Shown one piece after another: positions 1 through 36,284 of a stretch of 36,284 nucleotides of DNA (its first letter is position 1; every line of letters begins with the position of its first letter). Source of the stretch: a virus. The notes beneath the pieces were generated by a model. The model had not been told where the DNA came from, made no database searches, and saw nothing but the letters and a program-made list of their open reading frames with translations. A program made the position numbers and the translations under genes. The stretch spans positions 1 through 36,284 of the IMG/VR virus record IMGVR_UViG_3300036979_000499; one strand, written 5' to 3'.

Positions 1-130
1 ATTGTTGCCGCTGGCTGAAAGAGCGGACCGTAGCGCCTGGGCGGGTCCTGGTCCTCGGCGTCAGAGCAGAGGAGAGTCAAAGGAGAGCGCTCGGTTCGGA
101 GATCAAGACGAACATGGAACACCACAAATG
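1..130. repeat. Left copy of terminal direct repeat
   Basis: Positions 1-126 are identical to 36155-36280. Position 127 is A here and T at 36281, and 128-130 match again. This is what remains when a circular or circularly permuted genome is assembled as a linear contig. The unit length is therefore about 36,154 bp. A true short terminal repeat in the virion is possible but less likely, because the repeat lies inside a gene. Confidence 0.9.
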
Positions 131-479
131 CGTGTGCCCGATCTTCACCTGGACGACCAACGACATCTGGCAGCACATCGAAGGGCACCACCTGCCCTAT
201 TGCGTCCTGTATGACCAGGGCTGGGACCGGATCGGCTGCGTGGGCTGCCCGTTCAATTCCCGACGGGCTGAACAGATTGCACAGTACCCAGGACTCGCGC
301 ACGCCTATCGAAACGCATGCCGAAAAGCATTCGCTCACCGCGTCGCTCTTGGAAAAGGAAGTCGATGGAAAGACGGCGACGACATGTACGAGTGGTGGAT
401 TGGCGAAACGGCGCTGTCTGCACCGTTCGATCCAAGTGAAGAAAGCCTATTCACGCCAGAGGAGACAGAGGAGGTCTGA
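1..479 (+). CDS. PAPS reductase-family protein, C-terminal part
   Basis: This is the C-terminal 159 codons (reading from base 3) of a gene that starts at 35839 and crosses the contig join. The joined gene has about 264 codons. This part shows the family hallmarks: CCRWLKE, GVRAEESQRR, a C-V-C pair and the cysteine motif GCVGCP near position 240. The family uses a PP-loop to activate adenylylated substrates. Phage copies have been linked to sulfur metabolism or DNA/RNA thiolation, and the substrate here is unknown. The upstream part contains an in-frame TAG at 36040. The gene ends with TGA at 477-479, seven bases before the next gene. Confidence 0.85.
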   Translation, partial: CCRWLKERTVAPGRVLVLGVRAEESQRRALGSEIKTNMEHHKCVCPIFTWTTNDIWQHIEGHHLPYCVLYDQGWDRIGCVGCPFNSRRAEQIAQYPGLAHAYRNACRKAFAHRVALGKGSRWKDGDDMYEWWIGETALSAPFDPSEESLFTPEETEEV

Positions 480-485
480 GACAGC

Positions 486-677
486 ATGGGATACAAGACA
501 GCAGCAATTCTGACCATCAACAACAGTCCAAACATGGACCCCGCCGGCCGGAAAATGGTCGCGCGGCAGTTGAGGCATCAGATCAACATGTTCGTGAAGC
601 ATGGTGAGCAGTACGGCAAGCGATTCCAGTATCACTACCGGTACAACGAAGGCGACTATGCCCCTCAAAAAGGGTAG
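486..677 (+). CDS. Small hypothetical protein, 63 aa
   Basis: The ATG at 486 follows the PAPS-reductase stop by six bases, with GAGGAGG just upstream inside the previous gene's end. The protein is basic and hydrophilic, rich in His, Tyr, Arg and Lys, with no membrane segment and no family I recognise. It ends in TAG at 675-677. If that TAG were read through, the frame would run six more codons to a TGA at 696-698. That TGA overlaps the next ATG as ATGA, the junction used throughout this genome. Confidence 0.6.
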   Translation: MGYKTAAILTINNSPNMDPAGRKMVARQLRHQINMFVKHGEQYGKRFQYHYRYNEGDYAPQKG

Positions 678-694
678 CAGCAGGAAAACCATCC

Positions 695-832
695 ATGAGT
701 GCGGGTGAGCAGTTCGCCCCGATCGACAAACCGTACTTCAAACAATGGCAGGACCGGCAGCAGCCGAAACCGAAGCCTGCCCCGAAGGTCAAGCGACAAC
801 ACCACATGCCTGCCAGAAAGCAGGCAAAGTGA
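695..832 (+). CDS. Small basic hypothetical protein, 45 aa
   Basis: An ATG at 695 opens 45 codons ending TGA at 830-832, preceded by a weak AGGA at 681-684. The product is rich in Lys, Gln and Pro, including a KPKPAPKVK stretch, so it is probably disordered and may bind nucleic acid. I recognise no family. The segment around 792-805 shares a short string (CGACAACACCACA) with the next small gene near 914, suggesting a local duplication. Confidence 0.4.
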   Translation: MSAGEQFAPIDKPYFKQWQDRQQPKPKPAPKVKRQHHMPARKQAK

Positions 833-843
833 TAGGAGGCACC

Positions 844-948
844 GTGAAGAATTGGATCAGGCGCGTCAAACGCTGGTACAATAGCAGGCGGGCACGGCGG
901 CAAGTTCTCCGATCGACAACACCACACCCCTGGCTGAAAGGGCATTAA
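844..948 (+). CDS. Very small arginine-rich protein, 34 aa
   Basis: A GTG at 844 sits six bases behind a strong TAGGAGG site (834-840) and opens 34 codons ending TAA at 946-948. The peptide is strongly basic (many Arg and Lys, three Trp) and could bind nucleic acid. No homologous family is recognised. The good ribosome site is the main reason to call it. Confidence 0.45.
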   Translation: MKNWIRRVKRWYNSRRARRQVLRSTTPHPWLKGH

Positions 949-949
949 C

Positions 950-1663
950 GTGGACGCTGAAGCGAAGGTGCTCTACAACCGGCAATATCGCGAGGATCAT
1001 CGCCAGCAACTCGTCCGCTACAATCAAGAGTACCACGCGACGCATCCTCCGAGCGCAGGACCCCGACAAACTCGAGGGAACAATTCACTGGCCGCGATCC
1101 TGAGAATGCTCTTCGGCGTTGTGGAAAGCGTGAGTGCTACGGCCGCGAAAGTCACCGTCGGCAACGTCAACGATATCTCCTGGGAAGCGGTCGACGTGCT
1201 CCTGCGCCTGGCCCTCGCAGGAACAAGTTCCCCCGGCGTCATGATGGTCGCCGTCGACGGGCAGCGCTGCGTCCTCTACGAGGCGCTCGTCCTGCTCAGC
1301 AGACGGGAGGACCTGACGCGACTGAATGGAGTGCAGGATTCAGAGGACGTCCAGACACGTCGCCTGCAACCTGGTGAGGAACCAGTCAAACTCCGTCCCG
1401 ACGAAGCGCCTTTCTATGGCGTCCGGAGGGTCCATAACCGATGGGTCGCTACCGCCTCGGTCAGTGGTCCGCTGAGCGCTCACTCCGGCCGGCATGTCGT
1501 GAGCATTGGGACGGCCGCCACGCAAGAGGACGCCGCTCGCATGCGCGACATCTATGTCCTCGGCCTGTGGATCGACAAGCAACTTCGCCACTCGCCAACA
1601 CTGAATTATCCGCTCAGTACGTATCACGACATCTTCCAGTCCGAGCCGGACCTTACTGCCTGA
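950..1663 (+). CDS. AP2/ERF-domain protein without visible HNH domain
   Basis: The GTG at 950 lies one base after the previous stop and encodes 237 residues. The C-terminal third (about residues 148-220) looks like an AP2/ERF DNA-binding domain: FYGVRRV, NRWVA, a central IGT step, then EDAARMRD and LNYP. In phages this domain usually sits at the C-terminus of homing-type HNH endonucleases. Here no HNH catalytic motif is visible in the N-terminal 140 residues, which start with a Tyr/Arg/Gln-rich segment resembling linkers of such proteins and continue as a helical region. It may be a regulator, or an endonuclease remnant that kept only its targeting domain. Confidence 0.65.
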   Translation: MDAEAKVLYNRQYREDHRQQLVRYNQEYHATHPPSAGPRQTRGNNSLAAILRMLFGVVESVSATAAKVTVGNVNDISWEAVDVLLRLALAGTSSPGVMMVAVDGQRCVLYEALVLLSRREDLTRLNGVQDSEDVQTRRLQPGEEPVKLRPDEAPFYGVRRVHNRWVATASVSGPLSAHSGRHVVSIGTAATQEDAARMRDIYVLGLWIDKQLRHSPTLNYPLSTYHDIFQSEPDLTA

Positions 1664-1665
1664 GA

Positions 1666-1693
1666 TTGTAGCAGGGCGGGAACAGATTATACT
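1666..1693 (+). promoter_or_regulatory. Possible sigma70-type promoter
   Basis: TTGTAG at 1666-1671 and TATACT at 1688-1693 are separated by 16 bases, in the gap between the AP2 gene and the 1786 gene. The -10 matches consensus at five of six positions and the -35 at four. Transcription would start near 1700, which coincides with a GTG that opens a 29-codon frame. Confidence 0.45.
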
Positions 1694-1699
1694 GCTCCC

Positions 1700-1789
1700 G
1701 TGGATACTTATGCCGACAGCATCAACCAACGCCGCTCCCGCGCATCCAACCCGGATACGCTCGAGCGGCTTCTTTCATTTCTGCCATGA
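1700..1789 (+). CDS. Possible 29-aa leader peptide
   Basis: GTG at 1700 opens 29 codons and ends at TGA 1787-1789, overlapping the ATG of the next gene as ATGA. There is no Shine-Dalgarno site. The start coincides with the predicted transcription start of the promoter at 1666-1693, so it would be leaderless if real. It could couple translation to the 1786 gene, which also lacks a ribosome site. Evidence is limited to position and the overlap. Confidence 0.25.
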   Translation: MDTYADSINQRRSRASNPDTLERLLSFLP

Positions 1790-2223
1790 ATGAACCGCTG
1801 AGTGCCCAGGAACTCGCTGCCCTGATTCGAGCAGGAACGGCCACGCTCGAAAAGCCGGAACTGGAGCGCCAGCTCGACGCCATCTGCAACGCCCTCACCG
1901 GCCTTGTCGGTGAGCATCAGCGCCTCAGCATCGACGCGGACCGCAGCAAGAACGCCTACAAAAAGAAGTACGCCATCACCTGGGCTGGACACCGCGCAGC
2001 AAAACATGACCACGCCTGGACCGCAAAGGACATCGAGCAGGCAACGGTCCTCGACACATCCGTCGATGAACTTATTGCCGACATGGATGACACCCTGGCA
2101 AAGTCCCAGGGCGAACTCATTGACGTCATGAAAATGGTGCTCGCCGGCAAACGGTCGGTCCTCCAGTCCGTGCTCGCAGAATACCACAACGGCTCAGGCG
2201 AAGGCGGCAAGCATGACCAGTGA
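1786..2223 (+). CDS. Hypothetical helical protein, 145 aa
   Basis: The ATG at 1786 encodes 145 residues that look mostly helical and charged, with no membrane segment. No clear Shine-Dalgarno site precedes it, so translation may depend on the small frame ending at 1789. It overlaps the HNH gene by 11 bases. Its place before HNH, methylase and terminase suggests a DNA-handling or packaging-associated role, but I do not recognise the family. Confidence 0.6.
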   Translation: MNEPLSAQELAALIRAGTATLEKPELERQLDAICNALTGLVGEHQRLSIDADRSKNAYKKKYAITWAGHRAAKHDHAWTAKDIEQATVLDTSVDELIADMDDTLAKSQGELIDVMKMVLAGKRSVLQSVLAEYHNGSGEGGKHDQ

Positions 2224-2863
2224 AGAACGGCGCCGCGACCGGACCATGCGCAAGGCGTCTATCGCAAAGCAGATGGCTCGCTGGAACGCAGCGCGGCAAC
2301 GGGCAACGAAAGCAGCAAGCATCAGCCATGCAGAGACGCGACAACTTCAGCGTGTCCTGGAGGAAACAGCGCATCGGGAAGCGCATCGGGAACAGGCCAT
2401 CATGACCAATTCCTTGCGCGTCCAGAACTATCGAGCCCTGGATTATGGCCACACAGCTCCGGAGGAGATGCTCACAGAGGCTCAGTGGCGCGGCCTCCTC
2501 GACCGCTTTGGGCACTGCTGTGCGTACTGCGGTCACAAGTCGAGCCAGTTGACCATTGACCACATCTTATCACAGAGCCAGGGCGGGAAACACACTCTAG
2601 CCAACATCGTGCCTTCCTGTCTGAGCTGCAACAGTGCAAAGCAGGCACGCACGCCAACAGAGTGGATCACCTATCTCTACACCGTTCGGCTGGGGCGCAT
2701 GAAAGGAGAGAACGTGGAGTGGATCATTCGCATGTGTACGGACAATGAAGAATTCCGACAGTCGCTGCAAGCCATGATGGGTGTTGGGGACGGCACCCCG
2801 GAACAAGTCGCGCGAGCCTTTGTCGAGTGGGTCCAGGAACGGGCGCCCAGGAGTCGCGCATGA
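2213..2863 (+). CDS. HNH endonuclease
   Basis: The protein has 216 residues. The N-terminal 75 residues are basic and helical. A typical zinc-supported HNH core follows: CCAYC at about 102-106, the catalytic IDHI near 115, GGKHTLANIVPSC, then a second CxxC (SCLSCNSAK). HNH proteins beside phage terminase genes often assist DNA packaging or maturation, or are free-standing homing endonucleases. Position two genes before the terminase small subunit fits either. The stop overlaps the next ATG as ATGA. An internal ATG at 2246 is an alternative start. Confidence 0.85.
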   Translation: MTSEERRRDRTMRKASIAKQMARWNAARQRATKAASISHAETRQLQRVLEETAHREAHREQAIMTNSLRVQNYRALDYGHTAPEEMLTEAQWRGLLDRFGHCCAYCGHKSSQLTIDHILSQSQGGKHTLANIVPSCLSCNSAKQARTPTEWITYLYTVRLGRMKGENVEWIIRMCTDNEEFRQSLQAMMGVGDGTPEQVARAFVEWVQERAPRSRA

Positions 2864-4266
2864 TCGAACCGCGCGTCACCGCCGGCACTATTCCCGTCTA
2901 CTGCGCCTTCGACAAGCTCGTCCCAACCGACACGCTGCAGCCGAACCCCAGGAACCCCAACCAACATCCCGACAGTCAGATCACCCTTCTCGCGAAAGTC
3001 ATCACTGCCCAGGGCTGGCGCTCTCCGATCACCGTCAGCAAGAGGAGCGGCCTCATCGTGCGCGGCCACGGTCGCTATGCAGCAGCCCTTCGCCTCGGCA
3101 CGCCGGAAGTTCCTGTCGACTATTAGGACTACGACAGTGAGGAAAGCGAGTATGCGGACCTTATCGCGGACAACCGGCTGGCAGAACTGGCCGTGTTCGA
3201 TGAACCGATGATGCTCGGCCTCCTGAAAGAACTGCAGGACAGCGGCAACATCGACATGGACCTGACCGGCTTCGACGCGGACGCCCTCGACAAGCTGCTG
3301 GCGACTGAAGATGAAGAAGATGATTTTGACACCGGCAAGGTCGCTGCTGCGATCGTCAAGCCCATCACCCAGGAAGGTGACGTCTATCTCCTCGGCCGCC
3401 ATAAACTGCTGTGCGGTGACTCGACTGACGCAGAAACCGTCGCGGCCTTCATGGGTGAGGACCAGGCTCGGTGCGTGTTCACTGACCCTCCGTATGGCGT
3501 GAGCTACAAGAGCACCGACTTCGACATCATTGCCAACGATGACCTCCGAGGCGACGTCCTGCGCGATTTCCTGACACGGGCCTTTACAGCCCTGGGACCC
3601 GTGACCGTCCCCAACCCCGCGCTCTACATCTGCTACGCCACTACCAGCAGGGCCCCGTTTGAGGACGCCCTGAACGCTGCCGGCTTCAAGATGAAGCAGG
3701 AGCTCATCTGGCACAAGCAAATGGTGCTCGGACGCAGCGATTATCACTGGAGCCACGAAGCCCTCATCTACGCCGTGCGGACCAGCGCGAACTGTGAGTG
3801 GTATGGCGACCGGTGCCAGAAAACGGTCCTCGAATACCAGGAACAGGACCTCGCCAGTCTCAAAAAGGTCGAGTTATTGACCATTTTGACCAATCTGTAC
3901 CGCGACGCGGCCACAAGCATGATCGAAATCAAGCGCGATCCTGCAAAAGAGTACATCCATCCCACACAAAAGCCCGTCGCCCTCCCTGCACGCCTCCTCC
4001 ACAACAGCACCAGGGTCGGTGACATTGTGTACGACGGCTTCCTCGGCTCCGGCTCGACGTTGATAGCATGCGAGAGGACCGGCCGCTCCTGCCGTGGCAT
4101 TGAACTCGACCCGCGCTATTGCGACGCGATCGTCAAGCGCTGGGAAAAGTTGACCGGCGGGAAAGCGCAACTGGCAAGCGACAACTCCACCCGACTGGCT
4201 GTTCCAGCAGAGGAGAGGAGACGCCTGCCCAACAAACCTCGGAAACACAGCGAGGTCGTCCCATGA
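2860..4266 (+). CDS. ParB-like/DNA methyltransferase fusion with in-frame TAG
   Basis: One frame of 468 codons from the ATG at 2860 (GGAG upstream, ATGA overlap with the HNH gene) to 4266, interrupted only by TAG at 3124-3126 (codon 89). Before the TAG is a ParB/sulfiredoxin-like domain (NPRNPNQHP, RGHGRYAAAL). Directly after it the frame continues with the family sequence (ADLIADNRLAELA). A beta-class adenine/cytosine-N4 methyltransferase follows: DPPYG at about 209-213, HPTQKPVAL, then FLGSGST near 394 and IELDPRYCD. Such fusions modify phage DNA, probably against host restriction. If the TAG terminates, the product is an 88-residue ParB fragment, and a methylase could start at ATG 3193. 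Nonsense mutation, sequencing error or amber readthrough are all possible. Confidence 0.85.
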
Positions 4267-4703
4267 GGAAAACGATGCTGACTGAGGAGATGAGCAGTCA
4301 GTTCTGTGGTGCCGTCAGCCAGGGCATGCCGGAACGCTACGCAGCAGAGCTGATTGGCGTTGACCAGCAGACGATCACCTATTGGAAAATGGGTGCCAAC
4401 CTAGCTCGCAACAAGAAAGCATCGAAGGTGACCAAAAACGACGTGCATTATCTGGCATTCCTTGCCCAGTTGGAAAAGGCGCGCTCTATCGCTCGCCTGA
4501 CCCGCATCAAGGTCATCCAGAAAGCTGCCGACGGCGGGTCCTGGCAAGCAGCAGCCTGGTGGCTCGAACGTATGTGCCCTGATAGCTTCGGCCGGCCCTA
4601 CGCCATCGCTGTCCCCGGGAGAGGACCCGACAACGAAGGCAATCCTGGACCGATCAACATCATCATCGACGCAGCCATTGTCCCGAGTAAGGGCGACGAC
4701 TGA
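4263..4703 (+). CDS. terS: Terminase small subunit
   Basis: The ATG at 4263 overlaps the methylase stop and opens 146 codons. The N-terminal half has a helix-turn-helix-like segment (ERYAAELIGVDQQTITYW) suited to recognising the packaging site. A helical middle, and an acidic tail that would contact the large subunit, follow. Length and position just before the large terminase gene match the family. The stop shares one base with the start of the next gene (TGATGG). The packaging site itself could not be located. Confidence 0.85.
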   Translation: MRKTMLTEEMSSQFCGAVSQGMPERYAAELIGVDQQTITYWKMGANLARNKKASKVTKNDVHYLAFLAQLEKARSIARLTRIKVIQKAADGGSWQAAAWWLERMCPDSFGRPYAIAVPGRGPDNEGNPGPINIIIDAAIVPSKGDD

Positions 4704-5917
4704 TGGACATCCGGATTGCCAGCACCATCAACCCGAGCTTCGTGGCGGACCTGTTCAAAAACAGAGCCCGCCTTGTTGCCTGTTATGGTGGCGCGGCAGC
4801 CGGCAAGAGCAAAGCAACCGCACAAAAGCACGTGCTGCGCTGCCTCTTGTACCACAACGAGCGCATCCTGGTGATCCGGAAAACCATGCCATCGCTCAAA
4901 CTCACAGCTCTTCGCATGGTCCTCGAGACACTTGCCGAATGGCATGTGCCCTACACCTTCAACCAGGCTGACATGACCATGCACATCCGCGACAGCGAGA
5001 TCATCTTCCTCTCGGTCGTGAACACCGCCGGCGGTGCAGCAGAGCGCATCAAGTCGCTCACGGACATCAGCGCCATCTGGATTGAGGAAGCAACCGAGCT
5101 CAGTGAAGATGAGATGCAGCAGATCGTCCTCCGCCTGCGAGGGCGTCCCATGACCGGCGGTTCCTACCGGCAACTCATCGCCACCTTCAACCCTGTCGAC
5201 GCCGGGCACTGGCTGCACAAGTGGGTCGAGATCGACCATACCATGATGGGCGTCCACAAGACCTACCATGACAACATTTTCCTCGACCCCGAGTACGCGG
5301 CAACCCTGGAGGCCCTGGCAGAGCAGGACCCGAACACGTATCGCGTCTACTGCCTCGGTGAGTGGGGCGCCCTGGAAAACATCATCTACAAGAACTATGC
5401 GGTCGAGGAGTTCGAACACCCGCAAGACTGGTACGACATGACCGGCCTCGGGCTCGACTTCGGCTGGGAAAACCCGAGTGCGGCCGTCTTTATCGGCGTG
5501 AAAGAGAAAGACCTCTACATCGTCGACGAAGTCTACCAGACGCACCTGACAAACGCAGAGCTCATGGCTCAGGTACGCGAACATCAGGACATGATCGGCT
5601 GGGAGGACCTGCCGACGGTCGGTGATAGCGCAGAGCCAGCTCGACTCGAGGAGTTTGAGCAGGCCGGCTTCGAGGTCTACGGCGCCGAAAAAGCGGTTTA
5701 CGACGGCATCACCTACGTCCAGGGCTTCCGTCTTCACGTTCACCCTCGGTGCGTCAACGTCGTCCGTGAGGTCCAAGCCTACAAGCACCGGCAGGACCGC
5801 AACGGGATCGTCCTGGAGGACCCGGTCAAGTGGATGGACCACACACTCGACGGAATCCGGTATTGGGTCTACACATTCGTGAGGAAAGCATTCGGCATGG
5901 GAGGTGGCAATGTTTAG
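4703..5917 (+). CDS. terL: Terminase large subunit
   Basis: A 404-residue packaging motor with ATPase and nuclease domains. Walker A is GGAAAGKS at about 29-36 and Walker B with the catalytic Glu is AIWIEEATE near 124. The nuclease domain starts with the acidic strand GLDFGW near 252 and continues with VGDSAEP. These features place it in the Terminase_3/6-like group of headful or cos terminases. The length is typical. It cuts concatemers and pumps DNA through the portal encoded next. The TAG stop at 5915-5917 overlaps the portal start, so it is a true terminator. Confidence 0.95.
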   Translation: MDIRIASTINPSFVADLFKNRARLVACYGGAAAGKSKATAQKHVLRCLLYHNERILVIRKTMPSLKLTALRMVLETLAEWHVPYTFNQADMTMHIRDSEIIFLSVVNTAGGAAERIKSLTDISAIWIEEATELSEDEMQQIVLRLRGRPMTGGSYRQLIATFNPVDAGHWLHKWVEIDHTMMGVHKTYHDNIFLDPEYAATLEALAEQDPNTYRVYCLGEWGALENIIYKNYAVEEFEHPQDWYDMTGLGLDFGWENPSAAVFIGVKEKDLYIVDEVYQTHLTNAELMAQVREHQDMIGWEDLPTVGDSAEPARLEEFEQAGFEVYGAEKAVYDGITYVQGFRLHVHPRCVNVVREVQAYKHRQDRNGIVLEDPVKWMDHTLDGIRYWVYTFVRKAFGMGGGNV

Positions 5918-7334
5918 TCCTTACTCGTCCAACAACGTCGGCTACAGCCCGCAAGGCATCATTGCACGGGAAGTCGACAGTAGTTATCAATCGTATGTCA
6001 AGGTGGGACAGAAAGCGGCTCGGGAACGATTGCATACCTACCAGGCGGCCTACGCCGGTGAGTACGACATCACCCTGCCGGAAAAGATTGCCTTCGAGCT
6101 CAAGGACCTCGGCATCAAGACGAACCTTGCCAAACCCGTCGTCGACGCCATGTGCGCGAAGCTCGACCTGAAGTCGGTGACCTCAACCGACGAAGCAACC
6201 CAGGCGCTGCTCGATGAGGAGTACGCCCGCAACATCGTTGATGAGGAAAGCACCGCTATCCATAAGGAAGCAGCCGTCAACGGTGATGCCTATGTCCTCG
6301 TCTGGCCGGAATACGGACCCGACGGCCAGCCGACAAAGCACTCCGTGATCCGTCTCCTGCAGACAGAGGACATCGACCTCACGTATGATGAGAGGGACCT
6401 CCTGAAGGCAGTCGAGTGCAAACGCATGTGGAATGAAACGCTGGCAGACGGCAAGACTCGGGTGCGTAAGGACACGATCACCGCTGAGTTCATCTATCGG
6501 GAATACTCTGATGAGGGAACAAACAGCGAGTGGCGGGACTACGTTGAGGACGGCCTTCCTCCGCTCGTGCCAAACCCGCTCCACACTATTCCTGTCGTGC
6601 ATTTCAAGGCTGAACGCGATGCCAGGAACCGGCCCTTCGGCATCTCACAGCTCGAAGCCGGCCTGCCGATCATCGCAGATATCAACGCCCTCGTCAAAGA
6701 TGCGATGATTAAAGCCTACTACGCCTCGGGACGGCAACTCGTCGTCAGTGGCGTGAACTCGGAAGCCTTCCTGAAGAAGAATCCCGCCGGCCTGGACCGC
6801 AGCGCCTTCGCTGCCCACATGTGGGGCGATCCCGCCGTGAAAGAGTTCGCGATCCCCGGCGACGACATGACCGGGCTCCTCGCACTCTTGCAGGCACGCG
6901 TCAAGCACCTCGCGATCGTCACGCGGACGCCATTGCAATATCTGGAGGCGGGTGTCCAGACGGGCATGAGCGGCATCGCTCTACAGCAGCTCGAGGGTGC
7001 CCTGGCAGACAAAGTGAAAGAAGCACAGACCCTCCTCGGCAGCAGTTACCGCCGCATGTTCTCCCTGGCCATGCTCGCCTGCGGACAACCCAACGCGAAC
7101 ATCGCGATTGGCTGGGAACAGCCGTATGCCCAGGACACAACCAACCAGGATCAAGAGGAGTACAAGTTGGGCCTCGTCACCGCAAAGGAGTATCACATGC
7201 GACGCGGCATGACAGAGGAAGCTGCCCAGGCCCTCGTCGACGACATTGAGAAAGAGAAAGACGCACAAACCGAACAGCTCTTTGGCAACACAAAGCCGGC
7301 GCCTTTACAGCCGGACGCAGCGCATCTTCCCTAA
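5910..7334 (+). CDS. Portal protein
   Basis: The ATG at 5910 follows GGGAGGTGG. A GTG two codons upstream is less likely. The 474 residues resemble SPP1 gp6-type portals in length, in an N-terminal segment with KDLGIKTNLAKPVVDA, in a crown region with PVVHFKAERD and FGISQLE, and in a long helical C-terminal part (GMSGIALQQLEGALADKVKEA). Portals form the twelve-subunit ring at one capsid vertex that binds terminase and later the tail connectors. It directly follows the large terminase, as in most siphoviruses. It ends with two tandem TAA stops. Confidence 0.9.
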   Translation: MFSPYSSNNVGYSPQGIIAREVDSSYQSYVKVGQKAARERLHTYQAAYAGEYDITLPEKIAFELKDLGIKTNLAKPVVDAMCAKLDLKSVTSTDEATQALLDEEYARNIVDEESTAIHKEAAVNGDAYVLVWPEYGPDGQPTKHSVIRLLQTEDIDLTYDERDLLKAVECKRMWNETLADGKTRVRKDTITAEFIYREYSDEGTNSEWRDYVEDGLPPLVPNPLHTIPVVHFKAERDARNRPFGISQLEAGLPIIADINALVKDAMIKAYYASGRQLVVSGVNSEAFLKKNPAGLDRSAFAAHMWGDPAVKEFAIPGDDMTGLLALLQARVKHLAIVTRTPLQYLEAGVQTGMSGIALQQLEGALADKVKEAQTLLGSSYRRMFSLAMLACGQPNANIAIGWEQPYAQDTTNQDQEEYKLGLVTAKEYHMRRGMTEEAAQALVDDIEKEKDAQTEQLFGNTKPAPLQPDAAHLP

Positions 7335-7351
7335 TAACCAGGAGGTCTATC

Positions 7352-7879
7352 ATGGCTATCGCAGAAACCGACATCTTGTTCAAACTCTCAGGTGGAGCAG
7401 CGAACACCAGCCCTGCCGCATCGCTCGGACTTGCCATGTCCACGGTCGGAGGTGGCATCATCACGAAGACGAAGACGTTCAACTCAATCTTTGACGATGT
7501 GAGCGGAGCAGAGGCGGCGGCTGGAGACATCGAGTACCGTTGCATCTACGTCCACAACAACCACGGCTCGCTCACCCTCACAGGAGCGAAGGTCTGGATT
7601 GAGGCGAACACAGGCTCTGGCAGTTCCACCATCGCCATCGGTCTGGACTTGGCTGGCAAGAACGGAACGGCAGATGACATCGCCGATGAGTCCACCGCTC
7701 CCTCTCCTGCGGTCACGTTCTCGGAAGCCTGTACTTCCTATGCGACAGGACTTGCGTTGGGAGACCTGGCGTTCTCGGAGAAGTACGCCATCTGGATTCG
7801 GAGAACCATCACCGCAGCCATGCCAGCGAACGATGATGACAACTGGACGCTGAAGGTGCAGGGAGACACGGCGGCCTAA
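7352..7879 (+). CDS. Putative virion protein, 175 aa
   Basis: The ATG at 7352 has a consensus AGGAGG at 7341-7346. The protein is rich in Ser, Thr, Ala and Gly, and its strand-rich pattern suggests a beta-sandwich (VHNNHGSLTLTGAKVWIEAN, then KYAIWIRRT near the end). Such proteins occur as phage structural or decoration components. It is the first of three genes inserted between portal and MuF protein, where most phages have nothing. Base composition from here to about 8760 is visibly less GC-rich than in the terminase and portal genes, hinting at separate acquisition. The exact role is unknown. Confidence 0.7.
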   Translation: MAIAETDILFKLSGGAANTSPAASLGLAMSTVGGGIITKTKTFNSIFDDVSGAEAAAGDIEYRCIYVHNNHGSLTLTGAKVWIEANTGSGSSTIAIGLDLAGKNGTADDIADESTAPSPAVTFSEACTSYATGLALGDLAFSEKYAIWIRRTITAAMPANDDDNWTLKVQGDTAA

Positions 7880-7885
7880 GGACTC

Positions 7886-9811
7886 ATGGCACACACGCTT
7901 GATACCTCCAAGAGATTCACAGGGAGTGCCAATCCGCTAACAACCACCTACACTTGCGGTTCTGGAACGACACTCCTTGTCCTCTCCATCATCGTTGTTG
8001 GAGCAACTATCCGCACGAACGGAGCGACATCGCCACCCACATACAACGGCGTGGCGATGTCGGCTGTTGACGTTGGTATCAAGTATTCCTCAAGTCCTGA
8101 GACGAACGTGGAGATGTGGTATCTCCTTGACCCTCCGACAGGGAGTTCCTACACCGTCTCCATTCCGAACGCCGCAACCAGCAAGACGCTCTATGGACAC
8201 CTTGCGTCCTTCAAAGCACCTTCTGGCTACAGGACAATCTACGACAAGAAGAACACCGCCACAGGGTTGAGCAACGCTCCCAGTTGCACGGTCACTCCTG
8301 CTTCCGCTGGCGGTGTCATGGTCTGCGTCATGGGTGCAGGACATCAGGCAACGTGCAGTACCCGAACGCACACTATCCTGTTCTCGACCGATAACGGAGC
8401 CTACGGAGACCACTCGCAATACACGTTGCCGACCGACACGACTGCGAAGGCGATGGGATATGGCATGGCAACATCGGACGATTGGGCAGAGATTGTCGGC
8501 TCATGGGTTGAGCAACTGGTCGCATCGGCTCAGGTCATCTCAGCCTACAAGTCCAAAGCCGTCATATCGGCACAGGCGATAAGTGCCTACAAGTCCAGAG
8601 CAATCGCATCGGCACAAGTCCTGAGTGCCTACAAGAGCAGGGCGATAGCTTCCGCACAAGCAATCTCCGCATACAAGGTTCGCCAGTTGGCAAGTGCCAC
8701 GCTCGCAAGTGCCTACAAGGTGAGGAGCGTCATCTCTGCCACCCTTGTCTCGGCGTACAAGGTTCTCGTCACGATGACGGAAGTCTCTGCACAAGTCGTG
8801 AGCGCGTTCAAGAGCAGGGTGACGACGACCGCGCAACTCATCAGCGCGTACAAGAGCAGAGTGGAGATCGCCGCACAGGTCGCCTCGGCCTACAAGAGTC
8901 GCGTAATCGCCTCGGCCACACTGACCTCGACCTATATTTCCCGCACGATCATCGCAGCGACCCTGGAAAGCGTTTACAAGGCCAGGAACCTCGCAAGTGC
9001 CACACTCGTCTCTGCTTACAAAACCATGAACCAGGTGGCAACAACCCTCATCAGTAGTTACAAGAGTGCCGTGAGCATCGCGGCGCAGGTCGCCTCGGCT
9101 TACAAGACGCGGGCAATTGCAGCAGCGCAACTCATATCCGCCTTCAAGAGCAGGATCATCACAAGCGCAACAATACAGTCCACCTACAAGACCGTGAACC
9201 AGATCGCCGCTACCCTTGTCTCAGCATATAAAGTTCTTGCGGCGCCGGGACAGGTCATCGCAACCCTCGTCAGCGCATACAAGAGCAAGGCGACCATCTC
9301 AGCTCAAGTCGTCTCGACCTACGTGACCAGGACCATCACGGCAGCGACACTGGCGTCTGCGTACAGGGCCCGCCAGATTGCCTCCGCAACGCTGGCCTCC
9401 GCATACAAGGTGCGGAACCTTGTCTACGCGACGCTGGTGTCAACATACAAGTCGATTTCTCTCGGTGTGGCCGTTTCTGCGCAGCTTATCTCGGCGTACC
9501 GGACCAAAGCCCAGGTGGCAGCCCAGGTCGTCTCGACGTATGCGAGCCGGACCATCGTAGCCACCTCCCTGATCAGCGCCTGGAAGTCCACAAAGCAAAT
9601 CGCAGCAACCCTCATCTCGGCGTGGCGAACCCTGTTCTGGAATTACACCCGGCTCCTGCCATCAAGCGACTACACCACACGGCTGGCGGCCAGCGACTTG
9701 ACGACGGTTCTGTCTCCGTCGACGATCACCACAACCCTCGAGTCCCGCGATTTCGTGGCGACAACCGAAGCACACAACTTCGTCAGCACCCTGGAGGTGT
9801 CCAATGGCTGA
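7886..9811 (+). CDS. Repeat-rich virion protein (26 x 14-residue repeats)
   Basis: The 641-residue protein has three parts. Residues 1-213 form a Ser/Thr/Gly-rich, strand-rich globular domain. Residues 214-586 are 26 tandem 14-residue repeats of pattern [SA]A[QT]hhS[AT][YFW][KR]xxxhh, with Ser at position 6 and an aromatic at position 8 in every copy. Residues 587-641 form a Thr/Ser-rich tail. The repeat region has almost no Gly or Pro, and its hydrophobic spacing allows a two-heptad helical reading, so a long fibrous stalk is the simplest inference. Repeats 6, 17 and 22 carry three extra residues. Sitting after the portal, it may be a head fibre or whisker. A tail fibre displaced from its usual site is the alternative. 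I know no named family. Confidence 0.75.
   Translation: MAHTLDTSKRFTGSANPLTTTYTCGSGTTLLVLSIIVVGATIRTNGATSPPTYNGVAMSAVDVGIKYSSSPETNVEMWYLLDPPTGSSYTVSIPNAATSKTLYGHLASFKAPSGYRTIYDKKNTATGLSNAPSCTVTPASAGGVMVCVMGAGHQATCSTRTHTILFSTDNGAYGDHSQYTLPTDTTAKAMGYGMATSDDWAEIVGSWVEQLVASAQVISAYKSKAVISAQAISAYKSRAIASAQVLSAYKSRAIASAQAISAYKVRQLASATLASAYKVRSVISATLVSAYKVLVTMTEVSAQVVSAFKSRVTTTAQLISAYKSRVEIAAQVASAYKSRVIASATLTSTYISRTIIAATLESVYKARNLASATLVSAYKTMNQVATTLISSYKSAVSIAAQVASAYKTRAIAAAQLISAFKSRIITSATIQSTYKTVNQIAATLVSAYKVLAAPGQVIATLVSAYKSKATISAQVVSTYVTRTITAATLASAYRARQIASATLASAYKVRNLVYATLVSTYKSISLGVAVSAQLISAYRTKAQVAAQVVSTYASRTIVATSLISAWKSTKQIAATLISAWRTLFWNYTRLLPSSDYTTRLAASDLTTVLSPSTITTTLESRDFVATTEAHNFVSTLEVSNG
8525..9643 (+). 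repeat. Tandem array coding 26 imperfect 14-residue repeats
   Basis: A 42-base coding period runs from residue 214 to 586 of the gene at 7886. Copies are diverged at DNA level but conserved in protein: invariant Ser at repeat position 6, aromatic at 8 (Tyr in 22, Phe in 2, Trp in 2), mostly Ala at 2 and 7. Three units are 17 residues long, near residues 284, 441 and 514. Confidence 0.9.
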
Positions 9812-10139
9812 GTATTTGTACCATCGCGGCGACACGTTCGCCATGACGTGCCCGATCACGAAAGACCTCGTCCCCTTCGACCTAACCAGCGGAGGGCCCT
9901 GGACAGCGACCGCGACACTTGGGCAACTCGACGTGGTCAAGGCCATCACAGAGGCGCCGGACCCACTGAAAACAACCCTCGTCGTCCAGAACGGGAACGG
10001 CTTCGCCACGGTCGTCATCTACGGGTCCGAGCTCCTGAATGCTGGCTTCTACGACCTGGAACTTACCGCAACCGACGGGACGCTGAGGCATACCTGGCCC
10101 AAGTGGGTCATCTGGATCGTCGAGCCGCAGCGCATCTAG
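9804..10139 (+). CDS. Small beta-rich phage structural protein, 111 aa
   Basis: The ATG at 9804 lies within the last codons of the repeat protein (8-base overlap), with GGAGG at 9792-9796. The sequence has the style of phage fibre-attachment or baseplate-associated beta domains: YHRGDTFAM at the start, PFDLTSG, then NAGFYDLELTATDG and WVIWIVEP at the end. Its overlap with the repeat gene suggests the two products act together, perhaps as an anchor or chaperone. It ends in TAG, one base before the MuF gene. Confidence 0.65.
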   Translation: MAEYLYHRGDTFAMTCPITKDLVPFDLTSGGPWTATATLGQLDVVKAITEAPDPLKTTLVVQNGNGFATVVIYGSELLNAGFYDLELTATDGTLRHTWPKWVIWIVEPQRI

Positions 10140-10140
10140 C

Positions 10141-11946
10141 ATGCCACACACCGGACCACTCAACGACATCGCCTCCGGCGCCTTCATCAGCGCCGACGCG
10201 GCCACGAAAGGATACCTCAACGACCTGACCGGCCTGCTCGTCGGCAAGAGTGGCGCGGCCTTCAACTACAAGGTCGCCCGCAATGCAGCAGAGGAGCTCC
10301 GGTATACGTGGGTCCTGCAGACGCGCAACAAACTCAATAAGGACATCCAGGCCATCATCGAACGCCTGAAGCAACAGAACATCGCAGAGCTGCAACCGCT
10401 CATCGACAAGCTGGGACATCAGCGCACCCTCCTCCCTGGGGCCTTCTCTCTGACGGCGCTCTTCAACACGACCTGGGACGCAGAGATGTGGAAAACTATC
10501 GAGGCCAGCAGAGCCCAGTGGCACAGCCTCAGCGAGAGTCTGTGGCGCATCAGCGACGAAGCCCAGCGCCAGGCTCTCAGTCTCATCGAGGCGGCCAGCA
10601 GGCAAGGCATTCCCTTCAACAAGGTCAAAGCGGATCTCGCCGGGCTCCTGACCGAAAAAGGAGCCGCGAGCATGGAGTACAACATGCGCCGGCTGTGGGC
10701 TACGGAACTTCGCAGGAATCGCATCGTCGCGCAGCAGGAAGTCTGGAAAACCATTGGCGTGGTGAAAGAAGTCCGACTCTCCCGAAGCTCGACAGCCGAC
10801 ATCACCTGCGAAAAATGTGGCCAGGCGATCGGACCGCAGCCCCTCGACGAACGGGTCGTTCCCCTGGAGTGGCCGGACATGCCGCCCTATCATCCCTGGT
10901 GCCAGTGCAACACCCGTCCTGTGGAGCCAACACAAGCACAGATGAAAGCCTTCCTCGATAAGAAGTACGGTGAGCATCCCCTCGGGACCCGAGGCGGCAT
11001 CAATATCGCCAGCCTGCTCGTTCCGAAACCGGAACCGATCCAGAAACCCGTGACGCATGACCAGCTCGAGCAGGCATTCCAGGACGCGCACATCGAGGAC
11101 AACCTTCGCGCGTTCGATAAGGAACTTGGCAAGATGGCGAAGGCCCTCAATAAGCAAGGTTGGATTCCTATCAAAACCGATAACTTCCGTCTCGAGATGC
11201 ATACTCGCCTGGACCATATGGTCGGGCAGTTTGGAAGTCCGAAGTGGACCCTGACCAAAGGAGGCGGCGGCAGTGGCGGCGGGTATTACTTGCAAGGGCA
11301 TGGCGGTAAGATTATCATTGACCCGACGAAGTTCCCCAACGTGACCGGCATGCTGGACGTGTCGATCCACGAATATGGCCACTACCTCGCCAACGTCCTC
11401 GACGACATGAGCACCATGCGCAATACTTGGCTCAACGGCACGCAGTTGAACCAGGCACGCGAGGCAATCCAGGCGGCAATGGGACAGCTCAAGGACTATG
11501 CCTTCCGGACTATGACAGAAAAGACTGGAGGCGTCACCGGTCCCCTGCAATGGGCAAAACAGCTCCTCAACTATGGTAGCAAGGCCCCGCTTCCGCAGAA
11601 TGTCCTGGACCTGCAGAAAGCAGCACAGCAGTTGAAGGGCATGCTCGATTCGAACGCTGCTGTCGGCCGGCAGTTCGGCGCGGGATTCTTCGACCTGACC
11701 GGCGGGCGCCTTCCCGCCTCGGGCGCCAGTCACGCCGTGACATACTTCAAGCGAACCGACTATATGCACTGGCCGAAAACCGGCAACGTCGGCATGGTCG
11801 AGCAGGAAACGCTGAACGAATTCACGACTGGCTACCTCCTCGGGAACCCAGGACAACGCGCTGTCATCGACTACCGCATGTACGATTGGGTGCCGGACCT
11901 CTGGACCGCGATGCACCGCTGGATTGACTTGATTCTCGGCATATGA
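10141..11946 (+). CDS. MuF-like minor head protein with HExxH metalloprotease domain
   Basis: The protein has 601 residues. The N-terminal half is a helical minor head protein of the Mu gpF/SPP1 gp7 type. It ends in the usual cysteine cluster (CEKC near 223-226, then HPWCQC at 251-256), which marks the end of that domain. The C-terminal half carries SIHEYGHYL, a zinc-protease HExxH motif at 410-414. ETLNEF near residue 560 could supply a third zinc ligand. MuF proteins carrying C-terminal enzymatic or toxin domains form a known polymorphic-toxin class, packaged in the head and possibly delivered with the DNA. Head maturation is an alternative function. No immunity gene is obvious, though the following 96-residue gene is unexplained. 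Confidence 0.85.
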   Translation: MPHTGPLNDIASGAFISADAATKGYLNDLTGLLVGKSGAAFNYKVARNAAEELRYTWVLQTRNKLNKDIQAIIERLKQQNIAELQPLIDKLGHQRTLLPGAFSLTALFNTTWDAEMWKTIEASRAQWHSLSESLWRISDEAQRQALSLIEAASRQGIPFNKVKADLAGLLTEKGAASMEYNMRRLWATELRRNRIVAQQEVWKTIGVVKEVRLSRSSTADITCEKCGQAIGPQPLDERVVPLEWPDMPPYHPWCQCNTRPVEPTQAQMKAFLDKKYGEHPLGTRGGINIASLLVPKPEPIQKPVTHDQLEQAFQDAHIEDNLRAFDKELGKMAKALNKQGWIPIKTDNFRLEMHTRLDHMVGQFGSPKWTLTKGGGGSGGGYYLQGHGGKIIIDPTKFPNVTGMLDVSIHEYGHYLANVLDDMSTMRNTWLNGTQLNQAREAIQAAMGQLKDYAFRTMTEKTGGVTGPLQWAKQLLNYGSKAPLPQNVLDLQKAAQQLKGMLDSNAAVGRQFGAGFFDLTGGRLPASGASHAVTYFKRTDYMHWPKTGNVGMVEQETLNEFTTGYLLGNPGQRAVIDYRMYDWVPDLWTAMHRWIDLILGI

Positions 11947-12233
11947 AAGCCCTGACACCGCATCAAATCGTTTACAGGACACGCCTGGCCACCCAGTCCG
12001 AACAGCGCAGGACCGCAGGTTTTACACTCGTTGACCTTTCAACGTTGACAGTTCCGCTTACACTATACATGAAGGCGCTCGACGACGTGAATGCCTGGAG
12101 ACGCAGAGCACTCGACGCTGAGTCTCGGCTGATGGGCTCCGGAGACATCTTGGGCGAAGGTCGGCTGCCAGCACTCAAAGGCGGCAACAGTGATGATGGA
12201 CAACATTTCGCCTCGCCGGCGTTAAGGCGTTAA
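11943..12233 (+). CDS. Hypothetical protein, 96 aa
   Basis: It starts at an ATG overlapping the MuF stop (ATGA) and has no separate ribosome site, so it is translationally coupled to the MuF-metalloprotease gene. The product is hydrophilic, with a central SerThrLeu-rich stretch and an Arg-rich helix. I recognise no family. The coupling would fit an accessory head factor or an immunity partner of the protease domain. A copy of the dispersed CGTTTAC motif lies near its start (11965-11975). Confidence 0.55.
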   Translation: MKALTPHQIVYRTRLATQSEQRRTAGFTLVDLSTLTVPLTLYMKALDDVNAWRRRALDAESRLMGSGDILGEGRLPALKGGNSDDGQHFASPALRR

Positions 12234-12244
12234 AGGAGACAGCA

Positions 12245-12868
12245 ATGACACCTGAAGAATTGAAGGCGATCGCAGACAAAGCCGCTGCCGATAAAGCCAT
12301 CGCGGACAAGGCAGTCGCGGACAAGGCACTTGCGGACAAAGCCGCTGCTGATGCAGCAGCCGCCGCTGAACCGAAACATGAGGCGACGGTCCCATACGAA
12401 CGCCTCCAGGCAGTCATCCAGGAGCGCGACGCTCTCAAGAAAGAGAAAGACGCCGCTGCTGAAAAAGCTCGCCTAGCAACCGAAGCAGAGCAGAAAAAGC
12501 AAGGCCAGTGGCAGGCTCTTGCCGAAACAAAGGACAGAGAACTGGCAGCAGCAAAGGAGGCCCTGAAAACCAGCGCCCTGCGACAGGCAACCCTGGTGGC
12601 CGCTGTGGCCGGAAACGCCGTCGACCCTGATGCAGTGTGGGCGCTTCTCGACAAGAGCACCCTCACGACGACAGATGACGGGACCCCGACGGGCGTGCAG
12701 GAAGCCGTCCAGAAACTGCTGACAACGAAGCCCTATCTTGTCAAACAAGCAACCCCTGGTTACCCAATGGGTGCCGGCGGGACAGGTGGAAGCCTCACGA
12801 CTGAGGAGATCGGGAAACTGACTCCAGCCCAGTATCGTGAGTGGAGAGCAAAACACCCCGACGCTTAG
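12245..12868 (+). CDS. Scaffolding protein
   Basis: The ATG at 12245 has AAGGAG upstream. Of 207 residues, the first 45 are built from ADKA repeats. A long charged coiled coil follows (about 45-120, with ERDALKKEKDAAAEKARLATE-type sequence), and a C-terminal domain ends in TPAQYREWRA. This matches phage scaffolds in size, coiled-coil content and position immediately before the major capsid gene. It would guide procapsid assembly and then leave. The TAG stop is part of the next gene's TAGGAGG ribosome site. Confidence 0.8.
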   Translation: MTPEELKAIADKAAADKAIADKAVADKALADKAAADAAAAAEPKHEATVPYERLQAVIQERDALKKEKDAAAEKARLATEAEQKKQGQWQALAETKDRELAAAKEALKTSALRQATLVAAVAGNAVDPDAVWALLDKSTLTTTDDGTPTGVQEAVQKLLTTKPYLVKQATPGYPMGAGGTGGSLTTEEIGKLTPAQYREWRAKHPDA

Positions 12869-12882
12869 GAGGCGTCTAACTC

Positions 12883-14007
12883 ATGCCTAACACAATTCTC
12901 ACTCCGCAGATCATCGCCCGAGAGGCGCTCCTGCAGCTTAGCAACAACCTGGTCATGGGAAACCTGGTCAGGCGCGACGCGGTGACCGAATTCTCAGCCG
13001 CCGTCGGTGACACCGTCACCATCCGCAAGCCGGCAAGCTTCACCGCTGCCGACATGAGCGGCATTTCCGCAAGCGACATCAAGGAAGTCGGCATCCCGGT
13101 CGTCATGGCCAAGTGGCGTGGCGTGAAGTTCGGCCTGACCGCGAAAGAGGCCGCCATGAGTCTGAAAGAATACAGCGAGCGCACCATCCAGCCCGCCGTA
13201 GCGGCCATCGTCCAGGACGTCGACGCGTTCCTTTGCCAGCTCCTGCAGCACCTTCCCTACAAGAAACTCCAGACGGCCTCGACCGTCGTCATCGGCGACA
13301 TCGCCGGACTCGCGGCCGACATGACCATCCGCAAGGTGCCGCTCCAGAACCGGCGCCTCGTGCTCGATCCAACGAGCGCAGCCAAGTACAAAGTCCTGGC
13401 CCCCATCCTCGACGCCTCGCAGCGCGGCAACAACGCCGCGATTGCCGACGCGCAGATCGGCCGCATCCTGGGCTTCGACGCCTGGGAAGATCAGAACGTC
13501 CTGACCGAGGGAACCAAAGTCGGCGACTTCGCAACCGCAGCGACCCCTGCTGCCGTCGCCCTGGGTGCTGAATCAATGGCCAGCACCGCCTCGGCCGCAA
13601 CCTCGGGCCTCCTTCCCGCTGGCACGACCTTCACAAAGGCCGGCGATTCACAAATCTATGCCCTGACAGAGGACGCGACGCAGGTGGCTGCGGTCGGCTG
13701 CACGCTCAAGTTCAGCCCGCCCAACCAGGTCGCCGTCGTCACTCCTCAGAACATCACTGTGGGAACCATCGCGAGCACCGGCAAGACTGAAAGCGCCGGC
13801 TTCCACAGAGATTGCCTCACCCTCGTGACGTGCCCTCTGGCAAAGCCAGTCAGCGTGCCCTCCGAAGTCATTTCCGAAAACGGCCTGAGCATTCGCGTCG
13901 TCTACGCCTTCGACCAGACGGCGTGGAGCGACGTCATTGCCCTGGACGTGCTCTATGGCGGCCGCGTGCTCAACGTTGAGCTTGGCGAACGCCTGATCGG
14001 TCAGTAG
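12883..14007 (+). CDS. Major capsid protein, P22 coat-like
   Basis: The 374-residue coat protein has a strong TAGGAGG site 13 bases before the ATG. The N-terminus (LTPQIIAREALLQLSNNLVMGNLVRRD, then GDTVTIRKPASF) and the GLTAKEAAMSLKEYSE segment resemble P22 coat-type proteins of the HK97 fold. A middle insertion rich in Ala, Thr and Gly follows (about 215-290), and the chain ends with VIALDVLYGGRVLNVELGERLIGQ. It is somewhat shorter than P22 coat. Together with the preceding scaffold it defines the head module. Confidence 0.88.
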   Translation: MPNTILTPQIIAREALLQLSNNLVMGNLVRRDAVTEFSAAVGDTVTIRKPASFTAADMSGISASDIKEVGIPVVMAKWRGVKFGLTAKEAAMSLKEYSERTIQPAVAAIVQDVDAFLCQLLQHLPYKKLQTASTVVIGDIAGLAADMTIRKVPLQNRRLVLDPTSAAKYKVLAPILDASQRGNNAAIADAQIGRILGFDAWEDQNVLTEGTKVGDFATAATPAAVALGAESMASTASAATSGLLPAGTTFTKAGDSQIYALTEDATQVAAVGCTLKFSPPNQVAVVTPQNITVGTIASTGKTESAGFHRDCLTLVTCPLAKPVSVPSEVISENGLSIRVVYAFDQTAWSDVIALDVLYGGRVLNVELGERLIGQ

Positions 14008-14015
14008 ACGACAGA

Positions 14016-14037
14016 GGAGGGGCCGTGAGGCCCCTCC
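14016..14037 (+). terminator. Strong hairpin after major capsid gene
   Basis: GGAGGGGCC and GGCCCCTCC form a perfect 9-bp stem closed by the GTGA tetraloop. No T-run follows, so complete termination is unlikely. It more likely stabilises capsid mRNA ends or lowers downstream expression. The stem belongs to a family of similar GAGGGGC hairpins near 30000, 31354 and 32148. Confidence 0.7.
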
Positions 14038-14057
14038 CTAGCAATTGGAGGCAACCT

Positions 14058-14699
14058 ATGAACATGAGTTGCACGTGTTCCTATTGCGGCGTCGAATGCG
14101 CGACGATCCAGGCACGCATAGCGCATGAAGCGCTCTGCACGCTGAACCCTGTCGTCGCGGGCACCGTCGACACTGGACTTGTCACGGCCGGTCTCCTCTG
14201 GAAGTACCATCAGCACCCCGTTCTCGGGTCCAGCCGGACCATGCACAGCACCGTGACCTTGACAACGCCCGTCGTGCTCGCCGCGCTCATCGCCGGATTC
14301 ACACATCCCGACGTCCCGCGCAATCTCGTCCTCACCGGCAACGCCGGCGCGAACGAAGTCATCACTGTCACCGGCCTCGACGTCGGCGGCGGCACGATCT
14401 CAGAGGACTTCACCCTGAGCGGGACTACCCCGATCGTGGGCGCGAAAGCATTCGCTCTCATCAAGACCGTCGTCTTTCCCGCCGGCACCCACACCGTGGC
14501 CTTCGCCTACGGTTCGGTCGTCGGACTTGCTCATAAACTGACATCGGTCCTCGACGTCATCCAGAACAACCTCAACCTTGCCGACGACACCGGGACCGCA
14601 GCGGTCAGTGCGACCGTCCTTTCCCTCAACACGTTCGCTGTCAATGGAGCACTGGACGGGACAAAACCCCTCGACATTCTCTATCTGGTACGCCCGTAA
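14058..14699 (+). CDS. Capsid-associated protein with N-terminal zinc finger
   Basis: The ATG at 14058 lies seven bases after TTGGAGG and gives 213 residues. The N-terminus carries a compact Cys/His cluster (CSYCGVECATIQARIAHEALC), probably one zinc site. The rest is strand-rich and Thr/Val/Gly-rich (NLVLTGNAGANEVITVTG), as in head decoration or structural proteins. The next gene repeats the same zinc finger. It sits where a head decoration protein is often found. Function is inferred from position and composition only. Confidence 0.7.
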   Translation: MNMSCTCSYCGVECATIQARIAHEALCTLNPVVAGTVDTGLVTAGLLWKYHQHPVLGSSRTMHSTVTLTTPVVLAALIAGFTHPDVPRNLVLTGNAGANEVITVTGLDVGGGTISEDFTLSGTTPIVGAKAFALIKTVVFPAGTHTVAFAYGSVVGLAHKLTSVLDVIQNNLNLADDTGTAAVSATVLSLNTFAVNGALDGTKPLDILYLVRP

Positions 14700-14712
14700 G
14701 AGAGGAGATACC

Positions 14713-14940
14713 ATGAACGACTACATCTGTCCATATTGCGGTGTGGAGTGCGCGTCGACGATGGCCCTTGTGGGACACAAACCTCTCTGCCCCAGGAACC
14801 CAGCCAACGCCCTTCAGATTGCCACGCCTGTGGACACGAAGGCCCCCGAGACGAAGAAACATACGGCTGCCCCAGGAAAGCTTGACGTTGAGCCCGTAGC
14901 AAAGCCACGGCAGACAACGCCCTCCGCGAGGCATAGATGA
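14713..14940 (+). CDS. Small zinc-finger protein, 75 aa
   Basis: The ATG at 14713 follows AGAGGAGA. The first 25 residues (CPYCGVECASTMALVGHKPLC) are clearly related to the zinc finger of the preceding protein. A Lys/Pro-rich tail, probably disordered, follows. The gene ends TGA overlapping the connector ATG. It may be a partial duplicate of the upstream gene that kept only the finger, or a partner protein using the same fold. Confidence 0.65.
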   Translation: MNDYICPYCGVECASTMALVGHKPLCPRNPANALQIATPVDTKAPETKKHTAAPGKLDVEPVAKPRQTTPSARHR

Positions 14941-15248
14941 ACTCCACTGACGCGCTTGCCGTGGTCAAGCGCCAGTCGGCGCTCATTGGGCAGTATCTCA
15001 CCGATGCAGAGATCGCTGCACAACTGGCAGACTACACCACGACGCTGGCCGGCGTGACCACCTACAATACGACAAGCGCTGCCATTGCCTGCCTGCAGTA
15101 TGCGCGAGGGCTCGTTCCGACCAGCAAGAGCATTGGCAACATCAGCCTCGCCTATGAAAGCATCGACCGCAGCATCGCCGGTATCAGTCCAGGCGGGAAC
15201 ATTCCCCTGACGCGACCGGTCTTTGAACTCGGCGAACAAGAGGAATAA
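14937..15248 (+). CDS. Head-tail connector (gp6-like adaptor)
   Basis: The protein has 103 residues. The start overlaps the previous stop (ATGA). It looks all-helical, with hydrophobic patches typical of the small adaptor that docks under the portal (ALIGQYLTDAEIAAQLADY; SAAIACLQYARGL). Length and gene order (coat, adaptor, stopper, tail completion, tail terminator, tube) support the call more than sequence does. Confidence 0.6.
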   Translation: MNSTDALAVVKRQSALIGQYLTDAEIAAQLADYTTTLAGVTTYNTTSAAIACLQYARGLVPTSKSIGNISLAYESIDRSIAGISPGGNIPLTRPVFELGEQEE

Positions 15249-15562
15249 TGGACAAGGCGGTGCTCCTCATTCTCAATCAGTCCGTGACCATCACGGCCGC
15301 AACAGGGCTGGACGGGAACGGCATGGAGACATACGGCACCGGCGTCGTCGTGAAGGCGATCGTCTTTCATAAGCAACGGCTCGTCATCGGGCCACAAGGC
15401 GACAGCGTCGTGAGCACCGCACAAGTCTACGTCGACGGACCGACGGCCGTGACAACGAGCAGCAAGATCACCCTGCCGGACGGAACCACACCGCTGATCC
15501 TGGCGGTCTCGACCTATCCGGACCAGAACGGCGATACGGATCACAAGGTCATCTACACATGA
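15248..15562 (+). CDS. Head closure/stopper protein
   Basis: The 104-residue protein shares one base with the previous stop. It is strand-rich with repeated Thr/Val pairs and ends in LAVSTYPDQNGDTDHKVIYT. This fits the small beta-barrel stopper proteins that seal the connector after packaging. Identification rests on length, fold pattern and gene order. Confidence 0.55.
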   Translation: MDKAVLLILNQSVTITAATGLDGNGMETYGTGVVVKAIVFHKQRLVIGPQGDSVVSTAQVYVDGPTAVTTSSKITLPDGTTPLILAVSTYPDQNGDTDHKVIYT

Positions 15563-15957
15563 ACACAGACTACGGCTTCACGATGGACGCGAAAGAGTTC
15601 CTCGCTGGACTCACCATCTACCAAGCAAAGGTCCAGGAAGCCGTCGGTCTGGCGTTGTACTTCGAAGCAACCGACATCATGGAAAAACCGAATGGAGCTC
15701 GCGACCAGGCACCCGTCGACGCCGGCGGTTTACGCGAATCCGGCAAAGTCCTTCCCGCGCAGTACGATTTCAGCAGCGTGCTCGTGCAGATCGGCTTTGG
15801 TGACACGGCCGTCAAGTACGCGCACCGGCAGCATGAGGAGCTCGAGTGGCGGCACCCGAAACACGGGAAGGCCAAGTACCTCGAGGACCCCATCAACGCA
15901 GCGCAGCCTGGCTTCCTGGACAGGATCGCGGCACGCATCAAGGGAGTCATCACATGA
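15559..15957 (+). CDS. Tail completion protein, HK97 gp10-like
   Basis: The 132-residue protein overlaps its neighbours by four bases on both sides. The middle resembles HK97 gp10/minor capsid proteins: RDQAPVDAGGLRESG, then FGDTAVKYAHRQHEELEWRHP and PGFLDRIAARIKGVI at the end. Such proteins help complete the tail or join it to the head. Order in the connector cluster supports it. Confidence 0.75.
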   Translation: MNTDYGFTMDAKEFLAGLTIYQAKVQEAVGLALYFEATDIMEKPNGARDQAPVDAGGLRESGKVLPAQYDFSSVLVQIGFGDTAVKYAHRQHEELEWRHPKHGKAKYLEDPINAAQPGFLDRIAARIKGVIT

Positions 15958-16340
15958 TGATCGACGACATCGCCGCAGTTCTGGCGACTGCAGGATATGG
16001 CACGGTTGGAACCAGCATCTTCAAGGGACACCTTCCGGCAGCACCGGACAAGTGCCTCTCCCTCTTTCAGTATGGCGGCGAACCCCCGGCCCTCATTCGT
16101 GGTGCGAACTACGAGTACCCAGGACTGCAGGTCCGATCGCGCAGCAGCAATCCACTCGAAGCCCTCACCATGCTCGACGCCGTGGTCACCCTCCTTCACG
16201 GCAAGACCGAATTCAGCACCACCTACGCTCGCTACCTGGCCCTCGAGGCCCGACAGAGCCCGGCGCCAATGGGAGGACTTGACGACAATGGTCGAACCGA
16301 GTACGTCGTAAACTTTCGGGTCATCATGACTCGGATATAA
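15954..16340 (+). CDS. Tail terminator / minor capsid-type protein
   Basis: The start ATG at 15954 overlaps the previous stop; a second ATG follows at 15957. The 128 residues contain the pattern of small tail terminators: an N-terminal helix (IDDIAAVLATAGYG), LQVRSRSSNPLEALTMLDAVVTLLHG in the middle, and RTEYVVNFRVIMTR at the end. These form the ring that ends tail-tube growth and binds the connector. It lies just before the tube protein, as expected. Confidence 0.7.
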   Translation: MMIDDIAAVLATAGYGTVGTSIFKGHLPAAPDKCLSLFQYGGEPPALIRGANYEYPGLQVRSRSSNPLEALTMLDAVVTLLHGKTEFSTTYARYLALEARQSPAPMGGLDDNGRTEYVVNFRVIMTRI

Positions 16341-16350
16341 GGAGCTCATC

Positions 16351-17067
16351 ATGTCCCAAGCACTTACCAGTTTTGGAGTACGGCTCGTTCGATCGGGTGT
16401 CGACGTTGGTGAGGTCACGAGCGTCAGCCCGCCTTCCTTCAACAGTGAAACGATTGACGTCACGAATCATGCGAGCACCGGACGCATGGCAGAGTTCATC
16501 GGAGGCATGAGGAGCTCCGACGACGTCAAGATTACCGGCAATCTCATCCTCAGCGACACCGGACAGCTCGGTCTCCTGGCAGATCAGGCTGATGGGCTCG
16601 TCCACGCCTATCAGATCGCGTTCCCCGACGCCTGGGGCGCGAGCTTCGACTTCTCGGCGGTCGTCCTGACGTTCAAGGTCGGAACGTTCACCGCGAAGGG
16701 AGACGCAGTTTCCTTCGAGGTCACGATGAAGGTATCCGGAGCCGTCACGTTCAACAAGACTCTGAGTGCCGGTCTGACGACCCCGTTCTTCGTCTTCAAC
16801 CCCGCTGGGACCAATGTGCCCGTTGCCTCCGCGACGGTGCAGCAGTACGTCAACAGCCAGGCGACGGGAACCGCTTCGGTCACCGTCACTCCGACAGCGA
16901 CGGCTGGTGTTATTACGGTCAACGGGAATGTGGTTGCGACCGGTGTTCCCTCGAGCGCCATCACCCTCGGCGCCGCAGGTTCCCTCACCGCCGTGACCAT
17001 CGTGGTCCAGGAAACCGGCAAGGTCGCCAAGACCTATCCGATCCTGGTGCTGAGAGCAACAGCGTAA
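16351..17067 (+). CDS. Major tail tube protein with C-terminal Ig-like domain
   Basis: The ATG at 16351 has AAGGAG upstream. Of 238 residues, about 1-150 form the tube domain (ETIDVTNHAS, EFIGGMRSSDDVKITGNL, VSFEVTMKVSGAVTF). Residues 155-238 form a strand-rich Thr/Val/Ala Ig-like domain that would decorate the outside of the tail. Extra Ig-like domains on tube proteins are common in siphoviruses and may aid weak surface binding. The next two frames are the chaperones for this protein. Confidence 0.85.
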   Translation: MSQALTSFGVRLVRSGVDVGEVTSVSPPSFNSETIDVTNHASTGRMAEFIGGMRSSDDVKITGNLILSDTGQLGLLADQADGLVHAYQIAFPDAWGASFDFSAVVLTFKVGTFTAKGDAVSFEVTMKVSGAVTFNKTLSAGLTTPFFVFNPAGTNVPVASATVQQYVNSQATGTASVTVTPTATAGVITVNGNVVATGVPSSAITLGAAGSLTAVTIVVQETGKVAKTYPILVLRATA

Positions 17068-17073
17068 CCTGAC

Positions 17074-17484
17074 GTGGGTCGTCTAGCAATCACGACCCAC
17101 ATTGACCTCCAGGGCAGGGACTATTCCCTGCTCCTGGACGTCAATGGCATCGTGGCCTTCGAAGAGGAGATGCACGAGAGTTTCTTTACGTTCACGACTC
17201 GTTCCCAGGAACCGGATTATGGTCCGACGTTCAAGGAGATACGAGCGCTCCTCTACGCATCCATGTTGCACCATCAACCAAGCATGACCATCACAGAGGT
17301 CGGCGCCATCGCAACACCGGCCGACTTGGTCGCGATCCTGGCGGCCGTGAAGGAAGTCATCAAGAACGCATCCCCTGAAGGCGGTGAAGCGGACCCAAAC
17401 CTGTCAAGCCGCCGGACTGGCTCACGCTCTGGTCATTCGGGCGGCAAGCACTCGGACTTGCCGACAGCGAGTTCTGGCACCTGA
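17074..17484 (+). CDS. Tail assembly chaperone, short form (G)
   Basis: The GTG at 17074 lies seven bases after the tube stop, without a clear ribosome site, and encodes 136 residues if no shift occurs. The first 105 residues look like a gpG-type chaperone (HIDLQGRDYSLLLDVNGIVAFEEEM). After codon 109 the sequence becomes Ser/Arg-rich and low complexity, consistent with an out-of-phase tail. A slippery heptamer at 17394-17400 offers an alternative -1 product. Confidence 0.8.
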   Translation: MGRLAITTHIDLQGRDYSLLLDVNGIVAFEEEMHESFFTFTTRSQEPDYGPTFKEIRALLYASMLHHQPSMTITEVGAIATPADLVAILAAVKEVIKNASPEGGEADPNLSSRRTGSRSGHSGGKHSDLPTASSGT

Positions 17485-17747
17485 CCATGCGTGAGCTGGA
17501 CGCGTTGATTAAGCAATACAACGCGCAGCAGGAGGCGGCGCAGTATCTCGCCTGTCTCTCTGGCGGGATCGCTGCCTCGGCGGCATACAACGCAGCGGGC
17601 GCGACGAAGGCCGACGGCAAGCCCTTCACTGTAGCGGACTTCCTCCCCGGGCACCACGACGAAGTACAGCAGCAGACACCTGAAGAAATGCTCGCGGCAC
17701 TTGGCCTCATCAACGACATGCATGGCGGCCAGAGGAAGGTGAACTGA
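17074..17747 (+). CDS. Tail assembly chaperone, frameshifted long form (GT)
   Basis: A -1 shift at CCCAAAC (17394-17400) joins the first about 109 codons to a frame that is open from 17388 to the TGA at 17745-17747. The joined part begins PVKPPDWLTLWSFGRQALGL and continues as a helical T domain that would recruit the tape measure. An ATG at 17487 in that frame is not needed. This is the classic G/GT arrangement between tube and tape-measure genes, which keeps a fixed ratio of the two chaperones. Confidence 0.85.
17394..17400 (+). promoter_or_regulatory. -1 ribosomal slippery heptamer
   Basis: C_CCA_AAC in the frame of the 17074 gene is a perfect X_XXY_YYZ heptamer. It lies within the region where both frames are open (the -1 frame opens after TGA at 17385-17387). 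Location between tube and tape-measure genes is where such sites occur. A downstream stimulatory structure was not established. Confidence 0.85.
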
Positions 17748-19591
17748 TGGGTCTCGAGGGAACAAGCGTCGGCAGCATCTACGGACATTTGAAACTGGAG
17801 TGGTCAAGCTTCCAGACCAGCATGGCCCAGGTCCATACGCAACTTGGCGCGATCGGTGAGGCTTTCAAGAAAGTTGGCCAGCAATGGATAACCGTCGGCC
17901 GGAGCCTCACGACTACCCTAACCGTGCCCATTGCCCTCCTCGGCGTTTCCGCTGCAAAAACGTTTACGGACTTCAAGCTCTCCATGTCTCGGATCGAGGG
18001 GCTCGTCGGACTGAGTAAAGACGCCGTCGACGAACTCGGTGACGCCGTCAAAAAGCTCGCCCCGGCCGTCGGCAGAGGACCAAAGGAACTCGCCGATGCT
18101 CTCTACTACATCACCTCGGCGGGCATTCCCGCCAGCCAGGCGATGGGCGTCCTCGAGGTCTCGGCAAAGGCCGCCGCAGCAGGACTCGGACAAACCCAGG
18201 TCGTCGCGGACGCCGTGACCAGCGCCATGAACGCCTACTCCTCGACGGGCATGACTGCAGCGAAAGCAACGGACATCCTGACCGCAGCCGTCAAGTATGG
18301 CAAGCTCGAAGCCGACTCCCTGGCACCCGTTCTCGGCCAGGTCATTTCCGTCGCCTCAACCCTCGGTATTTCCTTCGACCAGGTCGCCGGTTCGATGGCG
18401 GCCATGAGTAGGACCGGCGTGGACGCCTCTCAATCGGCCACGGCCCTCACCGCGATCATGAGCATGCTCCTGAAACCGACGACGCAGGGGACAGAGCTCC
18501 TCGAAGCACAAGGTCTTTCCTACAAAGGACTGCGTGACATGGCGGCACAGCCTGGAGGGCTCATCGAGGTCCTGCGCACCCTGGACGCCACCTTCGAAGG
18601 GAACGACGAAGCAATGGCGACGCTCGTGCCGAACATCCGAGCCCTGCGCGGCGTCCTCAACCTTCTCACACAGAACGCGGGCACCGTCAACGAAGTCCTG
18701 CAGGGCGTGACGAACTCGACCGGCGCCCTGGACTTGGCCTTCCAAGCCTATACCGACACGGCAAAGTTCAAGCTTGACGCGGCAATGACCACGCTCAAGA
18801 CCACGCTCATCGACGTGGGTGAGGTGGTCATGCCGATGGTCACCGTAGCAGCGGTCGCCGTCACTGAGGCATTGAAAGCCTTCTCGACTTGGTGGACCAC
18901 CCTCGATGAGGACCAACAGAAGTTCATCGTTAAGGTCGCACTCGTTGTCGCGGCGATCGGACCCCTCCTGGTCATTCTCGGTACTGCCTTCAAAACGATC
19001 GGTAACCTGGGAAGCGCCTTCACCGCTCTCACCAGCCCTGTGAACCTCATTATCATAGGAATAGCCGCCGTCGTCGCGACCCTCATCTACCTTCACAAGA
19101 ACTGGACGGAGATTTGGGAAAAGATGTCGACCTCTCAAAACCCGTGGATTAGGGGTATTGCAGCGGCAATCGAGGCAATCGGCATTGCAATCAAGGGAGT
19201 AATTACCTTCGTGATCAATCTCATCGACTGGTTCAAGAGGCTGGTTGATGCGGCGAAGGCTGCTCTTTCGACTGTTGGTGTCAGCCAGGGCATGGGAGCT
19301 GGTGGCCCATCCGGCCCAGGAACAGGTGGAACGCCTGTTGTGGAGGCCCTCCCATTGGGCTGGCACGCGAACGGCGGCTACTTTACGACGCCCCACATCG
19401 CCGCCATCGCTGAAGCGGGACCCGAGTGGATCGTGCCAGAAAATCGTGCGGCAGAGTTCGCCGGCCGCATGGGCGCGATGCCCGTCAACGTGACGTATAA
19501 CATCACCGCTGCCGACAATGCCGGCATCAGAAACGAACTCCGGCAGCACGATAAGGAACTCCTGACGATGCTGAGAGGTGGGCGATGGTAA
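17747..19591 (+). CDS. Tail tape measure protein
   Basis: The 614-residue protein shares a base with the previous stop. Residues about 60-220 match TP901-type tape measure cores (AAKTFTDFKLSMSRIEGLVGLS, LYYITSAGIPASQAMG, KYGKLEADSLAPVLGQVI). Hydrophobic, membrane-like segments lie near 400-455, followed by an amphipathic stretch. The C-terminal part has AAIAEAGPEWIVPENRA, common near the ends of these proteins. The length would correspond to a tail of about 90 nm by the usual 0.15 nm per residue rule. No lysozyme or peptidase insert is visible. Confidence 0.93.
   Translation: MGLEGTSVGSIYGHLKLEWSSFQTSMAQVHTQLGAIGEAFKKVGQQWITVGRSLTTTLTVPIALLGVSAAKTFTDFKLSMSRIEGLVGLSKDAVDELGDAVKKLAPAVGRGPKELADALYYITSAGIPASQAMGVLEVSAKAAAAGLGQTQVVADAVTSAMNAYSSTGMTAAKATDILTAAVKYGKLEADSLAPVLGQVISVASTLGISFDQVAGSMAAMSRTGVDASQSATALTAIMSMLLKPTTQGTELLEAQGLSYKGLRDMAAQPGGLIEVLRTLDATFEGNDEAMATLVPNIRALRGVLNLLTQNAGTVNEVLQGVTNSTGALDLAFQAYTDTAKFKLDAAMTTLKTTLIDVGEVVMPMVTVAAVAVTEALKAFSTWWTTLDEDQQKFIVKVALVVAAIGPLLVILGTAFKTIGNLGSAFTALTSPVNLIIIGIAAVVATLIYLHKNWTEIWEKMSTSQNPWIRGIAAAIEAIGIAIKGVITFVINLIDWFKRLVDAAKAALSTVGVSQGMGAGGPSGPGTGGTPVVEALPLGWHANGGYFTTPHIAAIAEAGPEWIVPENRAAEFAGRMGAMPVNVTYNITAADNAGIRNELRQHDKELLTMLRGGRW
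17955..17967 (+). repeat. Dispersed 13-base motif CAAAAACGTTTAC, copy 1
   Basis: Exact copy within the tape-measure gene, read as AKTFT in that frame. The same 13 bases occur at 25869 and 32727, in the same orientation. Confidence 0.6.
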
Positions 19592-20271
19592 GACTCTATT
19601 GGGGAACGGGCGGCAGCGACTATACGGACGTGCCGGAAACGGACGCCCTCGCCATTGAGTACGAGCACACGGTCATCAGCCACCACATCGAACACAGCAA
19701 CCGCGTGATCTCGGAGGACCGGGGCTACCAGGCCAGGATCGCCTTCTCGACCTTCATGAAAACGACCGCGACGCGGGACGCCCTGCTCGGTCACTTGCCG
19801 GACGTCTACAAGGTCTCGATCGATGACGGCGTGACCTATCGAGCGGGAATTGAGGTCGGCCACAAGGTCGGGCGCGAGTGGCAGGACCTCTGGCCGATCG
19901 ACCTGGACTTCCTGTGCGATGCAGACGCCGTAAGCGCGACGCTTCATCCAGAACCGGGAGGAGATGCCTGCGTCAACTTGGGCAATCGCCCGAGCACGCC
20001 GACGTTCGTCATCACCGTTGGCACAGAGATTGCAGCGGGCCTGACCATATCCGATGGCGTGCGAACGCTGGTCCTGGCGGGCGTCTATCACTATACCGAC
20101 GTCGTGACGATCACGAACTGGAAGGCACTTGACAATACCGACGAAGTCACCCTGAACATGAGTGGAGAGTTCCCGATGATCCCAGCAGCCGACGACGTGA
20201 CGTTCACGTTCACCGGCATCACCGCACCGGCAACGGAAGTCGCAATCACCTATCGCGACACTTGGAGGTAG
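19585..20271 (+). CDS. Distal tail (Dit)-like protein
   Basis: The 228-residue protein overlaps the tape measure end by seven bases, with GAGGTGGG before its ATG. It is strand-rich: an N-terminal domain with TFMKTTATRDALLG, a linker, and a C-terminal domain (residues 140-228) resembling a galectin-like beta domain. Position right after the tape measure is where the distal tail hub is encoded. Its TAG stop is followed by ACC and the ATG of the next gene in the same frame, so readthrough would make a 701-residue fusion. Confidence 0.65.
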   Translation: MVRLYWGTGGSDYTDVPETDALAIEYEHTVISHHIEHSNRVISEDRGYQARIAFSTFMKTTATRDALLGHLPDVYKVSIDDGVTYRAGIEVGHKVGREWQDLWPIDLDFLCDADAVSATLHPEPGGDACVNLGNRPSTPTFVITVGTEIAAGLTISDGVRTLVLAGVYHYTDVVTITNWKALDNTDEVTLNMSGEFPMIPAADDVTFTFTGITAPATEVAITYRDTWR

Positions 20272-20274
20272 ACC

Positions 20275-21696
20275 ATGTACAAGTGTTACTATCACAACAG
20301 CAGTTCATCGGCTGCAGATTTCATGAGCAAATTGTATGTCGCTCTTGAGGCGATAGGCTGGGTCAAGGAAAAGGGGCTAGAGATTGCTGATGGCGCTGCA
20401 TGGCAGAACTCCCATGCCTATGCACAAGGCGATGTGGTGAAGCCCACAACGGCAAACGCCTTCATCTATATCTGCTCCACGGCAGGAACATCGGCTGGCA
20501 GCGAACCAACGTGGGGAACAGCACTCAAGGGTGAAACAACGTCAAACACGGCGAAGTTCCGTGCCTATTATTACGGACGAGTGTACTCTTCACAGAGTGA
20601 ATCAGATGCAGAGCCAAAGACCTATGTTTACCTCTATTACACAGGCGCGGATTTGGCCTATTGTCGGCCAATTGGTATCATTGGCGTGGCTCAATGGGCA
20701 GCCGCCACTTGGCTGTGTGGCCCTTACCTGTCTGGCGGCTCTACTCTGGCATTCGGAATCTCAGCCAACCCATGCTACTTTTGGGTGTATGGCAGCAAGG
20801 ATTTGGTTATGATCTGCACGGCATACAGTTCCTCTTACTATTATGGTGGTTTTGGGTTCGTCACACCCGTCTGGACACAGCGGACAGTTCTGACCGCAGG
20901 GGCAACTGCAGGAAGCACCGTCAACCTTGCCGTTGCGAATTCTGCCGATGTTCATGTTGGACAGTACCTACAAATGTGGGGCGCGACAGAGGAAGGGCGA
21001 GACAAAGTGCTTGTCAGCGCTGTTCCCGATTCTACACACATCACCGTAACCACTCTTCCACGCAACTATTCTAGCGGTTCATGGATTGGCGTGTACCCAG
21101 TCAGCACGGCATTCATGCCTTGTGTAAACACTCTTGTTTCGACAGGTGAAGCATATATGGGTTGGCCATGCGTCGGAAATGAAGAAACGCCTGCCACCGC
21201 ACCAACGATTGATGACTTTACTCCCTTCTACCAACTTCAGGCAGGAACTGACCCTGATCTCCGTTTGAGTAAATATCTCTTGCGTCCTGTTTATGGAACC
21301 AGGGGATACGCTAACTATTACCATGTCGGAGGTTATCTCCCAACTGACATTATCTTGCAACAGTACAAAAGCTGTTCATCTCTTGACCTGTTCCTTGTCT
21401 ATGATGGATACACCTATCCTGTATCGGGAACTGCTGAATCGGGAAGTGCAACAACGCTCGTTGATACCGACAAGGCACTGACAACTAATGCCTGGATCGA
21501 CTATATTCTTGTCATCACCGCAGGAACGGGTGTTGGACAGACGCGCAGAATTATCAGCAATACGGCGACAGAGTTCACCGTTGCTGCATGGGAGACAAAT
21601 CCAGATTCATCCTCTGTCTATGCCGTGGTTGAAGAAGCATGGCGAGCATTGGGGAATGGTGCAGTCAACTGTCCCGTGGTCAAGGAGATTATCTAA
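20275..21696 (+). CDS. Receptor-binding-type tail protein with carbohydrate-binding domain
   Basis: The 473-residue protein has GGAGG upstream at 20264-20268. Residues about 41-96 resemble a carbohydrate-binding module (AWQNSHAYAQGDVV, ICSTAGTSAGSEPTWG). A beta domain near 205-275 has HVGQYLQMWGATEEG, and another near 395-455 has GTGVGQTRRIISNTATEFTV, both typical of phage baseplate-associated proteins. The middle is unusually rich in Tyr, Ser, Gly and Cys. GC content and codon use are visibly lower than in the neighbours, suggesting recent exchange of a host-range module. It probably contacts the cell surface. Confidence 0.7.
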   Translation: MYKCYYHNSSSSAADFMSKLYVALEAIGWVKEKGLEIADGAAWQNSHAYAQGDVVKPTTANAFIYICSTAGTSAGSEPTWGTALKGETTSNTAKFRAYYYGRVYSSQSESDAEPKTYVYLYYTGADLAYCRPIGIIGVAQWAAATWLCGPYLSGGSTLAFGISANPCYFWVYGSKDLVMICTAYSSSYYYGGFGFVTPVWTQRTVLTAGATAGSTVNLAVANSADVHVGQYLQMWGATEEGRDKVLVSAVPDSTHITVTTLPRNYSSGSWIGVYPVSTAFMPCVNTLVSTGEAYMGWPCVGNEETPATAPTIDDFTPFYQLQAGTDPDLRLSKYLLRPVYGTRGYANYYHVGGYLPTDIILQQYKSCSSLDLFLVYDGYTYPVSGTAESGSATTLVDTDKALTTNAWIDYILVITAGTGVGQTRRIISNTATEFTVAAWETNPDSSSVYAVVEEAWRALGNGAVNCPVVKEII

Positions 21697-21893
21697 TGGC
21701 CTTCGCTGTTTGGAGTGCTCTCAAAATTGAAGGTACAACGGCGATTCCCGACATGGCTACAGAACTGAAAAAGACTACTGTTGTGACCCTTCCCTTCTGG
21801 TATAGCACAGTCGTTAGACCGACAGCATATTCTGCCCTGAATAGTAAGGCGACAACCATAGCGGCGAACCGCTGGCGTATCAAGAAGGGCTAA
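21696..21893 (+). CDS. Small tail-associated protein, 65 aa
   Basis: The start overlaps the previous TAA by one base (TAATG). The N-terminus MAFAVWSA is nearly the same as that of the next gene (MAFAVWTS), although the codons differ. The rest is Thr/Ala-rich and ends in basic residues. Composition follows the low-GC style of the preceding gene. It may be a small tip or fibre-anchoring protein, or a relic of the larger neighbour. The family is unknown. Confidence 0.55.
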   Translation: MAFAVWSALKIEGTTAIPDMATELKKTTVVTLPFWYSTVVRPTAYSALNSKATTIAANRWRIKKG

Positions 21894-22541
21894 ATGGCAT
21901 TCGCAGTCTGGACATCGGCAGTCCTGACAAGGTGGTTGGAGGCACCGGTTCCTGTCGTCACGCACCGAGCAGCCGACCACTTCATCGCTACCTTCGATGC
22001 TATCGACGATGCCGTTTCCTACGAGTTCACGACGGACGGTTGGACGTGGCTGCCGATTGTCTCGGGCGTCGACGTGACGACACAGAGCACCGGTGTCGCG
22101 CTCGAACCAAGCGTCCACTATCCGCTTCAGGTCAGAGCTATTGGTATCGGAGGAGTTCCCTGGGACATGTCATTTCCCAGCGCAGTTGTCGATGCATTCA
22201 CGAACCCTGCCGACCCCCCGACGATCATGCTCTTCGCTCCACACCCGACCGACGACCCTGGCATCTGGATCATGCGCGGTCTCGTTGTGGTCTTCGGCGG
22301 CGCTGTCGTCACGATCACCTTCCAGTACGGTCTGACAACCGCCTATGGCACAAACGTCGTCCTCGATGGCACCTACACCACTGGCGAACGGGTCGTCAAA
22401 GCAGTGGCAATGACACCCGAGACGGTCTATCACGTTCGCATGAAAGGCGAAAACATGGGCGGGATCACCTACACCGCCGACGCGATTCTGTTCACGGGCA
22501 GAAAAGCCCAGTGGCGCGTTTACGAACGCCAGGTGACGTAG
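21894..22541 (+). CDS. Tail protein with fibronectin-III-like beta domains, 215 aa
   Basis: The ATG at 21894 follows the previous TAA directly. It shares its N-terminal MAFAVW with the gene before. The rest has two strand-rich domains: about 28-105 (AADHFIATFDAIDDAVSYEF, HYPLQVRAIG) and about 120-205 (TTAYGTNVVLDGTYTTGE, TPETVYHVRMKGENMGG). The second is fibronectin type III-like. Such domains serve in phage fibres and baseplates. GC content returns to the genome norm. The TAG stop shares its last base with the GTG of the next gene. Confidence 0.6.
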   Translation: MAFAVWTSAVLTRWLEAPVPVVTHRAADHFIATFDAIDDAVSYEFTTDGWTWLPIVSGVDVTTQSTGVALEPSVHYPLQVRAIGIGGVPWDMSFPSAVVDAFTNPADPPTIMLFAPHPTDDPGIWIMRGLVVVFGGAVVTITFQYGLTTAYGTNVVLDGTYTTGERVVKAVAMTPETVYHVRMKGENMGGITYTADAILFTGRKAQWRVYERQVT

Positions 22542-25303
22542 TGGCCACAACCTACAGAATCCTCGACAATGTTCTCGACGCACAGGTCAGCGAAGCACGC
22601 AACGCACCGGCCGCTGCTGCACTTATCCGTCTGGCAGGAACCGTCGACGTCACGCTCGGCGAAACAGTCGTCTTTGCCCATGACCAGGGCGGCCAGCGCA
22701 GCTACTACCCGCTCGAGGCTATCAAGGTCGATCATGAGAACGGGACAACGCTCGTCACAGCACGTTCGCTTCTCTGGCAGCTCTTCAACGTTCTGCTCCC
22801 TGACATGGAGGACCAGGCAGGCGAGGCGTCGGTGATCATCAAGGCGGTGATCGCAGCAGCAAACGCGGTCCATTTCTGCGACATCTACGTGAACGACAGC
22901 AACATCACTCCCTCCAGTCGAACATACACCGCCGTCAACGTGAGCCATCGGAAGGTCGGTGAACTCCTCCAGGACCTCTGCAAGGATACGGCCTGCGTGA
23001 TGTGGGTTGGCTATGACGAGGTCAACGACAAGTTCAACGCCTTCTTCTTCCAGCCAGTCTCAAGCATCGAGCAGGACACGGGCGCGATCCGTGAAGGCGT
23101 CAACATCGTCTCCGAAAACCTGCAGAAAGGATCACTCGACGACGTCTGCAACTATGTCCTCATGTACTATTTCCCGCGTCGGTACCCGTATGGAGAGGAG
23201 TGGACAGAACCAGCAGACATTGAAGCGGGAACGGCAGCCTGGACCCGAGCAGCCGATTTCGACCAGCAAGCCCACGTCCCCGGCGCGGGTCGCGAAGTCC
23301 GTCTGTTCCAGCGAGGCCCCTGCACGACCATCAGCAGCGACTGTCTGAACGAGGACCATATCCACGTCGCGAGTACGTCGGGCTTCGCGGACGTCGGCGG
23401 CCTTCTGATTGCCGGCATCGGTCTCGTCTACTATCCGAGCAAGACCGCTACGCAGTTCAATTTGGTAGGCGCTATCAACGGTCTCTGGAAAGCAGGACTG
23501 ACCGTCGTGCAGGGCTGGCTCTCCGACCTTGGGCCAGACGTCCAATGTGAAGTCGCGAACGTCTATATGGCTCCCATTACCGAGACAGTCGACCAGATTG
23601 ACCTCTACATCGAGAGCATCGTGGGAACCCCGGGCCCGATCAAGGTCTATGCCGTGAGCAGCGAGTACGGATATCCGACGACCTACCTCGGGTCCATCAC
23701 CCCAACAGCCCCGGGCTGGCAGACGCTCGAAGTCGACTGGACCGACCCCGGTCCCTACTACTATTCCATTCACCTCGTGTTCCAGATCGAACAAGCACAG
23801 ACCATCAACGACTACTATACCCTGGGGACGGGACCGGCAGCCGTCGGTGACTTCTATAGTTGGTATGTCTATTCGGACGCCTTCGGCGGCGGGTCCGATC
23901 CGCTACAGCAACTTTCCGTCGCCCTGTGGAGCGGCCTCATGACCGCACCCAACACCACCTGGATTTGCACGGGAGCTCTGATAGCCCTGGACCAGGCGGC
24001 ATTTCTCAATAGCAATGGCGTGGTGATGAATGACAACCGAGCAGGAATCGGTTGCATTCGATTCGTCGGCGCCGGCACCGCGAAAGTCGAGGATACCAGC
24101 GACATCGCAGAATATGACCGCATTCACTTTTACTACAAGGGCAACATCAGTCAAGTCGAGGTCATCTGCCAGGGCGGTTCCTACTATCAAGCGCTCGGTT
24201 CAGAACACGACTGGAATGAGGAGACGCTGCCCCTCGCGGCCATGCTGAAGTCAGGAACTCCGACCAGCACGCTCATCTCCATCAAGTTCACGAATACCGG
24301 CGGTTCAGGCTGGGTCGACGGTCTCTACTTCCTGGCCCCGACCAGTGGGCTGCCGGTCACCGTCCAGGATGCCGATTCCATTCTCGCCTACGGGCAGCAC
24401 CCCGAGGTCATCTACGCGAAGGGCGTGACCGAAAGCAGCTACGCCTTCTCCCTTGCCGAAGCAATCGTCCTCGACCGCAAGATACCGAAATATTCCGGCA
24501 CGATCGTCGTGAAAGACATCCCTGGACGCTGGAGCCCGCAGAAATCGGTGCGCGTCATGATCGCGAGCAAGAGCATCGACGAAGTCATGGCCATCTACCA
24601 GGTGACACACCGCCATGATGGATATGCCCAGCTCGAGGTCAACAGTTTCGAGTTCGACTACGCCCGCATCCTCGCCGGCCTCCAGAGCAGCATGGAAAAT
24701 CTGCAGATCAGCGTCGGCTCGACCGTTCCCGTCGACGAGAATGTGGCGAAACAAGCAGTGGTCGTCGCAGTCCATGCGGGACGACACGCATCCGGCGGGC
24801 TCGACGAAATCACTGTCGGAGGGCTGACCGGCGTCCTTGCCGATAACCAGCCGACGACCTGGGCCCTTGTGGCACTGAAGCCATCGAGCACCGTGACAGA
24901 CATTGATAGTGCGGTGAGCCTCAAACACGCGGCAGCGCACACACATCTCCTGGCAGCAGGCGCCACCGATGTCACGGGAAGCGTTGCCGACCTCAACGAT
25001 GCGGTGAGCCTGAGACATGCAGCAGCCCACACACACCTGCTAGCAGCAGGCGCGACTGACATCACCGGTGCTGTTGCCGACGTCAATGACGCCGTCGGCA
25101 AACGCCATGAGCATACGAACTCGGCGGTCCTGGCTGCTCTCGTTCTTTCGAAGTACGACGCGACAGCAGGTCCCACTGTCGACGACGACGTAACACTCGG
25201 TTATGCCGTCGGGTCGCGCTGGTACGACATCACCGGGGACGCAGAGTACGTCTGCCTCGACGCCACCGACGGCGTAGCAGTCTGGAAAAAGACGACACCA
25301 TGA
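22541..25303 (+). CDS. Large tail protein with HTH-motif fibre repeats, 920 aa
   Basis: The GTG at 22541 is preferred because the frame upstream merely shadows the previous gene. Residues about 1-180 resemble prophage tail (gp37/Tal-type) hub proteins (SHRKVGELLQDLCKDTACVMWVG). The middle carries lectin-like beta domains. Residues about 780-870 hold a 30-residue unit present about 2.5 times (AVSLRHAAAHTHLLAAGATD), with His-Thr-His, like metal-binding fibre segments of T4 type. The C-terminal domain (SRWYDITGDAEYVCLDATDG) looks like a fibre tip. It is probably the tail-tip or fibre protein. Confidence 0.75.
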   Translation: MATTYRILDNVLDAQVSEARNAPAAAALIRLAGTVDVTLGETVVFAHDQGGQRSYYPLEAIKVDHENGTTLVTARSLLWQLFNVLLPDMEDQAGEASVIIKAVIAAANAVHFCDIYVNDSNITPSSRTYTAVNVSHRKVGELLQDLCKDTACVMWVGYDEVNDKFNAFFFQPVSSIEQDTGAIREGVNIVSENLQKGSLDDVCNYVLMYYFPRRYPYGEEWTEPADIEAGTAAWTRAADFDQQAHVPGAGREVRLFQRGPCTTISSDCLNEDHIHVASTSGFADVGGLLIAGIGLVYYPSKTATQFNLVGAINGLWKAGLTVVQGWLSDLGPDVQCEVANVYMAPITETVDQIDLYIESIVGTPGPIKVYAVSSEYGYPTTYLGSITPTAPGWQTLEVDWTDPGPYYYSIHLVFQIEQAQTINDYYTLGTGPAAVGDFYSWYVYSDAFGGGSDPLQQLSVALWSGLMTAPNTTWICTGALIALDQAAFLNSNGVVMNDNRAGIGCIRFVGAGTAKVEDTSDIAEYDRIHFYYKGNISQVEVICQGGSYYQALGSEHDWNEETLPLAAMLKSGTPTSTLISIKFTNTGGSGWVDGLYFLAPTSGLPVTVQDADSILAYGQHPEVIYAKGVTESSYAFSLAEAIVLDRKIPKYSGTIVVKDIPGRWSPQKSVRVMIASKSIDEVMAIYQVTHRHDGYAQLEVNSFEFDYARILAGLQSSMENLQISVGSTVPVDENVAKQAVVVAVHAGRHASGGLDEITVGGLTGVLADNQPTTWALVALKPSSTVTDIDSAVSLKHAAAHTHLLAAGATDVTGSVADLNDAVSLRHAAAHTHLLAAGATDITGAVADVNDAVGKRHEHTNSAVLAALVLSKYDATAGPTVDDDVTLGYAVGSRWYDITGDAEYVCLDATDGVAVWKKTTP

Positions 25304-25401
25304 AACAATGGCTCACGCAACAGATACCGAGTGGTGTGGCCTACGCCGTTATCCTAACGGTGATTCTTGGAGTGATAGTGCTTGCGATGGTGCTATACTG
25401 A
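25300..25401 (+). CDS. Small single-pass membrane protein, 33 aa
   Basis: The ATG at 25300 overlaps the tail-protein stop (ATGA). The peptide has a short polar N-terminus and one hydrophobic segment of about 20 residues (VAYAVILTVILGVIVLAMVL). At the start of the lysis module it could be a small holin component or lysis regulator. The last codons overlap a possible extended -10 promoter. Confidence 0.55.
   Translation: MKQWLTQQIPSGVAYAVILTVILGVIVLAMVLY
25391..25399 (+). promoter_or_regulatory. Possible extended -10 promoter in lysis module
   Basis: TGCTATACT matches the extended -10 form TGnTATAAT at eight of nine specified or free positions. No well-spaced -35 is visible, and it lies inside the small membrane-protein gene. 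It could give independent expression of the XhlA-like protein and later lysis genes. Confidence 0.25.
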
Positions 25402-25411
25402 GGAGGTCCGG

Positions 25412-25690
25412 ATGCCAAATTACATGGGAGATGGAGTCAATAATCCGACAATGGTCACAGCAGAGGAGTGCGGCAGGACGCGGCAGGATTGTCCTGTGCG
25501 AGAGCAGGTGTATGGGAAAGATGGCATAAAGGACCAGATGAAAGAGATTCGCGACAAGCTGGACAGGATCGACAAGCGACTGAGCAAGATCGAATATGTG
25601 GGCATGGGCGTAGTCATCGCCTATACATTCTTCGCTCAGGTTCTCCCCGTCCTCCTCCGCTTGGCCCAGGCGGCAAGCGCAATACCGTAG
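25412..25690 (+). CDS. XhlA-like lysis protein
   Basis: The ATG at 25412 has a consensus AGGAGG at 25401-25406. The 92 residues have a polar Cys-containing N-terminus, a coiled-coil stretch (DQMKEIRDKLDRIDKRLSKIE) and a C-terminal hydrophobic segment (VGMGVVIAYTFFAQVLPVLL). This is the architecture of haemolysin XhlA-type proteins, which act at the membrane with holin and endolysin. The position between tail and endolysin genes agrees. Confidence 0.65.
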   Translation: MPNYMGDGVNNPTMVTAEECGRTRQDCPVREQVYGKDGIKDQMKEIRDKLDRIDKRLSKIEYVGMGVVIAYTFFAQVLPVLLRLAQAASAIP

Positions 25691-25716
25691 GCTGCAGGAC
25701 AGCCGAAAGGAGACGT

Positions 25717-26427
25717 ATGTTCAACGGACAGGAACGTCGACAACGCATCAAACAACCCGAAGTCAAGTCATTGCAGGTAGAGGTCTGGCTCGATCCAAAC
25801 GGTGAGATTGAGCAAGTCAATGAATCTGCACACCTCGGCTCCCAGGACCTAGCACCGGACCCCGACGGCAAAAACGTTTACAGATGCACCGGCGCCTACG
25901 GCCGCCCTGGCTCGCAAATCCCAGTGACCTTCACGCTCGAGAGCCTCGGCACCGTCCACCCGAAAGTGCAACTCGAACCAGGCATGCACGAACACATCAT
26001 CGACGTGAAGTTCGATGCGTTGGCCTGGCTCGACGAACCAGAGAAAGTCGCCTCCCTCAGCGACGCAGAGAAAGTCGAGCTCCATAACATTGGCGTCGTG
26101 GAGCTCAACGACAAGGTCCTTGCCGCCCTCAGAGCGGACCCGCGCGTCTGGACTGCGATGGCCGACGCGGCATTGGCCATCATGCAGCACGCCTCTGGCA
26201 TGCAGGAACCGTTTCCGAAACCGATCGTCGTCTCGGAACACGATACGAGTGATCTCCCTGGTGACCACAGCGATGGCGCTATGGCTCGTCTTGTTGTTGG
26301 CGATCACGTCCTTGCCGTCGGCGACAAGTATTGGCGATTCTGCTCCCACGGTTTCTGTGGTGGCCGCGAACGCTACGCCTTCACCTGGATGGACGTACCC
26401 GTCGCGTACTTGGACGAACCCAAGTAG
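25717..26427 (+). CDS. Hypothetical protein in lysis region, 236 aa
   Basis: The ATG at 25717 lies behind AAAGGAGA. There is no signal peptide or membrane segment. The chain is hydrophilic, with a beta-rich first half (SQIPVTFTLESLG) and a helical second half. Near the end, CSHGFCGG could bind metal, and it finishes YAFTWMDVPVAYLDEPK. I do not recognise the family. A copy of the 13-base dispersed motif lies at 25869-25881. Between XhlA-like and endolysin genes it might be a tail-tip or lysis accessory. Confidence 0.55.
   Translation: MFNGQERRQRIKQPEVKSLQVEVWLDPNGEIEQVNESAHLGSQDLAPDPDGKNVYRCTGAYGRPGSQIPVTFTLESLGTVHPKVQLEPGMHEHIIDVKFDALAWLDEPEKVASLSDAEKVELHNIGVVELNDKVLAALRADPRVWTAMADAALAIMQHASGMQEPFPKPIVVSEHDTSDLPGDHSDGAMARLVVGDHVLAVGDKYWRFCSHGFCGGRERYAFTWMDVPVAYLDEPK
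25869..25881 (+). repeat. Dispersed 13-base motif CAAAAACGTTTAC, copy 2
   Basis: Exact copy within the hypothetical gene at 25717, read in a different codon phase (KNVY) from the copy at 17955. This argues for selection on DNA rather than peptide. Confidence 0.6.
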
Positions 26428-26455
26428 CAGGGGAGATTTCGACCCTCTGGAGGCA

Positions 26456-27061
26456 ATGATGACGATGGTGCTGAGAAGCTCCTTCATGACCGTCCAGCAA
26501 TGCGACAACTACCTGAAGGCGTCGCCCCTCGCCGGACTCGGCAAGGTCTTCCTCCAGGCCGAAAAGGAGACGCGCATCGGAGCGGACCTCATGATGGCCA
26601 TCTGCAAGCAAGAGGGCAATCTTGGCCGGCACCGCTGGAGCAAGGCGCCGTACTACAACTGCACCAATTGGGGCATCGCCGACTCGGGCCCGACCAGCGA
26701 GAGCAAGTTCGCCTCGTTCACGGCTTGCATCCTGAACACCTTTCGCTGGGTCAAGAGCCGGCACCTGAACCCGACGAACTGGCGATACACGACTTGCATC
26801 GATCTCAAGCTGGACCCGCTCTCGCTCGAGGGCGTCGCCAAACACTACGCCTCGGACCCGAACTGGCCCGCCGCCGTGAATCGCATCCAGCGCGAGATCT
26901 TATCGTTCACAGCCGAGGAAGTCTCGGTCAAGCAATTCATGATCACGTCCGGCAGGTACAACGAACCGGTGACCTGGACGCCCGAAGGCGGGTGCCCGCC
27001 CGGGGCCGTCGACCGGCTGACCCTTGCCTGGGTCTGCTGGAAAGGAGAACCACATGGATAA
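26456..27061 (+). CDS. Endolysin, glucosaminidase-like
   Basis: The ATG at 26456 has TGGAGG just upstream; another ATG follows at 26459. The 201 residues resemble the lysozyme-like glucosaminidase fold (GH73-type): TVQQCDNYLKASPLAGLG, then FLQAEKETRIGADLMMAIC and the probable catalytic Glu in KQEGN at residue 53, followed by NCTNWGIADSG. The enzyme would cut the glycan strand of peptidoglycan. There is no signal sequence, so export through a holin is expected. The last codons overlap the next gene. Confidence 0.75.
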   Translation: MMTMVLRSSFMTVQQCDNYLKASPLAGLGKVFLQAEKETRIGADLMMAICKQEGNLGRHRWSKAPYYNCTNWGIADSGPTSESKFASFTACILNTFRWVKSRHLNPTNWRYTTCIDLKLDPLSLEGVAKHYASDPNWPAAVNRIQREILSFTAEEVSVKQFMITSGRYNEPVTWTPEGGCPPGAVDRLTLAWVCWKGEPHG

Positions 27062-27350
27062 ACTCATCATTATCTTCGTCCTCGCGATCATCGTCGAGGC
27101 CCTGGTCAACATCTTCTTCAAAGAGGACAGCCCCACCTCGAAGTGGAAATCCCCTCTCGCTCTTGCCATCGGCATCTTCATGACGGTGACCTGGGGCGTC
27201 GGCGTGATGGCTGCGCTCGACTTGCCGATCCCGAATGAGGTCGCGCGGTATGCGGACTACGGCCTGACCGGCATTCTCGTGAGCCGAGGGTCCAACTACC
27301 TGCACACATTCGTCCTCGCCCTCAAAGCGGCCTACACCCCGAAACTCTGA
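27054..27350 (+). CDS. Holin-like membrane protein, 98 aa
   Basis: The ATG at 27054 is preceded by AAAGGAGA and overlaps the endolysin end by eight bases. Two clear hydrophobic segments (LIIIFVLAIIVEALVNIFF; SPLALAIGIFMTVTWGVGVM) are separated by a charged loop. A third weaker one (YGLTGILVSRGSNYLHTFVLAL) is possible. Length and topology fit holins, and adjacency to the endolysin supports this. It is the last gene of the late cluster, and hairpins follow. Confidence 0.7.
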   Translation: MDKLIIIFVLAIIVEALVNIFFKEDSPTSKWKSPLALAIGIFMTVTWGVGVMAALDLPIPNEVARYADYGLTGILVSRGSNYLHTFVLALKAAYTPKL

Positions 27351-27374
27351 CACTGACCAGGACAGGAAAAGCGA

Positions 27375-27398
27375 AGCGGCCCGCGTCAACGGGCCGTT
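27375..27398 (+). terminator. Hairpin terminator of late/lysis cluster
   Basis: CGGCCCG (27377-27383) pairs with CGGGCCG (27390-27396) around a CGTCAA loop, and two weaker pairs extend the stem. Only TT follows, so a U-tract is weak. Location 25 bases after the last lysis gene makes it the natural end of late transcription. Confidence 0.6.
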
Positions 27399-27408
27399 CC
27401 GCATAAGA

Positions 27409-27438
27409 GCGGGACATCCGGGCCGCCGGTTGTCCCGC
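27409..27438. terminator. Long perfect hairpin
   Basis: GCGGGACA (27409-27416) and TGTCCCGC (27431-27438) form an 8-bp stem. Inside it CCGG/CCGG adds four more pairs after one T-T mismatch, leaving a GCCG loop. There is no T-run. It may act with the hairpin before it as a bidirectional terminator or as an RNA-processing site beside the tRNA-like element. Confidence 0.5.
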
Positions 27439-27442
27439 ATAC

Positions 27443-27500
27443 GGGCCTGGGCAGGAGTCGAACCCGCGCAGTCTAGAACTCCTCACCGGAGCCAGGGCCC
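27443..27500 (-). tRNA. Degenerate tRNA-like element with CTA in anticodon-like loop
   Basis: Read on the - strand, the T-arm is canonical: GCGGG, loop TTCGACT, CCTGC (positions 27467-27451), containing a full GGTTCGANTCC box. The ends pair as an acceptor stem (GGGCC-TGG with CCAGGCCC) with one bulged C. CTCC/GGAG can form a short D-like arm with a five-base loop. Next comes TTCTAGA, which has U33 and CTA in the anticodon position, so it would read UAG. The whole is only about 58 bases, and its anticodon stem is poor and overlaps the D-like arm, so it is not a normal tRNA. It could be a minimal suppressor, a tRNA mimic or a decayed tRNA. CCA is not encoded. Confidence 0.4.
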
Positions 27501-27505
27501 ATAAA

Positions 27506-27545
27506 GTCGGGTCCGTGAAGGAGGGCACCTGGAATGGGACCCGAC
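27506..27545. repeat. 9-bp inverted repeat next to tRNA-like element
   Basis: GTCGGGTCC (27506-27514) and GGACCCGAC (27537-27545) are perfect inverses around a 22-base loop. It lies directly upstream of the tRNA-like element in the - strand sense. It could be an operator, a hairpin in either transcript, or a stop for leftward transcription. Confidence 0.5.
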
Positions 27546-27649
27546 ATCAATACGCTAGCACGAAAGCAGAAAAGAGCAACCGCCAGGTAGTAAGGCGCAG
27601 ACGAGCCTGCAGAGCCTTGTGCGAGACGTCGCCCGTGACGCGGCCTGCA

Positions 27650-27871
27650 GAGCCTGTCTTGGGCTGCGCCCGCTGTGGGGCCTGTGGAGCCTGTTGTGGG
27701 GCTTCGTCAGTAAACAAGCTTGTCGCGGGCCTTATTCCATAGATGAGCCTGGCAAGCCTTGTCGCGCCGTCGCCGTTCTTCGTGAGGCATTGAGCCTGTC
27801 TTGGGCGTTCTCGCATGAAAACCGACAAGCATGAAAAACCCGTGTCCGCGCCCGTTGAGCCTGTCTTGGGC
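27650..27871 (+). repeat. Three exact 15-bp repeats, GAGCCTGTCTTGGGC
   Basis: Exact copies lie at 27650-27664, 27792-27806 and 27857-27871, with looser relatives starting near 27612, 27687 and 27744. Spacings of 142 and 65 bases are not multiples of three, so they do not reflect coding. GAGCC and GGCTC can pair across TGTCTTG in the last copy. They could bind a regulator of the promoter at 27934 or form small RNA hairpins. Confidence 0.65.
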
Positions 27872-27933
27872 TCTTTCGACCTCAAATGTGTATGCTTCTC
27901 CACAATTGAGCCGTTCCAATGGTGGTGGTTGTG

Positions 27934-27942
27934 TGATATAAT
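27934..27942 (+). promoter_or_regulatory. Extended -10 promoter for early region
   Basis: TGATATAAT is a perfect extended -10 (TGnTATAAT). The -35 region 17 bases upstream (TTCCAA at 27914-27919) is weak, as is usual for extended -10 promoters. Transcription would start near 27949 and run into the early gene cluster from 28152. Confidence 0.65.
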
Positions 27943-27948
27943 GCTGTC

Positions 27949-28151
27949 AGCAAGGCAGCAAGCGCAAGACGAACCTTGACAACCAGAAGCGCAGCGGACC
28001 CCACCAAGCGGGCAAGCGCGAGGACCGACCGGAAACCGAGGACGCCAGGACCGGGCACGACGAAAGCAGCCAACAGGCTGAGGGCTCCTGGAAACAGGAA
28101 CCCTGAACCCGCTGAGACGACGAACACCATCCGCAACAAAAGGAGACTACC
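27949..28151 (+). promoter_or_regulatory. Long purine-rich leader of early operon
   Basis: About 200 bases separate the predicted start near 27949 from the ATG at 28152. One frame (codons from 27937 to a TGA overlapping that ATG) has no stop but no ATG or GTG start or ribosome site; its only weak start is TTG at 27976. It would encode a very basic peptide. I treat it as untranslated leader, possibly with regulatory structure. Confidence 0.35.
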
Positions 28152-28400
28152 ATGACAAGAGACGCCGCAACCCGCCAGGCTGAACTCGAACGCAACTACA
28201 CCGTAGCAGAACTCGAACAGGAACGCAAGCAACTGAATGCGCAGATCGAGCGGGACTTCACGACACTCGACGACCTCCGCAAGCAGCACAGCAAGCTGAC
28301 CCAGCTCCTCGACGGCAACAAACTGAACAACGTCGAGCTCGACGACCTCGCCGGACACCTGAGCCTCCTCCTCGAGGCAATCGCTCGGGCAACCTACTAA
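28152..28400 (+). CDS. Small coiled-coil protein, 82 aa
   Basis: The ATG at 28152 has AAAAGGAGA upstream. The protein is almost entirely charged helix (AELEQERKQLNAQIERDF, LDDLRKQHSKLTQLLDG) and should form a coiled coil. No enzyme motif is visible. As first gene behind the promoter at 27934 it is an early protein, perhaps a host-takeover or DNA-binding accessory. The family is unknown. Confidence 0.65.
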   Translation: MTRDAATRQAELERNYTVAELEQERKQLNAQIERDFTTLDDLRKQHSKLTQLLDGNKLNNVELDDLAGHLSLLLEAIARATY

Positions 28401-28416
28401 CACTAAGGAGAGCACC

Positions 28417-28662
28417 ATGAGACACAACGACAGACTCGACGACCTCAACATTCAGGACAGCGCGAACGGACAGCACATCTGCAACCTCCTCGACGAACTC
28501 GACATCGAGGAGCTCGAGGACATCGCCTGCGGGCAACACACCTCAGCAGAGCAAGAGGAGCGGTTGGAACGGGCACTCGGCCGGTTCCTCGAAACGGTCA
28601 ACGCGATCCAGATTGAACAAAAAGAGCAGGCGCAGAGGCGCCTGCAGAGGAGCCAGTCATGA
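28417..28662 (+). CDS. Small acidic early protein, 81 aa
   Basis: The ATG at 28417 lies behind AAGGAGA. It is acidic in its first half (LLDELDIEELEDIACG) and Gln/Arg-rich in its second half, with helical character throughout. It overlaps the next gene by ATGA. Function is unknown. Acidic small early proteins sometimes mimic DNA or inhibit host nucleases, but nothing specific shows that here. Confidence 0.65.
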   Translation: MRHNDRLDDLNIQDSANGQHICNLLDELDIEELEDIACGQHTSAEQEERLERALGRFLETVNAIQIEQKEQAQRRLQRSQS

Positions 28663-28844
28663 CCCCGACCATCAACGCGCAGGAAGCAGACAATCTCAGA
28701 GACGACATCAAGCGCCTCCAGGATGACCTGGATGGCATCGACATGTACGTCGGCATGGGCGGCATGACGGTCAACGCTCGGGACCGCATCAAAGCGGGCA
28801 TCGAGCAGCTCAATGAGGCACTCAACGACATCCAGGAGGACTGA
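28659..28844 (+). CDS. Small coiled-coil early protein, 61 aa
   Basis: The start overlaps the previous stop (ATGA). The product is two charged helices (ADNLRDDIKRLQDDLDGID; RIKAGIEQLNEALNDIQED) joined by a Met/Gly-rich turn (MYVGMGGMT), so probably a helical hairpin. It is the third member of this cluster of small helical proteins. The family is unknown. Confidence 0.6.
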   Translation: MTPTINAQEADNLRDDIKRLQDDLDGIDMYVGMGGMTVNARDRIKAGIEQLNEALNDIQED

Positions 28845-28845
28845 C

Positions 28846-29160
28846 ATGACCTTACAGCAGCACAGAATGGAAATCGAACGCGCACAGAAACTCCTTGGCG
28901 GGCACATCGTCGAGGTCCGGCACCTGGGCGGCTGCAAGTTCCCACTCCAGGAAGCAACGCCCGAGGCAATCAACGCCTTGGTAGCTGCCGATCAGGTCGC
29001 GGTCAAGAACCAGCGCGAGCTCATCATGATCGCTGGTCGATGGGAGATAACGGGCAACTTCGACGGCTATACTGGTGATGGCCAGCAGGTCCTGATCCTG
29101 GTCGACGACATCACGGCAATCTTCAAACAGAACACGTGCCTCGACTTCATCAGAGCATAG
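28846..29160 (+). CDS. Hypothetical early protein, 104 aa
   Basis: The ATG at 28846 lies behind CCAGGAGGAC. A helical N-terminus is followed by a beta-rich half (VEVRHLGGCKFPL, ELIMIAGRWEITGNF, QVLILVDDITAIF). No motif is recognised. It closes the first early cluster; a gap of 95 bases follows. That gap contains short inverted repeats and the strong ribosome site of the next gene. Confidence 0.6.
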   Translation: MTLQQHRMEIERAQKLLGGHIVEVRHLGGCKFPLQEATPEAINALVAADQVAVKNQRELIMIAGRWEITGNFDGYTGDGQQVLILVDDITAIFKQNTCLDFIRA

Positions 29161-29255
29161 CACAACGCTTGCCGGCGGGCGTTTACAACACCGGCCGCAG
29201 AGCGACGGCTCCAACCGCGAAAGTGAGGAGCCGCACAGGAATAAGGAGGTACGGG

Positions 29256-29621
29256 ATGACAGAACAAGAACTCCAGGAACTCGTCGACGCGCTCTGCGAT
29301 GAGTACGGCTACGAGCACGCACAGGTCCAAGTGAAACCCCTGCGGACCGCATATGCCTGGTGCAAGTACAAGAGCAGACTCATTGTGTTCGACAGCCACT
29401 TCGCTCTGGACAACACGAAGCGGACCCTGACGCGCGTGGCCAAACACGAAATCGCGCACCTGAAGTTCCACAGCCACAGTCACCTGTTCGCCTTGGAACT
29501 CAAACGGATGGGCATGCGTGCCTACAAGAGCACTCGCGGTCATCTGCAAGTGAAGGCAGGACAGAAGCGCGTGTATGAAACGGCATACTGGAGTGAACGC
29601 AACAAGGTCCGTCGCTATTAG
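29256..29621 (+). CDS. Minimal SprT/YgjP-like zinc metallopeptidase
   Basis: The ATG at 29256 has a consensus AAGGAGGT. Of 121 residues, the core is RVAKHEIAHLKFHSHSH, with zinc motif HEIAH at 64-68 and extra His residues downstream. This pattern resembles SprT, WLM or YgjP-type metalloproteases, several of which act on DNA-protein crosslinks or SUMO-like targets. The C-terminus is basic and could bind DNA. Among early genes it may aid replication or disable a host protein. Confidence 0.7.
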   Translation: MTEQELQELVDALCDEYGYEHAQVQVKPLRTAYAWCKYKSRLIVFDSHFALDNTKRTLTRVAKHEIAHLKFHSHSHLFALELKRMGMRAYKSTRGHLQVKAGQKRVYETAYWSERNKVRRY

Positions 29622-29755
29622 GCGAAACATTCCAGGAACTGACCGTGCTACAGGCCCGCTGTAACGATTTCGGCGGGCAAGTGGCATGAATGGACCACCT
29701 GATTCAGAACAGCACGTACAACGAACACAACCGGCACGCCGGCAAAGGAGTCCAC

Positions 29756-29986
29756 ATGAACTGCAAAATCGTTTACGCCAACGAACCGACCGCCCGAGAG
29801 AAACAGTCGATCAACAACCTCCTCGGCATGGCCATGACCGCCGCCCTCCACGATGTCGCCCGCAAGGTCGACGGGAAGGCGGGCGCTGCCCTGGTAGCGA
29901 ACCCCAAGCGCGTGAAGTGCCCGCACTGCACCGGCCGCCGCTGTGACTGGTACGGGACCGGCGTCTGCCTGGGCGGCGTGAAGTGA
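29756..29986 (+). CDS. Small zinc-ribbon protein, 76 aa
   Basis: The ATG at 29756 follows AAAGGAG; an upstream ATG in frame at 29690 lacks a ribosome site. The N-terminal half is helical, and the C-terminal half has CPHCTGRRCDWYGTGVC, a probable single zinc site. It overlaps the next start as GTGA. One copy of the dispersed motif (CAAAATCGTTTAC) lies at 29764-29776 inside its first codons. Function is unknown; DNA binding is plausible. Confidence 0.6.
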   Translation: MNCKIVYANEPTAREKQSINNLLGMAMTAALHDVARKVDGKAGAALVANPKRVKCPHCTGRRCDWYGTGVCLGGVK

Positions 29987-30255
29987 GCAGAACACAGGGG
30001 CCCGCAAGGGCCCTCTCTCCCATGCTTCTCCTAGCCGACGACACAGACGAAAGCGGCTGGGACTCACGACTTGATGATTTCAAAGCGCGGGCCCTACAGG
30101 AACGGTGTGGCATTTGCTGCGTCGTCGCCTGCGTGAATTGCTCCGATAAAGATTGCGAGGACCGTCTTCCCGTGGCCATTGACGCAGACAGCGTTGACAG
30201 CGACGAGCTGGAGGCGGCCAGCGACATCTTCGACAACCTTGACAAACCGTGGTAG
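29983..30255 (+). CDS. Acidic Cys-rich protein, up to 90 aa
   Basis: The GTG at 29983 overlaps the previous stop. An ATG at 30022 (77 residues) is an equal candidate, because the hairpin at 29997-30014 would lie before it. Neither has a good ribosome site. The product has a cluster of five Cys (ERCGICCVVACVNCSDKDC) that could bind zinc or an iron-sulfur cluster, and an acidic C-terminus. Its last codons contain the -35 of the promoter at 30239. Confidence 0.5.
   Translation: MSRTQGPARALSPMLLLADDTDESGWDSRLDDFKARALQERCGICCVVACVNCSDKDCEDRLPVAIDADSVDSDELEAASDIFDNLDKPW
29997..30014 (+). terminator. GNRA-loop hairpin, GGGGCCC stem
   Basis: GGGGCCC (29997-30003) and GGGCCCT (30008-30014) pair across a GCAA tetraloop, giving seven pairs including one G-U. 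CTCTCC follows, not a T-run. It resembles the hairpins at 14016 and 31354 and may control the 29983/30022 gene's start. Confidence 0.5.
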
Positions 30256-30267
30256 TTGTGGTATACT
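30239..30267 (+). promoter_or_regulatory. Near-consensus sigma70 promoter
   Basis: TTGACA at 30239-30244 is a perfect -35. TATACT at 30262-30267 matches the -10 at five of six. The spacer is exactly 17 bases. Transcription would start near 30274, only eleven bases before the ATG at 30285, leaving room for the AGAGGAGG site. It is the strongest promoter I see and drives the XRE and ERF genes. Confidence 0.8.
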
Positions 30268-30284
30268 AACCAGAGGAGGCACCA

Positions 30285-30446
30285 ATGAGACAAGCAATCG
30301 GCAAGTTGGAAGCACTCATCCTGGAAGCCAAGCAGTTGGGTTTCATCACTATGGCCCGCAAGCTCCAGGACATCGTTGATGATCTGACCGCAGAGCAGGA
30401 CGGGCTCGACATGGACCCGCAAGGTGAAAGGAGGAGTCGTGATTAA
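30285..30446 (+). CDS. Small helical protein, 53 aa
   Basis: The ATG at 30285 has AGAGGAGG ahead and is the first gene behind the strong promoter. The product is an amphipathic helix pair (RQAIGKLEALILEAKQLG; ARKLQDIVDDLTAEQ) with a charged tail. It overlaps the XRE gene by eight bases. Its position suggests a partner or antagonist of the XRE regulator. The family is unknown. Confidence 0.6.
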   Translation: MRQAIGKLEALILEAKQLGFITMARKLQDIVDDLTAEQDGLDMDPQGERRSRD

Positions 30447-30660
30447 ACAACTGCACTACGAAAGCCCGTTGGCTCTCTGGCTGAAGAAGAACGGCATGAG
30501 CCAGCGCGAACTCTCTGTCAGGACGGGCGCGAGCCAGAACATGGTGTCGCGATATGTCGCCGGCATCGCCGTCCCGACTGGCGATCGGCTGGAACGCATC
30601 ACCACTCTAACCGGACTCACGAGCGCACAGCTCGAAGCCGGCCGCTATACGAGCCGGTAG
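30439..30660 (+). CDS. XRE-family transcriptional regulator
   Basis: The GTG at 30439 follows AAAGGAGGAG and opens 73 codons. Residues about 10-65 are a Cro/CI-type helix-turn-helix (LWLKKNGMSQREL, SVRTGASQNMVSRYVAG, TGDRLERITTLTGL). With no dimerisation or peptidase domain it is Cro-sized. It may regulate the strong promoter just upstream or the early promoter at 27934. Without an integrase in the genome, classical lysogeny is not shown. The TAG stop is in frame with the next gene. Confidence 0.8.
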   Translation: MIKQLHYESPLALWLKKNGMSQRELSVRTGASQNMVSRYVAGIAVPTGDRLERITTLTGLTSAQLEAGRYTSR

Positions 30661-30681
30661 CACCGGCGCCAGGAGGCACAC

Positions 30682-31329
30682 ATGAACAGATCGGAAAGCA
30701 TCATCAAGATCGCCGCCGCCATGCACGCCATGCAGGAAACATCCATGATGGCAGCAGAGCTCAGTGACAACCCCTTCTTCAAAACGAAGTACGCCGACCT
30801 TCAATCTGTCTGGAATGCCTGCCGGCAGAAACTCCACGACAACGGCCTCAGCGTCATTCAGACCGTCAACACAGGACTCGAGGGAACCATCCTCGAAACA
30901 ACCCTCCTCCATACCAGTGGCGAATGGGTGAGCAGCATCTATCCCGTCACCCCGAAGGTCGCGGACCCGCAAGGCTACGGCAGCGCAATCACTTATGCCC
31001 GCCGGTACGCTCTCGCTGCCCTCGTTGGTGTCATCGCTGGCGACGACGATGCAGAACAGGCGGTCGGTCGTAAGGAATCCGCTGGCGACAGCGAAGCCAC
31101 AAAGGACGCGGTCGCGGCCGTGACCGGCGACGAAGGGTCCGACTATAAGGCCGGCGAAAAGACCTTCGACCGCAAAGGCTGGATCGCTTATGTCACGACC
31201 GTCGCACACAAGTACAAACTGGACATGCTGAAAGACACCACGAAAATGAAGCACAGCGAACTCCAGCAGTACGGCATGGAAGTGCTCCAGGCCGCGAGCG
31301 CAGCGAAGCACGCTGCTGAACAGGGTTGA
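30682..31329 (+). CDS. erf: ERF-family single-strand annealing protein
   Basis: The ATG at 30682 lies behind CCAGGAGGCA. The 215 residues match the ERF family: NPFFKTKYADLQSVW, then LHDNGLSVIQ, TTLLHTSGEWV and YGSAITYARRYALAALVGVIAGDDDA. These proteins anneal complementary single strands in phage recombination and genome circularisation, which fits a genome that is circular or terminally redundant. The C-terminal 80 residues are charged and probably bind a partner such as SSB. Confidence 0.9.
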   Translation: MNRSESIIKIAAAMHAMQETSMMAAELSDNPFFKTKYADLQSVWNACRQKLHDNGLSVIQTVNTGLEGTILETTLLHTSGEWVSSIYPVTPKVADPQGYGSAITYARRYALAALVGVIAGDDDAEQAVGRKESAGDSEATKDAVAAVTGDEGSDYKAGEKTFDRKGWIAYVTTVAHKYKLDMLKDTTKMKHSELQQYGMEVLQAASAAKHAAEQG

Positions 31330-31330
31330 C

Positions 31331-31522
31331 ATGGTCACCTTGAACGTCCACATTGGAGGGGCCTCATTGCCCCTCCAGGAACACATCACCTGTTATCTGA
31401 GTAATACTGTCGCAAGTTCCCGCATGAGGAGCCCGTGGCCCGTCGTTACGCTTGACATGACCGCTGAGCAAGCACTGGAACTCGCGCATAACATTCTCGC
31501 CCTGGAGGCACAACATGACTGA
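31331..31522 (+). CDS. Small hypothetical protein, 63 aa
   Basis: The ATG at 31331 sits one base after the ERF stop with no ribosome site, so it would be coupled. It encodes an N-terminal strand-rich part and a C-terminal helix (AEQALELAHNILALEAQ). A perfect 9-bp hairpin (31354-31377) lies within the coding sequence and would affect its translation. It overlaps the next gene by eight bases. Confidence 0.5.
   Translation: MVTLNVHIGGASLPLQEHITCYLSNTVASSRMRSPWPVVTLDMTAEQALELAHNILALEAQHD
31354..31377 (+). other. TGGAGGGGC hairpin inside early operon
   Basis: TGGAGGGGC (31354-31362) and GCCCCTCCA (31369-31377) form nine perfect pairs around CTCATT. The stem core equals that of the capsid hairpin at 14016. 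It lies 25 bases after the ERF stop and could protect ERF mRNA or damp downstream translation. Confidence 0.6.
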
Positions 31523-31988
31523 CCATGCAGAACTGGACTTTGGTGATCTCGGCGTAGAACCCGACACACAACATCATTCGGCACAAGCGTGGATGGACGC
31601 CTATGAGGCTGACCAGCAGAAACTCCACGACCTGCAGACGGGACCGGACGGTGAAGCACTGGCTCGATTCAAGGCAGCCCAGGACGCAATCGCTCTCGAC
31701 GAAGCGGAACTCAAGAAGGCCATCAAGACGACGGGTGAAGGTGTCGAGGGCGTGAAGTACGTCGCGCTCTTCCAGGAACGCAAGCAGGCCCCGACGATCA
31801 CCTGGCACATCGAAACCATCAAAGCGCAATCCTGGGGACCGGCTGTCATCATCGAGGACGTCGACAGCAGGACCTTCGACGCCCTCGTTAAGTCCGGCAG
31901 GATCACGACGCCGGACATCTTCCGCGAGATCGCCCCGGGCTCCATCATCAAGGCTGTCATCATCAAGCCTCGAGAGGAGACAGCATGA
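31515..31988 (+). CDS. Hypothetical recombination-region protein, 157 aa
   Basis: The ATG at 31515 follows CTGGAGGC. Residues about 20-75 are a charged helix (RFKAAQDAIALDEAELKKAIK). Then come a short strand-rich part (GVKYVALFQERKQAPTITW) and a C-terminal domain with FDALVKSGRITTPDIFREIAPGS. No known motif is recognised. Position behind ERF suggests a recombination or nuclease-related accessory. The stop overlaps the next ATG. Confidence 0.6.
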   Translation: MTDHAELDFGDLGVEPDTQHHSAQAWMDAYEADQQKLHDLQTGPDGEALARFKAAQDAIALDEAELKKAIKTTGEGVEGVKYVALFQERKQAPTITWHIETIKAQSWGPAVIIEDVDSRTFDALVKSGRITTPDIFREIAPGSIIKAVIIKPREETA

Positions 31989-32134
31989 CGACCGCCACGA
32001 TCCTGTTCATTCTGATGGCATTTGGCCTCGGCATCATCGTGGGCATTTGCCTCGGTGTCATCATCTCCTTCAAGCGCGTCTCCTGGCTCGAGCGCCTCGG
32101 ATTCGTCGAACCAGTTGACAACAACACAGAATAG
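31985..32134 (+). CDS. Small membrane protein, 49 aa
   Basis: The ATG at 31985 overlaps the previous stop (ATGA), behind GAGAGGAGA. One hydrophobic segment of about 25 residues (ILFILMAFGLGIIVGICLGVII) is followed by a short basic-to-acidic cytoplasmic tail. Early membrane proteins of this size can act in superinfection exclusion or anchor replication, but nothing here decides. It ends TAG, with a structured RNA region after. Confidence 0.55.
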   Translation: MTTATILFILMAFGLGIIVGICLGVIISFKRVSWLERLGFVEPVDNNTE

Positions 32135-32147
32135 GCAATACTCACCA

Positions 32148-32210
32148 CAGAGGGGCTTGGGGCGGCTTGCTACCGCCCGACGCCCTGCTCACCGTCCGGC
32201 GGCCCCTCTG
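32148..32210 (+). ncRNA. Possible three-way-junction RNA before replication gene
   Basis: CAGAGGGGC (32148-32156) and GCCCCTCTG (32202-32210) form nine perfect outer pairs. Inside are GGGCGG/CCGCCC (32160-32165 with 32173-32178, seven-base loop) and GACG/CGTC (32179-32182 with 32193-32196). Together they make a compact junction in the leader of the replication initiator gene. It may be a cis-acting control element. No known riboswitch is recognised. Confidence 0.5.
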
Positions 32211-32245
32211 ACACATAGGAAGGTGACAAAGGACGGGAGGTTCGC

Positions 32246-33205
32246 ATGACTGATGAATCTCAGGACAGCTACCTAAGACTACCCACCGCCATCGAGACGG
32301 CACGCGGCAGGATTCAACTCAGTGGATACGAAGCCCGAGTCCTGGCCTTCATTATCCGGAAAACCTTCGGATGGAACAAGCAAGAGGACACCATTCCACT
32401 CAGTCAGTTCGTGGAGGGCACCGGCCTCAACAAGCGCCACATCATCAACACCATCACTCGCCTCGTCGACCGCAAGGTCATCTCCAAATCTGGTACGGAA
32501 ATCCGTACCAGAAAGCCTGGAACCTACGCTGTCAACAAACATACGGAGCAATGGTATCTGGTACCGAAATCCGTACCAGAGCCCAATCTGGTACGGAAAT
32601 CCGTACCCAATCTGGTACCGAAATCCGCACCCTCAATATACACACAAGAGTCAATAGAAAAGATAAAGATATTGTCCACTTTGGAGCCGGTACCGAAATC
32701 GGTACCAGACGCCGCACCGGACCAGCCAAAAACGTTTACGCCCGAACGGAAGGCAATGAGTCCCGAGACAGCGGACGTCCTCGCCTACCTGAACCAGCGG
32801 ACCGGCAAGAAGTTCCGCAACCCTGGCGACATTCCTGCCCGCCTCGCAGAGACGACGCTCCAGGACGGCAAACGCATCCCAACCTACAGCGTCGCCGACG
32901 CCAAGCAAGTCATCGACAAGAAGTGTCGTGAGTGGATCGGCACCCCGTTCGCCAAGCACCTCGACCCTGTGAGCCTCTTCCGGCCGGCCAACTTCGACCG
33001 GTACCTGAACCAGCCGGAGGCCGTGCCCATTCCTGTCACCCTGCAGGATTTCTATAAACACCCAATCGGACTACAATCCCAATGGGTGAACCAACCGAAG
33101 CAAGTCCCCGAAGGGACCTATGAACGGACGCCAGAACAGGACGCCGCCTTTGACGCTATCGAAGCTGAGATCGCAGCAGCAGCACCTAAAAGGAGAGCGC
33201 AATGA
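32246..33205 (+). CDS. Replication initiator (O-like N-terminus, Phg_2220-type C-terminus)
   Basis: The ATG at 32246 follows GGGAGGTTC. Of 319 residues, about 1-100 resemble phage replication protein O winged-helix domains (LSGYEARVLAFIIRKTFGWNK, PLSQFVEGTGLNKRHIINTITRL). Residues about 80-155 are encoded by DNA iterons, giving repeated VPKSVP. Residues about 175-260 match the conserved phage C-terminal domain (VLAYLNQRTGKKFRNPGD, FRPANFDRYLNQ). It should bind the iterons inside its own gene, as lambda O does, and recruit the helicase loader encoded next. Confidence 0.85.
   Translation: MTDESQDSYLRLPTAIETARGRIQLSGYEARVLAFIIRKTFGWNKQEDTIPLSQFVEGTGLNKRHIINTITRLVDRKVISKSGTEIRTRKPGTYAVNKHTEQWYLVPKSVPEPNLVRKSVPNLVPKSAPSIYTQESIEKIKILSTLEPVPKSVPDAAPDQPKTFTPERKAMSPETADVLAYLNQRTGKKFRNPGDIPARLAETTLQDGKRIPTYSVADAKQVIDKKCREWIGTPFAKHLDPVSLFRPANFDRYLNQPEAVPIPVTLQDFYKHPIGLQSQWVNQPKQVPEGTYERTPEQDAAFDAIEAEIAAAAPKRRAQ
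32489..32709. other. Probable replication origin with five iterons and AT-rich segment
   Basis: Five 24-base near-copies start at 32489, 32557, 32587, 32611 and 32686. The core is GGTACGGAAATCCGTACC or GGTACCGAAATCCGTACC, an inverted repeat; the first copy is a perfect 11-bp palindrome around AA. A strikingly AT-rich stretch lies at about 32634-32678, between iterons four and five. Iteron one is read in a different codon phase from the rest, so selection is on DNA. This mirrors the lambda origin inside gene O. Confidence 0.85.
32727..32739 (+). repeat. Dispersed 13-base motif CAAAAACGTTTAC, copy 3
   Basis: Exact copy in the replication initiator gene, 17 bases after the last iteron, read as KTFT. 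Its closeness to the origin could mean a role in replication control. Confidence 0.6.
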
Positions 33206-33948
33206 CACAACCCGAAGGGCAAACACTCATGGAACGGCTTCACCTGCGAGCGGTCACAGAGGACCCGCTCGTTGTCGAAGAACTCGCTGAAGTGAACAAG
33301 GCGCGTCGAACCGTCTGGACTGCGGACCTGAGAGCGATGGTCGCCCAGGACATCGGCCAGAGGGCCCTCGTCTGGCAGAATGCGCTCTGCCGCCAGCCAC
33401 AGGCCATGCGACAGGCATTCTCCAAGTGTGTTGGCGGCACCGGCATCGTCATCGAAGGTGCCATCGGAACCGGCAAGACGACAATGGCCGTCCACCTGCT
33501 CCTCGGCCTGGCAGCGCAGGAAGCGATCACGATGCAACGCCACGGCTTCGACTTGCCCGAGCCCGAAGCCTTCGCCTACGCAACCCGCTCAGCGGACCTC
33601 TTCCGGTCGCTTGGCGCCCGCTATGGTGAAGCAAAAGAGCGCGGGAACGCCATTCTGGCCCGAGCGCGGGCGGTGCGGTACCTTCTCGTCGACGACGTCG
33701 GACGGGAAGCAGAGGACCCTGATTCCTTCGCCGCCTTTCAATCGCTCATCGACTATCGCTATTCCCAGGAACGGCCGGTCATCATCGCCACGAACATGAC
33801 ATCAGCAGAATACGCAGCAGCAAGCATCGATGCAAATGGACAGACAATACCGGCGGGCCCAAAGGTCCACTGGGCCGCAATCATCAGTCGCTGGCATCAA
33901 GTCGCCTCGTGGATATCCCTCGACGGCGACGACCTACGCAAGCGCTAG
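33202..33948 (+). CDS. DnaC/IstB-like helicase loader ATPase
   Basis: The start overlaps the previous stop (ATGA), behind AAAGGAG. Of 248 residues, Walker A is GAIGTGKT at 86-93 and Walker B is LLVDDVG at about 161-167. Sensor-like IIATNM and a C-terminal arginine region (IISRWHQ) follow. These match DnaC-type AAA+ loaders, which place the host replicative helicase at the origin melted by the initiator. No phage helicase or polymerase is visible, so host enzymes are presumably used. Confidence 0.88.
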   Translation: MTQPEGQTLMERLHLRAVTEDPLVVEELAEVNKARRTVWTADLRAMVAQDIGQRALVWQNALCRQPQAMRQAFSKCVGGTGIVIEGAIGTGKTTMAVHLLLGLAAQEAITMQRHGFDLPEPEAFAYATRSADLFRSLGARYGEAKERGNAILARARAVRYLLVDDVGREAEDPDSFAAFQSLIDYRYSQERPVIIATNMTSAEYAAASIDANGQTIPAGPKVHWAAIISRWHQVASWISLDGDDLRKR

Positions 33949-33958
33949 GAGGCGCACA

Positions 33959-34294
33959 ATGGAACGGACCTACTACAATCCAGCAGGAACCACAGACGTC
34001 GAAGTTATCATTGAGCACGGCGGAAGTATCACTCTGGAGCACATCATCGAGCACAGCCCGACGGGCATGACCTGGGGCTACTACGGCAGCGGACCGCACG
34101 ACCTGGCGCTGTCCATCCTGACCGACTACTTCCACTTTGTCAGAGGGTTGAGCCATAAAAAGGCCATCGACAGGGCGGGCATCTACCATCACATGTTTGC
34201 CCTCGACTTCGTCGGCCATTTCAAAGATGGCTGGGAAATCACTGCCACTACGATCGCTGCCTGGCTCGTCGACAAGCCCGAGGGAAAGGAGTGA
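33959..34294 (+). CDS. Hypothetical phage protein, DUF6166-like, 111 aa
   Basis: The ATG at 33959 lies behind TAGGAGGCG. The segment TWGYYGSGPHDLALSILTDYF and the C-terminal ITATTIAAWL resemble a small phage family I know as DUF6166, of unknown function. The assignment is from pattern memory only. It sits in the replication operon. Confidence 0.55.
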   Translation: MERTYYNPAGTTDVEVIIEHGGSITLEHIIEHSPTGMTWGYYGSGPHDLALSILTDYFHFVRGLSHKKAIDRAGIYHHMFALDFVGHFKDGWEITATTIAAWLVDKPEGKE

Positions 34295-34295
34295 C

Positions 34296-34697
34296 ATGAA
34301 ACAGTTCGGACACTGGACCCTCCTGCCGACGACAGAATACACCTGGCTCATCAATAGCCATGAAGGGCTCCGCAACGAACTGCTCGACACGACCGCTCGC
34401 GCTGACGCCATGTATGCCCACGAAATGGTGGCTGAAGAACGCAGACGGCAGGAACGCAAAGCCTCCTTCACCGCCGGCAAGTTTCACGCGGCAGGTGGAT
34501 ATGCAAAGGCCCTGAAAGACGCACGCGCTCGGATCATCGACCTCCACAGGACCCTCGACCGCTGGCGCCCCTTCGTCGAAGCGCTCGAGACGACGCCAGG
34601 ACAACTGACCATCGACAGCGACGTGAGCGATGCGAACGCAGCAGCCGATCTCTTCACCGTCGGAGCGCAGGTAGTACAAGAGAGGAGCCAGACATGA
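34296..34697 (+). CDS. Hypothetical helical protein, 133 aa
   Basis: The ATG at 34296 follows GGAAAGGAG and comes one base after the previous stop. After a short N-terminal part (GHWTLLPTTEYTWLI) the chain is mostly charged helix (AEERRRQERKASFTAG; LKDARARIIDLHRTLDRW), perhaps a coiled coil. No family is recognised. It overlaps the next gene by four bases. Confidence 0.6.
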   Translation: MKQFGHWTLLPTTEYTWLINSHEGLRNELLDTTARADAMYAHEMVAEERRRQERKASFTAGKFHAAGGYAKALKDARARIIDLHRTLDRWRPFVEALETTPGQLTIDSDVSDANAAADLFTVGAQVVQERSQT

Positions 34698-35245
34698 CAA
34701 TGGTGGAGGCACTGCTGAAGGAACTGCAACGCAAGATGGCAATCTACAAGATGGACACGATGGAGACGCGTCACCTGATCGACAACATCATTCGTGAGGC
34801 TCGCCGCGAAGGTGCAGCGATTCCGACAGTGGAGGTTGACGTGATAGATCAAGGAAAACTTCATCTGATTGAGTACATGGTAAGAGGCGGGTGCAAGCGT
34901 GCATATGCCGTGGCTCTTGTGTATGGTTTGGTCGCCGCCGCCAGAGAGGAAGGGGAAGAAGCGACTATCGAAGGGAGAGAGATTGTGTTCGCTATTGCCA
35001 AGATAGACAATGGTCATTGGCGATTCATGGTTGAACGCGCGCAAGGCCGGGGACAAGAGGAAGCAGACCATGATCACCTATACGTATCCGATGCCCGATG
35101 TTACCCCCGAGCCTGGCGACTTATGCCTCGCCACATGGCCAGTACCAGGCGATGTCGTCGAATGCGACGATCGCAGGACCAGCGGGCGCCTGAAGGGGAT
35201 CGTCCAGATTTGCGACCTTCATTGCATGCTCCTCATGCTCTTTGA
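34694..35245 (+). CDS. Hypothetical protein with probably out-of-phase C-terminus
   Basis: The ATG at 34694 overlaps the previous stop. The first about 125 residues look like a real protein (MVEALLKELQRKMAIYKMD; MVRGGCKRAYAVALVYGLV; IVFAIAKIDNGHWRFMVERA). The last about 58 residues are Arg/His/Pro-rich and run over the start of the next gene for 176 bases, unlike any other junction here. A frameshift near 35040-35070 or a recent loss of the stop would explain it. GC content of 34830-35030 is also low. Function is unknown. Confidence 0.5.
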   Translation: MTMVEALLKELQRKMAIYKMDTMETRHLIDNIIREARREGAAIPTVEVDVIDQGKLHLIEYMVRGGCKRAYAVALVYGLVAAAREEGEEATIEGREIVFAIAKIDNGHWRFMVERAQGRGQEEADHDHLYVSDARCYPRAWRLMPRHMASTRRCRRMRRSQDQRAPEGDRPDLRPSLHAPHAL

Positions 35246-35318
35246 CGTCGAGAGTATGGACAGCCTCCGATGGATAGGATACGGAGACAACGTCGTCATT
35301 ACAAAGCACCGGACATGA
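35070..35318 (+). CDS. Hypothetical beta-rich protein, 82 aa
   Basis: The ATG at 35070 follows AAGAGGAAGC. The sequence starts MITYTYPMPDVTPEPGD and has short strands (LCLATWPVPGDVVECDD, VQICDLHCMLLMLFDV), suggesting a small beta-barrel. It ends TGA overlapping the NinG-like start. Its reading frame looks genuine through the region shared with the 34694 frame. No family is assigned. Confidence 0.55.
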   Translation: MITYTYPMPDVTPEPGDLCLATWPVPGDVVECDDRRTSGRLKGIVQICDLHCMLLMLFDVESMDSLRWIGYGDNVVITKHRT

Positions 35319-35842
35319 AACAAACCCCGTTGAAGCGCACGCCCTTCGAGCGCACTAGGAAAGGACCCTCAGCAGGCGTCCTTCGCGAACGCAAGCGCCG
35401 GCGCCTCGAGAAAATCGTTTACAAGGCCAACGACGCCATCTGGTCGCAACTCGTCAAACTACGGGCAGCCAGGAGCCTCGGCATGGCATCGGTCAGTGAA
35501 AAGCCGGCCAGCGTCGACGAACTTCTTGCCCATCCCAGCAGGAATCTCAACAGTCACCACTTCTTGCGAAAGGAACTCTACCCATCCCTTCGCTGGGACG
35601 TGCGCGACGGCATCTGCATCTACGCCTGGCAGCACGTCCTGGCCAGGGGAAGCGCGCACGACGATCCTGCGACGTTCGACGCCTGGGCAATCCCCTACAT
35701 GAAGAAACGCCACGACTTCGCCTACCTGAAGAAACGCGGTCAGACTCCAGGCAAGATCGGACCGGTGCAGATTGCTGAAGCGAACGTTGCCCTCCGGAAA
35801 CTCTACCTGAAACAGACAGGACGCGACTGGGGCGCTCAGTGA
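35315..35842 (+). CDS. NinG/HNH-like recombination nuclease
   Basis: The 175-residue protein starts at an ATG overlapping the previous stop. A basic N-terminus (MKQTPLKRTPFERTRKG) is followed by an HNH/NinG-like core: NSHHFLRKELYPSLRWDVRDGICIYAWQHV, then ARGSAHDDPATFDAWAIPYM. The paired His and the C-terminal His fit the metal site, but the usual zinc CxxC pairs are absent. Such proteins act in phage recombination or resolve branched DNA. A CGTTTAC motif copy lies at 35410-35422. The stop overlaps the PAPS-reductase GTG. Confidence 0.7.
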   Translation: MKQTPLKRTPFERTRKGPSAGVLRERKRRRLEKIVYKANDAIWSQLVKLRAARSLGMASVSEKPASVDELLAHPSRNLNSHHFLRKELYPSLRWDVRDGICIYAWQHVLARGSAHDDPATFDAWAIPYMKKRHDFAYLKKRGQTPGKIGPVQIAEANVALRKLYLKQTGRDWGAQ

Positions 35843-36284
35843 GAACCGAGAACCGGCTGTTCGATGATCACGAAGCCCTCGAATGGAAGGCAATCGAGCT
35901 CCTGCAGGACAACTGCCCGCCCGACGGCTATTACGTCGCCTTCAGTGGCGGCAAGGATTCGACCGTCATCCTCGACCTCGTCAAGCGAGCTGGCTGTAAG
36001 TTCGACGCGCACTATAACGTGACGACCGTGGACCCGCCGTAGCTGGTGCGTTTCATCCGTGACAACCACCCGGAAGTGACCTTCGAGCGGCCAGCGAAAA
36101 CCATGTGGCAGCTCATTGAGGAAAACATGATGCCGCCTCTCCGACAGATGCGGTATTGTTGCCGCTGGCTGAAAGAGCGGACCGTAGCGCCTGGGCGGGT
36201 CCTGGTCCTCGGCGTCAGAGCAGAGGAGAGTCAAAGGAGAGCGCTCGGTTCGGAGATCAAGACGAACATGGAACACCACATATG
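35839..36284 (+). CDS. PAPS reductase-family protein, N-terminal part with in-frame TAG
   Basis: The GTG at 35839 overlaps the previous stop (GTGA). The PP-loop SGGKDST lies near residues 36-42. The frame is open through the contig join to 479, except for TAG at 36040-36042 (codon 68). The surrounding sequence (TTVDPP, then LVRFIRDNHPEV, KTMWQLIEENMMPPLRQMRYCCRWLKE) is typical of phage members, where I expect Glu at the TAG position. If translation stops, only a 67-residue fragment with the PP-loop is made. Readthrough or a GAG-to-TAG mutation would explain it. The contig end cuts the gene. Confidence 0.85.
36155..36284. repeat. Right copy of terminal direct repeat
   Basis: This copy matches 1-130 with a single mismatch (T at 36281 against A at 127). 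The mismatch changes a lysine codon to isoleucine in the PAPS-reductase-like gene and lies four bases from the contig end, so an end-of-read error or a population variant is plausible. Confidence 0.9.

Follow-up and report, generated by a model that had tools for sequence, protein, structure and literature searches.

Described appendages of the phage neck include the whiskers of T4, the collar spikes of phage XM1, and the decoration proteins of phage 812, and they have been proposed to sense the host, assist in fibre assembly, and stabilise the neck (PMC10491603, PMC12886913). Gp15 of T4 is listed as a tail completion protein (PMC4362835). In the Vibrio phages KVP40, nt-1, K566, and EniLVp02, it was found that gp15, the tail sheath stabiliser or terminator, carries a C-terminal extension of 14-residue units with an aromatic residue at position 8 (e.g., TDALQIDWSTRSSA and VSDLEIDWNRRFSI), which amounts to approximately 11 to 16 units in the three phages counted. 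KVP40 gp15 matches PF16724 (E = 5.9e-76), and its residues 3 to 222 match T4 gp15 structures (E = 1e-52), whereas the extension does not. In T4, six copies of gp15 form a ring where head and tail meet, so the extension must begin at the neck. Directly after gp15, these phages carry a gene, in KVP40 the hypothetical gene KVP40.0353, whose product matches phrog_13135 (E = 3.5e-112) and is here called DVSGAE. The entry for phrog_13135 gives neither a function nor a record of linkage to a repeat. In PHROGs v4, phrog_6079, annotated as "tail protein," matches both the KVP40 gp15 extension (E = 4.7e-8) and the array of locus L254 (E = 6.5e-22), with no description of a repeat or a partner in its entry. 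The repeat type is partly covered by phrog_6079 and its partner by phrog_13135, the latter without a function. Searches of the literature on 14-residue phage repeats, head-fibre repeats, and KVP40 neck structure, with few subscription journals covered, found no description of the repeat, of its pairing with DVSGAE, or of the gp15 extension.

The window examined here is the whole 36,284-nucleotide stretch of the IMG/VR virus record IMGVR_UViG_3300036979_000499. Its gene order is terminase, portal, DVSGAE, repeat gene, a gene for a 111-amino-acid protein, minor head protein, scaffold, and major head protein. The portal gene (5904 to 7334, plus strand) was identified by matches to PF05133 (E = 5.5e-15) and phrog_104 (E = 4.6e-42), and the minor head protein gene (10141 to 11946, plus strand) by a match to phrog_115 (E = 1.7e-7). 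The DVSGAE gene (7352 to 7879, plus strand) encodes 175 amino acids, of which residues 17 to 175 match phrog_13135 (E = 7.9e-32), and its stop is separated by six bases from the repeat gene, which begins at 7886. The repeat gene therefore lies between the portal and minor head protein genes, in agreement with the preliminary description of this DNA, which had placed it beside the portal gene. As in the KVP40-type phages, the units are 14 residues long with an aromatic residue at position 8, and a DVSGAE gene is directly adjacent. However, in those phages the array is acidic and fused to the core of a neck protein, while that of the window has basic units and a gene of its own with its own N-terminal domain, and DVSGAE lies on the opposite side of the array. 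The window protein showed no match to PF16724, the T4 gp15 tail terminator, in Pfam and none to phrog_6079 at an E value of 1 or below. The earlier statement that no named phage repeat has this form consequently holds in that there is no Pfam model, but has to be qualified because phrog_6079 matches two related arrays, though not that of the window.

The repeat gene (7886 to 9811, plus strand) starts with ATG and encodes 641 amino acids. The triplet S-x-[YFW] was counted 26 times between residues 219 and 580 (22 Tyr, 2 Phe, and 2 Trp), bearing out the claim that Ser at position 6 and an aromatic at position 8 are present in every copy. Counted as 14-mers with the consensus SATLxSAYKSRxxx, the 26 units occupy residues 214 to 586, exactly nucleotides 8525 to 9643 on the plus strand. 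The word "consecutive," applied to them previously, proved slightly too strict: spacing is 14 residues in 22 of 25 cases and 17 in the other three (residues 289 to 306, 446 to 463, and 519 to 536), owing to three 3-residue insertions. The units are Ala-rich and basic, with approximately 0.1 Gly each. The reported lack of Gly and Pro applies inside the window units, where both are nearly absent, but "APGQV" occurs in one 17-residue spacer, and either residue is common in several relatives. BLOSUM autocorrelation of the array reached 1.72, 1.37, and 0.86 at lags 14, 28, and 42, respectively, with values no higher than 0.0 at lags 1 to 13 (lag 7, -0.45). In contrast, Tandem Repeats Finder detected just 2.2 copies in the DNA (8543 to 8635), indicating that the repeat is held at the protein level. 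The spacer VLAPLGQVIASLVSAY is retained in a relative, L244, whose array is 50% identical to that of the window, and keeping an "APGQV"-type spacer at this level of identity supports an old array. The proposal of an old repeat selected in protein, with diverged DNA, was upheld by these results.

Two further parts of the protein were absent from the preliminary description. The C-terminal segment (9659 to 9808, plus strand; residues 592 to 641) consists of about five 9-residue repeats (SDYTTRLAA/SDLTTVLSP/STITTTLES/RDFVATTEA/HNFVSTLEV), with an autocorrelation of 1.59 at lag 9; it is 100% conserved in a sister phage, L001, and L244 has a similar ending. The N-terminal domain (7886 to 8521, plus strand; residues 1 to 212) was predicted by AlphaFold2 to be composed entirely of strands arranged as a beta-sandwich, with pLDDT mostly above 90. 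In L001, identity to the window is 97 to 100% for the terminase, portal, DVSGAE, small gene, and minor head protein and 98% for the array, but it is only 42% for the N-terminal domain, and the change is abrupt where the array begins. The 373-amino-acid repeat protein of L244 has no such domain, and its upstream gene is 71% identical to that of the window. The N-terminal domain is exchanged between phages, and its divergence amid near-identical neighbors in L001 and its absence from L244 suggest an exchangeable display module rather than a machine core. An initial reading of this domain as the virion anchor was dropped on the same grounds. Profile searches identified approximately 30 IMG/VR loci with relatives of the domain (27 to 53% identity), the C-terminal parts of which are wholly different, comprising 18-, 19-, 20-, 21-, and 22-residue arrays, an FN3/kelch-like form, and long unrelated proteins. 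Among loci L210 to L241, some of these domains head proteins of 1,131 to 1,135 amino acids that resemble podovirus tail nozzles, a putative assignment made by eye. Neither the repeat protein nor the N-terminal domain profile significantly matched Pfam or PDB sequences, and a fold search with the full window model returned generic jelly-roll matches alone, with low TM-scores.

To identify how often the repeat gene accompanies DVSGAE, the latter was used as an independent probe; its seed alignment included the window, L001, and L156, which are all known repeat carriers and hence not independent. In a first set, 13 independent loci extended far enough past DVSGAE, and a 14-residue-repeat gene lay downstream in every one of them, L262 included, whose spacing is a mixture of 14 and 16. 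A larger scan yielded 80 loci which, with four found earlier, gave 84; these were reduced to 68 at 90% identity, of which 40, among them the seed phage L001 (listed as L268), were flanked by 3 kb or more on each side. Of these 40 dereplicated IMG/VR loci, 32 carried a same-strand open reading frame with a period of 14 (or 28) near DVSGAE at a strict threshold, whereas the same period-14 test on 28 N-terminal domain loci (285 kb), which served as controls, was positive in none. Below the strict threshold, 14-residue or mixed 14/16-18 units were present in L262, L276, L277, L292, and L305, and 14-residue units were weakly visible in L326. In L317, an 18-residue array (RVSAEHVEVFVVPDTQKA) replaces the 14-residue one, so DVSGAE may accept other repeat types, and no repeat array was seen at L332. 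Conversely, L089, L156, and L173, which were found solely by their repeat pattern, also carry DVSGAE. No recognizable array was present near the divergent DVSGAE homologues of L072 and of the uncultured phage LR756511. The linkage of the repeat protein and DVSGAE as a two-gene cassette is thus well supported, and in the window, too, the two genes are close neighbors with the same orientation. A DVSGAE profile found no match in approximately 700 bacterial genomes, a search run without a positive control that says little about prophages. A plasmid search and a consensus-repeat query gave no matches, and a stringent DNA motif encoding three YK/YN units returned mostly low-complexity or unrelated open reading frames from bacterial genomes and viral contigs. 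A DUF5626 match in the L253 array (E = 2.7e-6 over 44 residues) was set aside as likely chance composition.

The cassette is widespread in phages and usually lies near head-to-tail joining genes. In Alteromonas phage vB_AemP_PT15-A5, a podovirus of the Schitoviridae, a 159-amino-acid repeat protein is followed by DVSGAE, a 107-amino-acid gene, and then directly the portal gene. The order in L156 is capsid, DVSGAE, a 530-amino-acid gene, the repeat gene, and connector-like genes, and this phage also has a sheath-like gene, these names having been given by eye from the sequence. A tblastn search of phages with the window repeat protein gave a sole match, Aeromonas phage vB_C4 (L004:5473-10053; PQ676986.1), in which a tail-region protein ends in approximately 20 units of AELLPPYGLRSTVQ. 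This array has 14-residue, Pro-rich units with the same aromatic spacing as in the window, and there is no DVSGAE in the locus. In L025, L110, L016, L088, and L168, too, viral proteins contain 14-residue units with a regularly recurring aromatic, and no DVSGAE is present in the fetched locus. The repeat type thus also exists outside the cassette, as vB_C4, L025, L110, and L016 lack DVSGAE.

From the lack of Gly and Pro and a possible two-heptad spacing, the preliminary description suggested a long stalk, approximately 55 nm if fully helical, that could be a head fibre. This would be consistent with the Ala-rich units, nearly without Pro and Gly, and AlphaFold2 does draw the array of the window itself as long helices, with pLDDT of 82 to 86 over about the first four units and approximately 37 to 73 elsewhere. 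The prediction made for the monomer therefore leans towards the earlier proposal, albeit at modest confidence. However, the signal expected of a heptad-based fibre such as fibritin, which is a coiled coil, was not seen: autocorrelation at lag 7 is negative, and the 3.5-residue harmonic of the profile pooled from 13 related families shows no excess (2,642 of 5,000 shuffles). Across these families, Leu is found at position 4, an aromatic at 8, Val at 10, Arg at 11, and Val or Ile at 14, and mean hydrophobicity is higher at even than at odd positions in all 13. A 2-residue harmonic explains 39% of the variance in the mean profile, a level reached by 100 of 5,000 column shuffles; taken singly, the signal is weak in the window (13% of variance) and in L244 (8%). 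Pro or Gly occurs in many units of arrays from the same genomic slot, and Pro reaches 0.5 to 1.1 per repeat in several related families. When the L259 array was modeled with a 14-row family alignment, AlphaFold2 gave approximately twenty strands, mostly of 11 residues, joined by three-residue turns with a 14-residue period (pLDDT, 59; pTM, 0.51), and this model had no significant match in the PDB. The two models conflict, the window array being helical and that of L259 beta-stranded; the cross-family evidence was weighed above the window model because arrays in the same slot with the same partner should share a fold and several are Pro-rich. Beta structure is therefore favored for the array, and the helical stalk is improbable. 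The YadA-type head repeat, a left-handed beta-roll with 14 residues per turn, similarly combines a period of 14, aligned units, and, possibly as in the window, beta structure, but its Gly-containing NSVAIG motif is missing from the window units.

Going by sequence comparison, the most economical reading of the repeat protein would be a neck appendage. We consider it reasonably probable that such an appendage is built from an elongated beta repeat protein together with DVSGAE and displays an exchangeable N-terminal beta-sandwich. The repeat protein would then make up the repeat-bearing half of a conserved cassette of two virion genes and would extend as an elongated beta-structured appendage from the head-tail junction, a location to which the gene context of the window and the gp15 fusion in relatives point. 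Each unit would supply one strand of approximately 11 residues and a tight turn, with even positions facing the core (L/V at 4, the aromatic at 8, V/S at 10, and I/V at 14) and the odd face towards solvent. If beta-solenoid-like, the 26-unit array would be approximately 12 nm long (26 × 4.8 Å), not 55 nm. DVSGAE would assemble with the repeat protein, most likely anchoring, capping, or decorating the repeat body, and the displayed beta-sandwich would probably bind a target on the cell surface or in the environment. The head fibre proposed earlier is possible, and its placement as a probable virion appendage close to where head and tail join is supported, but an attachment at the neck is better suited to the comparative evidence. 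To the T4 whiskers, the XM1 collar spikes, and the decoration proteins and whiskers of phage 812, such a structure is likened by its role as a neck appendage alone.

The close co-occurrence of the two genes, and units of strand length with alternating hydrophobic residues, would also be expected if each unit were a separate beta-strand ligand that completes or captures one DVSGAE subunit by strand addition, in a donor-strand-like manner, giving a multivalent string as a collar or fibre round the neck. The consensus is uniform within one phage and different between phages, which would suit such capture, but a self-packing solenoid accounts for it equally well. The type of aromatic (Trp versus Tyr or Phe) required nine changes on the DVSGAE tree against a shuffled mean of 13.1, a count no higher than nine being reached in 9 of 500 shuffles (on a quicker, earlier tree the count was seven); this weak tracking of the partner is compatible with strand capture and weakly suggests joint inheritance of array and partner. 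The number of aromatic-spaced units ranges from approximately 5 to 31, which speaks against strand capture, and we regard it as unlikely; if true, it would bring donor-strand-type assembly to tailed phages with contractile, long, and short tails, reaching KVP40 gp15. A tail-tip or side tail fibre, with the adjacency to the portal gene accidental, would be in keeping with the vB_C4 tail protein that ends in a 14-residue array, with a relative bearing the same N-terminal domain between the tail tube and tape measure genes in L211, and with the N-terminal domain protein of L210, which matches PHROG minor tail families. Yet in the cases with annotation, the DVSGAE-linked form has a portal, capsid, connector, or gp15 gene beside it, and a tail-tip or side tail fibre is quite improbable. 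Least probable of all is a flexible or weakly ordered linker or spacer that holds the N-terminal domain away from the particle: although AlphaFold2 confidence is low over much of the window and L259 arrays and insertions of 2 to 3 residues are tolerated, the aromatic, Leu, and Val positions are conserved across very different phages, which would be needless for a spacer, and the L244 and KVP40 arrays have no displayed N-terminal domain of the window type.

Dozens of dereplicated phage contigs have the cassette, as do cultured Vibrio and Alteromonas phages, yet it is nameless and without a function in Pfam and PHROGs. As the gp15 link reaches KVP40, which is in culture and has annotated neck genes, the question of what the cassette does is directly testable in the laboratory. 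If confirmed, the appendage would account for a class of unexplained short-repeat phage proteins and would add a further type of neck appendage beside whiskers and collar spikes.

Downstream of the array, the gene for the 111-amino-acid protein (9804 to 10139, plus strand), taken from the open reading frame list, overlaps the end of the repeat gene, has a weak match to phrog_1084 (E = 0.036), and is 100% identical in L001; genes like it in size alone adjoin several other cassettes. The minor head protein contains a zinc-protease-like HEYGHYL (HExxH) motif in its C-terminal half (MLDVSIHEYGHYLANVL), and its residues 428 to 465 weakly match phrog_3445, annotated as "toxin" (E = 0.0043). It may be of the MuF type and carry an effector-like domain at its C-terminal end. 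Within the scaffold-like gene (12245 to 12868), a Lys/Ala-rich repeat on a 15-residue scale, with periods of 30 and 15 bp, was observed at 12269 to 12352. Finally, two 90-base tandem copies that are 80% alike are present at 24910 to 25086, within an open reading frame of 1,123 amino acids (21932 to 25303).
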